A stretch of DNA of 64,000 nucleotides from Micavibrio aeruginosavorus (lineage in GTDB: Bacteria; Pseudomonadota; Alphaproteobacteria; Micavibrionales; Micavibrionaceae). The DNA is taken from the NCBI GenBank assembly GCA_016432265.1, contig CP066681.1:584342-648341 (forward strand). The letters run 5' to 3'. The position numbers and the translations under genes were made by a program. Shown here piece by piece: positions 1 through 64,000 of this stretch (positions are counted from its first letter, which is position 1; each line of letters starts with the position of its first letter). Below the pieces are notes generated by a model, which worked only from the letters and a program-made list of their open reading frames with translations, was not told the DNA's origin and searched no databases.

Positions 1-1
1 G

Positions 2-535
2 GGCGATGAAGAATGCGAATACGCATCAGCCCCATTTTCTGATTTCCAAAAACTTATGCGTGGAAGAAAGAAAAAAGTAAAAAATCATGTTGCTAGATTT
101 TTACAACCGACCCAGTACGCTCGGCTAGCATCGCTAAAACCGGGCCAGGGACTCAAGGATTTGCCTTCTAAATTGAAAGTAAAAGGTGGATACAGCGGAG
201 CATATGGCCGACTTACAAAAGATATGGTGGCGCCGACTATAACGCGATGGGTTTTTCATCCCGGCTCTGGTCGATGGGGGCACCCGGTAGATATTCGTGT
301 GCTTACCATACGTGAAGCAGCGAGAATTCAGGGTTTCCCTGATGATTTTGAGTTTGTGGGAAGCTATACAGACCAAGCGGGACAGTTAGGAAATGCGGTT
401 CCTCCGCTATTGGCACAAAAAATAGCTGAAAGCATGAGGGATCAGCTGTCTTTATCTAAACTGGCCAGCAAATCAATAAAACCTTCCAAGGATAGCTTTT
501 CTTCTTCGGAAGGAAAATTAAAGGCTATAGCCTGA
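2..535 (+). CDS. DNA (cytosine-5-)-methyltransferase, C-terminal part (5' end outside window)
   Basis: This is the end of a C5-cytosine DNA methyltransferase, which transfers a methyl group from S-adenosylmethionine to cytosine within a recognition site. The frame is open from the left edge, so the catalytic Pro-Cys motif IV and the SAM motif I lie outside the window. What is visible is the family's closing part: [18 protein letters not shown] (motif IX) and [18 protein letters not shown] (motif X). The last 31 codons overlap the end of the convergent putative endonuclease gene. With the C regulator and vsr this forms a restriction-modification cassette. Base composition is AT-richer than the chromosomal genes to the right, which fits horizontal transfer. 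The family is certain; the target sequence cannot be read. Confidence 0.93.
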
Positions 536-1182
536 GGATCATTCGCCTCAGGCCACCAAGAATCTTCGCCACTGAAATGTAATTGGTTTTCTCCTAAACC
601 ATGCCAAGCCCACCACTTTTTCCCAGTGGTGCGGTTTCTTCCGTGAAGTGCGGGAAGTTGTTCCTTTTTTACCGTTTTCTTGGGGGTAGACCATTGCCAT
701 TCAAAGTCTTCAGGATTAAACAGATTTGGTTTTCTGCGCGTACAGAGTATTTTTTCAAAGTATGTGACTTTTTTATTCGGATGAACAATAAGTCGCGCAT
801 AACCAATCTCATCTAAGCCGTATAAATCCAAACTTTCCTTTGCATGATGATTGCAAAAATCTATAATCGCATCACCGAGATTTTGCAGTCCCTTATCACT
901 CTTTCTTGATGCGTCAATGAGCGAACGCGCATTGGGAATCTTGGCCCTTTTCCATGTTACGGGAGTGCTTTCTTTAGTGGACTTTACTTGCCATCCGCAT
1001 TTTGTCGCAGAGGATACGACATCGACAAAATCATATGTATTTAAAACCTGAGCGTTTCTCACATTTCCCAATACGGACTCCATTACTGCACCGGGGATGG
1101 TGTCCCCGGAAAAGGGAAGCATTGTATATTTTGATAATATTGCTTTTATTTTTGCCAGTTCTTGCGGCGTAGAAAAAATCAT
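442..1182 (-). CDS. Putative type II restriction endonuclease
   Basis: This 246-residue protein is not recognised by close family. Position argues for the restriction enzyme of the cassette: it is convergent with a C5 methyltransferase and overlaps a C-type regulator by 4 bases (ATGA), so the two are co-transcribed and translationally coupled. Around residues 50-70 an acidic stretch (YDFVDVV) is followed by GWQVKST, resembling a PD-(D/E)xK core in which the second acidic residue is Gln, a substitution known in some restriction enzymes. The C-terminal half is rich in Trp and Lys. Its 3' end overlaps the methyltransferase gene by 94 bases on the other strand. Endonuclease function is inferred from context, not from a diagnostic motif. 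Confidence 0.6.
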
Positions 1183-1391
1183 CGTTCCTCCTTAAGAAGG
1201 TCCGATGGGCGGCAGCCTAATGCGACAGCAACTCTTTGAACAATATCGATTGTAGGATTTCTGACACCGCGTTCAATTCCGCTAATATATGTCCTGTGAA
1301 GACCAGAGTATTCTGATAAATCTTCCTGTGACCAGCCTTTACGCTCGCGTAATTTTCTTACATTCTGTCCGAATTGTTTTTTTACATCCAT
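1179..1391 (-). CDS. XRE-family controller (C) protein of the restriction-modification system
   Basis: A 70-residue helix-turn-helix protein consisting almost entirely of a Cro/CI-type domain, with the core WSQEDLSEYSGLHRTYISGI. This is the size and layout of C proteins, which dimerise on operators and delay then boost endonuclease expression after entry into a new host. The ATG at 1391 was chosen over the start 14 codons upstream because a TATAAT element lies only 3 bases before it, giving a leaderless or nearly leaderless message as described for several C genes. The upstream start would also overlap vsr. It overlaps the endonuclease start by 4 bases. Confidence 0.85.
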   Translation of the reverse strand: MDVKKQFGQNVRKLRERKGWSQEDLSEYSGLHRTYISGIERGVRNPTIDIVQRVAVALGCRPSDLLKEER

Positions 1392-1394
1392 AAG

Positions 1395-1418
1395 ATTATA
1401 TGTCGTATATGTATACGA
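1395..1418 (-). promoter_or_regulatory. Promoter and palindromic operator between C gene and vsr
   Basis: A perfect inverted repeat, TCGTATA-TG-TATACGA (1403-1418), lies in the gap between the divergent C and vsr starts. On the minus strand a TATAAT (1395-1400) sits next to it, 3 bases before the C-gene ATG. No good -35 hexamer is visible, which fits a promoter that needs an activator. The palindrome is the obvious candidate for the C-protein binding site and could control both directions. The sequence elements are seen; the regulatory role is inferred. Confidence 0.6.
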
Positions 1419-1432
1419 TCCGTCTACAGCCA

Positions 1433-1855
1433 ATGAGTAACAAAAATATGAAAAAAACAGGGGTTAAAAAATCACGGCGTGAAATTATGCAAGCGGTTCG
1501 TAGCAAGAACACGAAGCCGGAAATGTTGGTACGAAAATTGGTACACAAAATGGGCTATCGTTATAGGCTTCACAAAAAAGGGCTGGCTGGTAGCCCGGAC
1601 ATGGTATTTCCAAAGCAGCAAAAAATCATTTTTGTGCATGGTTGTTTTTGGCATGGGCATGATTGTCTATCTGGCAAAAACAAACCATCATCAAACAGGG
1701 AATATTGGGGGCCAAAACTTAAGCGCAACATGGAAAGAGATAAAGAAAATCAGGCTATATTAAAAGCAGAAGGATGGAAGGTTTTTATTGTTTGGGAATG
1801 TGAAACGAAGGATCAGGATGTTTTGTCAAAAAGGATTAGATCATTTTTAAAATAG
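1433..1855 (+). CDS. vsr: Very short patch repair endonuclease
   Basis: Vsr nicks 5' of the T in T:G mismatches produced by deamination of 5-methylcytosine, starting repair that protects sites methylated by a C5 methyltransferase. The 140-residue protein carries the family's landmarks in order: MQAVRSKNTKPE, GSPDMVF with the catalytic Asp, FVHGCFWHGHDC with metal-binding His and Cys residues, WGPKLKRN, and GWKVFIVWECE. An upstream in-frame ATG at 1400 would run through the C-gene operator, so the ATG at 1433 is preferred. Pairing with a cytosine-5 methyltransferase is the expected context. Composition is AT-rich like the rest of the cassette. Confidence 0.93.
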   Translation: MSNKNMKKTGVKKSRREIMQAVRSKNTKPEMLVRKLVHKMGYRYRLHKKGLAGSPDMVFPKQQKIIFVHGCFWHGHDCLSGKNKPSSNREYWGPKLKRNMERDKENQAILKAEGWKVFIVWECETKDQDVLSKRIRSFLK

Positions 1856-1986
1856 AAAGTTATGAAATTCGTAAAACGTCAAAAAGTTGAGTTTCAGGAT
1901 CCCAACGAGGCACCACCACTTCATTTCAAATTTATAATTTAATCAAATTAACGAGCTAACAATCATTTTATGGAAAAATGATAAAT

Positions 1987-2054
1987 TAGCCAGGTGGGGA
2001 TTTGACCCCAGTTAAAACTTAGGCCGCTGCACAGCCAGTGCGGTACCCGAAGCT
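1987..2054 (-). pseudogene. Degenerate tRNA-like sequence
   Basis: Read on the minus strand, this stretch has a D-arm-like segment (GCACTGGCTGTGC followed by AGCGGCC) and a T-arm-like segment in which TGGGG and CCCCA flank TCAAAT. Its ends can pair imperfectly as an acceptor stem (5 of 7). The anticodon arm does not close and the T-loop is one base short, so it is not a working tRNA. It may be a remnant left by element integration next to the restriction-modification cassette. Confidence 0.35.
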
Positions 2055-2150
2055 GTAATATATTTTTTGTAAACGCCGGCAGTTTATCGAGTTATGTACT
2101 TGTGTAACTTAATAATTGTTGAGGTCGCAGGAGGTATAGATGAAATAGTC

Positions 2151-2164
2151 ATGATTTATATCAA
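2151..2164 (+). promoter_or_regulatory. FNR/ANR-like site upstream of chemoreceptor gene
   Basis: ATGAT-TTAT-ATCAA differs from the FNR consensus TTGAT-N4-ATCAA at one base. It ends 56 bases before the chemoreceptor start, and an AT-rich stretch suitable for a -10 element follows. This suggests oxygen- or redox-dependent control of the receptor. The match is seen; binding is inferred. Confidence 0.45.
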
Positions 2165-2220
2165 AGACAAGCCAGAATAATATTTTTACAATAACTGGAG
2201 TTTTACTAGGGAGCGTTTTT

Positions 2221-3903
2221 ATGAAACTGCACAACTTAAGTGTATCTCAAAGGTTATTCGCCGGATTCGCAGTAGTGCTTCTGATAAATATTGTTCTTGC
2301 TTTTTTCATTTTTTACAAGAAATCAAGTATCTCTGAAAATGCCTTGACTATAACAGAGATCAGGACTCCTACGATCGTACAGCAGTTAACCCTTATCGGA
2401 ACCCTGAACTCTTCTTTGGCCAGTATGCGCGGTTATCTGATAAGCCCGGATAGCGGTTTCAAGGCTGATATTGACAAGGCATGGGAAAATATAGGCGTTA
2501 TTCGGGAACAGGTTGACCTGTTGGCGCCCCGGTGGATTGTTGAAAAGAATCGTGAGCGGTGGAAGGGAGTAAAAGAATCCCTTGATAAGATTCGCGAAGC
2601 GCAAAAGAAATCGGTGGCCCTGGCGGATTCAGGCTTGAAAGATGAGGCCGTTGCAAATCTTAAGGAAAATGCGTTTCCCAATGTGAGGAAAATCGATGCG
2701 CTGGCGCGCGAGATCGTGGATAGCCAGCAGGCACTTATGAAGGATGACTCTCGGAAATTAAATGAATCCTTGCGGATGATCGGATATTTTCTGATTTCCG
2801 GAACGGCCATCGTATCGATTTTAGGGCTTATGATTGCCTTCGTGATTACCCGGTCTGTTGTCGTGCCTTTGACTCAGACTGTGGATTCCATGAACAAGAT
2901 GCAGCAAGGCAAGCTCGATGAGATCATTCAGGGGCAGGAGCGCCGGGATGAACTGGGCATGGTTTCGAAGGCGCTGGAGAATTTTAGAAAATCATTGGCG
3001 CAGGCGGAAAGCGAACGGCAACGTCAGGCCGAAGTCGCACAGAAGGCGGCCGAGGTGCAGGGGCGGAAAATTGCGATGACAGAAGAATTCGTCACCGGGG
3101 CCATGACAATGGTTTCCGCTCTTTTGCAAGCCTCTGAAGAATTGCAGCGATCGGCGGACGCGCTGAGCCGGGCGGCGCGGGTTTCCTCCGAGAAATCGAC
3201 GACGGTTAGCGCCGCATCCGAGCAGGCTTCTGCGAATGTGCAAACCGTATCAGCCGCCGGGCAGCAGCTTTCAGCTTCGATTCAGGAAATCAGCAGGCAG
3301 GTGCAGGTTTCCATGGAGATAGCCGAAGAAGCTGTCAGGGAGGCGCAATCCAGCGATATTAAGATACAAGAGCTTGTCGAATCGACTCAGCAGATCGGCC
3401 TTGTTCTGGAACTTATAAAGAACATCGCCGAGCAAACCAATTTGCTGGCGCTGAACGCAACGATTGAGGCTGCCCGCGCCGGCGATGCAGGCAAAGGATT
3501 TGCCGTTGTTGCCGCTGAAGTCAAATCTTTGGCCAACGAAACGGCAAAAGCGACGCAGGACATAGAACAGAGGATCGTGCAGATGAGAAGCGCATCCAAC
3601 GATGCGGTTGTAGCAATTAAAGGGATCGGAAAGATTATTTACGATATCAACACCAATTCCAGTTCTATCGCTTCGGCCGTAGAAGAGCAAGGCGCTGCCA
3701 CAAACGAAATTTCCCGTAGCGTGCAAGAGGCTGCGCAAGGCACGCAAATAGTGGCCGTTGATATGGTTGAAGTTTCCAACTCAGCCCATGAAACAGGGGG
3801 GATCGCCGCATCCATCAACACCGCAGCACAGGACTTGGCTTCACTGTCGACGAAAATCGGTGACAGTATCAAGACCTTCGCTAACAAGATAAACGCGGCC
3901 TGA
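2221..3903 (+). CDS. Methyl-accepting chemotaxis protein
   Basis: A 560-residue transmembrane chemoreceptor that signals to CheA/CheW. Order of parts: N-terminal membrane helix (about residues 11-31), a periplasmic four-helix-bundle sensor (about 35-185), a second membrane helix (about 186-208), a HAMP linker (about 210-262), and a long cytoplasmic signalling coiled coil. The hairpin tip, [18 protein letters not shown], is near residue 405 and is the CheA/CheW contact. The start is supported by an AGGGAG ribosome site. The gene stands alone with no che genes nearby, and the ligand cannot be predicted. An FNR-like site lies upstream. Confidence 0.95.
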
Positions 3904-3914
3904 AATGTTTGAGA

Positions 3915-4541
3915 TCAGGCGGGGCCCCGCCCTGTCTCACCTCGGATAAACCGGGCGGCAAAAGCTTTGTCTTTTTCGCTATCGACCCAGTTATAGCGCT
4001 CGGCATCGAGGCGGATGAGGGGGACGCCGTCATTCAGGCCGCTTGCAATGTCCCCCAGATATTGCTGCAATATGCGGATGAAATCCAGCGTTGTCCTGTC
4101 CTCTCGCTCCAGCTCGCGACCGCGTTTGCGTATGCGTTCAATCTGAGTTTCAGGGCGCAGTTCCAGAAAGATGCGGGCGGCGGGTTTCACAGATTCTTTT
4201 CGGGCTTGCGCTGTCGACCGTATATACAGGTCGGCCAGGCCGGGTTTCATCAGCGCGAAATCAAGATAGGATCGGGCATAAGCCTCGTTCGTCACCAAAG
4301 AAAAATCATAGACGGGTTGCCGGTCGGTTTGGGGACGCTGGTTGATCTTGTTGTAATGCATCATCAGCATGGTCATGCCAAACTCAAACGCGCAGGAACG
4401 CGGATCCTGGTGGAAAGCCGTCAAGAAGGGGTTGGTTTCGAATTCTTCCGGGATAAAACTGAATCCGTAGCCGGACAGCGCCTTGCCCAGGGACGTTTTG
4501 CCAGCGCCGACCCCGGCTATGATTTCTATGTGGCTCATCAC
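3915..4541 (-). CDS. Deoxynucleoside kinase-family protein (P-loop kinase)
   Basis: A 208-residue P-loop kinase that resembles the deoxyadenosine/deoxyguanosine kinase family, which phosphorylates salvaged deoxynucleosides at the 5' position. Seen: Walker [10 protein letters not shown] at residues 9-17, an acidic EEF after strand 2, YDFSL at the place of the family's DRS/DF motif, and an arginine-rich lid, [12 protein letters not shown] (about residues 135-146). It overlaps the end of leuS by 4 bases (ATGA), so the two are co-transcribed. A nucleoside kinase here is unusual for an alphaproteobacterium. The kinase family is fairly sure; the substrate is not. Confidence 0.7.
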
Positions 4542-7069
4542 ACGATGAAATTCACCAGTTTCTCCGGCACGAAGATTATCTTTTTGATGCTCTGGCCTTC
4601 GAGTTTTTCGGCGATAACGGGAAGTTCGCTCGCCATTTTTTTGACCTCTATTTCACCCTGGCCGCGATTCACCTGAATCTCGGCGCGCTTCTTGCCGTTG
4701 ATGTGCACGGTGATCAGCACGGTGTCGGATTGCAGCCAGTTGGGGTCGTATGACGGCCATGAAACGTAGGCAAGGCTTTCGGCATGGCCAAGGCGCGCCC
4801 AGAGCTCTTCTGCCATATGTGGTGCGAACGGCGAAAGCGCCAGCACGAATTTCTCGGCGATGCCCCTGGGCAGCTTGTCCTGCTTCTTGGCGAGATTCAC
4901 GAACTCCATCATCTTGGCGATAGATGTATTGAAGCGCAGGTTTTCAATGTCCTCGCTCACTTTCTTGATTGTGATATTGATTTCCCGTCGCAATTCGTCG
5001 CTCGCCGAGGCTTCATTTTCATCGGTTATGAAAACGTTCAGCTTGCCCGTTTCCGTATCGATCAGCAGCGACCATGCGCGTTCAAGGAAACCGTGCACGC
5101 CCTTCACGCCGCTGGTCTGCCACGGCTTCACGGCCTCCAGCGGCCCCATGAACATTTCGTAGAGACGCAGAGAATCGGCGCCGAATTCCGCCACCACGTC
5201 ATCGGGATTGACGACGTTGAGTTTGGATTTCGACATTTTCTCTTCACGCGGGGTGAGGGGGGTGCTTGTCCCTTTTATAAACGGTTTGCCATCGCGGTAT
5301 TCGACGTCGCCGGGAGCATAGAACTTGCCTTTGTCGTCGCGGTGGCTGATGCCCAGAATCATGCCCTGGTTGAAGAGTTTCTTGAACGGTTCCTTCGTGT
5401 GCACCAGTTTGCAGTCATAGAGTACCTTGTGCCAGAAACGCGCATAAAGCAGGTGCAAAACCGCGTGCTCGACGCCGCCGACATAAAGATCGACCGGGCC
5501 CCAATATTGCTCGGCCTTGGGGTCGAACGGCATTTTGTCGTTGGCTGGATCCATATAACGCAGGTAATACCAGCATGAACCTGCCCATTGCGGCATGGTG
5601 TTGGTTTCACGCAACAGAGTTTCACCGTTCATCTCGACCTTCATCCAGTCGGTCGCGCGCGCAAGCGGTGGTTCGCCTGTGTCGGTTGGCTTGTATTCGT
5701 TCAGTTCCGGTAGCGTAATGGGAAGCTGATCGTAAGGGGCGGGAATGATCACGCCTGTCTTTTGGTTATGCATGATCGGGAAAGGCTCTCCCCAGTAGCG
5801 TTGGCGCGAGAACAGCCAGTCACGCAGCTTGTATGTGGTTTCGCCTTGGCCGATTTTCTTATCTTCCAGCCATTTGATCATCTTTGCCTTGGCGTCGGCG
5901 GTAGGCAGGCCATCGAGGAAGCCGGAATTTACGGCGATGCCTTCTTCAGGATAAGCGGTTTCGGCGATATTGCCGCCCTTTACGACCTCGATAATCGGCA
6001 AGTTGAAGGTCTTGGCGAATTCGTAGTCGCGCTCGTCGTGGCCGGGGACGGCCATGATAGCGCCCGAACCGTAATCAGCCTTGACGTAATCGGCGATCCA
6101 GATCGGGGTCTTTGCGCCATTGACCGGGTTGATTGCGTAAGCGCCGGTGAAGACGCCGGTTTTTTCCTTGGCGGCGGCGGTTTCACGGTCTAGGTCGCTG
6201 GTGTTCTTTACTTTGGCGATATAGGCATCGATCGCCGTTTTTTGTTCCGCCGTTGTGATTTCGGCCACCAGTTTGTGTTCCGGGGCCAGCACGCAGAAGG
6301 TCGCGCCGAACAGCGTATCCGGCCGGGTGGTGAAAACTTCAAATGTTTTATCGCTGCCTTCGATGCTGAAGGTTACGCGTGCGCCGATGGATTTGCCGAT
6401 CCACTGGCGCTGCATCTCGATAATGCCGGCAGGCCAGTCGAGTTCATCAAGGTCGGTCAACAGGCGTTCGGCGTAAGCGGTGATCTTCAGCATCCACTGG
6501 CGCATCATGCGGCGTTCAACCGGATCGCCGGTTTCGACATACTTGCCGTCCTGCACTTCCTCGTTGGCCAGAACCGTGCCCTGCGCCGGGCACCAGTTCA
6601 CGGGCACTTCAGCGAGATAGGCAAGCCCCTGTTCATAGAGTTTCAGGAATATCCATTGCGTCCAGCGGTAATATTCGACGGCGCTCGTGTCGATTTCGCG
6701 CTTCCAGTCATAAGACAAGCCGAGTCGCTTGATCTGCTTGCGGAAATTGGCGACGTTTTCCTTGGTGATGATCGCCGGATGCCGGCCTTCACGCACGGCG
6801 GCGCGTTCTGCCGGTAATCCAAAAGCGTCCCAGCCCATCGGGTGCAGCACGTTAAAGCCGTTCATGCGCTTGTAACGCGCGATAATGTCGGTCGCTGTGT
6901 AGCCCTCCGGATGCCCTACATGTAGTCCCGCGCCGGAAGGGTATGGGAACATGTCCAGCACATAATATTTCGGCTTGGCAAAATCGTTGGGTACGCTGAA
7001 GGTGGCGTTGTCTTCCCAATGTTTCTGCCATTTGGGTTCGATCACGGAAGGGTCGTATTTCGCGGTCAT
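4538..7069 (-). CDS. leuS: Leucyl-tRNA synthetase
   Basis: Charges tRNA-Leu with leucine. The 843-residue length is normal for bacterial LeuRS. Class I signatures are present: HVGH (residues 50-53) within [20 protein letters not shown], and KMSKS (611-615). Between them lies the CP1 editing domain, including the threonine-rich [12 protein letters not shown] and the GHDERD motif that hydrolyse mischarged tRNA. The C-terminal anticodon-binding and tail domains are complete. It is the first gene of a two-gene unit with the nucleoside kinase. Confidence 0.98.
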
Positions 7070-7145
7070 GCTTTACTCGAAATGTTATGTGGTTTGAGGG
7101 TATTATGAATAGCACAGGCCTATTGGAAAATCACAGGGTTGTTTG

Positions 7146-7174
7146 TTGACTTTAGGTTTACATATTTAAAGATA
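7146..7174 (+). promoter_or_regulatory. Possible sigma70-like promoter
   Basis: TTGACT followed after 17 bases by AAGATA, in the AT-rich gap between leuS and the next rightward gene. It would start transcription about 80 bases before the ATG at 7262. Only the -35 element is close to consensus. Confidence 0.3.
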
Positions 7175-7261
7175 AGAGAAAAACGCTTTGTGTTCTAAGT
7201 TTGGTTTGCGACAGTGCTACTACATTGTATCAACAACAACTTACAGATTGGGCGGGTGTAA

Positions 7262-8215
7262 ATGACCAAGTTGCCGATCTTCGCAACCATAAGCAATTCA
7301 ATTTCCTTTTTGCACGGCAATTTTGATTCTGCTGTGCGCATGCTGTTACCCCTTATCGCTTTTCTGATCGGTGCAGAGTTTTTGATAACTTTCTTGCCTG
7401 AGGGGGGTGAGGGCAAAGGACTTTCTAAAAGCGTCATGTATTTCCTGGGTACGATTTTATACGCTGTTACCTATATTGTGGCTTGGGCTTTGGTGGTGAT
7501 TATCTGGCACCGTTCCTATCTGAATGGTGTGTCGGATACACATCGGGTGAATATCTTAGCAATGAAGCGCGAAGAATGGCAATTCGCGGGTAAAACGGTT
7601 TTATTTGGTTGTGTCTACATGCTTGTAGTTGGGCTGGCGATGATTGCTGGTTTTGCGGTAGGTGCTGTAATCGGGTTGATGATGGGTGTTGTGTTCGGGG
7701 TGGCGAACGCCCTATGCACAGGGTTAGGGGCTGTGGGTGCCATTATTGGTTTTGGCTTGGGGTCGGTGTTGTCTTGCCGCTTTATGCTCTATTTCCCGGC
7801 AAAGGCCATCGGCAGATATATAGGCTTTTGTGAGTCTTTCCGCTTGATGAAAGGGCTGGGTATGAGGCTTGCTGTCATACAGGCTATACCGGGCACTATT
7901 TCGGCGCTTACCGTCATCATCTATATCAGTATTGTCACTTATATCTTTCACAAGGATATAATCCGGAAATCGTTCGAATCTTTCAGCAATCCTGATGGCA
8001 TAGAAGAAATGCCGGATGGCAATCTTGCCTATACTGCTAGAGACGGCACAACAATAACATTATGGGGTGAAGATTTGACGCCAACATTTTCGCTGGAGGG
8101 TATCCTTGAGTTTATTCTTACCATACCGGGTTATGTATTGATCCCCCTCTATTTCGTTCTTGTAGGCGTTAGCAATCTGTCGCAGACCTATAGATGGGTC
8201 ATGGAAAAGTCGTGA
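7262..8215 (+). CDS. Polytopic membrane protein of unknown function
   Basis: Not recognised. The 317-residue protein is very hydrophobic, with about six predicted membrane segments: near residues 22-42, 60-82, a glycine/alanine/valine-rich pair about 115-175, 205-225 and 280-305. A polar loop of about 50 residues (roughly 230-280) with acidic and Asn/Gly-rich sequence lies before the last helix. No transporter or enzyme motif stands out. It is alone between leuS (divergent) and the antiporter gene, with a 41-base gap to the latter. Membrane location is confident; function is unknown. Confidence 0.75.
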   Translation: MTKLPIFATISNSISFLHGNFDSAVRMLLPLIAFLIGAEFLITFLPEGGEGKGLSKSVMYFLGTILYAVTYIVAWALVVIIWHRSYLNGVSDTHRVNILAMKREEWQFAGKTVLFGCVYMLVVGLAMIAGFAVGAVIGLMMGVVFGVANALCTGLGAVGAIIGFGLGSVLSCRFMLYFPAKAIGRYIGFCESFRLMKGLGMRLAVIQAIPGTISALTVIIYISIVTYIFHKDIIRKSFESFSNPDGIEEMPDGNLAYTARDGTTITLWGEDLTPTFSLEGILEFILTIPGYVLIPLYFVLVGVSNLSQTYRWVMEKS

Positions 8216-8256
8216 CTGAATCTTCAAATCCATATCTATAGAAGGATTCCAGAGCA

Positions 8257-9966
8257 ATGGCCGTTCCTCATGATCTGCCGCTTGTATCAACCATCGCCGT
8301 GGGGATGAGTCTGGCCTTCGTGCTGGGGCTGGCGGCGGTCAAGCTGCGCATACCCCCGATCGTCGGTTACCTGCTGGCCGGGGTTATTATGGGGCCGCAT
8401 ACGCCGGGTTTTGTCGCAGATCTGCGTCTTGCTGAACAATTATCCGAGATCGGCATTGTGCTTTTGATGTTCGGAGTCGGTTTGCATTTTTCGCTGAAGG
8501 ACTTGCTGGAAGTGCGCAAGATCGCATTGCCCGGGGCGGTGACGCAGATCGCCGTCGCGATGGCGATGGGGGCCGGGTTGACCTGGTTCTGGGGTTGGCC
8601 GCTGGCCAGCGGTCTGATGTTCGGTCTGGCGCTGTCGGTGGCTTCCACCGTTGTGCTTTTGCGCTCCCTTGAGGAGCATAACCTGATCCAGACGAATGAC
8701 GGGCGCATCGCCATAGGCTGGCTGATCGTCGAGGATCTGGTGATGGTGCTGGCTTTGGTGTTGATCCCGGCTTTGGCGATGAATTTCGGTGCAGGGGCGT
8801 CCGGTCATGGTGTCGCGCCTGCGACGCCTGTCTGGCAAACTATGGGCATGGCCTTGGCCAAGCTTGTCGTATTCGTGCTGTTTATGCTGGTGGTAGGGAA
8901 GCGCCTGTTGCCGTGGTTGCTGACCGAGGTGGCGCGCACACGTTCCCGTGAACTTTTTACGCTTGCGGTTTTTGGCATGGCGCTGGGCGTGGCCTATGGC
9001 GCGGCCAAGATGTTCGGCGTCTCCTTCGCGCTGGGGGCCTTCTTCGCCGGAATGATGATTCGCGAATCCGACCTGAACCACGAAGTGGCTGACCGCGCCC
9101 TGCCGTTTCAAGATGCGTTCGCCGTCCTGTTTTTCGTATCTGTCGGCATGCTATTCGACCCCGCTGTCTTGTGGGAAAGTCCTTTGCATGTCGTGGCGGT
9201 CGTGGCGATCATCATGATCGGCAAGTCGCTGGCGGCTCTGCTGATTGTGATGTTGTTCGGCTACCCACTGAAAACAGGGTTGCTGGTGTCGGCCGGTCTG
9301 GCGCAGATCGGTGAATTTTCTTTTATCCTGACAACGATTGGCATGACCTATGGATTGCTGCCGGAGGAAGGGCGCAACCTGATTCTGGCCGGGGCTATGA
9401 TCTCGATTGCGCTTAATCCGCTGGCGTTCTTCTTTTCGCGCCAGTCTTACGAGTATGTTGGCCGACGTCCGCGCCTGTCCAGCATCTTTAATGTCGCCGA
9501 CAACGATCTGGCTTGCCTGCGTGCCGACGAGAAGCAAAGTCTTCGCGATCTGGTGGTTATGGTGGGTTATGGTCGCGTTGGTCGCCATGTCGCCGAGAAT
9601 ATCCAGAACGCCCGGATTGATCTGGTCGTTGTCGATCAGAACCGTGAGCGCGTCGAGGCTTTGCGAGAGAATGGCTTCCATGCGATAGCCGGCGATGCCA
9701 GCTACCCGGAAGTTTTGCGGCAGGCGACGATTGATCGCGCTGTCGCTATCGTGATCACTGTGCCTGATCCGTTCGAGGCACGGCGTATCCTTGAAACCGC
9801 CCGTGACCTGCGCCCGGATATTCAGGTTCTGGTACGGGCGCACAACGACGAGGAGCTCTCCTATTTCATGGAACAGAACGTTAACCTGGCTCTGACCGGG
9901 CCGCGTGAAATCGGCCGTCATATGGTTGAGTACTTGCGGCAGATGCGTCCGGAAATCATAAATTGA
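8257..9966 (+). CDS. ybaL: CPA2-family cation:proton antiporter with RCK/TrkA-N domain (YbaL/KefB type)
   Basis: A 569-residue inner-membrane antiporter exchanging K+ or Na+ for protons. The N-terminal part (about 1-400) is a Na+/H+ exchanger domain of about 12 helices, including GYLLAGVIMGPHTPGF and AQIGEFSFIL. The C-terminal part (about 425-550) is a Rossmann-type RCK domain with a nucleotide-binding glycine motif, MVGYGRVGRHVAENI, and GDASYPEVL, which gates transport in response to nucleotides. Architecture matches YbaL rather than the glutathione-gated KefB/C, although the separation between these is not absolute. Confidence 0.88.
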   Translation: MAVPHDLPLVSTIAVGMSLAFVLGLAAVKLRIPPIVGYLLAGVIMGPHTPGFVADLRLAEQLSEIGIVLLMFGVGLHFSLKDLLEVRKIALPGAVTQIAVAMAMGAGLTWFWGWPLASGLMFGLALSVASTVVLLRSLEEHNLIQTNDGRIAIGWLIVEDLVMVLALVLIPALAMNFGAGASGHGVAPATPVWQTMGMALAKLVVFVLFMLVVGKRLLPWLLTEVARTRSRELFTLAVFGMALGVAYGAAKMFGVSFALGAFFAGMMIRESDLNHEVADRALPFQDAFAVLFFVSVGMLFDPAVLWESPLHVVAVVAIIMIGKSLAALLIVMLFGYPLKTGLLVSAGLAQIGEFSFILTTIGMTYGLLPEEGRNLILAGAMISIALNPLAFFFSRQSYEYVGRRPRLSSIFNVADNDLACLRADEKQSLRDLVVMVGYGRVGRHVAENIQNARIDLVVVDQNRERVEALRENGFHAIAGDASYPEVLRQATIDRAVAIVITVPDPFEARRILETARDLRPDIQVLVRAHNDEELSYFMEQNVNLALTGPREIGRHMVEYLRQMRPEIIN

Positions 9967-9979
9967 TCCGATGGCGGCT

Positions 9980-10393
9980 TCAGACTTTGCGGTCGAAAGT
10001 TTTGAGCAGTTCGTCCGTCATCTCTTTTTCAGTTCTGATGACGGCGGCATTGGCTTTGTAGGTCGCTTTGGCGATATTCAGGTTCACAGCCTCTCCCGCC
10101 AGATCGATATTCGGCACACCGATCATGCCGTCTGCATTCGCAAACGGCGAATCGGGATCGTAAGCCGGGATGAAGGGTTGCGTTTGGGGAACGAAATCGC
10201 TTTTGACCCCCAGACCGTTCCCTTGCCCGTCGGTCAGAGCTGTCTGCTGTGTGGCCAGCGGCGTATAGGGAGCTTCCTCGGGATTGTCCAAAGATCCCGT
10301 AGTTTGCATATTCGCAATATTCGAGGCGCTGGCTTCAACCTTGCGGCTGGCGGCGGTCAAACCGGATAATGCAATCTGGATGGCGTTTATCAT
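9980..10393 (-). CDS. flgC: FlgC-like flagellar basal-body rod protein (orphan)
   Basis: A 137-residue protein with the rod/hook family's N-terminal helix (ALSGLTAASRKVEASASNIAN) and C-terminal helix, and FlgC-like central text such as DPDSPFANADGMIGVPNIDL. FlgC forms part of the proximal rod of the flagellum. The length matches FlgC (about 135-140). No flgB, fliE or other flagellar gene is adjacent, whereas flgC is normally between flgB and fliE. It is therefore an orphan copy, either the relocated rod gene or a rod-like paralogue. Confidence 0.75.
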   Translation of the reverse strand: MINAIQIALSGLTAASRKVEASASNIANMQTTGSLDNPEEAPYTPLATQQTALTDGQGNGLGVKSDFVPQTQPFIPAYDPDSPFANADGMIGVPNIDLAGEAVNLNIAKATYKANAAVIRTEKEMTDELLKTFDRKV

Positions 10394-10477
10394 ATTTTAA
10401 AGATATCATGTTTCCATTAATATTGCCTGAATTTTCAGGCATATCCTGCCGAATCAAAGATTTACCCGGGGTTTAAC

Positions 10478-10984
10478 ATGATGTCCATATCCGTTCGTTT
10501 TCTTCTCGCAGGCGCTGTGTGCGTGGTTGTGGGCTTCTCTGCCGCGGCGCAGGCCGGAACGATGGGCTCAGGTTCGGGCTCCAAAGCGACGATCTGGGGC
10601 TGGTGGCCGTCGCACTGGATCGGTCTGGATTTTAAGCCCTACATTGATCATCCGACTCATACCCATGCCGGGCAGTGGGGCAATGAAAACTGGACGCCGG
10701 CCGATTGGGCGGCGCAGCGCGGTGGTAGCGGTATGAAAGTAATCAGCGGCTTTTACAAAGCCGATATTTTGCGCAGCCAGTTTATCGACGACGATGTGCC
10801 CGTTCTGGAAGTGGGGCCGGGCTTTTATATGTTGGGCGGTTACGACAAGCGCCGCGTGATGGAAACAGTCGATAGCGAGTTTCAGATCACATCGGGTAAG
10901 CCGAACGGCATGTTCATGATTCGTGACTGGAAAACCAACCGGGACATCGGCAGCTACACCGCTTATGGCCTGCAACTGCAATAG
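10478..10984 (+). CDS. Secreted protein of unknown function
   Basis: Not recognised. The 168-residue protein starts with a clear signal peptide (hydrophobic to about residue 22, cleavage likely after AAAQA). The mature part is rich in Trp, Gly and Asp, with KATIWGWWPSHWIGLD and aromatic clusters, and has no Cys. An alternative ATG lies one codon downstream. It lies alone between two minus-strand genes. Periplasmic or extracellular location is inferred from the signal peptide. Confidence 0.7.
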   Translation: MMSISVRFLLAGAVCVVVGFSAAAQAGTMGSGSGSKATIWGWWPSHWIGLDFKPYIDHPTHTHAGQWGNENWTPADWAAQRGGSGMKVISGFYKADILRSQFIDDDVPVLEVGPGFYMLGGYDKRRVMETVDSEFQITSGKPNGMFMIRDWKTNRDIGSYTAYGLQLQ

Positions 10985-10999
10985 TCTCTTTCCTGCCGG

Positions 11000-11407
11000 T
11001 TAGGAAGGGCGCTCGGATGTCGTAATCCGGGCGCTGCCTGAAAGCATTTTGTGTACCGGGCATTTATCGGCGATCTCCATCAGGCGCTGACGCTGTTCGA
11101 CTGTAAGAGAGGATCCGCGAATGACAACTTCGCGGGCGATATAGTCGTGGTCGTCTTTCTTTTCGTGTGTCAGGAACACGTCCACCCCTTCCAGCGGCCA
11201 CACTTTGCGCCCGGCGTACATTTGCAAGGTCATCGACGTGCAGGCGCCCAGAGCGCCCAGCATCAGGCTGATCGGGGTGGGGCCCGTACCATCCCCGCCC
11301 AGACTGCGCGGCTCGTCGGCGGTGATCTGGTGTGGGCCGGCCTGAATTTTTTGCTGATATTTCCCTTCGGCGCTGCTGCATACCGTCGTTTTGGTGATGC
11401 CGCTCAT
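11000..11407 (-). CDS. OsmC/Ohr-family peroxiredoxin-like protein
   Basis: A 135-residue OsmC-family protein; members reduce organic hydroperoxides with a pair of cysteines. The two family cysteines are visible: one in LGALGACTSMTLQMYAGRK (about residue 56) and one in DKCPVHKML (about residue 115). GDGTGPTPISLMLGAL is the typical helix start. It looks closer to the YhfA-like OsmC branch than to Ohr. It follows the upstream lipoprotein gene with a 2-base gap, so the two probably share a message. Confidence 0.88.
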   Translation of the reverse strand: MSGITKTTVCSSAEGKYQQKIQAGPHQITADEPRSLGGDGTGPTPISLMLGALGACTSMTLQMYAGRKVWPLEGVDVFLTHEKKDDHDYIAREVVIRGSSLTVEQRQRLMEIADKCPVHKMLSGSARITTSERPS

Positions 11408-11409
11408 GA

Positions 11410-11835
11410 TCAGTACATCGCTTCGCGAATGGCGTCGGTCAACTTGATGAAATCCTGTGCGTCGCCCAGGATTTCATTGCCGGATTTGCCTATTACCCGG
11501 TCGCCGGTGCGAACTTGATAGATGGAAGCGGTATGATTCATGTTGAACAAGCCGAAACTCTCCTCGAACACGCATTCGAATTCGGATTCCACTTCAAGGA
11601 AGCCGTCATTCTCGATGGCTTTGAGCATCACCCGGCGCATGCCGACTCCCTCGGGCGAGGGAGAAAATGCCTTGTCGCTGATACGTTCGATTTTACGCTC
11701 GGGGGGCAGCAAGGCGGCGACACCCGCTTCACAACCCTTGGCCAGCGTGGCATCGGCCTGAGCGCGTGATACGCATCCGCTGAGCAGTAAAGCGCAAGAC
11801 AAAAGGACAGAAAAAGTCAGAAAATATGATTTCAT
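11410..11835 (-). CDS. Lipoprotein of unknown function
   Basis: A 141-residue protein with a lipoprotein signal peptide: basic start, hydrophobic core, and lipobox LLSGC with the Cys at residue 21. The mature part has two further cysteines that could form a disulfide (in AKGCEAG and EFECVFEE). No known family was recognised. It is first in a two-gene unit with the OsmC-like gene. Confidence 0.75.
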   Translation of the reverse strand: MKSYFLTFSVLLSCALLLSGCVSRAQADATLAKGCEAGVAALLPPERKIERISDKAFSPSPEGVGMRRVMLKAIENDGFLEVESEFECVFEESFGLFNMNHTASIYQVRTGDRVIGKSGNEILGDAQDFIKLTDAIREAMY

Positions 11836-11919
11836 CGAGAATATCCCCCTTCAAGAGTCATAAGGGATTCTAGGGGAGGGGTGATGTGCTGTCCAGAGTC
11901 GCTCCTAAAGGCGCTCCAA

Positions 11920-11958
11920 AATAAGACCCCGCCGGTTGAGGGGCGGGGAAGGCTTATT
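11920..11958. other. Strong inverted repeat in intergenic region
   Basis: AATAAG plus CCCCGCC is mirrored by GGCGGGG plus CTTATT around a short loop, giving a two-tier stem-loop. Read leftward it ends in a T-rich TTATTTT, so it could terminate minus-strand transcription, but no minus-strand gene lies just upstream in that direction. The rest of the 540-base gap (11836-12375) holds only the FNR box before ldh; a hydrophobic 64-codon frame there overlaps this hairpin and is not convincing. Confidence 0.4.
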
Positions 11959-12301
11959 GTTCAACCTTTATGACTGGCGTTTGATTACGTCTCTCTTCGT
12001 CCTCTTTAGCGCTCTTTTATTTATGTTTCAGGATTATTCCGTTCTGCTCAACGGTATCCTGCTCTATTATGTTTATTATCTTTCACACTCTATTGCGGAG
12101 GCTTTACCGCCCTTTGTCCGCGTCCTATGAGTCCAACTTAGAAAGAAACGTTCGTAATGGCAATATAAAATGTAACAAAATTATAAAATAGCAATAATAT
12201 TTCTTATTATATTTCAACATCTGGACTCTGCCCTGTTTTTGCTTAATATAGAGGGGCATTAAGGTTCAGCCCTTGCCTCGTTTCCTCCCGACTTTATGAC
12301 A

Positions 12302-12315
12302 TTGATAAATATCAA
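12302..12315 (+). promoter_or_regulatory. Perfect FNR box upstream of ldh
   Basis: TTGAT-AAAT-ATCAA is an exact match to the FNR/FnrL consensus and lies 60 bases before the lactate dehydrogenase ATG. An FNR-type activator bound about 40 bases before the transcription start would switch the gene on when oxygen is low. The site fits a fermentative role for the enzyme. The match is seen; regulation is inferred. Confidence 0.7.
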
Positions 12316-12375
12316 TCCTTGCGCTGCCTTGCTTTTGCTATGGTGCGAGCCGGATAGTTCTGGAGAGCGAAAGTC

Positions 12376-13320
12376 ATGAAAATCGGTGTCGTCGGTACGG
12401 GTCTGGTAGGGGGTGCTTGCGCCAACGCTTGCGTGTTGCGGGGCGTGGGAACAGAACTGGTGCTGGTGGATCACAATTCCGATCTGGCCATGGCGCAGGC
12501 CGAGGACATCTTTCACGCTACCCCGTTTGCCCAATCCATGCCGGTGCGGGCCGGTTCTTATGATGACTTGGAGGGATGCGGCATCGTGATGGTGGCGGCA
12601 GGCGTCAATCAAAAGCCGGGAGAGAGCCGCCTTGACCTCCTCAAGCGGAATGCCGATATTTTTCGCCGCATCGTGCCTGATATCATCAAGGCCGCGCCGC
12701 AGGCGATCTTGCTGATCGCAACCAATCCGGTCGATATCATGGCGCATCTGGCAACAGAAGTGGCGCAGGAAAGCGGCATCGCCGCCCATCGCGTGATAGG
12801 TTCCGGCACGATTTTGGATACCGCGCGCTTTCGCGCTTTGCTAGCGCGCCATCTCGGGATTTCCAGCCATTCGATCCATGCCTACGTCTTGGGCGAGCAT
12901 GGCGATTCTGAAATGCTGCACTGGTCGGGCGTCACTGTGGGGACGGTGTCACTGCCTGTCTTTGCCGCGGATATGCGTGTAGCCCTGACCGATGCAGTCC
13001 GGGATGAGATTGATCGCGGCGTGCGTCAAGCTGCTGCGCGGATTATCCGCGGCAAGGGCGCAACCTATTATGGCATCGGAGCGGGGATGGCCCGGATCGC
13101 CAGAGGCATAATCGAGAACGAGCAAGCTGTCATTACCTGTACCCAGCTCCATCCCGAAATCGAAGGCATCAGGAACGTTGCTTTGTCGCTTCCGGTGATT
13201 ATCAACGCGCAGGGAGTGGCTCACATCGTGCACCCAGCTTTGGCCGGGAATGAAAGGCAGGCGTTGGCCCGTAGCGCTGAAATTCTGCGCCATGCCGCAG
13301 ATGCCATTGGCTGCCGTTAA
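12376..13320 (+). CDS. ldh: L-lactate dehydrogenase
   Basis: Interconverts pyruvate and L-lactate with NADH/NAD+. The 314-residue protein has the N-terminal NAD motif GVVGTGLVGGACA, the substrate-specificity loop AGVNQKPGESRLDLLKRN in which Gln (not Arg) marks lactate rather than malate dehydrogenase, GSGTILDTARFR, and the catalytic His motif LGEHGDSEM. A start at 12376 is supported by a GGAGAG ribosome site. A perfect FNR box upstream suggests induction under low oxygen. Confidence 0.92.
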   Translation: MKIGVVGTGLVGGACANACVLRGVGTELVLVDHNSDLAMAQAEDIFHATPFAQSMPVRAGSYDDLEGCGIVMVAAGVNQKPGESRLDLLKRNADIFRRIVPDIIKAAPQAILLIATNPVDIMAHLATEVAQESGIAAHRVIGSGTILDTARFRALLARHLGISSHSIHAYVLGEHGDSEMLHWSGVTVGTVSLPVFAADMRVALTDAVRDEIDRGVRQAAARIIRGKGATYYGIGAGMARIARGIIENEQAVITCTQLHPEIEGIRNVALSLPVIINAQGVAHIVHPALAGNERQALARSAEILRHAADAIGCR

Positions 13321-13321
13321 A

Positions 13322-14221
13322 TTATAACCGTGTGATCGATACAACGTTTTCCGCTGGGGCGATCTGGTGACGCAGCCATGTCACTTGCCTCTTGGCGTAA
13401 TGACGGGTATCGGCTTGGGCGCGTTCAATGGCTTGATCCAGCGATATTTCTCCACGCAGGTGGGCGCACAGAGGAATAAAACCTAAAGCCTGTGTGGCGC
13501 CGCCTTGTGCCGGAGCCTGTCTTTGTTTGATCATCTCCATATAGCCTTTAACTTCCTCCAGCGCCCCTTCCGCCATCATTCTTATGAAACGCTGGTTGCA
13601 GCGCGCATAAAGGGCGTCGCGCTTCGGCTCAAGAATCGTGATGGCAAAGCGCCAGCCGGGTTGCGGTGGGGCTGGCGGGTGCGATTGCCATACAGCCAGG
13701 CTTTTACCTGTGCCCTCCCATACTTCCCATGCCCGGATCAGGCGCTGGGTGTCGTTCGGGTGCAGGCGCGCGGCCATCACCGGATCGACGGCGCTGAAGG
13801 CTTGGTGGAACGCGGGATTTCCCATCATGCGCTGTTGCTCGATCAAGCGCGGGCGAATGTCGGCGGAGATATCAGGAATATCGGACAGGCCTTGCATTAA
13901 AGCCTTGAGATACAACCCTGTTCCGCCGACGACAATGGGCATTTGCCCCGCCTGCAGCGTCTCAGTGATGGCGCTTACGGCCTCGCGCACCCAGTCCGTT
14001 GCCGAACAGGCCGTGCCGGGAGGGCGACAACCATATAGTTTGTGAGGTGTCAGGGTCTGCTCTTCAGCAGTGGGTTGCGCTGTCAGGATAGGCAGGGCGT
14101 TATAAATCTGCAAGGCGTCGGCGTTAATCACGACGCCGTTCATCTTCTGCGCTTTTTCAATTGCAAGGGCCGACTTGCCGCTGGCTGTCGGCCCTGCCAT
14201 AACGTGTATGGCGGTTGTCAC
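13322..14221 (-). CDS. miaA: tRNA dimethylallyltransferase
   Basis: Transfers an isopentenyl group from dimethylallyl diphosphate to A37 of tRNAs reading UNN codons. The 299-residue protein has the P-loop GPTASGKSALA at the start, NADALQIYNALPILTAQP, and GGTGLYLKALMQGL, all family signatures. Its start overlaps the degP stop by 4 bases, so it is the last gene of the hflK-hflC-DUF2065-degP-miaA run. Confidence 0.97.
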   Translation of the reverse strand: MTTAIHVMAGPTASGKSALAIEKAQKMNGVVINADALQIYNALPILTAQPTAEEQTLTPHKLYGCRPPGTACSATDWVREAVSAITETLQAGQMPIVVGGTGLYLKALMQGLSDIPDISADIRPRLIEQQRMMGNPAFHQAFSAVDPVMAARLHPNDTQRLIRAWEVWEGTGKSLAVWQSHPPAPPQPGWRFAITILEPKRDALYARCNQRFIRMMAEGALEEVKGYMEMIKQRQAPAQGGATQALGFIPLCAHLRGEISLDQAIERAQADTRHYAKRQVTWLRHQIAPAENVVSITRL

Positions 14222-15717
14222 GGCTCTTTTTTCAAACGCAGCGCGACAAAACGCACATCGCCTTCACGGTTGACCAGCAGCAGAACCGAATTGCGTCCCG
14301 CTTGTGCGGCCTTGGCAATAATTTCCTTGGCGGCTGCCGGGCTGGATACGGGTTGCTGGTTGATTTCGACAACAACATCGCCAACCGACAGGCCTTTCTC
14401 CGCTGCCTCCGAGCCGGGGACAGTTTCTGTGACCATGACTCCCTGTACGTCGTCAGTGATGTTGTAGGCCTCGCGATCCTGCGCGCTGATGCCGCCAAGG
14501 GAAAGCCCTACCGATTCGATGGCGGTGCTTTCTCCGCCCGGGCTTTCTGTTCCCTCCTCGGCGTCGCTGGAAGCGATCAACCCTTCGTCTTCGGCTTTCT
14601 CCAGTTCGCCGACCTTGATTTTGGCGGTTTTCATCTGCCCGTCGCGCCAGAATTCAATGGTGGCTTCGGAATCTATATCGGTCTCGGCAACAAGACGCGG
14701 CAGTTCCCTCATCTCCTTGATTGGTTTGCCATTGAATTTCACGACAATATCGCCCGGTTTGATTCCGGCAACTTCCGCAGGGCCGGTATGGGTGACGCTG
14801 GCGATCAGGGCGCCTTGGGTTTCTTTCAGGCCGAAACTTTCAGCAATATCGTCGGTGACGGCTTGAATCCGAACCCCCAGCCAGCCGCGCCGGGTTCTTC
14901 CGTATTTAATCAACTGATCGATCACGGGTTTGGCCAGAGCCGAGGGAATGGCAAAGCCTATTCCCACCGATCCGCCCGAAGGCGAAAAAATCGCGGTGTT
15001 GATCCCGATTACTTCGCCGTCAAGATTGAACATCGGGCCGCCTGAGTTGCCACGGTTGATCGATGCATCGGTTTGTATAAAATCATCATAAGGCCCGGCA
15101 TTGATATCGCGCTGCTGGGCTGAAACGATCCCGGCTGTGACCGTGCCGCCTAACCCGAACGGATTCCCGATCGCCAGAATCCAGTCGCCGACGCGTAATT
15201 TTTCACTGTCGCCGAATTTCACGGCTGTCAGTTTTTTATCGGTTTTGACTTTCAACAAAGCCAGATCGATCTTGTCGTCGCGGGCGATGATCTCCGCGGG
15301 CAGTGATGTGTCGTCGTGAAGCGTGACGCGAACTTCGTCGGCATCCTTGACCACGTGGTTGTTTGTGACGATCAGTCCTTGGTCGGCGTCCAGAATAAAT
15401 CCCGATCCCAAAGAGGCGGGCGGGGTTGCAGGCATGCCGCCTTCGCCGCGTTGTTCCATGAATTCTTCAAAAAAATCCTCAAAAGGAGACCCCGGCGGAA
15501 AATGGGGCATGTCCGGGAAATCTTCGGGGCCGATGGCTTTGTGCGTTGAAGAAATGTTAACCACGGACGGCAACAATTCTTCTGAAAGATCGGCAAAGCT
15601 GGCGGGGGTGCTTTGCGCGGGGGCGCCGAATTGCGCTTGCGCCGCCGGGCTCAGGAAGAAAGCGCCAGTCAGCGACATAACCATAAAGGCGGTAGCGAAT
15701 TGTCTACGCATGTTCAT
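14218..15717 (-). CDS. degP: Do-family periplasmic serine protease (DegP/HtrA)
   Basis: A periplasmic chaperone-protease that degrades misfolded envelope proteins. The ATG at 15717 is chosen because it is followed directly by a signal peptide ending at AAQAQ; an upstream frame extension of 25 codons has no signal character. The catalytic triad is visible: His in VTNNHVV, Asp in DKIDLALLKV, Ser in SINRGNSGGPMFN. Two PDZ domains follow, the first with GWLGVRIQAV. At 499 residues it is a normal DegP/MucD. It lies downstream of the HflKC genes. Confidence 0.95.
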   Translation of the reverse strand: MNMRRQFATAFMVMSLTGAFFLSPAAQAQFGAPAQSTPASFADLSEELLPSVVNISSTHKAIGPEDFPDMPHFPPGSPFEDFFEEFMEQRGEGGMPATPPASLGSGFILDADQGLIVTNNHVVKDADEVRVTLHDDTSLPAEIIARDDKIDLALLKVKTDKKLTAVKFGDSEKLRVGDWILAIGNPFGLGGTVTAGIVSAQQRDINAGPYDDFIQTDASINRGNSGGPMFNLDGEVIGINTAIFSPSGGSVGIGFAIPSALAKPVIDQLIKYGRTRRGWLGVRIQAVTDDIAESFGLKETQGALIASVTHTGPAEVAGIKPGDIVVKFNGKPIKEMRELPRLVAETDIDSEATIEFWRDGQMKTAKIKVGELEKAEDEGLIASSDAEEGTESPGGESTAIESVGLSLGGISAQDREAYNITDDVQGVMVTETVPGSEAAEKGLSVGDVVVEINQQPVSSPAAAKEIIAKAAQAGRNSVLLLVNREGDVRFVALRLKKEP

Positions 15718-15819
15718 ACCCGTATTCGTATCCCGTATCCGTTGAATGAAATAACCTTGTGATAAATTATGGCGTCCGGGCAGGGCGGTCAATCGGGCTG
15801 GCTGCGCCCGATTGAAAAA

Positions 15820-16023
15820 TCACAATTTTGGCACAATCAGCAACAGCAAAAATCCTAAAGCCGCCATGCCCAGCCCGAAAGCGCGCAGCCTGGCAGGGGG
15901 TAGACTTAGGGCTACAACCAGCATGCGGCGCACGGAATCGGTAAATAGGCCGTAAAGCAAGCCTTCCAGCACCAGTATTATCGCTATCGCAACCAGCAGG
16001 TAGTGGAGGAAAGGGGCGCTCAC
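15820..16023 (-). CDS. DUF2065 family small membrane protein
   Basis: A 67-residue protein with two membrane helices (about residues 8-28 and 45-64) and central FTDSVRRML, matching the DUF2065 (YjeT) family, which usually sits beside hflC. It begins 6 bases after the hflC stop. Function is unknown; context suggests a part in the HflKC membrane complex. Confidence 0.85.
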   Translation of the reverse strand: MSAPFLHYLLVAIAIILVLEGLLYGLFTDSVRRMLVVALSLPPARLRAFGLGMAALGFLLLLIVPKL

Positions 16024-16029
16024 CTTGCC

Positions 16030-16947
16030 TTATTGGCCATTCTGGAAATGTCTGAAGAAAGCGTTGTCCGGAGACAAGATCAACCGGGTGTCGCTGTTCG
16101 CCATCGAATTCCTGTAGGCTTCCAGCGAACGGATGAAGTTGTAAAACTCCTGATCCTTGCCCATGGCTTCGGCGTAGGTTTTGATGGCTTCATTATCACC
16201 GTTGCCGCGCAGGATTTGCGATTCCTTCTGCGCTTCGGCCAGAAGAACGGTGCGTTCTTTTTCGGCTGTGGAGCGGATTTCCAGCGCGCGCTCCTCGCCC
16301 TTGGCGCGGGTTTCCGTGGCGCGTTCTTTAAGTTCGGAGATCATACGGCTGACGGTGGATTGACGCAGAGCCGGAGTCAGGTCGGCGCGGACGATGCGGA
16401 TATCGACGATCTCAATGCCCAGATTGTCGCGCTCGATTTGAGAATTCACGCGGGTGCGGATATCGGCCATGATCGCGCCGCGGGTGGTGGATAGCAGATC
16501 CTTGAGGGTGCGTTTACCCAGAACCGCGCGTGTGGCTTCGTTCATGATTCCTTGAATACGGTCATAGGCGGCGTTTTCCGTGCGCAGGGTTTTCATGAAC
16601 TTGAGCGGGTCGGAAATGCGGTAGCGGGCAAAGGTGTCGACGATAATCGGCTCGCCGCTGGCAATACCTTCGTCGGTTGTTGTTTGACCGTCTGAACGGC
16701 GCTGGCTTGAAGAAATGACGATCTGCTCGGGCGGGGGATCGACCGCAAGGATGCGGGCGTCAAAACGCCTGACGTCCTGAACGACCGGGATTTTGAAATG
16801 CAGGCCGGGTTGCTTGATTTCGCCGACCGGTTCGCCGAGGTGCAGGACGATGGCTTGCTCGCGCTCGTCCACTGTGAACAGGGATTGGCTGAGGCCGATC
16901 ACCGCAAGCGACAGGAGGATAAAAACGAAACCGAATTTTGAATTCAT
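16030..16947 (-). CDS. hflC: HflC, modulator of FtsH protease
   Basis: A stomatin/prohibitin-family protein that with HflK forms a large membrane assembly enclosing the FtsH protease. The 305-residue protein has an N-terminal membrane anchor (residues 5-20) and the SPFH domain beginning FTVDEREQAIVLHLGE, then a coiled coil rich in Glu, Arg and Ala (about 190-250). It follows hflK with a 13-base gap. Confidence 0.96.
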   Translation of the reverse strand: MNSKFGFVFILLSLAVIGLSQSLFTVDEREQAIVLHLGEPVGEIKQPGLHFKIPVVQDVRRFDARILAVDPPPEQIVISSSQRRSDGQTTTDEGIASGEPIIVDTFARYRISDPLKFMKTLRTENAAYDRIQGIMNEATRAVLGKRTLKDLLSTTRGAIMADIRTRVNSQIERDNLGIEIVDIRIVRADLTPALRQSTVSRMISELKERATETRAKGEERALEIRSTAEKERTVLLAEAQKESQILRGNGDNEAIKTYAEAMGKDQEFYNFIRSLEAYRNSMANSDTRLILSPDNAFFRHFQNGQ

Positions 16948-16960
16948 GACAGGCTCCTGA

Positions 16961-18148
16961 TTAGCGGCTGTTCGCGGGGGCCGATCCGGCCGCCGGCTTC
17001 AATTCGTTCAAAGGCATATAGGGGACAACGCCTGACTTGTTCGCTTCTGAATCCATGATGATTTTCTGCGCGTTCTTCATCACTTCTTCCATGGTTTCGA
17101 TATAAAGGCGGGTTTTGGTGACATCCTTGTTGGTCAGGTATGCCTGATAGATTGAGTTAAAACGTTCGGCGTCACCTTTGGCGCGGGCGGTCACGGATTG
17201 TTTATAAGCTTCGGCTTCCTGCTTCATGCGGATGGCCTCCCCGCGGGCTTTCGGCAGGATGTCCTCGCGATAGGCGCCGGCGCGGTTTTGTACCTCTATG
17301 GCATCCTGTTTGGCTGACTGCACGTCCTGAAAGGCGTCCTGCACATCGGGGTGGACTTCGGCTCTTTGGATCAAGACCTGATTGATCGTGATTCCTGATT
17401 TGTATTCATCCAGCGTCTTGCTCATGATTTCACGCGCCCGGCTGGCGACGTTGTCGCGTTCCTGCGTGATCAACGGAAACATCAGCGTTTGGCCGACGAC
17501 TTCGCGGATGGCGCTTTCCGCCACCTTCTTGATCGTATTTTCAGGGTCGCGGATATTGAAGAGAAATTCATCGGCTGATTTGATCGTCCACAAAACGACC
17601 ATATCCATGTCGACAATGTTCGCATCCGAGGTCAGCATCAGGCTCTCCTCGGGGATGTTCTGGCGCTGTGATGACCCGCCCATGACCATCCGCTCGGAAA
17701 AACCGATCGACAAACGTCGCATTTCGGAAACATTGACTTTGGTCAGCGTTTCAATCGGGTAGGGCAGACGATAACCCAGACCTTCTGCCGTTTTTGTGTC
17801 CTGCCACTTGCCGAAGCGCTGGATGACGCCGTTCATGCCGGGCTCGATAATGTAAAAACCGCTGGCCAGCCACAAGGCGCCGACCCCGAGCAGGATCAGG
17901 CCGAACAAGCGCGGGCCCTGAAAGCCGCCGGGCAGGACTTGTTTCAGATTGTCCTGCGCCTTGCGCAGCATCTCGTCTATATCCGGCGGAAGGTCGCCCC
18001 CGCCTTGGTTGCCGCCCCCCGGGCCGCGCCCGCCGTTGGAACCTCCCCCCGAACCCCACGGATTGCGCCCGCCGCCGCGGTTATCGCCACCGGATGGACG
18101 TCCCCACGGGTTGTTGGGGTTGTTGTTGAGGTGGATATTCCAGAACAT
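16961..18148 (-). CDS. hflK: HflK, modulator of FtsH protease
   Basis: Partner of HflC in the FtsH-associated SPFH complex. The ATG at 18148, giving 395 residues, is chosen because it opens the typical HflK N-terminus: Asn/Pro-rich, then a long glycine-rich linker, a membrane helix (about residues 78-95, LFGLILLGVGALWLASGF), and the SPFH domain with GMNGVIQRFGKW. The longer frame starting at 18292 would overlap the divergent Mrp gene by 60 bases and lacks homologous-looking sequence. It is first in the hflK-hflC-DUF2065-degP-miaA cluster. Confidence 0.95.
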   Translation of the reverse strand: MFWNIHLNNNPNNPWGRPSGGDNRGGGRNPWGSGGGSNGGRGPGGGNQGGGDLPPDIDEMLRKAQDNLKQVLPGGFQGPRLFGLILLGVGALWLASGFYIIEPGMNGVIQRFGKWQDTKTAEGLGYRLPYPIETLTKVNVSEMRRLSIGFSERMVMGGSSQRQNIPEESLMLTSDANIVDMDMVVLWTIKSADEFLFNIRDPENTIKKVAESAIREVVGQTLMFPLITQERDNVASRAREIMSKTLDEYKSGITINQVLIQRAEVHPDVQDAFQDVQSAKQDAIEVQNRAGAYREDILPKARGEAIRMKQEAEAYKQSVTARAKGDAERFNSIYQAYLTNKDVTKTRLYIETMEEVMKNAQKIIMDSEANKSGVVPYMPLNELKPAAGSAPANSR

Positions 18149-18232
18149 GGGCTTGAATCCTCGGATTTTTCTTGAACTGTTTCGCGGGTTAAGAATATCT
18201 CTTTTCCGTGAGAAAACAACCCAAGACGAACA

Positions 18233-19330
18233 ATGATTATGTCCAGACCCGATCTTGCTATGATTGAAAATGCCTTGCGTACCGTGCGTCACCCTGATGG
18301 CAAGGACGATATCGTCAGTGCTGGAATGGTTTCAGGATTGCAGGTCAGAGACGGCGTTGTCGTTTTCGCTTTAGAGGTTGATCCCAATCGCGGCCCGGCT
18401 CTTGAGTCTTTGCGCCAGGAAGCGGAAGCGGCGGTTCGGCATATCCCGGGAGTGAAAAACGTGCAGGCAGTGCTGACGGCCGAGCGCCCGCAACGGCCCT
18501 CTCGGCCCGATCCGCACGGCATGAGCAAAAATCCGGTTCTTGACCTGCCCATAAAGCGCATTATCGCGGTGGCTTCTGGCAAGGGCGGTGTCGGCAAATC
18601 CACTGTGGCGATCAATCTGGCGGTGGCGCTGGCGCAGCAGGGTCTGCGCGTAGGCTTGCTCGACGCCGATATTTACGGCCCTTCCGTGCCGCGTCTCAGC
18701 GGTCTGACCGGGCAGCGCCCGCGGCAGAATGATTTTGAGCAATTGGTTCCTCTCGAAGCCTATGGCTTGAAACTTATGTCGATCGGCTTTCTCGTCGAGA
18801 ATGAGGCGCCGATGATCTGGCGCGGGCCGATGGTGCAAACAGCCTTATATCAAATGTTGCGCGATGTGGCATGGGGCACGCGGGAGAACCCGCTCGATGT
18901 GCTGGTGGTCGATATGCCGCCCGGTACGGGGGACGCGCAATTGACGCTGGCGCAAAAAACGCCTTTGGCGGGTGTCGTCGTTGTTTCGACGCCGCAGGAT
19001 CTCGCGCTGATCGATGCCAGAAAGGCAGTTGAGATGTTTCGGAAGGTGAATGTTCCGATACTGGGTCTGATTGAAAATATGAGTACATTCTGCTGCCCGC
19101 AATGCGGCCATGAATCGCACATCTTCGGCCATGGCGGCGCCCGCCTGGAAGCCGAAAAACTGCAAATACCTTTTTTGGGCGAAATCCCGCTCCATCCCGA
19201 TATCCGGGCCTTCAGCGACGCCGGCACGCCAGTGGCAGCACAAGGTCATAAACAGGCGGCGGCCTATAAAGCTGCCGCTGGACATCTGTGGTCTGGATTT
19301 TCCCATCAACCGCTTCCCAGAGCCGTATGA
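18233..19330 (+). CDS. apbC: Mrp/ApbC-family iron-sulfur cluster carrier ATPase
   Basis: A 365-residue P-loop ATPase that binds and transfers [4Fe-4S] clusters to apoproteins. It has an N-terminal MIP18-like domain (about 1-85), then the deviant Walker A GKGGVGKSTVAINLA (about residue 122), VVDMPPGTGDAQLTL, and the C-terminal CPQCGH pair that holds the cluster. It is divergent from hflK, and its stop overlaps the start of the DNA glycosylase by 4 bases. Confidence 0.95.
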   Translation: MIMSRPDLAMIENALRTVRHPDGKDDIVSAGMVSGLQVRDGVVVFALEVDPNRGPALESLRQEAEAAVRHIPGVKNVQAVLTAERPQRPSRPDPHGMSKNPVLDLPIKRIIAVASGKGGVGKSTVAINLAVALAQQGLRVGLLDADIYGPSVPRLSGLTGQRPRQNDFEQLVPLEAYGLKLMSIGFLVENEAPMIWRGPMVQTALYQMLRDVAWGTRENPLDVLVVDMPPGTGDAQLTLAQKTPLAGVVVVSTPQDLALIDARKAVEMFRKVNVPILGLIENMSTFCCPQCGHESHIFGHGGARLEAEKLQIPFLGEIPLHPDIRAFSDAGTPVAAQGHKQAAAYKAAAGHLWSGFSHQPLPRAV

Positions 19331-19827
19331 GTAGCGCGCGTATACACAGTTTCCCTCCTGTGGTGAGAACCGATGCGCGCATCCTGGTTTTAGGCAGCAT
19401 GCCAGGACAGGCTTCTTTGCGGGCGGGGGAATATTACGCGCATCCGCGCAACCAGTTCTGGCCGATCATGGAGATTTTGCTGGGCGCGGGGCCGAACCGG
19501 CCTTACCAGAAACGTTTGGATATTTTGCAGGAAAACGGCATTGCTCTTTGGGATGTTTTGCATTCCTGCGCGCGTGCGGGCAGCCTTGATTCGGATATTC
19601 GCGATGAAAGGCCGAATGATATTGCAGGCATGTTGGCGGCGGCGCCCGCCATCACACGCGTTTATTTTAACGGAGCCAAAGCGGAGGCTGCTTTTCATCG
19701 TCACGTGTATGTCGGCTGCCGCCCTTTGTCATGCTTCAGGCTGCCCTCGACAAGTCCCGCTCATGCCGGGATGTCGTTTGACGAAAAGTTGAAGCGCTGG
19801 TCGGTGATTACGATTACCGGCTCATGA
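19327..19827 (+). CDS. DNA-deoxyinosine (family 6 uracil-DNA-superfamily) glycosylase
   Basis: A 166-residue base-excision repair enzyme of the uracil-DNA glycosylase fold, in the branch that removes hypoxanthine. Seen: VLGSMPGQASLRAGEYYAHPR, the active-site loop of this family, NQFWPIM, and a late LPSTSPAHA segment equivalent to the DNA-insertion loop. The ATG at 19327 overlaps the apbC stop (ATGA), showing translational coupling, and is preferred over an upstream in-frame start. Its 3' end overlaps folA by 6 bases. Confidence 0.85.
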   Translation: MSSARIHSFPPVVRTDARILVLGSMPGQASLRAGEYYAHPRNQFWPIMEILLGAGPNRPYQKRLDILQENGIALWDVLHSCARAGSLDSDIRDERPNDIAGMLAAAPAITRVYFNGAKAEAAFHRHVYVGCRPLSCFRLPSTSPAHAGMSFDEKLKRWSVITITGS

Positions 19828-20325
19828 CTTGCGGTCGAGGATACCGATAATATAAGGAACGGGCTCCTCTGCCGATGCGATGATCTCTTCCCTCCATTCG
19901 GCGCCGTTGATGCGCGGAAAGAAAGAATCGCCTTCATATTTCCGGTTGACGATTGTCAGGTAAATGCGCTCGATATAAGGCATCGCCGCGTCATAAATCT
20001 GGGCGCCGCCTGCGATGAAAATTTCATCGACGCCGTCGCTTTCCGCGATTCCTTTGGCGGCTTTGAGCGCGTCTTCAACGCTGGTGGCAAATTGCACGTT
20101 TTCCACCGGCTGCTGCGGGGAACGGCTGATGACGACATGAGGGCGGCCGGGCAGCGCTTTGCCGCCGATCGATTCAAAGGTCTTGCGCCCCATCACCAGC
20201 GGTTTTCCCATGGTTGTGCGTTTGAAGTGCTTGAAGTCTTCTGGTATGTGCCACAGCATTTTGTTATCCTTGCCGATAACAAAATTGGTCGACATGGCGG
20301 CGATGGCAGAAACGCGAACGCCCAT
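19822..20325 (-). CDS. folA: Dihydrofolate reductase
   Basis: Reduces dihydrofolate to tetrahydrofolate with NADPH. The 167-residue protein shows GKDNKMLWHIPEDFKHFKR with the catalytic acidic residue, VMGRKTFESIGGKALPGR, and IFIAGGAQIYDAAM. It begins directly after the thyA stop, and the pair forms the standard thymidylate cycle unit: ThyA makes dihydrofolate and FolA recycles it. Confidence 0.97.
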   Translation of the reverse strand: MGVRVSAIAAMSTNFVIGKDNKMLWHIPEDFKHFKRTTMGKPLVMGRKTFESIGGKALPGRPHVVISRSPQQPVENVQFATSVEDALKAAKGIAESDGVDEIFIAGGAQIYDAAMPYIERIYLTIVNRKYEGDSFFPRINGAEWREEIIASAEEPVPYIIGILDRKS

Positions 20326-21120
20326 TTAAACCGCGACCGCCGCCTTGATGTGCGGGTGGGCCTGATAGTCGACCAATTCGAAATCTTCAAACTTGAAGTC
20401 AAATATATTTGTCACATGCGGGTTGAGGTGCATCTCCGGCAGCGGGAACGGATCGCGCGATAATTGCAGTTTGGCTTGTTCAATGTGATTGAGATAAAGG
20501 TGGGCATCGCCGAATGTGTGAATAAACTCACCGGGCTTCAGGCAGCAGACCTGCGCGATCATCAGCGTCAGCAAGGCATAAGAGGCGATGTTGAACGGCA
20601 CGCCGAGAAAAATATCGGCGCTGCGCTGATAAAGCTGGCAGGAAAGCTTGCCGTCTGCGACATAAAACTGGAACAGGCAGTGGCAGGGCGCAAGAGCCAT
20701 TTTGCCGAGATCGCCCACGTTCCACGCTGAAACGATCAGGCGGCGCGAGTCGGGATCCGTCTTGATCTGGTGGATCAGGTTGCTGATCTGGTCGATGTGG
20801 TGGCCGTCAGGCGCGCCCCAACTGCGCCATTGATGGCCGTAAACGGGGCCGAGATCCCCTTTGTCATCTGCCCATTCGTCCCAGATTTTGACGCCGTTCT
20901 CTTTAAGATAGGCGATATTGGTATCACCTTTGAGGAACCACAGCAATTCGTGCACGATTGATTTCAGATGAAGCTTTTTGGTGGTGACCAGCGGAAACCC
21001 TTCTGCCAGATCGAACCTCATCTGGTAACCGAAAACGCTTTTGGTGCCTGTGCCGGTACGGTCGGATTTTTCGGTGCCGTTTTCAAGAACATGGCGCATC
21101 AGATCCTGATACTGCTTCAT
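20326..21120 (-). CDS. thyA: Thymidylate synthase
   Basis: Methylates dUMP to dTMP using methylene-tetrahydrofolate. The 264-residue length is typical of the short bacterial form. The catalytic Cys lies in [12 protein letters not shown], followed by [23 protein letters not shown]. It is followed without a gap by folA. Start at 21120 gives the conserved [15 protein letters not shown]. Confidence 0.98.
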
Positions 21121-21276
21121 TGCGGGAACTCTTTCTTTGAGAGGGGATACCGTCAGATATGCTTAAAGGAATGCAGACCGCCTCGCATCATTAACCGTGG
21201 ATTCTGCCTGTCCGGCTTGTGGATTAACTTTTTCATAACTGTTCTGTTATACTGTTTGTATGGGGGAATAGACGCC

Positions 21277-21546
21277 ATGACGGCAATACTGGATGCATTA
21301 ACGGTATATTACGGGCTCGATTGGGTCGCCCTTATTCTTGGCATTTCAGGAAGTTATATGATAACCGAGCAAAATCGCTACGGTTTTGTCCTGACAGCGC
21401 TCGCTTGCTTGTGCGGGTTTGCCGTGGCGGTGCTGTCCTCCCAGTTCGGCTATGTTATCTACAATGTTCTGCTGGCGGCGATCGCTGTGCGCGGGTTTAG
21501 TAATCTGAGCCGCTATCAAAGAGGCACCGCCGAGCCGGCCGAGTAG
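21277..21546 (+). CDS. Small membrane protein of unknown function
   Basis: An 89-residue protein with about three membrane helices (residues 13-32, 38-56, 57-76) and a short polar tail. It resembles small nicotinamide-transporter-like or DUF membrane proteins only in general character. The ATG at 21277 is chosen because the longer frame upstream runs through the opposite-strand thyA. Confidence 0.6.
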   Translation: MTAILDALTVYYGLDWVALILGISGSYMITEQNRYGFVLTALACLCGFAVAVLSSQFGYVIYNVLLAAIAVRGFSNLSRYQRGTAEPAE

Positions 21547-21652
21547 ACTTCGCCGGGTGGATTTCGCATCGCATCGTGAAAATCTCTTGCTTGGGCGGTG
21601 AGGCGCCTGTTAGGCATCTGCTGGATTTGGAAGCAGGGAAGGTCTTTGATTG

Positions 21653-22408
21653 ATGCCGCTTGTACTTTTCGATTGCGATGGCGTTCTGGTGAACACGGAA
21701 GAACTGGCCGGACGTTTGAGCCGCCAGTTTCTGGCCCAGGCCGGGCTTGTTTATCAGGATGATGTATTTGATAGGCGTCTGGCGGGAACCAGCTTCGATG
21801 ATTTCCGTTTGCGCGTCAGCGAAGATTTCCTGAAGGCCACGGGTAAGCCGATTGCCGTGACGTTTTTTGACGACATGAACCAAGCCTATCTGAGTGAGGA
21901 AGCCCGTCATATCCGACCGATTCCCGGTGTGCGCGATTTCATAGAAGCGCTTGTGAGCGCCCAGATACCTTTTGCCGTCGCATCGAACAGCGCCAGCGCC
22001 AACACGCAAAGGAAGCTTGGTCTTGTAGGGCTGCTTGATTTTTTCAAGGGCCGTATCTTCTCGCGCGATGATGTGCCGCAAGGCAAGCCGGCGCCGGACA
22101 TATATCTTCACGCCATGCAGGTGATGGGCAAAAATAGGCCTGATACATGCATCGTTGTCGAAGACAGCCCTATCGGCGTGGCCGCCGGACATGCGGCGGG
22201 GATGTATGTGGTTGGCTTTTCCGGCGGGGCGCACCGGCCGGCCGGGTACGCCGAAGGGCTGCGTCAGGCGGGCGCGGCTTTTACGGCGGATACCATGCCG
22301 GGTGTGGCCTTTGAAGCTTTCGATCAGATCGACGAGATTAAATTCGGCGCGCAGGGGCGGAATTACGCCATGCGTCAGCGACGAAAAGCCGGGCATCAGC
22401 CGGGTTAG
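21653..22408 (+). CDS. HAD-superfamily hydrolase, beta-phosphoglucomutase-like
   Basis: A 251-residue HAD phosphatase. Motif I is FDCDGVLVNTE (nucleophile Asp and acid/base Asp), motif II is ASNSAS, motif III Lys is in GKPAPDIY, and motif IV is VVEDSPIGVAA. The cap is of the helical C1 type near residues 16-85. Such enzymes dephosphorylate sugar phosphates; the substrate cannot be told. An upstream TTG in frame is less likely than this ATG. Confidence 0.88.
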   Translation: MPLVLFDCDGVLVNTEELAGRLSRQFLAQAGLVYQDDVFDRRLAGTSFDDFRLRVSEDFLKATGKPIAVTFFDDMNQAYLSEEARHIRPIPGVRDFIEALVSAQIPFAVASNSASANTQRKLGLVGLLDFFKGRIFSRDDVPQGKPAPDIYLHAMQVMGKNRPDTCIVVEDSPIGVAAGHAAGMYVVGFSGGAHRPAGYAEGLRQAGAAFTADTMPGVAFEAFDQIDEIKFGAQGRNYAMRQRRKAGHQPG

Positions 22409-22419
22409 CCCTCAAAATC

Positions 22420-22447
22420 TTGATTTTCCAGTCGTTTGCCCTATAAT
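22420..22447 (+). promoter_or_regulatory. Sigma70 promoter of the tmRNA gene
   Basis: TTGATT, a 16-base spacer and a perfect TATAAT end 7 bases before the expected 5' end of the tmRNA transcript. This is the best consensus promoter noted in the window, as expected for an abundant stable RNA. Confidence 0.8.
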
Positions 22448-22454
22448 GAATAGT

Positions 22455-22787
22455 GCCGGGGTAACCCGGCTAAGATGCTAAACTCTTTGTGGAATAGGCG
22501 TTGTGGACCCGGGGGCAGTACCCGGCGGCTCCACCAGAATCCCCGGCGATGATGGTTCGGGCATTCAGGCGGGGCCGAAACAGGATTGACGCGCGCGGTA
22601 AAGGCAAAGCCTGTATCCGTTATGGTACGGTCGTTATCCGGCCAGGCAATTAAATGCCAACGATAACTTCAAGTTCGCAAACGCAGTAGCTGCTAACGAC
22701 AATGGTCGTTTCGCTATCGCTGCCTAATCGGGCAAGTTTGCACGAAGTCAAATCCCTTGCTGACTAACTATCGGTAAGGTGGGGCGC
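22455..22787 (+). ncRNA. ssrA: Circularly permuted two-piece tmRNA
   Basis: tmRNA rescues stalled ribosomes and tags the unfinished protein for proteolysis. The gene is permuted as in alphaproteobacteria. The acceptor piece comes first (about 22455-22536) with an encoded terminal CCA. A 34-base intervening segment (22537-22570) follows, then the coding piece from 22571, GGGGCCGAAACAGGATTGAC. The 5' end of the coding piece (GGGGCCG) pairs with the 3' end of the acceptor piece (CGGCTCC) to give a 7-pair stem with one G-U, and A73-CCA follows. A consensus promoter precedes it and a terminator follows. The ends of the two mature RNAs are inferred from this pairing. Confidence 0.95.
22677..22727 (+). 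other. tmRNA proteolysis-tag reading frame
   Basis: The frame GCA AAC ... GCC TAA inside the tmRNA coding piece reads ANAVAANDNGRFAIAA followed by stop. The preceding context resembles the usual resume region, with GCA as first codon. The end, AIAA, is close to the ClpXP-recognised ALAA/AVAA, and the AANDN core is the alphaproteobacterial SspB-binding element. If the ribosome resumed at the second GCT the tag would be AANDNGRFAIAA. The longer reading is preferred on context. Confidence 0.7.
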
Positions 22788-22826
22788 GGGCCGGCCTAGC
22801 AACAGAACCGGCCCATTTTCTTTTTC
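22788..22826 (+). terminator. Rho-independent terminator of tmRNA
   Basis: GGGCCGG and CCGGCCC form a perfect 7-pair stem around a 13-base loop, followed by ATTTTCTTTTTC. It ends the tmRNA transcript just before the convergent RNase H-like genes. Confidence 0.85.
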
Positions 22827-22841
22827 ATTCAGAATTTTCTC

Positions 22842-23300
22842 TCAGCGTCGCCCCGGCTTTATTTCGCGGGGCGGGGTCGATGCGGTTTGCGAAAGCACGT
22901 GGGCGCGATGCATGTTTTCGTTGCGGTCGCTGGTCAGGTGGAAGGTGATTTGCCCTAAGCGAGCCTTGGCCGCCATCGCCGCTTCGAAAGCATCTTTAAG
23001 CTCTGTGGCGTCTTCGCGGCCTTTCATGCGCAATTGCCCCTTGGCGATGATATCCAGCGACGACTGGCAATCCATGTGGATCTGGGCGTTGCTGCCAGCG
23101 GGTAGGGCTTTCATTGCCTCGGTCGCTGCGACCAATTCGGCGATTTCCGAACCATATTTAAAAGAGTTTTGCAGACGGGGGAGGGTCAGGCATTTTTCTT
23201 CGACCTGACCGTCGGTGTGTTTGATGATCCACCCGGCGCCTGCGGTTTTATGCGCTTCGCGGAAACTGCCGTCGCACCATATATTGGCTGCCTTTTTCAT
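22842..23300 (-). CDS. RNase H-like protein (second of tandem pair)
   Basis: A 152-residue RNase H-fold protein. The acidic residues expected of the active site are visible in order: Asp in IWCDGSFR, Glu in GSEIAELV, Asp in IHMDCQSSLD, with a late SDRNENMHRAHVLS at the place of the fourth acidic residue. It is homologous to the preceding gene, indicating a tandem duplication. The ATG at 23300 is preferred over a TTG 12 codons upstream. Classical RNase HI removes RNA from RNA-DNA hybrids; this divergent pair may do so or act on another nucleic acid. Confidence 0.8.
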   Translation of the reverse strand: MKKAANIWCDGSFREAHKTAGAGWIIKHTDGQVEEKCLTLPRLQNSFKYGSEIAELVAATEAMKALPAGSNAQIHMDCQSSLDIIAKGQLRMKGREDATELKDAFEAAMAAKARLGQITFHLTSDRNENMHRAHVLSQTASTPPREIKPGRR

Positions 23301-23338
23301 ACGGCGCAGTTTAAGGGAGGCGGCGTAAGCTGTCAAAT

Positions 23339-23797
23339 TTACAGAGCCTGAATTTCCGGCGGCGCCATAGATGCGATGCGCGATAATCCGTGGGCGCGGC
23401 TCATGCGGCGGTCGGTCTTGTCGCTGGCCAGAACCAAATCGATGTTTTCAAACCTCTTTACGGCGGCAAGGGCGATTTTGAAAGCGGCCCGCAGACTGGG
23501 CAAGTTTCTTTGCTTGCTATCGGGGGCTTTACGGTTTTGCAATGCTTGCAGGGCTGGAAGGCAGTCCATATGCACGGTCACGGCGTTATTTTTGTCGGGC
23601 ACGGCTTGCAAGGCATGCGACACAGCCAGGAGTTCAGCGATCTGGGATCCATAGGCATGCGAGTTGCGGATCGGCGGCAGGGTTAAAGCTTTTTCTTCTT
23701 CCCGACCGTCGAGGTGCCGGATCACCCAGCCGACTCCGGCAGTTTTGTGCTCTTGCCGATAGCTGCCGTCGCACCATATTTGTATCATTTCAGGCAT
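23339..23797 (-). CDS. RNase H-like protein (first of tandem pair)
   Basis: A 152-residue RNase H-fold protein similar along its length to the next gene downstream: IWCDGSYR, GSQIAELLA, VHMDCLPALQ and SDKTDRRMSRAHGLS align with the active-site positions. The two share HKTAGxGWxI and a final PPEI. The basic helix-loop of E. coli RNase HI is not obvious. It is divergent from the O-antigen-ligase-like gene. Confidence 0.8.
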   Translation of the reverse strand: MPEMIQIWCDGSYRQEHKTAGVGWVIRHLDGREEEKALTLPPIRNSHAYGSQIAELLAVSHALQAVPDKNNAVTVHMDCLPALQALQNRKAPDSKQRNLPSLRAAFKIALAAVKRFENIDLVLASDKTDRRMSRAHGLSRIASMAPPEIQAL

Positions 23798-23880
23798 AAG
23801 CTGTTATGGCCCGATGTTTCGTGTCTTGTCAAACGCGCTTGGCGGTTGACAGTTTTTGCCACGCAGCACAATCTGACAGC

Positions 23881-25602
23881 ATGAAAAGATTAATCCCTTA
23901 TATGCTGCCTGCGCTGGCGAGCCTGTCTTTGCTGGCCAGCTTGCCGTTTCTTCAGCCCTATGAAGCGTTTCGCCTGCTCGCGCTGGCGGCGGGCTTGGCG
24001 GCATGGGCGGTTATGCTGGCCGACTCATCGCAGCGTTCCCCCACTGTGCAGGTGACTCCGTTGAGCGCGGCCATTCTGGCTTTCACGTTATGGTGTGGTT
24101 TCACCTTTTTCTGGTCGGTGTCGCCGTTCGCCACGGTGATTGCCTGGGGAGCCTTGTGGTTGCTTTCCTTATGGTATCTGATTTTTGCCGTGTTGCCGGC
24201 CAGCGTTTTGCAAATGGGGCGGGCGCTGGGGGGGGTGGTTGCCGTTTGCGCCATGATGGGGGCATGGGCGCTGGCGCAATATTTCATTTGGCCGCAGTTT
24301 CTCAATGAAAACGGCAATATCCGTTTTCCATTTGCCGATCCCAATAACTACGCCGGTCTTCTGAACCTGGGGATTTTTATGTCGCTGGGTTTGCTGTTTT
24401 CAGGCCAGAACAAGCGCGGTTGTCGGGTTTTTCTGCTGATCGCGGCGGTGGTGATGCTGTCGGCGCTGGTGCTGATCGGCAGCCGCATGGCGATGGCTTG
24501 TACCGTCGCGGGTCTGGGGGTGTTTGCATGGCTGGCGCGGGGCGGCAAGGAAGGGCCGGGGCCGATGGGCCTGTTCATCGGCTTGTTTATGGCGATGGTT
24601 GCCATCCTGCTGGCCTCGGGTTTGTGGGGCGGGGGGCGGCTGACGGCGCTTGAGCGGGTGATGGAGCTGGCGGCCCTGAGCGATGATAAAAGCCTGAGCG
24701 CGCGACTTGATATCTGGGCGTCGACGTGGGAACTGATCGCGCGTCATATGTGGCAGGGGGCCGGTCTGGGGACGTTTTTCCTGCTTTATCCGGCGGTACG
24801 TGCGCCATCTGAAATCTACTCATCCGGTCTGATGGCGCATGCCGATCCCTTGCAATTCTGGGCTGAAGCGGGTTTCCCGGCCCTTGCGCTTTTTTATGCG
24901 ATTTTGCTGATGGTTCTTTTCCGTTTCTACCGTTACTGGAAGAGTTCTGCAGCCGATACATCCGGACGGTTGTTGGTGGCTGGTTTATTTTGCGCCTTGC
25001 TGACGCTGGCGCTGCACTTGCACGTCACTTTCCATTTATATGTGCCGGCATTGCTGGTGGCGACAGGTTTGACTCTGGGCGCGTTTGCGCGCCTGACAAC
25101 CCTGTCCACAGAGCGCAGTACGGCCTTGTCGTTTCAAACGCTGGCGTCGGTGATTTTTCTTGGGCTTTTGGCGTTTGCGGTGGTTTACCAATCATGCCTT
25201 TTCAGCGAGATGCACGCGCGTCAGGCGGCGGCTGCGCTTGAGCGCGGTGATCTTGAAACATTCTCGCGTATGGTGAATCAGGCGGGGCACGAGGGTTTTG
25301 GGCTTAACCCGCGCCCTTATGTGCAGGCAGCCAGCATCCCCATCGGATTGCTGCAAACTTCCCGCGGCCCGGCTGAGGAACGGGAAGCTTTGTTCCTGCA
25401 GGCCGACCGTTTGCTTGATCAGGCGTTGGCGGCGTCCCCTGTCAATGCCGGAGCCTATTATTCCAAGGCGTTGCTGTATGGTGTGATGGGGCGCCCCGAA
25501 ATCGATCATTTTCTTGATCTCACATTGAAATACGACCCGCAACATCGGCAAGCGCGGCAGTTGCAACAGGCGCGGGGGCGTGCCGGGGTAACAACCCCAT
25601 AA
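23881..25602 (+). CDS. O-antigen ligase/polymerase-like membrane protein
   Basis: A 573-residue membrane protein with about eleven helices followed by a soluble C-terminal region from about residue 440. The motif FPFADPNNYAGLLNLGIFM and the large loop with WQGAGLGTFFLLYP followed by HADPLQFWAEAGFPAL match the Wzy_C/O-antigen ligase family, where an Arg/His-containing periplasmic loop handles glycan transfer. The C-terminal part has TPR-like text (SPVNAGAYYSKALLYGV). The ATG at 23881 gives a clean first helix; the frame extends 25 codons upstream without signal character. Likely role: surface polysaccharide assembly. Confidence 0.8.
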   Translation: MKRLIPYMLPALASLSLLASLPFLQPYEAFRLLALAAGLAAWAVMLADSSQRSPTVQVTPLSAAILAFTLWCGFTFFWSVSPFATVIAWGALWLLSLWYLIFAVLPASVLQMGRALGGVVAVCAMMGAWALAQYFIWPQFLNENGNIRFPFADPNNYAGLLNLGIFMSLGLLFSGQNKRGCRVFLLIAAVVMLSALVLIGSRMAMACTVAGLGVFAWLARGGKEGPGPMGLFIGLFMAMVAILLASGLWGGGRLTALERVMELAALSDDKSLSARLDIWASTWELIARHMWQGAGLGTFFLLYPAVRAPSEIYSSGLMAHADPLQFWAEAGFPALALFYAILLMVLFRFYRYWKSSAADTSGRLLVAGLFCALLTLALHLHVTFHLYVPALLVATGLTLGAFARLTTLSTERSTALSFQTLASVIFLGLLAFAVVYQSCLFSEMHARQAAAALERGDLETFSRMVNQAGHEGFGLNPRPYVQAASIPIGLLQTSRGPAEEREALFLQADRLLDQALAASPVNAGAYYSKALLYGVMGRPEIDHFLDLTLKYDPQHRQARQLQQARGRAGVTTP

Positions 25603-25734
25603 GACAGCGGGTTTTCCACAGGATTATGGGTAAATGGCTGAATCGGGGGTGGTTTTCCGGAGTCCGATATGTCACTCATGGGGGAGTATAAACATCCTTG
25701 ATTCGCGGAACCTTCTTCTGCCAGTAATAGAGCC

Positions 25735-26241
25735 ATGAGTGACGACAGCGATATCCTCCGTTATGACAGAATGGTCGAACAGGCCTTGCGCGGCGTTGTG
25801 CGCCAGGCGATCAAGGAGGTGATCGACGGCAAAAATAAACTGCCCGGCAATCACAATTTCTACATCACATTCATGACTGACTATCCGGGCGTCGAAATTC
25901 CGGATTACCTGCGCGATCGTTACCCCGGCGAGATGACCATCGTTCTGCAATATCAGTTCTATGACTTGTTCGTTGACGCCGAGAAAATGGGCGTGACCCT
26001 CTCGTTCAATAACGTGCTCGAACGCCTGACGATTCCGCTTGGTGCCATCACCATTTTTGCCGATCCTTCCGTCAATTTCGCGTTGCAATTCCAGCCTTTG
26101 GGCGACGAGGGCCCTGATTTCGATCCTGATGACGATCCTTCCGAGGACGAAGAGGATCAGGACGAGAAGAAGGGCGCCGCCAAGAAGACTGGCAGTAAGT
26201 CCGGTGAAGTGGTTTCGCTCGATCAGTTCCGGAAAAAATAA
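25735..26241 (+). CDS. sspB: SspB-family ClpXP adaptor (alphaproteobacterial type)
   Basis: SspB binds the ssrA tag and tethers tagged proteins to ClpX for degradation. The 168-residue protein has the substrate-binding fold (about 1-115; NFYITFMTDYPGVEIPDYLR, MTIVLQYQFYDLFV), an acidic linker (about 125-145), and a C-terminal ClpX-binding tail, VVSLDQFRKK. The tmRNA lies 3 kb upstream, whose tag has the AANDN core this SspB type recognises. The stop codon shares its last base with the start of the following hydrolase gene. Confidence 0.92.
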   Translation: MSDDSDILRYDRMVEQALRGVVRQAIKEVIDGKNKLPGNHNFYITFMTDYPGVEIPDYLRDRYPGEMTIVLQYQFYDLFVDAEKMGVTLSFNNVLERLTIPLGAITIFADPSVNFALQFQPLGDEGPDFDPDDDPSEDEEDQDEKKGAAKKTGSKSGEVVSLDQFRKK

Positions 26242-27182
26242 TGTACCGCGCCGATATTGCCGTTGACCATGAGCCGCACAAGGTTCTGATGGCGCGTGGT
26301 GAATTTATTGATGAGTCCCGTCACCAACGCCACGTTCCCTACAAAATTTACTATCCGGCGGCTGTAAGGCTGGGGCCGCTGCCTTTGGTGATATGGTCGC
26401 ACGGTTTGGGCGGCAGCCGTGACGGGGCCGGCTTTATCTCGCGCTTCCTGACCAGCCACGGCTACGTTGTGATCCATGTCCAGCATCCGGGAACCGATAG
26501 CGGTCTGTGGGAAGGCAAGCCCGGCCATCCGTGGGACGTGATCCGCGAATCCAAATATACTGCCGAAGATGTCTTGAACCGTTACCGGGATATCCCGTTC
26601 GTTCTCGACCAACTGCCTGATTACATAGAAAACAATCCTGATATCGGCCAGCACATGGATATCGCAAGGCTGGGCATGTCCGGACACTCGTTTGGCGCGA
26701 ATACAACGCAAGTGATGGCAGGGCAGAGATTTGGCAAATCTGGTGCGCTGCAATCTTTAAAAGAACCGCGCTTCCGCGCCGGCATTCTTTATAGTCCTGT
26801 ACCGAGCTTTAATACGGAAAGCGCCCGCGAAGAGATTTATGGTGGCATCAGCCTGCCGCTCTTTCACATGACGGGAACCGATGACACCAGCCCGATTGAG
26901 GGTTTCGGTTATGAACGACGTCTTGAAGTGTTTGGGCACAGCAGCGGCCCTGAACAATTATTGATGATCCTGACCGGCGGCGATCATATGGTTTACAATG
27001 GCAGCCGCGGCCAGTTGGGTGAAAATCAGAAACGCCATACTCACGAGAATATCATCAAAGTTGCGGCTCTGGCTTATTGGGACACCTGGCTGAAGGATGA
27101 CACAGCCGCACGGCATTGGCTGATGGAGGGCGGCTTTGCCGCATGGCTGGATGGTGAAGGTTCGTTCACTCTCAAGGTGTGA
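26241..27182 (+). CDS. Alpha/beta hydrolase
   Basis: A 313-residue alpha/beta hydrolase. The nucleophile elbow is GMSGHSFGANT (Ser at about residue 153), the oxyanion segment is VIWSHGLGGSRDG, and a late GGDHMV supplies the catalytic His. It resembles the chlorophyllase/PAF-acetylhydrolase-like group; the substrate cannot be predicted. No signal peptide is seen, so it is probably cytoplasmic. It overlaps the sspB stop by one base and the convergent peroxidase gene by 11 bases. Confidence 0.82.
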   Translation: MYRADIAVDHEPHKVLMARGEFIDESRHQRHVPYKIYYPAAVRLGPLPLVIWSHGLGGSRDGAGFISRFLTSHGYVVIHVQHPGTDSGLWEGKPGHPWDVIRESKYTAEDVLNRYRDIPFVLDQLPDYIENNPDIGQHMDIARLGMSGHSFGANTTQVMAGQRFGKSGALQSLKEPRFRAGILYSPVPSFNTESAREEIYGGISLPLFHMTGTDDTSPIEGFGYERRLEVFGHSSGPEQLLMILTGGDHMVYNGSRGQLGENQKRHTHENIIKVAALAYWDTWLKDDTAARHWLMEGGFAAWLDGEGSFTLKV

Positions 27183-27765
27183 TTTTCGCCAGTTCCGCTT
27201 CAATAGCCTTGATCAGGTCTTCCGAGCCGGGCTTGGTCGTTGAGGCGAACGACCCTGCCAGTTCCCCGTCCGGCCCCACCAGGTATTTATGAAAGTTCCA
27301 GCGTGGTTTTGCGCTCAGCAATCCGCCTGTCTTTTGCTTTGCCGCCCATTGATAGAAGGGGTGTGCACCCTTGCCCGTAACGGTGGTTTTTTCGGTCATG
27401 GGGAAAGTGATGGCGTAATTCATCGCACAGAACCGCTTGATTTCCTGGTTGCTGCCGGGCTCTTGGCCGCCGAAATCATTGGCCGGTACGCCGATGATGA
27501 CCAGCCCTTTGTCTTTATAGGCTTCGTAGATTGTTTGCAGGCCTTCATATTGAGGGGTAAAGCCGCAGCGCGAGGCGGTGTTGACCACCAGCAAGACCTT
27601 GTTGTTGAAGCGGGAAAGCGGTAAGGGTTCGCCGTTGATCGTCGTGAACGAGAAATCATAAGCGTTTTGGGGTGCGGCGGGTTGCGCCCGGGCGGTGGGA
27701 ACGGCCAGACCGCACAGGGTCAGGAATCCGGCAACGACGGCCATGGTCAGGGTGGTTCCGGGCAT
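27172..27765 (-). CDS. Glutathione peroxidase-family protein, exported
   Basis: A thiol peroxidase that reduces hydroperoxides with glutathione or thioredoxin. The catalytic Cys is in NTASRCGFTPQYEGLQ, with the partner residues GVPANDFGGQEPGSNQE and WNFHKYLVGPDG of the Gln/Trp/Asn active site. The ATG at 27765 has an AGGAG ribosome site 6 bases away and opens a signal peptide ending near ARAQ, so the 197-residue protein is likely periplasmic, which is less usual for this family. Confidence 0.92.
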   Translation of the reverse strand: MPGTTLTMAVVAGFLTLCGLAVPTARAQPAAPQNAYDFSFTTINGEPLPLSRFNNKVLLVVNTASRCGFTPQYEGLQTIYEAYKDKGLVIIGVPANDFGGQEPGSNQEIKRFCAMNYAITFPMTEKTTVTGKGAHPFYQWAAKQKTGGLLSAKPRWNFHKYLVGPDGELAGSFASTTKPGSEDLIKAIEAELAKITP

Positions 27766-27848
27766 TTCTTCTCCTTGATCGCTGTCTTTTCTTCTTGCCT
27801 TTACGAAGACAGTATCTATGTGGATGATGGCAAGCAAAAGGCAAGGTC

Positions 27849-28787
27849 ATGCAAAATTTCGCCATAGACATACAAAATCTCGGTAAAACCTATCGCTCGC
27901 GCGGCAAGGGAAGGAAAGCGGAAAATGTCGCCTTGCGCGACGTTACGCTGCAAATCCCGCGCGGGTCGATGTTCGGATTGCTCGGGCCGAACGGCGCCGG
28001 GAAATCCACCATCATCAACATTATGGCGGGTCTGGTGAACAAGACTTCAGGGTCTGTCAGGATATGGGATATCGACATCGATCAGGATTTGCGCAGCGCT
28101 AAAGCAGCCATCGGTGTGGTGCCGCAAGAATTGAATTTCGATCCTTTCTTCACCCCGGCGCAGTTGCTGGATATTCAGGCGGGCATGTATGGTGTGCCCA
28201 AAGCCGAACGCCGCACCATGGATATCCTGAAAATGATGGGGCTGGCGGATAAGGCAGGGGCCTATACGCGCAGCCTTTCCGGCGGGATGCGCCGACGGCT
28301 GATGGTGGCCAAGGCGATGGTGCATAATCCCCCGATTCTGGTGCTGGACGAGCCGACGGCGGGCGTGGATGTCGAGTTGCGCCAGCAATTGTGGGAGAAT
28401 GTGCGTCAACTCAACCGGCAGGGCGTGACAGTGTTATTGACCACGCATTACCTCGAAGAAGCGCAGGAGTTATGCGATACTATCGCGATTATTAATCACG
28501 GCCGGATCATCGCTTGCGAGGAGAAAGAAACTCTTCTGGCCCGGGTCGACGCCAAGGAAATTCACTTTCGTCTTGACCGCCCGGTGGAAGGTATTCCCGC
28601 AGGATTGGCCGGATACCACACGGCGATAAAGGGGCGGCGGACGCTTACTGTGCGCTACCGTCCGGGCGACCAGCAGGTCGGGTCGATCATCGCGGCGGTG
28701 CAGTCTGGCGGTTATGGCATCGTCGACCTGTCTACCGACGAAAACAGCCTTGAAGATGTCTTTTTACAACTGACATCCTCGTCTTGA
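27849..28787 (+). CDS. ABC transporter ATP-binding protein
   Basis: A 312-residue ATPase subunit of an ABC exporter of the DrrA/YadG type. Walker A is LLGPNGAGKSTI, the Q-loop is VVPQELNFDP, the signature is LSGGMRRRLMVAKAM, Walker B is ILVLDEPTAGVD, and the H-loop is TTHYLEEAQ. The C-terminal 80 residues are an extra domain found in this subgroup. No permease gene follows: the next sequence is a broken acyltransferase on the other strand, so the membrane partner must be elsewhere or lost. Confidence 0.92.
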   Translation: MQNFAIDIQNLGKTYRSRGKGRKAENVALRDVTLQIPRGSMFGLLGPNGAGKSTIINIMAGLVNKTSGSVRIWDIDIDQDLRSAKAAIGVVPQELNFDPFFTPAQLLDIQAGMYGVPKAERRTMDILKMMGLADKAGAYTRSLSGGMRRRLMVAKAMVHNPPILVLDEPTAGVDVELRQQLWENVRQLNRQGVTVLLTTHYLEEAQELCDTIAIINHGRIIACEEKETLLARVDAKEIHFRLDRPVEGIPAGLAGYHTAIKGRRTLTVRYRPGDQQVGSIIAAVQSGGYGIVDLSTDENSLEDVFLQLTSSS

Positions 28788-29340
28788 AATCCGGGATTCG
28801 GAAAAAAACTCTCTGAGAGGTCGTTCGAAGAACCTGTTTAACAAGGCCGCGCATGCAAATGTTGCCGGAAACATGCTCAACCACGTGAGCATGAATAAAT
28901 CTGCGGGCATGTGATTGTCGTACTTGATGACAGCGATAAAAACATAAACAAAATCCATGATGACGAAATGAATCATATAAATGGCGTAAGAAATTTCTCC
29001 CAGATACGAAAATGGCTTGCGGTGGAAGAGTGTATTATTGTAGTGCCGCGCCGTATCGGCGGCAAAAAAGATAATCGCAGCGAAATTCAGCACAATCCAT
29101 ATATCGTCCGTTTGTCTGGATTGTAAGATAAAATATAGGATCAGATACAAACCCGCTCAGGATAAAGAAAAAATCAACACCCAGATAACCTCTTAGCACC
29201 CAAGGCCAGTCTTTTATGCTGCCATCAGGCAACATAGTTGAAAAATGGAAGATCATGACCCAAGAAGCAGCCCAAAAGCGTACAGCGGTCAGGGGCAGAA
29301 TTTGCCCGGGAAAGGGGTATTTGTCGGCTGGCTGCGTCAT
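28764..29340 (-). pseudogene. Acyltransferase-3 family pseudogene (internal deletion and frameshift)
   Basis: Two fragments of one membrane acyltransferase in different frames. The N-terminal piece (29340 to about 29145) has PLTAVRFWAASWVMIFHFS and GYLGVDFFFILSGFV, the usual start with the catalytic His. The C-terminal piece (about 29150 to 28764) has HRKPFSYLGEISYAIYMIHF and FERPLREFF, the usual end. The central part, some 150 residues, is missing, and the reading frame shifts at the joint. The gene cannot make a working enzyme. It lies next to tRNA-Arg. Confidence 0.85.
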
Positions 29341-29476
29341 CAGTGTTTTTTGGCGAAAAGCTTGAAGAAACGGGCCTCATTATAGGCCATGATAGCATAT
29401 GAGGTTCTGTTTTTTTAGAAAACCTATTGAATTATTGAAGGTTTCAGGGCTAAGTAAGCGGTGTCTGACGTATCAG

Positions 29477-29553
29477 GCGCCCGTAGCTCAGCTGGATAGA
29501 GCGTTGCCCTCCGGAGGCAAAGGTCGTGAGTTCGAATCTCGCCGGGCGCGCCA
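29477..29553 (+). tRNA. tRNA-Arg (anticodon CCG)
   Basis: A complete 77-base cloverleaf: acceptor stem GCGCCCG/CGGGCGC, D-arm TAGCTCAGCTGGATAGAGC, anticodon stem TTGCC/GGCAA with loop CTCCGGA, T-arm with GTTCGAATC, discriminator G and encoded CCA. The anticodon CCG reads the Arg codon CGG. Confidence 0.98.
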
Positions 29554-29588
29554 TTGCTTCCTGCTGAGGTCAGTATAGGGCAATCTGT

Positions 29589-29936
29589 TTACAGGATATC
29601 CCAGTCCGGTGTGGTTTGAGGTGCAATCAGGGTGCGCGGACGGTTGTCGAGTTGCCGGGCATCGCTGCGCGGCGTGTTGATATCCGCCTTGGTAGCGCTC
29701 AACAGCGCCTTCTGGTAAGCCTCGGCGCTATACCTGCGTCCACCGACTTCAACCATGTCCCAATCGCGCCCGGGCTTGAAATCTCCGCCTTGAATATCCA
29801 GTCCATTTTTGGCTGATAACGCCTTAATGGCCGCTTCTATGGTGGCCACGGGCAAGCTATTGTTTCCGGGGGGCGTCTTTACATCCCTGATGCTATGCAG
29901 TTGAATCGCGTCTTTATAAAAATTGACCTGAGTCAT
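29589..29936 (-). CDS. Hypothetical protein
   Basis: A 115-residue soluble protein, not recognised. It has a polar, charged composition with VEVGGRRYSAEAYQKALLSA near the centre-right and a C-terminus rich in Thr, Pro and Trp. No signal peptide or membrane segment. It sits just downstream of tRNA-Arg on the opposite strand and has no operon partner. Confidence 0.6.
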   Translation of the reverse strand: MTQVNFYKDAIQLHSIRDVKTPPGNNSLPVATIEAAIKALSAKNGLDIQGGDFKPGRDWDMVEVGGRRYSAEAYQKALLSATKADINTPRSDARQLDNRPRTLIAPQTTPDWDIL

Positions 29937-30126
29937 TTATGGGGTACCTCTGTAAAATCAGGTATATGATATGACAAAAATGTTAATATCTTTTTAACTG
30001 CCACTATACCGATTTTCGGGTTCTGTGTCTTTTGGAGCGATTGTCTTCGTGGTATAGTTGTTTTTAATATAGGCGAAGAAAGCCGGAATTTATCCGGCGA
30101 TAAAAAGCTAAAAGACAGAACAGGGA

Positions 30127-30528
30127 ATGGCATTGCAAAAGAACTGCTCCAAGCAGTCGGCGCATCGCCAGCAGAACATGAAACCGGATCAAAAGGCCAG
30201 GGACGGGGCGGATGCGCTCCAGCAAGAGCTTCTGCGCATGGTTGCGCGCCGCCGTGAGACGGCGACCGAACCGCAGCGCTATGGCGCCAGTTTCTTCTTC
30301 GAAGTGCGCAGCGGCTGGGAAGTCAGGGCGCTGGCCGACGATCCAAGCGTGCGTCAGGCATTCACCCCGACGGGTCTTGAGGATGCTTTTCATGATAAAA
30401 GCGTCCGCACGATCCTGATCCCTTGCGATGCCAGCATCAGCCGGACGATCGCTATGCGCATATGTACCCGTCATGGCGAGGGAAAAACGGTTTTCTTCGA
30501 AATCGAGCAGGAGGATTATCAACCTTGA
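30127..30528 (+). CDS. Hypothetical protein
   Basis: A 133-residue soluble protein, not recognised. The N-terminal 50 residues are basic and Gln-rich and probably helical (ALQQELLRMVARRRE); the rest looks like a small alpha/beta fold (ASFFFEVRSGWEVRALADD, RTILIPCDASISRTIAMRI). The last 10 bases overlap the convergent ABC1 kinase gene. Confidence 0.6.
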   Translation: MALQKNCSKQSAHRQQNMKPDQKARDGADALQQELLRMVARRRETATEPQRYGASFFFEVRSGWEVRALADDPSVRQAFTPTGLEDAFHDKSVRTILIPCDASISRTIAMRICTRHGEGKTVFFEIEQEDYQP

Positions 30529-31922
30529 TCGGGAGCCTCGCTGCTGATATCAAAAGATTTCAGGATTTTCTTTTGCCGTTTGGCTAGAGCGTCAGTTTCG
30601 AAATCGGCAATCAATTCCTGAAACAGCTTGTACCAGTTGATTTCGGCTTTCAGATGGAGGAACACCGAACCCAATCCCAGCGCTGCCCGATCCATGAAAA
30701 CGAATTCGCGGGGTACGGTGACGCCGCCGACTTCTTTGAGTTTCTGGTGTACAAAGTGTGCGGTTTCGCGGCCATACATGCCACCGCTCACTTCACCGAT
30801 CGTGCGCACTTTATCGTCCAGTACGGGCGCGTAAAGGAAACGCGCCCAGATTGTCAGGGTTTCAATCTGCTCCTTGTTCAGCCCGCGGAAGCCCCATGTT
30901 TCAAAGGCATGCACGGCGCGGGCTTTGTCTTCTTCCAGCAAGGCGTGATAAAGGTCGATCACGCCGCCGACAAAGCGCGCCGGAAAGACGCGGATGCAGC
31001 CGAAATCGAGCAGGTTGATGCTCTGATCCTTGCGAACGGTGTAATTGCCCAGATGCGGGTCGCCGTGGATGATGCCGTAGAAATAGAACGGCACATACCA
31101 GGCGCGGAAAAGGTTAAGCGCTATCTTGTTGCGAATCTCTTGCGGCGCTTCCTTGAAGGCGAGTATTCTCTCGCCATCGAGCCATGTGCTGGTCAAAAGG
31201 CGTCCGGTCGACAAGTCCTCGATCACTTCAGGGACATGCACGCCTTTTTCATGTCTGAGCATGTCGGCATAAAGGGCGCAATGACGGGCTTCGCGCTTGT
31301 AATCCAGCTCTTCATACAGGCGCGCCGCTAGTTCCTGATGGATGTATTTGGTTGAGATCGCGGAATCGTATTTCTCGTAGAGCGAGAAAATAATCTTCAG
31401 TTGGCGCAGATCGGCGTCGATTGCCGACTGCATGTCGGGATATTGCAGTTTACAGGCGACGTGAACCCCTGCGGGAGTGATGGCGCGATGCACCTGCCCG
31501 AGGCTTGCGGCGGCGGCGGCTTCTCGTTCGAAGGATTTAAATCGCGATTCCCAGTTCGGCCCCAGTTCGGCTTTCATGCGCCTTCTGACGAAAGACCACC
31601 CCATGGGCGGGGCGTTTGATTGTAACTGTTGCAGGGCTTCGGCATATTCCGGGGGCAGAGCCTCGGGGATGGTCGCCAGTATCTGCCCGACTTTCATCAG
31701 CGGGCCTTTAAGATGCCCCAGTGACTGCAGCAATTCTTGTGCGTGTTCCTGACGCTCTATTTTAAGGCCGAGATAGCGCTCCCCGGCTACCCGTGCCGCC
31801 AATCCGGCCATAGTTGCGGATACTTTGCCATAACGGGCGACACGGCTGGTCAGGGCGCTGCCTTCTGATTCTGCCGCCGGGCGTGAAGAGTCGCCGCTTT
31901 GCCTTTTTCTACCCGTTGCCAT
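30519..31922 (-). CDS. ABC1/COQ8-family atypical kinase (UbiB-like)
   Basis: A 467-residue member of the ABC1/ADCK family, ATPases needed for ubiquinone synthesis. The N-terminal KxGQ signature is seen as KVGQILAT, followed by SLGQVHRA, the alanine-rich nucleotide loop (AAAASLGQ), CKLQYPDM with the ATP-binding Lys, and a catalytic HGDPHLGNYTV with LLDFGCIR as the metal-binding DFG. No C-terminal membrane helix pair like that of UbiB is evident, so it is closer to the COQ8/ADCK type. It is divergent from coq9. Confidence 0.9.
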   Translation of the reverse strand: MATGRKRQSGDSSRPAAESEGSALTSRVARYGKVSATMAGLAARVAGERYLGLKIERQEHAQELLQSLGHLKGPLMKVGQILATIPEALPPEYAEALQQLQSNAPPMGWSFVRRRMKAELGPNWESRFKSFEREAAAAASLGQVHRAITPAGVHVACKLQYPDMQSAIDADLRQLKIIFSLYEKYDSAISTKYIHQELAARLYEELDYKREARHCALYADMLRHEKGVHVPEVIEDLSTGRLLTSTWLDGERILAFKEAPQEIRNKIALNLFRAWYVPFYFYGIIHGDPHLGNYTVRKDQSINLLDFGCIRVFPARFVGGVIDLYHALLEEDKARAVHAFETWGFRGLNKEQIETLTIWARFLYAPVLDDKVRTIGEVSGGMYGRETAHFVHQKLKEVGGVTVPREFVFMDRAALGLGSVFLHLKAEINWYKLFQELIADFETDALAKRQKKILKSFDISSEAPDQG

Positions 31923-31991
31923 TCGTGGCCCCTTGAAAAGTCATAATCATGTCTGCAATATCAATAAAGTTTCGTTCGTGCAAAGGATAAC

Positions 31992-32642
31992 ATGCGTACT
32001 CGCCCCGCCAATGATTTTTCTGCCCGGAATTCTACGCAGGATATCCGTGACCGGATTCTGGAGGCCGCATTACCGAACGTTCCGTTCGACGGCTGGACGT
32101 GGAAGCTCATAGAACAGGCGGCTGTCAACGCCGGATACGGGGATTCGATGGCGCGTTCGGTCTTTCCGGGAGGTCTTTCCGATGCTCTGGATCATTTCTC
32201 TTCGATGGCCGATAAGCGCATGCTGGAACGGCTGGAGAACATAGACCCGGAAACGTTGCGCGTTCGCGACCGTATCCATACGGCCGTAATGGCGCGTCTG
32301 CGTGTCTTGTATCCCTGGCGCGATGCTGTGCGTCAGGCGACTTCTTATTGGGCCATGCCTTCCCGCACGGGGCGTGGCATCCGCATCATGTGGCGCACAG
32401 CGGATGCGATCTGGAACTGGGCCGGCGATACGGCGACCGATTACAACCGCTATACGAAACGAACTTTGCTTTGTGGCGTATTGGTGTCGACCATTCTGGC
32501 ATGGCTGGAAGATGATAGCCACGGCATGAGCGAGACTGAAGCATTTCTTGATCGACGGATCAATACGGTGCTGACACTGGGTAAAGCGTTGGGTAAGATG
32601 AAATCCTTTACACAACCGGGAAAGACAAGGCGCACATCATGA
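31992..32642 (+). CDS. COQ9-family protein
   Basis: COQ9 is a lipid-binding protein with a TetR-like fold that presents ubiquinone intermediates to modifying enzymes. The 216-residue protein has the N-terminal helical part, with GWTWKLIEQAAVNAGY, and the COQ9 core with YPWRDAVRQATSYWAMPS and the helix WRTADAIWNWAGDTATDYN, which contains the lipid-pocket residues. The divergent ABC1 kinase strengthens the ubiquinone assignment. It overlaps the next gene by 4 bases. Confidence 0.92.
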   Translation: MRTRPANDFSARNSTQDIRDRILEAALPNVPFDGWTWKLIEQAAVNAGYGDSMARSVFPGGLSDALDHFSSMADKRMLERLENIDPETLRVRDRIHTAVMARLRVLYPWRDAVRQATSYWAMPSRTGRGIRIMWRTADAIWNWAGDTATDYNRYTKRTLLCGVLVSTILAWLEDDSHGMSETEAFLDRRINTVLTLGKALGKMKSFTQPGKTRRTS

Positions 32643-33364
32643 GTTACATCAATGCCCATACAATGAGAAAGGCGCTTACGGCTCTCATTGCCGGCGGTTG
32701 CATGATTCTTGCCGTCAATCCCGCGCATGCTCAGAAGAAAGGCTTTTTGGAAGACTGGTTCCCTTTTCTGTTCGAAGAGGAGGATACGGGCCCAAAACCT
32801 GAAGATACATTGCAGGCTCCTTTCATGGAAAAGGGAACGGCAGCCTCAGGCTCCTCATCCTTGCCGGGGGTTGCTTATCAGCCGCAGGCGGCTATTGAAA
32901 GCGGGGTGGCGATTGATCAGGCCCATCGGCAGCCAGCCCAGGTTGAACAATGGGTAGCAGGTGTTTTGGTCGATAGTCTTGATTTTGACCCTTTGCGCTA
33001 TGAAGCGCACTTGAAGACGTTGTCGAGAAGCATGACGCCTTATTCACAAGAAGCCTTCAAAGCCTTCATGACCAAGGACAACCTGCTGGCGGCTCTGCAA
33101 TCGAACGATTTGCTAATGCGCGTGTTTACCAGCGAACCAGGGCGGACCTTGAATCAGGGGGCTTTGCAAGGGCGCTATCGCTGGCTGGTGGAAACGCCTG
33201 TGACCATTACCTTCCTGCCGCGCGGCTTGCAGGACTATAAGAATGTAAAGCCGAAAAGCCAGGCTTTGAATATACGAACCCAGATTGGGCGTGTAGAGCA
33301 GGGTGGCGATGACGGCATGATCATTGAAACTCTGGAAATCATTCCTGTGGTTCCGAAACAGTAA
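32639..33364 (+). CDS. Exported DotI/IcmL-like domain protein
   Basis: A 241-residue exported protein with a signal peptide (cleavage near NPAHAQ, about residue 32). The C-terminal half (about 100-235) resembles the periplasmic NTF2-like domain of IcmL/DotI/TraM, a core subunit of type IVB secretion: QVEQWVAGVLVDSLDFDPLRY, MTPYSQEAFKAFM and GALQGRYRWLVETPVTITFL align with its pattern. The anchoring membrane helix of true DotI is replaced by a cleavable signal, and no other secretion gene is nearby. It is coupled to coq9 by ATGA. A second ATG at 32663 is a possible start. Confidence 0.7.
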   Translation: MSYINAHTMRKALTALIAGGCMILAVNPAHAQKKGFLEDWFPFLFEEEDTGPKPEDTLQAPFMEKGTAASGSSSLPGVAYQPQAAIESGVAIDQAHRQPAQVEQWVAGVLVDSLDFDPLRYEAHLKTLSRSMTPYSQEAFKAFMTKDNLLAALQSNDLLMRVFTSEPGRTLNQGALQGRYRWLVETPVTITFLPRGLQDYKNVKPKSQALNIRTQIGRVEQGGDDGMIIETLEIIPVVPKQ

Positions 33365-33371
33365 GCCGGTT

Positions 33372-34229
33372 ATGTCCTTATTGGCGCCCGATGAACCCGC
33401 ACCTTTCGACGTGCTGAGGCCGCAAGGTGACAGCACCGTCGTTTTGACGTGCGAGCACGCCGGAGCTTACGTTCCGCGCGCGTTGAATATGCTAGGGCTT
33501 CTGCCCGATGACTACGGTTGTCACTATGCGGTCGATATCGGCGCGCGCGATGTGACTCTGTATCTGTCGGAATTGTTGAACGCTCCTGCGATTCTGGGCA
33601 ATTATTCCCGGCTGGTCGTGGATTTGAATCGCGATATCGATCACCCCACGACGTTCGCTCCCACGGCTGAGGGAAAGCCGGTGCCTGGTAACCTCGATCT
33701 GAACGAACAGGACAAGGCGGCGCGAATTTCAGAGATATATGACCCGTATCAGCAGGCCCTGGCGGGATTGCTGGATCGGGCGGAGGCTGCGGGTACGGTG
33801 CCGCTGGTGATATCGGTTCACAGTTTCACTCCTGTTTTCTTTAATTTCCACCGCCCGTGGGAAATTGCCTTTATGTACGCGGCCGATGGCCGTCTTTCGC
33901 AATCCCTGATGGCGCGCTTCAGCGCGCGCGGGTATCAAGTAGGCGATAATGAGCCGTATGATCATCGGATACTCAAAGGCGGCGCGATTAACCGTCATGC
34001 CGGGGAGCGGCGTCTCCCTGCGACCTTGGTTGAATTTCGTAACGATATGATTTCCAATGAAAAAGACGCCTTTTTCTGGGCAAAACTTCTTGCGGATGAT
34101 TTGCAGGAAATACTGGCAGAGGGCGCTGTCTGCACGTATTATAAGGGCCTCCAGCTCCCCTATGATCCGGAAAAAGAGCGCACGTATTTTGCGGATCTTG
34201 TTCAACGTGCAAAACGAGGTGAACCATGA
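33372..34229 (+). CDS. N-formylglutamate amidohydrolase-family protein
   Basis: A 285-residue zinc hydrolase of the N-formylglutamate amidohydrolase family, which cleaves N-formylglutamate in histidine breakdown and includes other amidases. CEHAGAYVPRAL and ISVHSFTPVF hold the metal-binding acidic and His residues; SRLVVDLNRDIDHP and VEFRNDMI are also family signatures. The ATG at 33372 follows the previous stop by 7 bases. No hut genes are nearby, so the true substrate is open. Confidence 0.88.
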   Translation: MSLLAPDEPAPFDVLRPQGDSTVVLTCEHAGAYVPRALNMLGLLPDDYGCHYAVDIGARDVTLYLSELLNAPAILGNYSRLVVDLNRDIDHPTTFAPTAEGKPVPGNLDLNEQDKAARISEIYDPYQQALAGLLDRAEAAGTVPLVISVHSFTPVFFNFHRPWEIAFMYAADGRLSQSLMARFSARGYQVGDNEPYDHRILKGGAINRHAGERRLPATLVEFRNDMISNEKDAFFWAKLLADDLQEILAEGAVCTYYKGLQLPYDPEKERTYFADLVQRAKRGEP

Positions 34230-34516
34230 CCGCACAGGCCCGCGTACAAGATTCTGTGGCGAACAGCAACGTTGAATCCGTTGATAAGGCAACGGCATCG
34301 CGTCTGAAAAGCATTATCGAACGGGTTGAGCGTCTGGAAGAAGAGAAAGCCGCACTCGCCGAAGACGTCAAGGAAATCTACGGGGAGGCAAAAGCGACTG
34401 GGTTTGATCCCAAGATCATTCGCAAGATCGTGCGTCTGCGCAAGATCGAACTGGAAAAGCGCCGCGAAGAAGAAATGCTTCTTGAAACTTATAAAGCCGC
34501 AATAGGCATGGAGTGA
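34226..34516 (+). CDS. gapR: GapR nucleoid-associated protein (DUF2312)
   Basis: GapR is a small alphaproteobacterial chromatin protein that grips overtwisted DNA ahead of replication and transcription forks. The 96-residue protein ends in the conserved coiled coil and basic patch: IERVERLEEEKAALAEDVKEI, then GFDPKIIRKIVRLRK. A 20-residue N-terminal extension precedes the domain. The start overlaps the preceding stop by 4 bases, the end of a coq9-icmL-like-amidohydrolase-gapR run. Confidence 0.95.
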   Translation: MTAQARVQDSVANSNVESVDKATASRLKSIIERVERLEEEKAALAEDVKEIYGEAKATGFDPKIIRKIVRLRKIELEKRREEEMLLETYKAAIGME

Positions 34517-34532
34517 CTATAAACGCGGCGCT

Positions 34533-35042
34533 TTAATTGAGGGCGTTCGTAGGTGGTCTGCCGTTCTTCAGGAAAAATTTTTCAATCCTGTCTTGTTGTT
34601 GTGCGTCAGCAGGCGACCAGATCGCGGCTCCGCCGTTTGCTCGTTCGTAAGCGTTCAGGCGGGCGATGGCCGGGCTTAATTCAGGCAGCAGATTCTTTGG
34701 TACGCCCAGCGACAGCATCATGTTGATTTCGTTTTGCTGATTGGCCAGCTCTTCCTCAATCAGCTCCTGAATTTCAGGCGGTTCGGCGCGATCGAAATTT
34801 GTCTTGGCCAGACATTCCTGAATGATCCGGCTGATTTCGGCGCGCTCGGTGCGGCCAATTTCCTCGAGATTCTTAAGAATGGCGGCATCCGGCGTGGCGT
34901 GCGTGGCTTGGGCGTTTTTGTAAAAGCGGTTCAAGGTGGCAATCGCTTCCGGCCCGCGTCCCTCGCCAATCGCCCGGCTGAGAAATTTTCTTTTAAGCTC
35001 AAAGCGTCGCTGGTCTTGGCCCAAAGGGTCGTCTATTGACAT
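34533..35042 (-). CDS. Hypothetical helical protein
   Basis: A 169-residue, highly charged and probably all-helical soluble protein, not recognised. Sequence such as EIQELIEEELANQQNEIN suggests amphipathic helices. No signal peptide or membrane segment. It is convergent with gapR, 16 bases away, and divergent from the next helical protein, which has a similar charged character. Confidence 0.6.
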   Translation of the reverse strand: MSIDDPLGQDQRRFELKRKFLSRAIGEGRGPEAIATLNRFYKNAQATHATPDAAILKNLEEIGRTERAEISRIIQECLAKTNFDRAEPPEIQELIEEELANQQNEINMMLSLGVPKNLLPELSPAIARLNAYERANGGAAIWSPADAQQQDRIEKFFLKNGRPPTNALN

Positions 35043-35222
35043 AAGAAATCCTCTTTTTCCTGTTTTCCCAAGTTTTTCTTTATTTTTTATAATTCATTCT
35101 CTCATTAATTGGCTTTTTGGGGCAATATTTTTTTTATCCTGAAAGCCGCAGAAATCCGCCACTCCCGAAGGAATTTTCAATAATTAACCCGTTTTTTACC
35201 CTGACCGGCCTAGAATGCGGGC

Positions 35223-35831
35223 ATGAAGGAACGGGATTTACAGTCAATTATGCAGGATATGGCCATCCGTCTGGAGGGCATTCAGGAGGATGACTGCAGC
35301 TACGCTGGCGGTCTCCTGAGCGAGGTTGAGGCCTATAAGGCCGTCGACTCCACTCTGGCCAGATTGCATAAGGAGTTTTTGGATTGCCGCCGCAACCGTC
35401 TGCGGGCCTTGGAGCAGCAAGGCGAAGGATCGGCCATGGCCGATATCGCCCGCGATCTGGAGGATAGCGCGCAGAGCGCGATTGAAACCCGCATCATTGA
35501 ACTGCGAACCGACCCCATCAAGCGCATGATGGTCGAACGCATGATGGCGCAGGCTCATCTGCAGGATATGGAAGAGCAGCGTATCGCCTCTTCAAAGTTT
35601 TATGCGCGGCGCATGGCGGAGTGCCACGCCGAGGAGCGGCATGCGCAGATGCTGCATCTCAAACGCCAGCGCGAGGGCGAGGATTCCTTCCTTATGCTCA
35701 TGCTGATGTGGTGGATGATGCGTCATACTGTCTGGCGCACGCAGCTCAAGCTTTCTCTGGCCAGCAGTTTTGTGCAGGCCAAGGACAGGCTGGTGGCGTA
35801 TGAGATCCGCTACGCTGGAAACGCCGCTTAA
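35223..35831 (+). CDS. Hypothetical helical protein with membrane-like segment
   Basis: A 202-residue helical protein, not recognised. It is rich in Glu, Arg and Met, with a Met/Trp-rich hydrophobic stretch, SFLMLMLMWWMMRHTVW (about residues 160-176), that could insert in a membrane. The N-terminal 150 residues look like coiled coil. An AAGGA ribosome site overlaps the start region. Confidence 0.6.
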   Translation: MKERDLQSIMQDMAIRLEGIQEDDCSYAGGLLSEVEAYKAVDSTLARLHKEFLDCRRNRLRALEQQGEGSAMADIARDLEDSAQSAIETRIIELRTDPIKRMMVERMMAQAHLQDMEEQRIASSKFYARRMAECHAEERHAQMLHLKRQREGEDSFLMLMLMWWMMRHTVWRTQLKLSLASSFVQAKDRLVAYEIRYAGNAA

Positions 35832-35846
35832 GATTATTTTTCCTGA

Positions 35847-37802
35847 TCAGGCTCTGGTGCGGATCAATTCCTGAACGATAGCCGGATCAGCGAGCGTCGA
35901 TGTATCGCCCAGCGTTTCCAGTTCATTGGCGGCGATTTTGCGCAGGATGCGGCGCATGATCTTTCCCGAACGGGTTTTAGGCAATCCCGGCGTGAAGTGA
36001 ATCACATCCGGCGAGGCGATCGGGCCGATGATCTTGCGTACGGTTTGCACGATTTCCTTCTTCATATCATCGCTCGGCGTCTTGCCGGTATTCAAGATCA
36101 CATAGGCATATATCCCTTGGCCTTTGATGTCATGGGGGTAGCCTACAACAGCCGATTCTGCTACGGCTTCATGTTCGTTGATGGCGCTTTCGATTTCCGC
36201 CGTGCCAAAGCGGTGCCCTGAAACATTGATGACGTCATCCACCCGGCCTGTGATCCAGTAATAGCCGTCCTCGTCGCGGCGGCATCCGTCACCGGTGAAA
36301 TAAAGGCCCTTGAAAGTGCTGAAATAGGTTTGCTCGAACCGGGCATGGTCGCGAAAAACTGTGCGCATTTGCCCCGGCCATGAATCGGCGATGCACAGAT
36401 TTCCCTCGCAGGCGCCCTCAAGGGTACGGCCTTCGCCGTCGACGATGACAGGCTTGACGCCGAAGAACGGCTTGGTCGCCGACCCGGGTTTTGTGGCAGT
36501 AGCGCCGGGCAGCGGGGTGATCAGGTGGCCACCGGTTTCCGTCTGCCACCACGTGTCGACGATCGGGCAGCGGCCATCGCCCACGATATGATGGTACCAC
36601 AGCCACGCTTCATGGTTGATCGGCTCACCCACGCTGCCCAGGATGCGCAGCGATTTACGGCTGGTCTTCTGCACCCACTCGTTGCCTTCGCGCAGCAGTG
36701 AGCGAATGGCCGTGGGGGCGGTGTAAAAGATATTGACATGGTGCTTGTCGACTACCTGCCAGAAGCGGCTGAAATCGGGGTAGGTCGGCACGCCTTCGAA
36801 AATCAAAGATGTGGCGCCGTTCGCGAGCGGCCCGTAGACGATATAGGAATGGCCGGTGACCCAGCCGACATCGGCTGTGCACCAATAGATTTCGCCCTCG
36901 TGGTAGTCGAATGTGATTTCATGCGTCAGGCTGGCAAAGACCATATAACCGCCGGTGGTGTGCAACACGCCTTTGGGTTTGCCGGTCGATCCCGAGGTGT
37001 AGAGGATGAAAAGCGGATCTTCGGCATTCATAGGCTCGCATGGACATGAAGAGCTTTGCGCCGCGACCAGTTCATGCCACCAGACATCGCGCCCGCTCTG
37101 CCACCCGATGGTGCCGCCCGTGCGTTTCAAAACCAGCACGGTTGATACGTTCGGGCAGGATTCCAAGGCTTCATCGGTGTTCTTTTTCAGGGGGATGGGC
37201 TTGCCGCCGCGCACGCCTTCGTCGGCTGTAATCACGACTTTGGAATCGCAATCTTGAATCCGGTCTTTCAGAGATTCAGGAGAGAATCCGCCGAAGACAA
37301 CCGAATGAGTCGCGCCGATTCGCGCGCAAGCCAGCATGGCATAAACGGCCTCTGGCACCATCGGCATATAAATGGTAATGCGGTCGCCTTTTTGCACGCC
37401 GCGGCTTTTCAGCGCATTCGCCAGGCGGCAGACCTCGTCCTTCAGTTCGGCATAAGTGATCCGGCGGCTTTCGGCAGGGCTGTCGCCCTCCCAGATCAAT
37501 GCTGTTTGCTGCGCGCGTTTGGGCAAATGGCGGTCGATGCAGTTATAAGCGGCGTTCAGGACGCCGTCCTCATACCATTTGATCGAGACGGGGGAATGGA
37601 AGCTTGTGTTTTTGATCCTGGTCGGCTCTTTGATCCAACTGATGCGCTTGGCCATCTCGCGCCAGTATCCATCGGGGTCGCTTAAGGAGCGGGCATAGGC
37701 TTGCTCGTAACCCTTGGCGTCAATATGGGCTTGAGAGGTGATTTCATTTGAAGGCGGGAACAGGTCAACCGGACTGGCAGTGGTACGGACGGCAGAAGTC
37801 AT
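35847..37802 (-). CDS. acs: Acetyl-CoA synthetase
   Basis: Activates acetate to acetyl-CoA through acetyl-AMP. The 651-residue protein is of normal length. [18 protein letters not shown] is the ATP-binding P-loop, [16 protein letters not shown] the acyl pocket, and [14 protein letters not shown] holds the catalytic Lys that is usually controlled by reversible acetylation. The ATG at 37802 has a GGAG site at the right distance, better than the ATG 12 bases upstream. It is the only acetate gene here. Confidence 0.97.
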
Positions 37803-37895
37803 CGCAAGCTCCATTGTCGATAAGAGGGGTTTGTTTACATTATCATTTTGATAGAAACGGGATAGATCCTGATGTTTGTGCGATGCAACACGCTC

Positions 37896-38777
37896 TCAGG
37901 CGGCGGGGTCGACCTGAACGGGCTGTCTCTTCTGGGTCTTGCGGATTGTGATAATTCCGACGCCAAGGATCGTCAGTAACCCGCCCCAGATCAGCGATAT
38001 ATGCATGTCCTCGCCGAGCAGGGCAACCGATAAGGCGATGGTGACGACCGGCAGCAGCAATATGAAGCATGTGACCTTGGTAATGAAATTGCGCGCCAGC
38101 AGGGATTGCCAGAGAATATGGGCTATGCTGACGATCAGAGCCTGAAACGCCAGAACGCCTGCGATGACGAACCAGTTGGCGCGCGGCAATTCCGCCCACC
38201 CTGCGGGAGCCAGAATCAGGCTGGCCGCGAACACAAATGGCAGCGAAGCGCCGTTGATGACGACGATGAATGTCGGCGCGTGTACGTTTTTCAACTGGCG
38301 CATACGGATAAAGCTGATCGCAACAGCAAGGGCTGAAAGCAGGGTGATAAAGCAACCCCACAGATTTTGGCTGTCCGGGCCGCCCAGCACGATCAACAGG
38401 CCGGAAAACCCGAACAGTAGCCCAAACCCGGTGCGCCAGTGAAGACTCTCTTTCAGGATCAGCCACCCCAGAAGGGCTGCGAACATGATCTGCGCCTGCA
38501 GCAGAATGACGACTGTCGAAGCGTCCAGCACCTCAAGCGCCACGAACAGCAATCCCTGATGGATCGCTCCCATCCACAGGCCGACTTCTGCGATCTTCCA
38601 GAAGCAGCTCTTGCCCGGCCACTTCATAAAAGGCAGGAAAACGAGGGATGTGGTAAGAAAACGCAGCGTGATCATCACCAGCGGCGGCAATTCATTGACG
38701 CCGAACTTGATGGCGATGAAATTCCCGCCCCAGATCAGGATGCATAAAAGGGTCAGGAAAATGTCACGCAGTGTCAT
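37896..38777 (-). CDS. EamA/DMT-family transporter
   Basis: A 293-residue drug/metabolite-superfamily permease with ten membrane helices in two EamA repeats: the first begins with ILIWGGNFIAIKFGV, and the second holds FITKVTCFILLLPVVTIAL. Substrates in this family range from amino acids to metabolites and cannot be read. It ends 94 bases from the acs start, on the same strand. Confidence 0.88.
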   Translation of the reverse strand: MTLRDIFLTLLCILIWGGNFIAIKFGVNELPPLVMITLRFLTTSLVFLPFMKWPGKSCFWKIAEVGLWMGAIHQGLLFVALEVLDASTVVILLQAQIMFAALLGWLILKESLHWRTGFGLLFGFSGLLIVLGGPDSQNLWGCFITLLSALAVAISFIRMRQLKNVHAPTFIVVINGASLPFVFAASLILAPAGWAELPRANWFVIAGVLAFQALIVSIAHILWQSLLARNFITKVTCFILLLPVVTIALSVALLGEDMHISLIWGGLLTILGVGIITIRKTQKRQPVQVDPAA

Positions 38778-38848
38778 AAAAAGGCCCGGGCCGGTGTTTG
38801 CGTTTTTAAGATAAACCGGCGGATCGCTTTTTCAAATCATGTTTTGCG

Positions 38849-39250
38849 TTATTTTTCACTCATCTTGCAGATGGTTTTCCACTCGGCGGCAGTGACGGGG
38901 GAGACGGACAGGCGGGATTGTCGCAGCATCGCCATATTGGCCAGCGCCGGGGCGGCTTTCAGGTCAGCCAGTTTGACCGGGGTTTTGAACGGTGTGGTTG
39001 CCTTGACGTCCACCAGAACGAAGCGTTCGTCCTTGGGATCAGGGTAGTGTTCCTTGACGATCTCCATGACCCCGACGATTTCGAGCCCCTTGGTCGAGTG
39101 ATAGAAAAATGCCTGATCGCCTCGTTTCATCGCCTTCATGTTGTTACGGGCCTGATAGTTGCGGACATCGGTCCACGGCGCTGTTTTAGCTGCGACCTGT
39201 TGATCCCACGACCATACGAATGGTTCAGATTTCATCAGCCAATAACCCAT
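38849..39250 (-). CDS. EVE domain-containing protein
   Basis: A 133-residue EVE-domain protein, related to PUA and YTH folds that read modified nucleotides. YWLMKSEPFVWSWDQ and WTDVRNYQARNNMK with FFYHSTKG are the family's pocket motifs. It follows gpsA by 7 bases in the tsaD-gpsA cluster, a common alphaproteobacterial arrangement. Confidence 0.93.
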   Translation of the reverse strand: MGYWLMKSEPFVWSWDQQVAAKTAPWTDVRNYQARNNMKAMKRGDQAFFYHSTKGLEIVGVMEIVKEHYPDPKDERFVLVDVKATTPFKTPVKLADLKAAPALANMAMLRQSRLSVSPVTAAEWKTICKMSEK

Positions 39251-39257
39251 GATCTTG

Positions 39258-40253
39258 TCAACGCCCCAACTCGTCCTTGGCCGGGCGCTCCATCAGTTGC
39301 CGCAAGGCGTCTTCGACGCCGAGTGTGCCGTTAAGGCAGGCGTGAACGGCGCTCACCAGCGGCATCTCGGTTTTGAAGCGGGTTGCGATCCGCACCACCG
39401 CCGCCGCGGTCGGAATGCCTTCGGTGACGCCGCGGCGCTCATCAAGGATGGATTGCAGGGATTTTCCCTGCCCCAGCGCGTAACCGAGCGAGAAATTGCG
39501 AGACTGCATTGAGGAGCAAGTCAGGATCAGGTCGCCGATGCCGGAGAGACCCATCAGGGTTTCGCGCCGTCCACCCATGGCCTCGGCGAGGCGGGCGATT
39601 TCATGCAGGCCGCGTGTGACGGCGGCGGCGCGCGCGTTCTCGCCCAGGTTGCGTCCGGCGACGATGCCGCAGATGATGGCGATCACGTTCTTGACCGCGC
39701 CGCCTACTTCCGTTCCGACGACGTCATTGGTGGTATAGATGCGGAAACGCTGGTTCGAAAGCGTATCGCGCACCGGCAGAATCTTTGTATTGTAGACCGA
39801 GGCCAGCGTAGCCGCCGCCGGCAGGCCTTTGGCCACTTCGTGCGCGAAGTTGGGGCCGCTTAAAACCCCGATCATCGAGGCCGGCAGCAAATCGCCCGCA
39901 ACATCGGACATCAGTTTACCGGTTTCAAGCTCGATTCCCTTCGAACAGACGATCACCGGGATGCTGTGATGAATATGCGACGCCGCCTTCGTCAGAACGC
40001 CGCGCAGGTGCTGCGCCGGTACCGCCAGCAGTATGATGTCGGCGGCGCACGTATTCGCAAGGTCGCTTTGCGCCTTGACCTGCGGATGCAGGTTGATATC
40101 GCGCAGATAAATGCGGTTTTGCCGCGTCAGGTTGATATCGTCTGCAAGCGCCGGGTCGCGCGCCCATAGCTTGACATCATGGCCGTGGCTGGCAAAGTTT
40201 TGCGCGAGCGCCGTTCCCCACGCGCCCGCTCCGATCACGCCGATTGTCGTCAT
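39258..40253 (-). CDS. gpsA: Glycerol-3-phosphate dehydrogenase (NAD(P)+)
   Basis: Reduces dihydroxyacetone phosphate to sn-glycerol 3-phosphate for phospholipid synthesis. The 331-residue protein starts at the ATG at 40253 with the dinucleotide motif GVIGAGAWGTALA, and has LSGPNFAHEVAKGLP and the catalytic Lys in GGAVKNVIAIICGIV. The longer upstream frame runs through the preceding gene and is rejected. It overlaps that gene by 4 bases. Confidence 0.97.
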   Translation of the reverse strand: MTTIGVIGAGAWGTALAQNFASHGHDVKLWARDPALADDINLTRQNRIYLRDINLHPQVKAQSDLANTCAADIILLAVPAQHLRGVLTKAASHIHHSIPVIVCSKGIELETGKLMSDVAGDLLPASMIGVLSGPNFAHEVAKGLPAAATLASVYNTKILPVRDTLSNQRFRIYTTNDVVGTEVGGAVKNVIAIICGIVAGRNLGENARAAAVTRGLHEIARLAEAMGGRRETLMGLSGIGDLILTCSSMQSRNFSLGYALGQGKSLQSILDERRGVTEGIPTAAAVVRIATRFKTEMPLVSAVHACLNGTLGVEDALRQLMERPAKDELGR

Positions 40254-40507
40254 CCTATTTTTTTCCTTTCCCAGATTTTCCTGATCTGTGGCAGCCCGAG
40301 CGTAGAAAGCAGGTAGCCCATAACCGGCACCAGCGCCGCCAAGGGCCATTCAGGTGAAGGTGTGACGTAAACAAACAAGATACTGGCGCAAATGTAAGTA
40401 ATGACCGCAATTGAAATTCTGCGCGTCGCGCTTGTTTCCCACGCCTTATCTACCGCAACGCGGGCGTTGCGTGTCTCTATGGCAGTTATTCTATCTTCCA
40501 GGGGCAT
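40250..40507 (-). CDS. Small membrane protein of unknown function
   Basis: An 85-residue protein with a charged N-terminal helix and two membrane segments (about residues 31-48 and 53-69), ending in a basic tail (KIWERKKIG). It overlaps the tsaD 3' end by 17 bases and gpsA by 4, so it is part of the same transcript. A GTG 4 codons upstream is an alternative start. No family recognised. Confidence 0.7.
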
Positions 40508-41561
40508 TTGTCGTTTCACTCATTTCAGCCAGGGGCCAGCGCGGGCGTGCCGCTACGTTGAGCGCATGCGTATGCCCCAGACGCAGATGCTCGATCCCCG
40601 CCCAGGCAATCATCGCCGCGTTATCAGAGCACAGCTTGACCGGCGGGGCAACCAGCCGGAAACCGTTGTCTTGTGCAAGAGATGTCAGGGCCGCGCGGAT
40701 GCGCAGATTGGCGGCGACGCCGCCCGCAAGAACCAGCGCCGGTCGGCCAGTCTGGTAAGCGGCTTTGAATTTTGCAAGGGCGCGGCTCAGGCGATCTTGC
40801 AAAACATCACAGATCGCCTCCTGAAAGGAACAGGCCAGATCGGCCACGTCGTCGCGCCGCAAATCGCCAGGCGGCAATTTGTCGACATGGGCGCGCACGG
40901 CGGTCTTCAGGCCGGAGAATGAAAAATCCATTTCCGGGCGTCCCTTCATTGGCCGGGGCAATTCGAAACGGGTGCAGGCCGCTTGCGGATTGCGGCATTG
41001 CGCGGCGGTTTGCTCAAGGTGCGGGCCGCCGGGATAGGGCAGGCCCATCAGCTTGGCCGACTTGTCGAAGCATTCGCCCAGCGCGTCGTCGACGGTGCCG
41101 CCCCAGTGACGGTAGACGCTGACATTTTCCGCCACCAAAATCTGGGTATGCCCGCCCGAGACCAGCAACAAAAGATAGGGGAAATCGAGATCGTCGGTCA
41201 GGCGTGGCGTCAGGGCATGCGCCTCAAGATGGTTGATCGCTATAAAGGGCAGGTGACGCGCGGCTGCGATCGCCTTCGCGGCCATCATCCCCACCATCAC
41301 GCCGCCGATCAAACCGGGGCCGCAGGTGGCAGCCACGCCATTCAGATCGCCAAACCCGATCCCGGCGTCATCCATGGCACCCTTGATCAGCGTATCCAGA
41401 TGGTCAAGATGCGCGCGCGCCGCTACTTCTGGCACCACGCCGCCAAAGGCGCGATGTTCTTCCAGTTGACTTAAAACCAGATTGGACATAACAGTGCGAT
41501 CGTCGCGGATCACGGCGGCGGCGGTTTCATCGCAACTGGTCTCAATACCCAAGACGATCAT
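40491..41561 (-). CDS. tsaD: tRNA N6-threonylcarbamoyladenosine synthase subunit TsaD
   Basis: Catalyses transfer of the threonylcarbamoyl group to A37 of tRNAs reading ANN codons. The 356-residue protein begins with the ATPase-fold motif [13 protein letters not shown] and holds the metal-binding HLDHLD and the NHLEAH motif, SGGHTQIL, and late [10 protein letters not shown]. It leads the tsaD-small protein-gpsA-EVE operon. Normally in alphaproteobacteria hemC lies divergently next to it; here a 12 kb block separates them. A second partial copy of its start lies at 52289. Confidence 0.97.
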
Positions 41562-41685
41562 CAGCAGATTTATAAGCTGTGCGCGTCGCCAAGGGAAGGG
41601 GGGAGAAGGCCAGCCGTAATCTAACCCTGAATTTTAAATCGACCAGACTTCGCCCGGACAGAAAATAATTGAATAATTAAATGAT

Positions 41686-43008
41686 TTATCTCCGAGCACA
41701 GCGAACCCGGTACAAATAGTATTTATTGCTGTTGGTCTGGGAGCCGTCACTGAACCTCTGCCTCCACGCAGGGCTGATATCGTACTCTGAGGACGACCAG
41801 TACTGGCCACCGCTTGTCTCGAATCCTGTGATCAGCGGATCAGGAGCATTATTGGCGGGGGTAGCGTCGACAAGATTGTCGTAGATAAGATCAAGTTCGC
41901 GGGCGGAGGGCAGATACCAGTCCGTTTTCCCATGGACATTGAGATTGTCACATTCCCGTGCGGCAACGTGATCCTGCGTCCCGGCGTTTGTGCTCGCATC
42001 GGTTGCCACCAGCGTTGCCGTATTTGTTTCGCCGGAAGCATCGCAACCTGCCGCAGAAGCGCAGTTGACCAAGGGTGTATCAACCCACCCGGTATCTCCG
42101 GCATTCCATGGCAGGGAAGACGCTGTTCCGGTGCAGGCAGCCCCATCCCATGTCTGGCCCAGATCGCACCGCGCGATATACATTGGCACGTTGCCATCAG
42201 GCGATAGACCGGCATAAACAGATCCGTCGGAACATATTGTACCCACGGGGGAGCAGCCGGATATGCCGGTTGTGATTGCCCAATCGCTACTCACAGGGCC
42301 GATGCTGGCGGTAATGGTGAAGGTCGTTCCCGAACTGGCCGAACTGGTAGCGCGAAGCTGGATATAGTTTCCTTGCATCGTCTGTGCCGTGTTCGATGCT
42401 GTCCATGTCTGGATTTCCGAGGAACAGGCGGCATCGCTGCAAACCCTGTATTGAGGGTTGCCCCCCGTGCCGCTGACGCCTACCGTGGCGCTGCATCCGG
42501 CATCCATCCCCGTAATCTCCACGATATTGGATGTTACAAGGGTTGACCCTGCCAGTTCATCCTGATCCGTGAAGACCGGGAACGCTGGGGCATTGTCGCA
42601 AGTGTTAACCGCTATTTTTTGCCAGCTTGCGCCATCACACATTTCAATGGTTCCGTTGGCGCTGCTCCAGCGCAGGCCGCCTTCCCGGTCGGCGTTGCAT
42701 ACAAGGCCCGTACTGCCGACGATGGCCTCGCCACCCACATGAAGCGGTGCTTTCGGGGCGGCCTGCTTCACGCCGAGATTGCCGCTGGTATCCCACTCTG
42801 TGACGCGCCTCCAAACGCTGCCGTCACAAACCAGAAGCAATCCGGCACCGGGATTCTCGGGGCCGCCTGCATGCAAAAAGCGGTTCGCTCCGGTGCAGGC
42901 ATCACCAGGCTGCGTTTCCTGAGCCAAAGCGCGCGATGATGGGGTGCTCCAAAGCATGAAGGCCAATGCGGCAATCAATATCTTGATCTTGACTCTGGAA
43001 TTATTCAT
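41686..43008 (-). CDS. Secreted DUF1566 (C-type-lectin-fold) protein
   Basis: A 440-residue exported protein. The ATG at 43008 opens a signal peptide ending near SSRALAQ. Two short repeats follow, in which a Cys-Asp-Gly-x-x-Trp motif recurs (VCDGSVWRRV, MCDGASWQKI). A Thr/Ser-rich middle part comes next, then the C-terminal DUF1566 domain (about 310-440) with KTDWYLPSARELDLIY and YWSSSEY, the lectin-like fold used for display and binding. Many cysteines suggest disulfides. The frame is open 71 codons further upstream without signal character. It is divergent from a LysR regulator that may control it. Confidence 0.8.
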   Translation of the reverse strand: MNNSRVKIKILIAALAFMLWSTPSSRALAQETQPGDACTGANRFLHAGGPENPGAGLLLVCDGSVWRRVTEWDTSGNLGVKQAAPKAPLHVGGEAIVGSTGLVCNADREGGLRWSSANGTIEMCDGASWQKIAVNTCDNAPAFPVFTDQDELAGSTLVTSNIVEITGMDAGCSATVGVSGTGGNPQYRVCSDAACSSEIQTWTASNTAQTMQGNYIQLRATSSASSGTTFTITASIGPVSSDWAITTGISGCSPVGTICSDGSVYAGLSPDGNVPMYIARCDLGQTWDGAACTGTASSLPWNAGDTGWVDTPLVNCASAAGCDASGETNTATLVATDASTNAGTQDHVAARECDNLNVHGKTDWYLPSARELDLIYDNLVDATPANNAPDPLITGFETSGGQYWSSSEYDISPAWRQRFSDGSQTNSNKYYLYRVRCARR

Positions 43009-43283
43009 GAGAGCCCTTTCAATAAAAGGGAGATATGCGCTATCCATCAAAGCGCCGCCATGATTAAGGTTGCCATAGACAGGCATTCCTTCACTGTCAA
43101 TCAGGGCTATTTTCGCTTTCCGTTCCAACATAGGCAGTTCCTTTGCGTTTCTAAGAAAAAACGTTCTTTTTGATGCAGAAACGGTGTTCCCGTCACGCAT
43201 GCCAATCATAATGCCGTGCACTTATTAGAAAAAATTATATTTTCTTATTGAATATATAACCTATACCTTATCAAATAAGAGGG

Positions 43284-44204
43284 ATGAGAGAATCTGTTCG
43301 TCATATTTCGTTGAATATGTTGGTTGTGCTCGAAGCGCTATGCGTTCACGGGAGTACGGTGATGGTGGCCAGGCAACTGAGTATTACGCAACCGGCCGTC
43401 TCACAGTGCCTGAAAAGGCTGCGCGAGATCGCAGATGATCCGCTCTTCATCAGGACGCCAAAGGGTCTTAAGCCTACGCCAAAATGTCTGGCGATCAGGG
43501 CGCAGGCCGCCGCCGCGCTGGATATTTGCGAGAATATTGTCACAAACAAGGCCGTTTCGTTCGATCCCGCGACAGCAGAGCGTCGCTTTTCCGTGTCGAT
43601 ACCGGAACAGAAAACGCCTTATTTATTCTCTGTGCTGGGTATTTTGCTAGAAAAACAATACCCCCGCATAAGAGCGGATATTGTGAGATTATCGGAGGAT
43701 GAGGGGATGTCCGCGCTCAGCGCAGGAGCACTCGACTTGTTTGTGGGGTTCTCCGGTAAAAGGGACGATGAAAAATACCGGTCAGAAAAAATCACCTCGT
43801 TTGAATGCAAGGTCATTTGTTCGAAAATGTGTTCGTTATATCCGAATGGAACCCTCACCAGATCGCAGTATCTGACAAGGCCTCATGTGAAAGTCGCTCA
43901 GGGGCTGGATGTGACATTGCTTGATAATGCTCTTACGTCATTAGGTTTGATACAAAAAACTCTTTTGCTTGTTCCCGACAAGGAATCGGCCTATGAACTG
44001 GTGCGGCAAAAAGACTGCCTGTTTATCATCGACCGGCAAACGGCGCAAATGCTTTGCCGCCAGCATGACGATCTGAAAATATTGCAAGAAAAATTCTCGC
44101 TTCCGTCAATCGATATTTATCAGGTCTGGGATGCGCGTTGCGACGCCGACCCGGCAAATATATGGCTGAGAAGCTACATTAAAAAGAAATGCGCCCCGAG
44201 TTAG
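43284..44204 (+). CDS. LysR-family transcriptional regulator
   Basis: A 306-residue LysR-type regulator. The winged helix-turn-helix (about residues 9-67) includes ALCVHGSTVMVARQLSITQP and AVSQCLKRLREIADDPLF. An effector-binding domain follows. It is divergent from the DUF1566 gene, the usual LysR arrangement, and so probably acts on the AT-rich gap between them. The inducer is unknown. Confidence 0.92.
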   Translation: MRESVRHISLNMLVVLEALCVHGSTVMVARQLSITQPAVSQCLKRLREIADDPLFIRTPKGLKPTPKCLAIRAQAAAALDICENIVTNKAVSFDPATAERRFSVSIPEQKTPYLFSVLGILLEKQYPRIRADIVRLSEDEGMSALSAGALDLFVGFSGKRDDEKYRSEKITSFECKVICSKMCSLYPNGTLTRSQYLTRPHVKVAQGLDVTLLDNALTSLGLIQKTLLLVPDKESAYELVRQKDCLFIIDRQTAQMLCRQHDDLKILQEKFSLPSIDIYQVWDARCDADPANIWLRSYIKKKCAPS

Positions 44205-44334
44205 CCTGCTGCCCCATGCTCGAAAAAATGGTTCAGAAATTATCCCGGCGACACGGAAAGAGAAGAGTTACTGTTATTTTATGACCGGAGTTTTGGTTAA
44301 TTCTCTGAAGTCCGCGTGTTAACCAGTACCCGCA

Positions 44335-44530
44335 GCATAACGCCCCTTGCGCCCCGGCCGATAAAGAAAAAATCCGGCGCTGCGCCAGCGCAGCCTGCCT
44401 TACACCGGGATTGCCGCTGATATCTCACTTTGTGACGCGCGTGGGCTGATAGGGCGTATACCAACATTTTCCGAGCGCACATGCATACTGATCTCCCTGC
44501 CAAGGGAAGGGGGCACGCTGAGTTATACTG
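44335..44530 (-). pseudogene. Composite of gene fragments (DUF1566-type paralogue and mnmC 3' end)
   Basis: Read on the minus strand, about 44530-44395 gives a coherent but broken frame, with QYACALGKCWYTPYQPTRVT, a stop, then DISGNPGVRQA. This aligns with RVTEWDTSGNLGVKQA inside the neighbouring DUF1566 protein, so it is a remnant of a paralogue. It is joined at about 44390 to a stretch (44385-44335) that closely matches the last codons of the MnmC-like gene (46574-46525). Neither fragment is functional. The remainder of the 44205-44541 gap shows nothing else. Confidence 0.65.
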
Positions 44531-44541
44531 CCTGAGAAAAG

Positions 44542-45867
44542 TCAGGCGATTTTCTTTAGTTCAGTCATGAAAGCTCCCATTTTATCAAGCAGCGTATGAA
44601 CGCGCCGGATAGCTTGCTGCGAAAGGCCGCTGGTGGCTTGCATCACGTCGTTTGCGGCTTGCTCGACCTGTGCCATGCTTTGATTGATTTCGCGTACATT
44701 CGCTGCGACGCTATGCGTTCCTTCAGAGGCATGCTCCGCACTGGAGGCGATCTCCCTCGATGCTGCGCTTTGTTCTTCGATTGCCGCAGCGACAGTAGCC
44801 GCCGTTTGATCGATATTGGTAATAACGGAGCCTATGGAAATAAACGCCTGTACAACCTTGCTTGTCGCGCCTTGTATGTCGCTGACCAGATCGGCGATTT
44901 CTTCTGTTGCTTTGCTGGTTTGTCCGGCGAGCCCCTTAACCTCGCTGGCGACCACTGAAAAACCCTTACCTGCTTCCCCGGCTCTGGCTGCTTCGATAGT
45001 TGCATTCAGCGCCAACAGATTGGTCTGCCCGGCTATCGCTTCGATCATGTTGACAACTTTGCCGATTTTATCGGCCATCTGCGATAGCTCAGAAATCATC
45101 TCTCTTGCGGTCGCAGATTCTTCAACGGCCGTCTTTGCGTATGATGATGTTTTACTCATCTGCTGCGAAATTTCGGCTATGCAACTCGACATTTGTTCCG
45201 CCGCCGCCGATATCGTTTGCACGCTCATCGAAGCGCCATCAGAACTGCGCATCGCGGCATCGGCTCCTTGCGCCGCCACGCAGACAGAATTTTGCATGGT
45301 GTTTGCGCTGTTTTCCAATGTCCGGGTCGTGGATTGTATCTGCTGGACGACATCGGTTAGCGATAAATCAAGATCGGCGGCCACATTCGCAAAGCCATTC
45401 ATTTTATGCTCAACGTCTTGCGCGGCGCTATTGATGATGCGGGCCCCATTCAGCAGATTACCGTGCATTCCCGCTTCCAGGATACGCCGGAAGTACTGGT
45501 TGCGGCTTACATGCTCCATGGCGGCGGTTGCCTCTCGAATAAAAGAGTCTACGGCATCGACCATTTCGTTCAGCGCCCATTGAAACTCGCCGAAATACCC
45601 CTTCTCTGTAATGTTAGTCAGTCTTGCTTCAAAGTCTCCTTTAGCCAAGGCGCCCACTACAAGGGTCATACGTTTGATTTCATTTTCTGATTTCTTAAGG
45701 TTGAAGAACAGCAAGCCCAGGCTGATAGCGATAAAACCCATGCCGGATACGACGGGCCAGAGTTTCGCCGCATCGGTGAAAAGCAGAAAACCGGCAATCG
45801 CCAGCGTCGTCGCGAAGGCAATACCGTTAAACAGCTTTGCGCTGGAGAGCGAAGATAAATTCATCAT
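44542..45867 (-). CDS. Methyl-accepting chemotaxis protein (cytoplasmic sensing type)
   Basis: A 441-residue receptor with two adjacent N-terminal membrane helices (about residues 12-30 and 34-52), no periplasmic domain, and a HAMP-like region (about 55-110), followed by a signalling coiled coil with the tip [18 protein letters not shown]. The layout is that of Aer-type receptors lacking their PAS domain. A PAS protein is encoded just upstream and the two genes overlap by 41 bases, so together they look like a split aerotaxis receptor. Confidence 0.92.
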
Positions 45868-46378
45868 AACTCATGCCTTTCTGCCGAATTATATCTTCCA
45901 GCATCTCAAAACCATTGTTCATTCCATCCTTGGCGTTTTTATAGCGGTTTTCTTCGTCGAGGAGCTGTTTGTATAAAGGGATAATCGTGGCGTCCAACAC
46001 ATGGCGACCCGGGACGCGGCGGTTGGAGTGGTATCCGATAATTTTTCCGTTTTTATCATAAGAGGGCGTTACGTGCGCCAGAACCCAGTAATTGTCGCCG
46101 TTTTTGGACATGTTGTTGACGTAAGCGAAAATCTCATGGCCCGTTCCAATGCGATCCCAAAGCAGCTTGAAAACGCTCCTTGGCATTTCCGGGTGGCGAA
46201 TCAAGCTGTGGGGCCGGCCTAAAAGCTCGCGTTCGCTATAACCCGAGAGGTTGATAAAAACACGGTTTACGTAGGTAAGGCGTCCTTTGAGATCTGTTTT
46301 GCTGACAATGACTTCACCTTCGCGAAAAAAACGTTCAATCCCGGTGGGTACGATTTTGTTTTTTGCGGTCTCAGTCAT
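45827..46378 (-). CDS. PAS-domain protein (Aer-like sensor half)
   Basis: A 183-residue protein with one PAS domain (about residues 25-120) of the Aer type: [42 protein letters not shown], and [12 protein letters not shown]. In Aer this domain binds FAD and senses redox. It lacks membrane helices and its 3' end overlaps the following chemoreceptor by 41 bases. The ATG at 46378 is preferred over one 4 codons upstream. The inferred role is to sense redox for that receptor. Confidence 0.85.
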
Positions 46379-46524
46379 AAACAGCCTCACTTATGCGGAC
46401 TCTATCACTGTACCGGAAAATATTAATAATATGATTAAAAAACGGAGATAACGAAAATTTATAATTTTCCCTGAGGCTCAAAGCGCCCGCAGGCCACCGA
46501 GCGCAGACGGGGCCAGCCGGAAGA

Positions 46525-47670
46525 TTATATCCGCCCCTTGCGCTCCAGCCGATAAAGAAAACGATCCGGTGCAACGGCTTTTCGCGTTTCTTCGGAAAAG
46601 TGCGGCGCATGCCCGAGGATTTGATCTGAAATCATTCTTGCAGATGCCAGCGAGGAGATAATCCCGTATGAACCGTGCGCCGTCGACAAATACAGATTAT
46701 CGTAGAAAACCGGTTTTTGCGTCGTCCATTCCCCCTTGCGCGGGACAAGGCCGGTTATAGCCACGCGATCTTTTGAGGCTGTCCGCAGCGCCGCCGCAGC
46801 GCGGCTGGCCTTCATCCCTTCGGCAATAGAGGGAAGGTTTTCCTTCAGCCGCGCAAGAATCCTCTCGTTATCGCTTTCGCGCAGGGAAAGGTCGGTATCG
46901 TTCTGCTGGAACGTCGAACCTATGACGTGCAGGCCGTCCACCGGTTTCGAGATATGGCCCCCGTAGTTTATGTTGCAGGCCAGATTCGCGCTGTTTCCGT
47001 TTGCGGGGCATACGATCATCTGCCCGCGCACATTCTGCAAAGGCAGCCATTCGCACCCTGAAAAATACCGCGCGGCGAACCCGCAAGCGATGATGACGGA
47101 GTCAAAGGGCTCCCCGTTCACGCGCCAGCCGCTGCCTCTTTGCTCAAGGTTTCTCACGGGCGCCGAAAGGCGAACGTCGATATCGCGCGCCTGAGCGGCG
47201 CACAGCAAGGCGGGCGAGACAAAGCCCGAATGGGGAAGGAACAAGGCGTCATGACGCAGCGTTATGCGTGAAACCGCGCTGGCCTCCTGCGCGGATACGA
47301 TCCTGACATCGTCCCCGCTCAGGCGCTGGTTCTCGATCATGGCCTGATAATAGGCGCGCTCGTCCTCGCTCTTGATCAGGTAGAGCGTGCCGCAAGGGTC
47401 GAAACCTATATCGGTTCTTTCCTGTATTCCCGAGAAAATCTGAAAAGCCAGTTTAAAGGCCGCGAAGAAATAATCGCCGACCCCGTTGCGCAGCTTTTGA
47501 AACCGCGGGTCGTAGATGCCTTGAATATTCCCCGATGCCCCCGTCGCCAGCCGCTCCCCCGCCTCAAAAATGACGGGTGTGACAGAATGCTGTCCGGCGT
47601 CGTTTTTCAGACTGTAAGCGCAGGCGGTGGCGGCAAGCCCCCCGCCGATGATCGCGATTGCTTTGCTCAT
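46525..47670 (-). CDS. MnmC-like FAD-dependent oxidoreductase domain (stand-alone)
   Basis: A 381-residue flavoprotein of the DAO family. The N-terminal FAD motif is IAIIGGGLAATACAYSL. ASGNIQGIYDPRF and the late TAHGSYGIISSLASARMI followed by PDRFLYRLER match the C-terminal half of MnmC, which trims carboxymethylaminomethyl-uridine at the tRNA wobble base. The methyltransferase half of MnmC is absent, so it is a single-domain version. The ATG at 47670 is placed before the FAD motif. A copy of its last codons lies at 44335. Confidence 0.82.
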   Translation of the reverse strand: MSKAIAIIGGGLAATACAYSLKNDAGQHSVTPVIFEAGERLATGASGNIQGIYDPRFQKLRNGVGDYFFAAFKLAFQIFSGIQERTDIGFDPCGTLYLIKSEDERAYYQAMIENQRLSGDDVRIVSAQEASAVSRITLRHDALFLPHSGFVSPALLCAAQARDIDVRLSAPVRNLEQRGSGWRVNGEPFDSVIIACGFAARYFSGCEWLPLQNVRGQMIVCPANGNSANLACNINYGGHISKPVDGLHVIGSTFQQNDTDLSLRESDNERILARLKENLPSIAEGMKASRAAAALRTASKDRVAITGLVPRKGEWTTQKPVFYDNLYLSTAHGSYGIISSLASARMISDQILGHAPHFSEETRKAVAPDRFLYRLERKGRI

Positions 47671-47824
47671 TGGTTCGGCTCCAGCCGGCTTTATAATCGG
47701 TGTCGGAGACAAGATCAACGGCGGCCGCATCTGCGCGCCTTGCTGCCATTTTGATTATTAGGGTTGCATAATATACTACCTTGTGTTGTAATGCGGGGCG
47801 TTGCTGAAGAAGGGGAGAAACGCC

Positions 47825-48397
47825 ATGGGCGGCTATAACGGGAAAAATCGTCACGTCTGGATCGGCACCGCGTTGCTTCTTTTGCTGGCTTCCGGCCTTT
47901 TTTTATACCAGCGGCACAATGTATCCGGTGAAAAGGCGGCGCTCTCCCTTCTCGGATTTTCCGGCAGCATTGAAAGCGGCCAGATCGTCAGCGGCAACAT
48001 CCCGAATACAAGCACGGTCGTCAGGCTGAAAAGGCCCGACGGCACAAGCGGCGGCGGCGGTCAGGGCGCCTTGCACGGGTTTTATAGGTATCTGAACGCG
48101 ACGGCGGGAACCTGGACTATGGAGGTCACGCGCACCACCGGCACGGCGGGGGGCGATTACGAGGCCACGATGATCCTGATCCCCGGGGCAACCTCCCAGT
48201 CCGGCGGCCCCAATGGTAGTAAGGGGCGTCTGGATTCCATCGCGTTCAGGAACGGCTATACGCAGAGTTTAAGCTACACCAGCGCCGGCGAATTAAGCAG
48301 CGTGACCGGTTCCTATGGCCGTTCGCTGGGGTTGGCGTCTTCAGGGTCAAGAAAAATTCTTGATGGGTGTGAATTTGTGCTGGTCTACCATAGCTAA
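47825..48397 (+). CDS. Membrane-anchored or secreted protein of unknown function
   Basis: A 190-residue protein with an N-terminal hydrophobic segment (about residues 13-29) after a basic start, so exported or anchored. The mature part is rich in Gly, Ser and Thr and looks like beta structure (ATAGTWTMEVTRTTGTAGG, RNGYTQSLSYTSAGELSS). The ATG at 47825 has a GGGGAG site. No family recognised. It is divergent from the mnmC-like gene and precedes the lipoprotein cassettes. Confidence 0.65.
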   Translation: MGGYNGKNRHVWIGTALLLLLASGLFLYQRHNVSGEKAALSLLGFSGSIESGQIVSGNIPNTSTVVRLKRPDGTSGGGGQGALHGFYRYLNATAGTWTMEVTRTTGTAGGDYEATMILIPGATSQSGGPNGSKGRLDSIAFRNGYTQSLSYTSAGELSSVTGSYGRSLGLASSGSRKILDGCEFVLVYHS

Positions 48398-48447
48398 AAC
48401 TATACTTATGGACAGGGGCGGGGATTGGAAAAAATTATATACGTGAA

Positions 48448-48626
48448 CCACCAGAAGGTTTGCCCGGTTTTTGGGGCAAGCCTTTTTTTGTTTTCTGCCA
48501 TCCTGCCGGAGTAATCATTCATGATATTCGTAAGTAAAAAGTCCCTCAAGAAAGTTCTGTGCACTCTCGCGCTGATTATCGCGATCGGATTTGTGACCGC
48601 GTGCAGACAGGCGGAAGCTGAAGAAT
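48448..48626 (+). repeat. Shared lipoprotein leader, copy 1
   Basis: First of three copies of a leader made of an intrinsic terminator, the ribosome site CCGGAG, and the codons for a lipoprotein signal peptide. This copy and copy 3 are nearly identical through the lipobox Cys and a few codons beyond (to GAAGAAT). Similarity then falls abruptly to that of distant paralogues. Confidence 0.9.
48455..48489 (+). terminator. Intrinsic terminator in leader copy 1
   Basis: GGTTTGCCC pairs with GGGCAAGCC (one G-T pair) around an 8-base loop, followed by seven T. It ends transcription arriving from the left just before the lipoprotein gene. Confidence 0.85.
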
Positions 48627-49804
48627 ATAAATACGTTACGCCGGGATTTGTAGATGCCATTAAAGGCGTAAATAAAGATGCTTTCTTTTCGCTCTCTGAA
48701 GCTGAAATCTTAGAGAAGGCAAAAAGTAGCGTGGTGCGCTCAGAGATAGAGCAAAAGAAGGCTGACATGTCTGTCTTATCTTCTCACTACAGAACAATTG
48801 GTGAAGGGCTGTGTGAGCCTATCACTCCAACTTATCATGGCCTAATGCAGAAAAAATATAAGAATAGTGACGCATACGGTATTGATTCTGAAATAACAAA
48901 GATTATGCGGGAGGCCGGTGCCTACACCCTTCCTATTCTAGTAAAGAAAGGATGGTTCAAGGCTTCCTACTCGGTTATGCCGGGTGGTGCTTTGAATGCC
49001 GAAGGATTTAAGGCGGCTTATAAGAATGATGCTGGCCCAATTGTCAGATCTTTTGGTGATATTGAGATTCAGGATGAACGGACAGTTATTATTTCCGGAC
49101 GCGCTGATGAAAACGGGGGGAACTATAAATATTTCCAAGCATTTAATACTTTCGCCCGCGATCATTTTTTTCAAATCAAAGATGTAAGCTACGAATTTGA
49201 TTTTGTACGACCTTATCTTTTCGTTCTTGATAGGGATGCTACCAATATTAATCAGGGAGCCGTGTATTACTATGTCCTATTACCTTATTCAGTTTCGGGT
49301 AATGACCAACATACGGTTGTGACGTATCAGTACAAAGAAGATAATAAGCTAAGGTGCTATGCCGGTTCAATTGCGAATGTGTGGGCTACGGGTACCCGCA
49401 ATCTGGCAGGAAGGTTTGAGACACATGCGGCTTCACCTTTAACTGAACCTGAACCACTTACCATCCCCCATCACCCAGAGTACGGGGCGACACAATATCC
49501 TGACGAAAAAGGTCGACTCATCAAGAACACATCCTACAAAGTTGAAGCGTCAGAAATGGCAGAGCCTTCTTTACGTTGTTGGTTAAATTCCATGAGTTTC
49601 TTATCTGATATTAAGGATAAAGAGTGTAACAGCCTCGCTTACGCTGATGAATATATGCACATGCTGAATAGGAATGTTTGCGTCAAGCCTAATGAAATAT
49701 TACCGGCCCCTGTTTTGTCTTATCCCTATGAGGCTAAGCCTCAGCAAGGATACCCATTTGATCTGCAATTTGTTTTTACTTGGGGAACACGCTGCAATCC
49801 TTGA
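48521..49804 (+). CDS. Large lipoprotein of unknown family, cassette 1
   Basis: A 427-residue lipoprotein: signal peptide with lipobox FVTAC (Cys at residue 28), then a soluble domain of about 400 residues. It is homologous to the cassette 3 lipoprotein along most of its length. Shared elements include GLCEPI, an MREAGAYTLPI segment, EFDFVRPYLFVLD, YYVLLPYSVSG, PLTIPHHPEY, a YADEYMHMLNRNVC segment, and a final RCNP. Several cysteines are conserved. No known family was recognised. Composition is AT-rich compared with the chromosomal genes on either side. Confidence 0.8.
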   Translation: MIFVSKKSLKKVLCTLALIIAIGFVTACRQAEAEEYKYVTPGFVDAIKGVNKDAFFSLSEAEILEKAKSSVVRSEIEQKKADMSVLSSHYRTIGEGLCEPITPTYHGLMQKKYKNSDAYGIDSEITKIMREAGAYTLPILVKKGWFKASYSVMPGGALNAEGFKAAYKNDAGPIVRSFGDIEIQDERTVIISGRADENGGNYKYFQAFNTFARDHFFQIKDVSYEFDFVRPYLFVLDRDATNINQGAVYYYVLLPYSVSGNDQHTVVTYQYKEDNKLRCYAGSIANVWATGTRNLAGRFETHAASPLTEPEPLTIPHHPEYGATQYPDEKGRLIKNTSYKVEASEMAEPSLRCWLNSMSFLSDIKDKECNSLAYADEYMHMLNRNVCVKPNEILPAPVLSYPYEAKPQQGYPFDLQFVFTWGTRCNP

Positions 49805-49833
49805 ATATTTAAAGATAGTATGGAGTTATTAAA

Positions 49834-49986
49834 ATGACAAACAATTATTATACAAATGTAGATCTGTATTCTTACTGGTCTTCACCCATTTGTTGGGCCA
49901 CCAGAAGGTTTGCCCGGTTTTTGGGGCAAGCCTTTTTTGTTTTCTGCCATCCTGCCGGAGTAATCGTTCATGATATTCGTAAGTAA
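49834..49986 (+). pseudogene. Truncated gene start after cassette 1
   Basis: An ATG after a GGAG site begins MTNNYYTNVDLYSYW, then the frame runs into leader copy 2 and ends inside it. The start resembles MTDNFYT after cassette 3, so it is probably the beginning of a second gene of the cassette whose body was replaced. Confidence 0.5.
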
Positions 49987-50038
49987 AAAGCCCCTCAACA
50001 AAGTTCTGTGCGCACTCGCGCTGGTTATGGTGATCGGG
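49898..50038 (+). repeat. Shared lipoprotein leader, copy 2
   Basis: Second copy of the leader. It keeps CCACCAGAAGG plus the complete terminator (49905-49937), the ribosome site, and the first codons of the signal peptide. It is nearly identical to copy 3 until codon 17 or so, after which the signal peptide core differs. Confidence 0.9.
49905..49937 (+). terminator. Intrinsic terminator in leader copy 2
   Basis: Same GGTTTGCCC/GGGCAAGCC stem as in copy 1, followed by six T. Confidence 0.85.
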
Positions 50039-50446
50039 TTGATCGGTGCATGCAAAAAAGACGCAAGTGCCGAGGATAAACTTACGGTTATCCAGGCAGA
50101 TATCGATATTCCCGTGAAGTGCCAAAAAGAAAAAACTTTGGATGCGTTTTCTTGTTTAAAGGAAGAAGTTGCGAAATTAGATAGCGAACTCGATTCTATT
50201 ATAGCATCTGTGATTTTAGATCTCCATAGTCCCGAAGGCGCTGAGGCTAACACTGAGATATCGGAACGTATGCAGTTGTCTCAGGAGAGTTGGAGGAAAT
50301 ATAGAGACCTATTTTGTTTGGATGATTATTATACCAAGGCGGCTGTTCATCCGCCTTCGCAAAGCTACCGTATACAACGCTGTAGATATAAAAAATCCTA
50401 CGAACGACTCATTGAACTGAAAAATAAATATAATAAAGGGGAATAA
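49970..50446 (+). CDS. LprI/DUF1311-like lipoprotein, cassette 2
   Basis: A 158-residue lipoprotein with the shared leader signal peptide and lipobox LIGAC. The mature part is unlike the neighbouring cassettes and resembles the LprI/DUF1311 family, some members of which inhibit lysozyme: a Cys before LDSELDSII, then QLSQESWRKYRDLFC and RIQRCRYKKSYERLIELKN, with four cysteines placed as in that family. A periplasmic or surface inhibitor role is possible but inferred. Confidence 0.72.
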   Translation: MIFVSKKPLNKVLCALALVMVIGLIGACKKDASAEDKLTVIQADIDIPVKCQKEKTLDAFSCLKEEVAKLDSELDSIIASVILDLHSPEGAEANTEISERMQLSQESWRKYRDLFCLDDYYTKAAVHPPSQSYRIQRCRYKKSYERLIELKNKYNKGE

Positions 50447-50447
50447 A

Positions 50448-50618
50448 ATGGTCGATTTTACATGGCACGATATTGATGAAGATGTCTTGACGACCGTCGA
50501 AGATACCCTTGAAAACATGGCGACGACCGATCTGACCGCGCTCAGATCGGCGATGCTGCCGGTTTTTGGGGCAAGCCTTTTTTGTTTTCTGCCATCCTGC
50601 CGGAGTAATCATTCATGA
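50448..50618 (+). pseudogene. Truncated gene start after cassette 2
   Basis: An ATG two bases after the cassette 2 stop, behind GGGG, begins MVDFTWHDIDEDVLTTVEDT and keeps a protein-like acidic composition for about 35 codons. It then enters leader copy 3, where the frame stops. It is probably the N-terminus of a lost gene. Confidence 0.5.
50527..50550. repeat. Perfect 9-base inverted repeat at cassette junction
   Basis: CCGATCTGA and TCAGATCGG flank a 6-base loop, directly before leader copy 3. No T-run follows at once, so it is not a typical terminator. Confidence 0.6.
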
Positions 50619-50720
50619 TATTCGTAAGTAAAAAGCCCCTCAACAAAGTTCTGTGCGCACTCGCGCTGATTATCGCGATCGGATTTGTGACCGCGTGCAG
50701 ACAGGCGGAAGCTGAAGAAT
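50558..50720 (+). repeat. Shared lipoprotein leader, copy 3 (left arm of terminator lost)
   Basis: Third leader copy. Similarity to the others begins at GCCGG inside the terminator loop, so the left stem arm is missing and the hairpin cannot form. The right arm, ribosome site and signal peptide are intact. The breakpoint marks a recombination joint. Confidence 0.85.
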
Positions 50721-51943
50721 TCAAATTTGTATCGGCTGAGTTTCAGGATGCTCTTCATAATGTAACTATTGATTACTTCCTTGCACCTCCCAAACCGGAA
50801 CCTAAAGATCTTAAGCTTTTCTATTTAGAGGATAAGTATGAGGAATATAGAAATCCCAAATTGGCTGAAGCAGAAGCCGCTTATGAACATTATCCTAAAC
50901 TAGGGGACAAGCTTTGCGAGCCGATTGCAAAAGCTTATGAAGAAATGCTGAAGGTTCCCCTTAAACGCACTGAGGCAGCTTATCAATTTGACTCCGAACT
51001 GTTGAAGGTTATGCGTTCTTCCGGGGCTTATGTTCTTCCTATCTCCTCCGGGCGTGGCAAGGTTGATGGGATCTTTACAGTTAAAGATGCTGAAAAATTA
51101 AAACAGGAATATTTTAAGTCTTTTGGTGAAGCAGAAAAACTGGCAAACGCTCCCAAGTATGAAGCTGAGAATAAAGTTCTATTTCTTGTTCCTTCGACCG
51201 ATGAGGGTGAGGGGGACTACAGAAAATATATAGAATTCTATAATGCTGTAAACCGATATGGCATTCAGGGAACTGAAAAGTTTGATTTTGATTTTAAATT
51301 TGTGCGTAGCTTTTTGTTTGTTCTAGGTGATACGGCTTCATTCAATGGGGAACGCATTTATTTTTATGTTGAACTGCCCTACAAAATTAGCGGCACCCGT
51401 GTCGGAGAAATTGATGAACTGCAATATGTGCCGGGTTCTGATCTTGGGGATCATGTTAAATGCTACACATATTCTAAAACAGGGCTCTATTATAGCGGGA
51501 TAAGCAGTAAGAAGAAATTTATAGACAAGGGTATGGCCGATGCCACTGTCTTAGATCTTGAACCCTTATCCATCCCTCTTCATTCAGAATATGCCAGAGA
51601 TGAAATTCGTCGCGATGATGGACAAAAAGGCTTCAGGAAAAATTACTACACGCTGGAACGATCGGAAGTATCTGAGCAATCATTGGAATGCTGGATGCTT
51701 GCTGTGGGGTTTGCATCCGGTGATATCAAGAAATGTCAAAATTCCGGATATGCCGATGAATATCTAAAAATGCTCAACTCTAATATCTGCGCCTGGAAAG
51801 ACAGGACTGTCGAAACACCGAAAGTAAATTATCCCCTTACCGTCGATGCGGGCTTACATAGAGCAGATTACATGAGACTTAATAATTTATCTTACAACAA
51901 TCGCTGTAATCCCGAGACATTACCAGAGAATAGGAAAGACTAA
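50615..51943 (+). CDS. Large lipoprotein of unknown family, cassette 3
   Basis: A 442-residue lipoprotein, paralogue of cassette 1. Signal peptide and lipobox FVTAC are almost identical to it; the body is diverged but shares KLCEPIAKAY, MRSSGAYVLPI, DFKFVRSFLFVL, YFYVELPYKISG, PLSIPLHSEY, YADEYLKMLNSNIC and RCNP near the end. Lys, Glu and Tyr are abundant. Function unknown. The start codon overlaps the end of the preceding stub. Confidence 0.8.
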   Translation: MIFVSKKPLNKVLCALALIIAIGFVTACRQAEAEEFKFVSAEFQDALHNVTIDYFLAPPKPEPKDLKLFYLEDKYEEYRNPKLAEAEAAYEHYPKLGDKLCEPIAKAYEEMLKVPLKRTEAAYQFDSELLKVMRSSGAYVLPISSGRGKVDGIFTVKDAEKLKQEYFKSFGEAEKLANAPKYEAENKVLFLVPSTDEGEGDYRKYIEFYNAVNRYGIQGTEKFDFDFKFVRSFLFVLGDTASFNGERIYFYVELPYKISGTRVGEIDELQYVPGSDLGDHVKCYTYSKTGLYYSGISSKKKFIDKGMADATVLDLEPLSIPLHSEYARDEIRRDDGQKGFRKNYYTLERSEVSEQSLECWMLAVGFASGDIKKCQNSGYADEYLKMLNSNICAWKDRTVETPKVNYPLTVDAGLHRADYMRLNNLSYNNRCNPETLPENRKD

Positions 51944-51946
51944 GTC

Positions 51947-52042
51947 ATGACTGATAATTTCTACACAACGACCACTATTGAAGATGTTCGTGCAAGATTA
52001 GAATCTGATATTCAAAGCATACTCACGCCATTTCTTGATTGA
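51947..52042 (+). pseudogene. Short or truncated gene after cassette 3
   Basis: A 31-codon frame starts 3 bases after the lipoprotein stop with MTDNFYTTTTIEDVRARLES and looks like an amphipathic N-terminal helix before it stops. It matches the stub after cassette 1 at MT(D/N)N(F/Y)YT. Either a tiny protein or the remnant of a longer partner. The following 52043-52156 shows nothing recognisable. Confidence 0.45.
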
Positions 52043-52156
52043 TATTGCCCTTGCCCTATTCAGCCCGTAAGTACCAACCTTATCGTCAAGGATGGGATCA
52101 CGATCATTGCGAATTCTGTAATAAAAAATTTCTGTGGGGGGTGCTGATGAGGATTC

Positions 52157-52372
52157 ATGATCTCTAAAATCCTCCCCCGCTTGCTCTGCCTTCTCCTATT
52201 CCTTCCACTTGCCCTGAGTGTTTCGGTCAGGCCTGTTTTCTCCGCCATCCCCTCCCGGCTTGCCTATAATACCTATGACTCTAACTCGGCGGTTTCATCA
52301 CAACTGGTTTCAATGCCTAAAACAATCATCAGCAGCTTTATAGGCCTGCCGCGCTGCCAGGGGAAAGGTTAG
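52157..52372 (+). pseudogene. Truncated exported-protein gene running into tsaD duplicate
   Basis: A GAGG site precedes an ATG that opens a convincing signal peptide (MISKILPRLLCLLLFLPLAL, cleavage near VFSA). About 15 codons later the frame enters the antisense of the duplicated tsaD start and ends. The mature protein has been lost, so this is a 5' fragment cut at the island boundary. Confidence 0.6.
52289..52372 (-). repeat. Duplicate of the tsaD 5' end
   Basis: A direct repeat of the tsaD start and leader: 52289-52343 matches 41521-41575 at 48 of 55 positions by my count, and weaker similarity continues to the right. On the minus strand it reads [14 protein letters not shown], then diverges and stops four codons later. 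It is in the same orientation as the intact tsaD. The copies bracket the accessory block. Confidence 0.85.
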
Positions 52373-52380
52373 CGGGGGAA

Positions 52381-53223
52381 TTATGGATGATCCGGGCGCG
52401 GTACTGCTGCCGATTGCCGATACACTGCGGAAGGCCAGGTGACCATCTCTTGGCGCAACGCGGTGCCGGCACGGCGCCAGGCTGTTCTGGGTTGCAGGGT
52501 GAATATGTAGCAATTCACGTCATTGCCGGTCTGCTGGTACAGGAACGGGTTGATATCTTCATACGCGATATCCAGCATGTCGACAGGTAAAAGTCCGGCA
52601 TGATTGCGCAAATCGTTTCGTGCGCCTATGGCCTTTAGCGCTTTCACCGGCCGAATATCACGATGGAGCATCGCAATGTGCAGGGCGGTATTGCCGCAGC
52701 CATCTTGTATATCAGGGTGTGCGCCATTGCGCAGGAGCGCCTGCGTGGCGCGTCCCATCAGGGTTTTGCGCCGCAGTTCCCGGACGCTGCAGGGGCGTCC
52801 GTCCGATCCGATGTTTGAAACATGGTTCCAGCCCTTTTTGACCGAGAGAATGAGAGCGGTATTTCTAAGATAGGGGCCGTGCTGCCAGCCCAGACGATCC
52901 TGATAGTCGAGATAGCCCTGAAGCTTCAGATGCTCGGTGTGCCAGCGTGGATCTACGTCCCACTGATAGCGATCCTGTCGGTTGAGATCGATTCCGAAAC
53001 GACCACTGTTATCGGCCAGCCAGATCGCGGCGTCGATTCCGGAATGGGCAATCAGACAGAGCAGACCCTCCTGCGCATCGAATGCGTTCATGTCTACGCG
53101 GCCTGATTCGGCGAGGGCAATAAATTTGGCCGTTTGCTCGTTCGCACCGGCGAAGCGCAATTGCTCTTCCGGACTGGGGCGTTTTTCACGATGGCGGGTG
53201 AATGCAGCGGATAATTTTTTCAT
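52381..53223 (-). CDS. Ankyrin-repeat protein
   Basis: A 280-residue soluble protein with ankyrin repeats near residues 175-240 (LLRNGAHPDIQDGCGNTALH, IGARNDLRNHAGLLPVDML) and a weaker repeat-like part before. Ankyrin repeats bind other proteins. The ATG at 53223 with a GAGG site is preferred over a GTG 10 codons upstream. It lies just outside the tsaD duplicate. Confidence 0.72.
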   Translation of the reverse strand: MKKLSAAFTRHREKRPSPEEQLRFAGANEQTAKFIALAESGRVDMNAFDAQEGLLCLIAHSGIDAAIWLADNSGRFGIDLNRQDRYQWDVDPRWHTEHLKLQGYLDYQDRLGWQHGPYLRNTALILSVKKGWNHVSNIGSDGRPCSVRELRRKTLMGRATQALLRNGAHPDIQDGCGNTALHIAMLHRDIRPVKALKAIGARNDLRNHAGLLPVDMLDIAYEDINPFLYQQTGNDVNCYIFTLQPRTAWRRAGTALRQEMVTWPSAVYRQSAAVPRPDHP

Positions 53224-53342
53224 CGAGAGCCTCAGGTCATGGTTGGCGGCCACTGTAGAGGGGTTATTAAATTATGTCAAATATAACACCGTTATCACGG
53301 TTCCCTTTTATGGGCGCAGCGGCTATAGTGAGGCTTAAGAGT

Positions 53343-53729
53343 ATGGAAACTATAAACGTGGCACAAACGCCAGTCGTAACAGGGATGGTTAACAATACGC
53401 GCATGCTGGGCCTGAGGAAGGCCATGGCGGCGTCGTCTCTTGTCTTTTTAATGCGTTACTCCGGCGATGTGAGGCGGCTGGCGGTTTTCCTGACTGTGGC
53501 GGTGATCGTGCCACCACCTGCGGGCATCGTATCGGGATTGCTGGCGGTGGGGTTCTACGAGGCGGCCAAGGTTTCGGGCCGGGTCTACCGCGATGTCATG
53601 GGGTTGCCGCGGCCTGAGGACTTTGCAGCGCTGGCTGAAGTGAACCGCCGTTACAAGGAGGCACACCGTGAAATCATGCCGTTGCCTCGCCCCGAGAAAA
53701 CGGTTTTCCCTGCGATGGAAATGCGCTAA
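53343..53729 (+). CDS. Hypothetical protein with hydrophobic centre
   Basis: A 128-residue protein with a hydrophobic segment near residues 45-75 (LAVFLTVAVIVPPPAGIVSG) and a polar tail holding two similar LPRPE elements (GLPRPEDF and PLPRPEKT). The start could also be the ATG at 53274, 23 codons upstream; the one at 53343 has a GAGG upstream. No family recognised. It ends 45 bases before hemC. Confidence 0.55.
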   Translation: METINVAQTPVVTGMVNNTRMLGLRKAMAASSLVFLMRYSGDVRRLAVFLTVAVIVPPPAGIVSGLLAVGFYEAAKVSGRVYRDVMGLPRPEDFAALAEVNRRYKEAHREIMPLPRPEKTVFPAMEMR

Positions 53730-53774
53730 TCCTAGGGCCGCTTTTCCGTGTGGCTTTTGAAGTGAACAGGCATT

Positions 53775-54713
53775 ATGACGCAAACGATCCGGATCGGCAC
53801 CCGTGGTTCGAAACTGGCACTGGTGCAAACACATATGGTGGCTGACGCCTTGCGGCGGGCGCATCCCGGTTTGCAGATTGAAATCAAGGAAATTCTGACC
53901 TCGGGGGATTGGAAGCCCGAACACGGCGAAACCCGTCTGGCCGAGGCTGCCGGAGGCAAGGGCCTTTTCGCCAAGGAAATCGAACGGGCATTGATCGATG
54001 GCGCCATCGATTGCGGCGTGCATTCGCTCAAGGATATGCCTTCGTTCCTGCCGCCGGGTCTGGAGATCAGCCACGTGCTGCCGCGTGAAGACCCGCGTGA
54101 CGTTTTTGTCTCCGACAAATACGGTTCACTGGCCGAGATGCCATCCGGTGCGGTGATCGGCACTTCGGCGTTGCGGCGACAGGCGCTGGTGCTGAACAGA
54201 TGGCCCGGCCTGAAGGTGATTCCCTTGCGCGGGAATGTTCCGACACGTATCGAAAAGATGAGGGCAGGGCAGGTCGATGCCCTGATTCTTGCCAGTGCCG
54301 GTTTAACAAGACTCGGCTTGACTGCTGAAATCAAAGAATATTTTTCAGTTGACGATTTTCTGCCCGGTGCGGCGCAGGGCGTGATCGGGGTGGAAACGCG
54401 TTCAGGCGATATGGTAACAAAAAGAATTCTGGATGCGCTCGATCATTTTGAAACGCGCCTGATCGTTTTGTCGGAAAGGTCGGCTTTGCAGACCTTGGAC
54501 GGGTCATGCCGCACCCCTGTGGGAGCCTATGCGGTGCGCAAGGCGGATCAGAAAATGCATTTGCGGGTGAATGTCATATCTCCCGATGGCCGCGATGTTT
54601 ATGCCGATGAAATCGAGGGCGTGGTGCAGACACGCGAAGAGGCGGAGCGCCTAGGTCAAATCGTTGGGTTGCGCCTCAAGGCCCGGGTTCCTCCCGGTTT
54701 GCTGACGGACTAG
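53775..54713 (+). CDS. hemC: Porphobilinogen deaminase (hydroxymethylbilane synthase)
   Basis: Joins four porphobilinogen units into hydroxymethylbilane in haem synthesis. The 312-residue protein has the start IRIGTRGSKLALVQ, HSLKDMPSFLPPG with the active-site Lys/Asp region, RGNVPTRIEKM, and LDGSCRTPVGAY carrying the Cys that holds the dipyrromethane cofactor. The gap to hemD is 4 bases. Confidence 0.98.
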   Translation: MTQTIRIGTRGSKLALVQTHMVADALRRAHPGLQIEIKEILTSGDWKPEHGETRLAEAAGGKGLFAKEIERALIDGAIDCGVHSLKDMPSFLPPGLEISHVLPREDPRDVFVSDKYGSLAEMPSGAVIGTSALRRQALVLNRWPGLKVIPLRGNVPTRIEKMRAGQVDALILASAGLTRLGLTAEIKEYFSVDDFLPGAAQGVIGVETRSGDMVTKRILDALDHFETRLIVLSERSALQTLDGSCRTPVGAYAVRKADQKMHLRVNVISPDGRDVYADEIEGVVQTREEAERLGQIVGLRLKARVPPGLLTD

Positions 54714-54717
54714 GTTC

Positions 54718-57366
54718 ATGCCCGGCGTCATTCTGATTACCCGCCCGGAAGAGGACTACGCCGAAACGGCCACAGGGGTCGCGGCGCTCGGATTCACACC
54801 TTTATCCTGCCCGATGCTGACCATCGAGGCCGTGCCCTGTTCGTTCGATGACATAGCCTGCTATCAGGCGCTTGTCTTCACCAGCGCCCGGGCGTTGCGC
54901 CCCTTTTGCGATCATTGCGCCGCGCGGGATCTTCCGGTGTTTACGGTGGGGGACGTCACGGCGGAACGGGCGCGGGCGCTGGGCTTTGGCGAGGTGATTT
55001 CCGCCGGAGCGGATCTGGCGGCGCTTGAGGCGGCGCTTGAGGCGGCCGGACTGTCCGGGGAGCGTCCGCTTTTGCATATCAGCGGCGCGGATACCGTTCG
55101 CGAGATCGGTGTTTCCGGTCTCAAGGTCGAGCGCCGCGTCGTCTATCGCGCAGTGCAGGCTGACGCCTTGCCGGAACCTGCGCGCGGCGCGCTTGCCCGG
55201 GGCGAGGTCAGGGCGGTTTTGTTTTACTCCCCCCGCACCGCCGAAGCTTTTGCCCGAGTCATTGGCGCGGCCCGGCTCGGGCATCAACTTATGACAACAA
55301 AAGCCTTGTGTCTGGCCGATTCAATGGTAGAGTCGGTGCGTTATTTGCCGTGGCGCGCCTTGTGTGTGGCATCGCGTCCTGATCGCAGCGGGATGCAAGA
55401 TCTGCTGGCCGCTGAAAAAGAAATGGATGAGATCATGAGTCATATACCCGAAAACCAATCCGGCACCCCGAACGATCAGGATCGGAATGCCATCGAACCC
55501 GCCGAAGCGGTGATCGAGCGTTTCGGCGGCATTCGTCCGATGGCGAGCAAGATGAACGTGCCTGTGACCACGGTGCAGGGATGGAAGAAGCGTAACGTCA
55601 TTCCCGGCAACCGCCGTGAAGATGTGTTGCGAGCGGCGACGCAGAACAATATCGAGATTTCTGATATACTGAATCAGATTGTAGCCAACGAAAACATCAG
55701 CGCCCAAGCCGCTGCCCAGGCGGAAGCGCCGGCACCATGGTCGCAAAACGCGGCGGCAAGCGCCAGGCCGCTGGCGGACGGTGTAGCGGATACGGTGGCG
55801 GATCGGGAATTGCTGATGGGGCATATCAGGAAAGCGGAGAAAAGCGCAGTGACCAAAAGTGCGGCGATTACCGTTGTGTTGCTTTCCGCGGCGGGTCTTG
55901 CTGCGGCGATTCTTCTGGGGCCCGGCATGCGCGGCGCGTTCGATCAGGCGGAGGTCGCCTCGAAAGCGGAAGTGCAGGAATTGCGCGCCGATGTCACCCG
56001 TATCGACGGCGATCTCTCCACGCTGAAGCAGGAACATTTTTCCTTCAAGAGTCTGATACCGGACGATCTCGGCCGGACGATCGGCGATATGAAACAGCAA
56101 GCTGTCGATCTCAAAAACAGCATGACACAGTTGAACGACCAGTTCAGCACCGTGACCAAGGCAGCCGAAGGGATCACCACCGATGTGCTGGGCCCGAATG
56201 CCGGCGACATCCAGCAACGCATGGCCGCACTTGAAGAACAAGTCAGGGCGCTGACGGGTTCAACCGATCTGGGTGGCGTGTTGCAGCGTATAGGCACGCT
56301 AAAACAATCTCTGGAGGGGCAAAATCTGCTCTCCGCATCGGCCGATCAACTTGATGCTATGTTGAAAAATCTTGGCGGCGACATGAGTCTGCTCGGGCCT
56401 CAGCTTGAGGCGGCGCAAGCGCAGGATACAGAGCTTGCAAAAACGCTGGAAGGCGTATCCCAGACGGATCTGAAGGCGGCGGCGATGTTGCTTGCCCTGA
56501 CCCAGTTCCGCTCCTCCCTTCATCGTAGCGCTCCGTTTGAGGAGGATCTTGCGCTGTTGCGTTCGATGGTCGGGGAAGACGATGCGGAACTGATTGGCGC
56601 AATAGAAAAGCTTGCGCCGCAGGCCAGTAAGGGCGTGCTGACCAGCAAAGGGCTGTCGCGGGAACTGAAGGGGCTGACCGGCGATATCGTCGTGTCTTCG
56701 ATCAAGGGTGAGGATGTATCCATCCGCGAGAAGGCTGCCGCCCGCGTCAATGACGTGTTCCAGGTGCAAAAGGACGGCCAACTCGTGACGGGTACGGATA
56801 CGCAGGCCAAAATCGCCCGCGCGCAAAAATTGTTGGATGAGGGCAACGTCGATGGCGCCGTAGTTGAACTTCAATCCCTTCAGGGCCCTGCCTTGCAAAC
56901 CGCACAACCGGTGATCGATCAGGCTGCGATGACGGCGCTGGCGCAGCAGGTTTCCCTGATGTTGACGAAAAAGGTTGAAATGCAATTGCCGATGGGCGGT
57001 GCGTTGTCGTCGGGTATGGCGGGAATGGGCGGGGATATCGAGGGCAAGGCCTCTGAGATCATGGAAGGTCTGAACTCTATGAGTCCGGATGCGATTGGCC
57101 GTAACCTTGGCGGGCTGGTCAAGGATGCCCGCGATGGCGGAGGAAAAGGCGGCGCTTTGTATACGACGCGCGGTTCCGGGCTTGATGGCGTGATGCAAAC
57201 CATCGAGTCGATGGGCGATGCGGTCGGTGCACCCGGCGGCGGGTCTGTTTCCAGCAAGCCGATTTTCATCCCGACGACGGAAACGCCTGTCGTCCCGGCC
57301 GATGAATTGGCCCCTGAGACGGTTGCTGAACCTGCTCCGGCCCCTGTTGCGCCGTCTGCGGAATAG
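54718..57366 (+). CDS. hemD: Uroporphyrinogen-III synthase fused to HTH and mitofilin-like protein
   Basis: An 882-residue frame in three parts. Residues 1 to about 235 are HemD-like (LITRPEEDYAETA, VFTSARALRPF, YSPRTAEAFARVI), which closes hydroxymethylbilane to uroporphyrinogen III. Residues about 262-305 look like a small helix-turn-helix (AVIERFGGIRPMASKMNVPV, TTVQGWKKR). A membrane helix (about 378-400) is followed by a long coiled coil and an Ala/Pro-rich end, the mitofilin-like protein often found next to hemD. No stop separates the parts. Internal ATGs at codons 236 and 240 could allow separate translation of the second half. Confidence 0.85.
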   Translation: MPGVILITRPEEDYAETATGVAALGFTPLSCPMLTIEAVPCSFDDIACYQALVFTSARALRPFCDHCAARDLPVFTVGDVTAERARALGFGEVISAGADLAALEAALEAAGLSGERPLLHISGADTVREIGVSGLKVERRVVYRAVQADALPEPARGALARGEVRAVLFYSPRTAEAFARVIGAARLGHQLMTTKALCLADSMVESVRYLPWRALCVASRPDRSGMQDLLAAEKEMDEIMSHIPENQSGTPNDQDRNAIEPAEAVIERFGGIRPMASKMNVPVTTVQGWKKRNVIPGNRREDVLRAATQNNIEISDILNQIVANENISAQAAAQAEAPAPWSQNAAASARPLADGVADTVADRELLMGHIRKAEKSAVTKSAAITVVLLSAAGLAAAILLGPGMRGAFDQAEVASKAEVQELRADVTRIDGDLSTLKQEHFSFKSLIPDDLGRTIGDMKQQAVDLKNSMTQLNDQFSTVTKAAEGITTDVLGPNAGDIQQRMAALEEQVRALTGSTDLGGVLQRIGTLKQSLEGQNLLSASADQLDAMLKNLGGDMSLLGPQLEAAQAQDTELAKTLEGVSQTDLKAAAMLLALTQFRSSLHRSAPFEEDLALLRSMVGEDDAELIGAIEKLAPQASKGVLTSKGLSRELKGLTGDIVVSSIKGEDVSIREKAAARVNDVFQVQKDGQLVTGTDTQAKIARAQKLLDEGNVDGAVVELQSLQGPALQTAQPVIDQAAMTALAQQVSLMLTKKVEMQLPMGGALSSGMAGMGGDIEGKASEIMEGLNSMSPDAIGRNLGGLVKDARDGGGKGGALYTTRGSGLDGVMQTIESMGDAVGAPGGGSVSSKPIFIPTTETPVVPADELAPETVAEPAPAPVAPSAE

Positions 57367-57454
57367 CCTTCCTTCAATATATTCCGTTTTGCGTACTGGC
57401 GGTTCGGGCTCAAGCCCTGTATGATGCAGGGCAGAATTACGAGAGGGCCTTCTC

Positions 57455-58828
57455 ATGTTTTTCCAGACGCTCTGGTTCATGATCAAAACTTCAGCCCTGA
57501 TCGCCGCGGGCGCATGGCTGGCGACGCGCCCGGGTTTTGTCGATATCAGCTTCGGCCCTTACGATATTCATGCCCGTACCGGGCCGCTTTTGCTGGGCGG
57601 GTATCTTGTCTTGCTGATTTTTCTGCTGGTTTACCGCGCTTATATCGCCCTCTCCGATATTCCGAAGGCGTGGCGGCGTTATCACGAACGCAAGCGCCAT
57701 CATAAAGGCATGCAGGCATTATCGCTCGGATTGTCGGCGGTGGCGGCAGGGGATGCCAAGATTGCATCCTACCAGGCTTACCGCGCGCGGCAGTTGCTGC
57801 GCGAGGATAAAGGAATTTCTGTTTTTCTTGAGGCGCAGGCGGCGCGGCTGCGGGGCGATGGCGATGCGGCGCGCACCGGCTTCCAGCAACTGGTCGATCA
57901 CCGCGACACGGCGTTTTTGGGTTTGCGCGGCCTGATGCTGACAGCGATGGAGGAAGGCAATCTTGAAAAGGCCTTGCAACTGGCGCGCGATGCGTGGCGC
58001 ATGCACCCCAGGCAACCGTGGGTGCTGCTGCTGGTCTACAATCTGACTATTCGCGCCCGGCAATGGGACGAAGCTGAAAAAATTCTCAGGCAGGCACAAA
58101 GGATCAAAGCTCTCGACTTCGATAAAGTGCAATCCGATCAGGTCGCGCTTTATTTGCAGCAATCCGACGACGCGCATTACCGCGGCGAACAGCAAAACGC
58201 CGTGCGCTACGCCAAGAAGGCGCAAACCCTCAATCCGGCCTTCGTTCCTGCTGCCCTGCGGCTGGCACGCCTCTATCGTGATGAGGGGCACCGCCGGGCG
58301 GCGGTCAAGGTAATCGAGGCCTGCTGGCGCACGAACCCGCATCCCGAGCTGGTGCCGGTCTGGGATTCTCTGGCTCCGGAACACAAAGCCAAAGATATGT
58401 CGGCACGTTTGCGCTGGTACGAAAGATTGCTCGCGCTTAAACCGGATAGCGCTGAAAGCCAGATTGCCGCTGCCCGCGTGGCGATGGAGGATGGCCTGTG
58501 GGGAGAAGCGCGCCAGTATTTGGCCATGGCGGAAAAATTGCAGCCGAACGCGCGCCTTTATCGTTTGTGGGCCAAATTCGCCGAACGCCAGCAACAACCC
58601 GAAGAATCTCGCCACTGGCTGGAGAAAGCGTCAGATGCCAAGCCGGACAAGGTTTGGGTATGCCGCGAAACCGGCCGTATCTATGAACACTGGACAGCGG
58701 TGGCCGAACCGCACGGCGCTTTTAACACCATCGTCTGGGAAGACCCGCAGGCGCTGGCGGGGGCTTCGCGCCCGCTGTTGACTGAAAGCACGCTGCTGCT
58801 GGATGCTCCTGTGCGTGTTTCCGTTTAG
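57455..58828 (+). CDS. hemY: HemY-like membrane TPR protein
   Basis: A 457-residue protein of the HemY N-terminal-domain family, always near hemC/hemD but of unclear role in haem synthesis. Two membrane helices (about residues 7-22 and 42-62) precede SDIPKAWRRYHERKRHHKGM, then TPR-like repeats (about 85-430). GAWLATRPGFVDISFG is a family mark. It follows the hemD fusion after 88 bases. Confidence 0.9.
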   Translation: MFFQTLWFMIKTSALIAAGAWLATRPGFVDISFGPYDIHARTGPLLLGGYLVLLIFLLVYRAYIALSDIPKAWRRYHERKRHHKGMQALSLGLSAVAAGDAKIASYQAYRARQLLREDKGISVFLEAQAARLRGDGDAARTGFQQLVDHRDTAFLGLRGLMLTAMEEGNLEKALQLARDAWRMHPRQPWVLLLVYNLTIRARQWDEAEKILRQAQRIKALDFDKVQSDQVALYLQQSDDAHYRGEQQNAVRYAKKAQTLNPAFVPAALRLARLYRDEGHRRAAVKVIEACWRTNPHPELVPVWDSLAPEHKAKDMSARLRWYERLLALKPDSAESQIAAARVAMEDGLWGEARQYLAMAEKLQPNARLYRLWAKFAERQQQPEESRHWLEKASDAKPDKVWVCRETGRIYEHWTAVAEPHGAFNTIVWEDPQALAGASRPLLTESTLLLDAPVRVSV

Positions 58829-58831
58829 CGC

Positions 58832-59581
58832 CTAATCCAGAAACCGGGCGCGCATGATGGGTTTAAGAAGAGCAAAACCGGCAAGGAAACCACCGATATG
58901 CGCAGCCCAGGCAACGTTGCCGCCGCCGGGCGCCCCCATCATCCCGAATATCGCTGAAATGACAATCCACAGCACGATAAAAGGCAAAATGCCGTAACGG
59001 CTGCCTTGGCCGATGGCGCCTTGCATCTGCATCATTATGAGGACGGCGGCGAACAATCCGCTGAGGCCTCCGGATGCGCCGATCACAGGCGCCGTCGATC
59101 CCGGTGAGAAAACAAACTGGGCCAGTGCGGCAAACAGGTTGCAGAGCATAAAGAAAACAAGAAACCGTTTGCCCCCCATCCATTTTTCAACCCCGGCGCC
59201 GAAAGCCATGATCATCAGGCCGTTCAGGATGATATGAGTCCAGCCGCCATGCAGGAAAGTAAATGTCAAAGGCCCTGCCAGCGCCGCCCACGAAAACGGC
59301 AATTGCCCGCTGTAATAAGCCGGGATGAATCCGAAATGGGCAAACGCCCAGAATTGCTGGTTTGGACTCATCACAACATCGGTTATCAAATGAACGCCGA
59401 GAAAAGCCAGCAGCATGAACTTGGTAACCGGCGGCAGCTTCAGCAGGGGGCTTGTGTTAAACAGGGGCTCGGTGGATTTTTTCTCTTCCGCGCGTTTTTG
59501 TCGCTGGCGCTCGGCCCGGCTGGGTAAAGGGATGACATTATTCGTTTCGGGGGTGTTGTTTTTATCGTCGGTTTCGGTCAT
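58832..59581 (-). CDS. Rhomboid-family intramembrane serine protease
   Basis: A 249-residue membrane protease that cuts transmembrane segments. The catalytic Ser is in VIGASGGLSGLFA and the His in AAHIGGFLAGF; six helices are predicted, with a LHGGWTHIILN loop typical of the family. The N-terminal 45 residues are polar and basic. Convergent with the hemY-like gene, 3 bases apart. Confidence 0.93.
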   Translation of the reverse strand: MTETDDKNNTPETNNVIPLPSRAERQRQKRAEEKKSTEPLFNTSPLLKLPPVTKFMLLAFLGVHLITDVVMSPNQQFWAFAHFGFIPAYYSGQLPFSWAALAGPLTFTFLHGGWTHIILNGLMIMAFGAGVEKWMGGKRFLVFFMLCNLFAALAQFVFSPGSTAPVIGASGGLSGLFAAVLIMMQMQGAIGQGSRYGILPFIVLWIVISAIFGMMGAPGGGNVAWAAHIGGFLAGFALLKPIMRARFLD

Positions 59582-59780
59582 CGGGCATATCCGTAAAAAG
59601 GGAATCGTACCCTACAATAAATTCATTTTTTATGCACTATGTGCCGGAAACTCATGAAAAAAATCGTTTATGTGCGGCTGCAAAACGAGTGGGTTTCTTC
59701 GTGGATGTGCCTCTGCTATGGTTCGGTGCCCGCAAAATCCTGTTTTCAATAACAGGTCTATTCATATGACGGAGTTTATC

Positions 59781-61112
59781 ATGACCTATGATTTCACGAC
59801 CGCCGCCAACTCGGTGGAAGAATATTGGATGCCCTTTACCCCGCAGCGCCTGTTCAAAAAAGCGCCGCGCATGGTGATCCGAGCGCGGGGCATGCATTAC
59901 TATGATCAGGACAACAAGCCTATTCTCGATGCCGCCGCCGGCATGTGGTGCGTGAACGCCGGCCATGACCAGCCCAAGGTCAAGGAAGCGATCAAATCGC
60001 AGCTTGAACTGCTAGATTTTGCTCCGTCTTTCCAGTTCGGGCACCCGACTGTTTTCAAGGCGGCCTCCCGATTGATCGCCGGTATGCCCAAGCCGTTTAC
60101 CCACGTCTTCTTCAGCAATTCGGGTTCTGAAGCCGTGGATACGGCCCTGAAGATCGCGCTGGCTTACCAGCGCCTGAAGGGCGAGGGGACAAGACGAACC
60201 CTGATCGGCCGCGAACGCGCCTATCACGGTGTCAATTTCGGCGGGATTTCCGTGGGTGGATTGCCCTATAATCGTGCTGTCTTCGGCCAGCTTTTGCCGA
60301 ATATCGATCACTTGCCGCATACGCACGACCTTAGCCGCAACGCTTTTGCCAAGGGTCAACCGGATCACGGGATCGAATTTGCCGACGCTCTGGAGCGTCT
60401 GGTTTACCTGCATGATGCTTCGAACATTGCCGCTGTGATCGTCGAACCGGTTTCCGGGTCGACAGGTGTTTTGCCGCCGCCCAAAGGATACCTGAAACGC
60501 ATCCGTGAAATCTGCGATAAATACGGCATTCTGATGATCATGGACGAAGTGATCACCGGTTTTGGCCGTTTTGGCAGCATGTCTTCGGCTGATTACTTCG
60601 GTGTGACCCCCGATATCATCACGATGGCCAAAGGCCTGACCAACGGCACTGTGCCGATGGGGGCTACGTTCGTGCGCAAGGAGATTTATGAAGCCTTCAT
60701 GCACGGGCCCGAGCAATTCATCGAACTTATGCACGGCTATACCTATTCAGGCCATCCGCTCGCGGCAGCGGCCGTTATCGGGACGCTGGATGCGATCAAC
60801 GACGACAAGATCTGGGATAACGCCAGAAAAATGGAAAAACCTTTCGAGGACGCCATGCATTCCCTCAAAGGCGCGCCACGTATCGTCGATATCCGCAACT
60901 GTGGCATTCTGGCCGGTATCCAGATCGAAGATCACCCGGACAAGGGCGATCCCGGCCGCTATTGCCGCGAGGTGGCCTATGAACTTTTCCGTCGTGGAAT
61001 TATGGTGCGCTATACCGGGCCGAATATCTGCGTATCGCCGCCGCTGATCTTCGACCAGTCCCATCTTGATGAGATCGTGACCAAGATTCGCGATGTCATG
61101 AAAGCGATCTGA
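59781..61112 (+). CDS. Class III aminotransferase (omega-amino acid--pyruvate type)
   Basis: A PLP enzyme that moves an amino group from an omega-amino acid such as beta-alanine to pyruvate. The 443-residue protein shows AAAGMWCVNAGHDQPKV, FSNSGSEAVDTALK, RERAYHGVNFGG, and the PLP Asp in MIMDEVITGFGRFG with the Schiff-base Lys in MAKGLTNG. The ATG at 59781 is preferred to the one 15 bases upstream because a GGAG lies 6 bases before it. A strong terminator follows. The substrate is inferred from family resemblance. Confidence 0.9.
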   Translation: MTYDFTTAANSVEEYWMPFTPQRLFKKAPRMVIRARGMHYYDQDNKPILDAAAGMWCVNAGHDQPKVKEAIKSQLELLDFAPSFQFGHPTVFKAASRLIAGMPKPFTHVFFSNSGSEAVDTALKIALAYQRLKGEGTRRTLIGRERAYHGVNFGGISVGGLPYNRAVFGQLLPNIDHLPHTHDLSRNAFAKGQPDHGIEFADALERLVYLHDASNIAAVIVEPVSGSTGVLPPPKGYLKRIREICDKYGILMIMDEVITGFGRFGSMSSADYFGVTPDIITMAKGLTNGTVPMGATFVRKEIYEAFMHGPEQFIELMHGYTYSGHPLAAAAVIGTLDAINDDKIWDNARKMEKPFEDAMHSLKGAPRIVDIRNCGILAGIQIEDHPDKGDPGRYCREVAYELFRRGIMVRYTGPNICVSPPLIFDQSHLDEIVTKIRDVMKAI

Positions 61113-61120
61113 TGAAATAA

Positions 61121-61144
61121 AGGCGGCCGCAAGGCCGCCTTTTT
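61121..61144 (+). terminator. Rho-independent terminator after aminotransferase
   Basis: AGGCGGCC and GGCCGCCT form a perfect 8-pair stem with a GCAA tetraloop, followed by a run of T. It closes the aminotransferase transcript. Confidence 0.92.
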
Positions 61145-61169
61145 CCCTTCTCTCCTTATTTCTTCTCGC

Positions 61170-61835
61170 TTATCCCATGAGCGGCCGTCCGAACATCGGT
61201 TCGTTCTTCATACGGTCGTATTTATAGACCTTGTCTTCCGTGCCGTTCGGTTTCATGAAAGCAGGAGGTGTATATTTTGTAATGTATTTCCCTGCCTCGG
61301 CCAGCAGATCGGTGGCCATGATCTTTGATTGCTTGATCTGCTCTGCCAGCTTTTCAAGAACCTGAGCGTAAGATTGCTTGGCGATCTCCTTGCCCATCAC
61401 CACCAGTTTTTTGATTTCCCCGGCGGTGGGGATATTGCCCTCCATCACGGTGGAGAACGCAGCGACCATGTCGCCCTGCAGGCGTTTTTTCATCTTGCGA
61501 CCGCCACTGCCGCCGCTGGCGCGGCCTTGCTGGCCTTCATCTTCTTCGTCTTCGTCGTGTTTTTCATCATCATTGGCGCTTTCAGGGCGGATATCGACAT
61601 AGGTTGGAGCCTGAAAGCAAACCGGATATTTTTTCAGCTCGCTGACCGGGAGAGTTCGGCCCGACAGTCCGGCTTTGATCTCAATGCGCAGGACTTCGGC
61701 GTGGTGCCAGTCCAAAACAACGCAATGGCTTTTAAATTCACCGGGTTGGCGCAGTTTTCTGACCAGTTTTTTGCCGGGATAGATCGATTCTTCAATCCCG
61801 CAATGATCGAGAAATTCCTGGATATTGATTTTCAT
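61170..61835 (-). CDS. Hypothetical soluble protein
   Basis: A 221-residue protein, not recognised. The first 85 residues look folded (QEFLDHCGIEESIYPGKKLV, VLDWHHAEVLRIEIKAG), then comes a very acidic linker (about 85-105), a Gly/Ser/Lys patch, and a helical C-terminal part (about 115-185). The ATG at 61835 has a GGAG site; the frame opens 18 codons earlier without one. Cytoplasmic by appearance. Confidence 0.65.
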   Translation of the reverse strand: MKINIQEFLDHCGIEESIYPGKKLVRKLRQPGEFKSHCVVLDWHHAEVLRIEIKAGLSGRTLPVSELKKYPVCFQAPTYVDIRPESANDDEKHDEDEEDEGQQGRASGGSGGRKMKKRLQGDMVAAFSTVMEGNIPTAGEIKKLVVMGKEIAKQSYAQVLEKLAEQIKQSKIMATDLLAEAGKYITKYTPPAFMKPNGTEDKVYKYDRMKNEPMFGRPLMG

Positions 61836-62101
61836 CACACCACTCCGTTGGTTCTGTATTGTTGTCTGGTCTTTTGTTCCATAATTCATTTTACGGAATT
61901 GTACTCATACTGCGCTCAATTTATTAATTAACTCTTAAATCGATCATGAAATTTTGGATTGATTTTTGGGCTGGATTTTCAGGGCTTTAAGAGGGCAGGC
62001 GGTGCGGGCTGGCGATTGAAAAAACAGGCGCCTGCAAGAAAATTGTTCTAAAATATAAAGGCGCTGTCATAATTGGCGGCATAAGGGGCAAGGAGAAAGA
62101 C

Positions 62102-62803
62102 ATGATCCGCAGACGTATAGCCGTTTTTGTTATGTTGCTGACATTATCCGCAACAGGCGTGGCGATAACCGGTTCGACCGCGGCGGCCGAAGAAGGGGGC
62201 GTGTTGCGCTTTTTCAACCGCAGTAAAGACAATCAGGGTTCTTCTGCGGGGCCTGTTCATATGAAGCCGAATATCAGTGGTGCGGCGAATAACGGCGGTG
62301 TTGGATCTGCGGTTGAACCTAAGAACCTGAATTACAGGAAGGCCGCGCAGAAGGTGGTCAGCTTTGAGAAATCCGTCATGCACGAGCAGGCCGAGGCAGC
62401 ACGGATCAGGAACGGCGAGATGGCGCTGGCAGCGCGTGATGCCGCCGAGAAACGGGCGGCCCAGGAATGGGCAAAGATTGAAGCCGTTTTGGCGGCTGAA
62501 CGTCAAAAACGGGCCTTGGAAGAGGCAAAACTGGCGGCATCATCGCAAGCGATGAAGGCCGGCGTTATGCCGCCGGGTCTGGATCCGTCTATCGTTCAAT
62601 TGATAAGGCAGGCGCAACAAGCGCAGTTGCAGGGGGCCGTTCCCGGAGGTGTCATGCAAGGCGGCGCCGCTTTACAAAGCCCGCTCATGTCGTCTCCGGC
62701 GATGCCTGTGAATCCCGCCTCAGAGCCTGACAAGTCCGTTGCTCAACCTGAACAGCGTCCGCAGCAGTCCAGGCCCAGACATTTTTTCAACCGTCAGGAA
62801 TAG
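62102..62803 (+). CDS. Exported Ala/Gln-rich protein of unknown function
   Basis: A 233-residue exported protein. The signal peptide ends near STAAAEE. The middle (about 80-150) is a charged, alanine-rich probable coiled coil (AEKRAAQEWAKIEAVLAAER), the rest is rich in Gln, Pro, Gly and Met. A short FFNR motif occurs near both ends of the mature protein (LRFFNRS and RHFFNRQE). No family recognised. A GGCAAGGAGA ribosome site precedes the start. Confidence 0.7.
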   Translation: MIRRRIAVFVMLLTLSATGVAITGSTAAAEEGGVLRFFNRSKDNQGSSAGPVHMKPNISGAANNGGVGSAVEPKNLNYRKAAQKVVSFEKSVMHEQAEAARIRNGEMALAARDAAEKRAAQEWAKIEAVLAAERQKRALEEAKLAASSQAMKAGVMPPGLDPSIVQLIRQAQQAQLQGAVPGGVMQGGAALQSPLMSSPAMPVNPASEPDKSVAQPEQRPQQSRPRHFFNRQE

Positions 62804-62830
62804 GCGCATATCTGATGCCTTCGGAGTACC

Positions 62831-63664
62831 ATGGGTAATCTTGGCCCCGCAGAGTGGGGACTTCTCATTGCGTTTTTATTGTCTCTGGGCGGCGCGGCCG
62901 GTTTTCTGGCGGGGCTTTTGGGTATCGGGGGCGGGCTGGTTCTGGTGCCCGGTCTTTATTTCGGCTTGAAGGCGCTGGGTTTTGAATCGGCAGCGCTGAT
63001 GCATGTCGCTGTTGGTACCTCCTTGGCTGTTATCATCCCCACAGGGATGTCCTCGGCGCGGGCGCACTGGAAGCGCGGTGTTGTGCGGCTTGATCTGGTG
63101 CGCAAGCTCGGGGGCGGCGTTTTGCTGGGCGTTGCGGGCGGCACCCTTGTGGCCTCCCGCATCGACGAGCACGGCATGACACTGTTCTTTGCGCTGGCGC
63201 TGGCGGCGCTTGCTGTTTTGATGTTGCTCAATCCGGCACGTTTCAGCCCGCTGCAGGATGTTCCGCGCCAGCCATGGATCGGGCTGTCCGGCGTGGGCAT
63301 TGGCATTTTTTCAAGCCTGATGGGTATTGGCGGGGCGACGATCAGCGTGCCCTGGATGAGCATGTGTCGCGTGCCTATGCATACGGCCGTCGGGACGGCT
63401 TCGGCGCTGGGGCTGGTGATTGCGGTGCCGGCGGCGGCCGGTTTTATCCTGATCGGCTGGGGGCAGGAAGGCTTGCCGCCCTTTTCTTTGGGTTATATCA
63501 ACTTTCTCGCGTGGCCGCTGATTATCCCGGCCAGTGTTCTGGCCGCGCCCTGGGGGGCCCGCCTGGCGCATAGCGTATCGGTTGAACGGCTGCGCAGGTT
63601 CTTTGCCGCCTTTCTCGTCGTGATCGCCGGAAAGATGATCTGGAGCGCTTGTTGGCATGGCTAG
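62831..63664 (+). CDS. TauE/SafE-family sulfite exporter-like permease
   Basis: A 277-residue permease with about eight helices in two related halves. The paired motifs GLLGIGGGLVLVPGL and SSLMGIGGATISVPWM mark the TauE/SafE (DUF81) family, which exports sulfite, sulfoacetate or related anions. The substrate is unknown. The stop overlaps the next gene by 8 bases. Confidence 0.9.
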   Translation: MGNLGPAEWGLLIAFLLSLGGAAGFLAGLLGIGGGLVLVPGLYFGLKALGFESAALMHVAVGTSLAVIIPTGMSSARAHWKRGVVRLDLVRKLGGGVLLGVAGGTLVASRIDEHGMTLFFALALAALAVLMLLNPARFSPLQDVPRQPWIGLSGVGIGIFSSLMGIGGATISVPWMSMCRVPMHTAVGTASALGLVIAVPAAAGFILIGWGQEGLPPFSLGYINFLAWPLIIPASVLAAPWGARLAHSVSVERLRRFFAAFLVVIAGKMIWSACWHG

Positions 63665-64000
63665 GTCGCTGGCATTGCTGATGGCGCTGGCGCTTTATGC
63701 GCTGTTGGCAACCCCCACGCCTGACAATCTCGGTGTGATAGGGTTTTCGATAGGCTTGGGGTTGCTGTTTGCTGCGGGAGTGCCCGGGCTTATACAAGTC
63801 GCCAGACCTGCGCAGGGGCCGGCTGGCATGCCGCTTTTCATTCCCGCTGCGCGTTTGCTTCTGATGTGGGGGTTGTGCGTACCGTTGCTGGCGGGTTTGA
63901 TGACAGGTCGTGAAGCCACATTCATTCTTCGCGATCTTGTGGCCTTCATATGCCTTCTTTTGCCGCTGTTTCTGTGGCCCTGCCTCAAGAACTGGCCGCA
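63657..64000 (+). CDS. Polytopic membrane protein (3' end outside window)
   Basis: An open frame from the ATG at 63657 to the right edge, overlapping the end of the permease gene by 8 bases. The 114 visible residues hold about four membrane helices (LALLMALALYALL, FSIGLGLLFAAGVPG, LLLMWGLCVPLLAGL, LVAFICLLLPLFLW). The start of an O-antigen-ligase-like or related membrane protein is possible, but too little is seen to say. Confidence 0.65.
   Translation, partial: MARSLALLMALALYALLATPTPDNLGVIGFSIGLGLLFAAGVPGLIQVARPAQGPAGMPLFIPAARLLLMWGLCVPLLAGLMTGREATFILRDLVAFICLLLPLFLWPCLKNWP

Follow-up and report, generated by a model that had tools for sequence, protein, structure and literature searches.

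A near-identical 5' leader shared by three tandem lipoprotein genes within an insertion at tsaD in Micavibrio aeruginosavorus

In a 64,000-nucleotide stretch of the M. aeruginosavorus genome (hereafter the window), we identified three head-to-tail lipoprotein genes that have in common a 5' leader of 127-169 nt, with 93-96% pairwise identity, ahead of bodies that differ. The genes occupy the right-hand portion of what the alignments indicate to be a 10.7-kb insertion at the tsaD 5' end, and we regard them as a genuine, clearly delimited case in which recombination has led to the sharing of a leader within a private insertion. The window derives from a 2.46-Mb single-contig genome with an estimated completeness of 89%, and carries an alphaproteobacterial tmRNA. 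According to the reading that we favor, to which we assign a probability of about 0.4, the three products would be accessory envelope lipoproteins with an inhibitor- or immunity-type role, their genes having been put together through recombination in the leader and the partner genes having decayed. The coordinates of the features are listed in Table 1.

Table 1. Features of the lipoprotein locus and the borders of the insertion (window coordinates)
Feature	Coordinates	Strand	Remarks
Working tsaD	40491-41561	-	
Left 82-bp repeat copy	41519..41600	-	5' end of working tsaD plus about 39 bp upstream; 80% to 52287-52368, 85% to G001
Private 10.7-kb insertion	41601..52286	.	between tsaD and ank-hemC; from G001 alignment
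Leader 1	48448..48604	+	hairpin and T tract 48453-48489, CCGGAG, signal peptide to lipobox Cys
Lipoprotein unit 1	48521..49804	+	427 aa, unrecognised family
Stub 1	49834..49897	+	MTNNYYTNVDLYSYW...; ORF start with ribosome-binding site, enters leader 2 after 21 codons
Leader 2	49898..50040	+	hairpin intact; identity gone near codon 19
Lipoprotein unit 2	49970..50446	+	158 aa, LprI domain PF07007
Stub 2	50448..50558	+	MVDFTWHDIDEDVLTTVEDTLENMATTDLTALRSAML / MVDFTWHDIDEDVLTTVEDTLENMATTDLTALRSAM...; ORF start with ribosome-binding site, cut by leader 3 after 37 codons
Leader 3	50559..50726	+	starts inside hairpin loop, no terminator; matches unit 1 through codon 35
Lipoprotein unit 3	50615..51943	+	442 aa, unit 1 paralogue
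Stub 3	51947..52042	+	MTDNFYTTTTIEDVRARLESDIQSILTPFLD; short ORF with ribosome-binding site, stop after 31 codons
Debris	52043..52286	+	WDHDHCEFC-motif fragment and signal-peptide start (MISKILPRLLCLLLFLPLALS...) running into tsaD fragment
Right 82-bp repeat copy	52287..52368	-	tsaD 5' end, non-functional remnant; 90% to G001

A common leader ahead of divergent bodies

Pairwise comparisons delimited the leader to blocks of 169 nt between units 1 and 3 (48464-48632 versus 50559-50726, 96% identity), 144 nt between units 1 and 2 (48448-48591 versus 49898-50040, 93%) and 127 nt between units 2 and 3 (49914-50040 versus 50559-50685, 96%). These blocks bear out an earlier, sequence-only reading of the window, which had noticed consecutive lipoprotein genes with a near-identical leader containing CCGGAG and a signal peptide. 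Both elements are present, CCGGAG lying shortly 5' of the ATG and the signal peptide beginning MIFVSKK. The same reading had described the bodies as two distant paralogues and one LprI-like protein, in agreement with the 37% overall identity of units 1 and 3 (34% across the mature part) and with the Pfam LprI domain of unit 2 (E 1.5e-7, 32.2 bits against a curated gathering threshold of 22). With 40-43% G+C, compared with about 57% in the flanks, the lipoprotein bodies are AT-rich.

As had also been noted, the shared identity stops sharply, after the lipobox or earlier. For units 1 and 3 it ends 7 residues beyond the lipobox Cys, while unit 2 departs from the leader within the signal peptide. 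Across codons 1-35, units 1 and 3 are identical at 101 of 105 nucleotides (96%), as opposed to 48% from codon 36 onward. The third base is the same at all 32 identical residues in codons 1-35, but at only 55 of 122 identical residues thereafter, and the binomial probability of the leader identity arising at the rate of the body is about 3e-27. Because identity drops from 96% to 48% at codon 36, we regard these data as strong evidence that the bodies of units 1 and 3 diverged anciently and that the leader was dispersed recently, by recombination or conversion. This contrast also supports the proposal that the leader served as a recombination substrate joined to differing bodies. A mosaic origin of leader 3, unit 2-like and then unit 1-like, was considered and set aside, as three changes private to unit 1 explain the pattern about equally well.

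In units 1 and 2, the leader contains a 13-bp hairpin followed by a T tract (-21.3 kcal/mol, z -3.3 to -3.5). The idea that each unit has its own terminator thus holds for the hairpins of these two units but not for unit 3, where homology starts within the hairpin loop (CCGGTTTTTGGGG), the 5' arm is lost (z +0.43) and no terminator was called. Only about 34 nt separate the end of the T tract from the ATG, which leaves no room for a separate promoter behind the terminator; we read the hairpin as part of the 5' region of the gene that follows it. In a consensus scan, a promoter-like match 5' of unit 1, at 48409-48438, is weak evidence for a transcription start that would fall just before the hairpin. 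Since unit 3 lacks the hairpin, no such terminator stands between units 2 and 3, and a single transcript could cover both.

Units 1 and 3 matched no significant Pfam family, and a PADLOC analysis of the lipoproteins returned nothing. AlphaFold2 models of the two paralogues had a mean pLDDT of 33.5 and gave no fold assignment for this 400-residue family, and a sequence search against solved structures produced a chance-level match only. One additional family member was detected among 142 genomes of the order, in G023 (a genome sampled from the same taxonomic family), so that the protein family was found in two genomes of the order. The G023 member is a lone AT-rich gene between prmC and prfA (neighbours named from sequence); it lies at L009 8453-9810 and is followed by the inverted repeat GGGACAAATTAA...TTAATTCAATCTGTCCC. 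The family was not found in G052, a congener of G023, among 385 sampled genomes of the class, or among plasmids and phages, and short peptide patterns, which may miss members, had no match in genome_contigs or IMG/VR.

Five body cysteines are invariant in all three members of the family, as would be expected of proteins in an oxidising compartment. An Asp after the lipobox Cys directs retention in the inner membrane. Here, the residues following this Cys are Arg and Lys, which suggest no such retention, and outer-membrane anchoring of the lipoproteins is therefore predicted to be likely.

The insertion at tsaD and the gene remnants within it

Contig C76 of G001, a genome of the same genus, aligns with window positions 61856-52287 and then directly with 41600-40521. 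Copies of the tsaD 5' end border the skipped segment, the right copy being nearer than the left to the G001 sequence, and in 27 of 29 other family loci hemC is upstream of and divergent from tsaD. From the skip in the G001 alignment, together with the 82-bp tsaD repeat and the tsaD/hemC order in the family, we identify the intervening 10.7 kb as an insertion at the tsaD 5' end that is absent at this site in G001. Its recognisable proteins comprise an Lcl_C-domain protein, a LysR regulator, an MCP, a PAS protein, an FAD oxidoreductase and the LprI protein. The first of these (511 aa), which has an Lcl C-terminal domain (PF07603), is encoded on the minus strand at 41686-43221, at the left end. 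Compared with an integrase-borne island, the insertion has the border direct repeat of a target gene end (82 bp, 80%), but neither an integrase nor another site-specific recombinase was detected among the ORFs scanned within it.

In both genomes of the genus, the interval from the insertion site to hemC holds an ankyrin-repeat gene and a gene encoding a 151-aa product (52381-53729). Given these extra genes, and since hemC is close to tsaD in most other family genomes, the gap between tsaD and hemC appears to have taken up insertions repeatedly.

Each lipoprotein gene is followed by an ORF start with a ribosome-binding site that is broken off after 21-37 codons (stubs 1-3). Searched against 58 genomes, the peptides of stubs 2 and 3 returned only self-matches at a meaningful E-value. 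Next to the units, which are followed by short stubs only, we recognised neither a toxin nor an effector gene. Within the debris, a start-less frame at 52043-52160 encodes KYQPYRQGWDHDHCEFCNKKF and appears to be what is left of a zinc-binding protein. The WDHDHCEFC fragment had no Pfam or phage match; among plasmids, a hypothetical protein was its single, weak match (E 0.04). A 27-bp block, TGGTCTTCACCCATTTGTTGGGCCACC, spans the junction between stub 1 and leader 2 (49876-49902), with most of its length in the stub. Its single exact second copy is in G001 (C92:62-88), near a contig end and about 300 bp from an apparent tRNA 3' end. The block may be the footprint of a mobile element.

Possible origin and role of the array

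In the reading favored here, three lipoprotein genes of mixed origin would have been given one 5' segment, consisting of the hairpin, ribosome-binding site and lipoprotein signal peptide, through homologous recombination, by either tandem insertion or conversion. Because a truncated ORF start follows each unit, each may represent the left part of a two-gene module composed of a lipoprotein and the following gene, the latter having presumably been severed when the next leader-bearing unit joined. The products, predicted to be envelope lipoproteins and probably located on the outer membrane, may provide self-protection of the inhibitor or immunity type, through an LprI-type protein in unit 2 and members of an unrecognised family in the other two units, and would have been retained after loss of the partner genes. 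The array had originally been likened to an immunity or surface-antigen cassette system. Of these two terms, inhibitor or immunity is plausible because of the LprI body of unit 2, but antigen switching found no support. Precedents for such a role include TilA, a tandem lipoprotein with an immunity function (PMC10730906), and the LprI-domain immunity protein SED_RS06230 (PMC8867033). The protein ScwA, however, has an LprI domain and does not inhibit lysozyme (PMC7933661); not all LprI proteins do so, and the domain alone does not prove inhibition.

Ordinary duplication and decay is a credible, if tentative, alternative. On this account, unequal crossing-over and truncation in an AT-rich island with lipoprotein genes would have produced three genes whose 5' ends had been converted and which serve no joint function. 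The stubs, the broken hairpin of unit 3, the gene debris and the presence of the units in one genome only would all fit such a history. Conversely, the three lipoprotein frames have stayed open over 158-442 codons while the neighbouring fragments are broken, and the bodies retain shared cysteines and motifs, which speaks against this account.

Were the lipoproteins envelope protection factors, as the favored reading proposes, recombination within a common 5' leader would have put together an accessory set for immunity, in a lineage with a probable relationship to bacterial predators. A concrete route to testing the immunity reading is offered by the truncated partner ORFs, and the 400-residue family, which is not recognised by Pfam, was found in just two genomes of the order. 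A more far-reaching version, which we consider unlikely, is that of a leader-trap: a resident segment of hairpin, ribosome-binding site and lipoprotein signal would act as a homology landing site that repeatedly captures protective lipoprotein bodies from passing DNA and cuts off the accompanying gene, and by which a predator would build a store of envelope immunity.

It is more doubtful still that the locus is a variable surface lipoprotein array that switches by leader recombination, in the manner of mycoplasma vpma/vsp, even though a conserved 5' region and signal peptide do precede differing bodies. All units have a single orientation, one body is an unrelated LprI protein, and active switching is without anatomical support because the scanned ORFs of the insertion include no recombinase family and neither inverted nor silent copies were observed. 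A search for the leader across the lineage had been set beforehand as the test of a lineage-wide variable cassette system, and in the genomes available its outcome does not support such a system. The leader was found only here, with no further DNA copies in the organism's own genome or in 94 relatives (the leftover matches, of about 17-40 nt, were chance-like) and no match in IMG/VR; the insertion itself is missing from G001.

We also consider it very improbable that selection has kept the leader identical as a regulatory RNA element, i.e., an attenuator, instead of its having spread by recombination. The position of the hairpin, immediately 5' of the ribosome-binding site, and its good folding in units 1 and 2 would suit an attenuator, but the hairpin has been lost in unit 3, and the identity extends over silent positions of the signal peptide and ends abruptly. 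An assembly artefact of a repeat, to which the completeness estimate of only 89% despite one contig might point, is hardly credible, as the copies are not the same, their bodies and junctions differ as well, and the flanks are collinear with G001.

Comparison with known systems

With regard to the insertion, SXT/R391-type elements integrate in the 5' end of prfC, and here too the 5' end of a conserved gene is present at both borders. The target in this case is tsaD, however, and no integrase or transfer gene was recognised in the 10.7 kb. Integron cassettes were rejected as a model for the array, in which the repeat sits at the 5' end and encodes a signal peptide.

The array resembles the lpl/tilA (DUF576) genes of Staphylococcus aureus vSa-alpha in being composed of tandem lipoprotein genes on a genomic island. 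In vSa-alpha, a conserved region has been proposed to permit shuffling, and at least TilA is an immunity lipoprotein, the associated toxin being the lipase TslA (PMC10730906, PMC4470592). Those genes all belong to a single family whose conserved core is intragenic, whereas here the conserved part is the 5' leader and an unrelated LprI body is included. In addition, units 1 and 3 have no DUF576 domain, as is implied by the absence of any significant Pfam family, and no adjacent toxin gene was seen.

The mycoplasma vpma/vsp/vsa loci (PMC2268961) likewise have a conserved 5' region ahead of differing lipoprotein bodies. They differ in having a neighbouring tyrosine recombinase, one promoter and inversions (PMC2268961), none of which was found here; for a site-specific recombinase near the array, this refers to the ORFs scanned in the insertion. 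Finally, unit 2 is similar to SED_RS06230 of Salmonella Dublin (PMC8867033) in being an exported LprI-domain protein of comparable size. The Salmonella protein is a soluble Sec/SPI product encoded beside an intact effector, a LysM hydrolase (PMC8867033), whereas unit 2 is a predicted lipoprotein that adjoins a truncated ORF.
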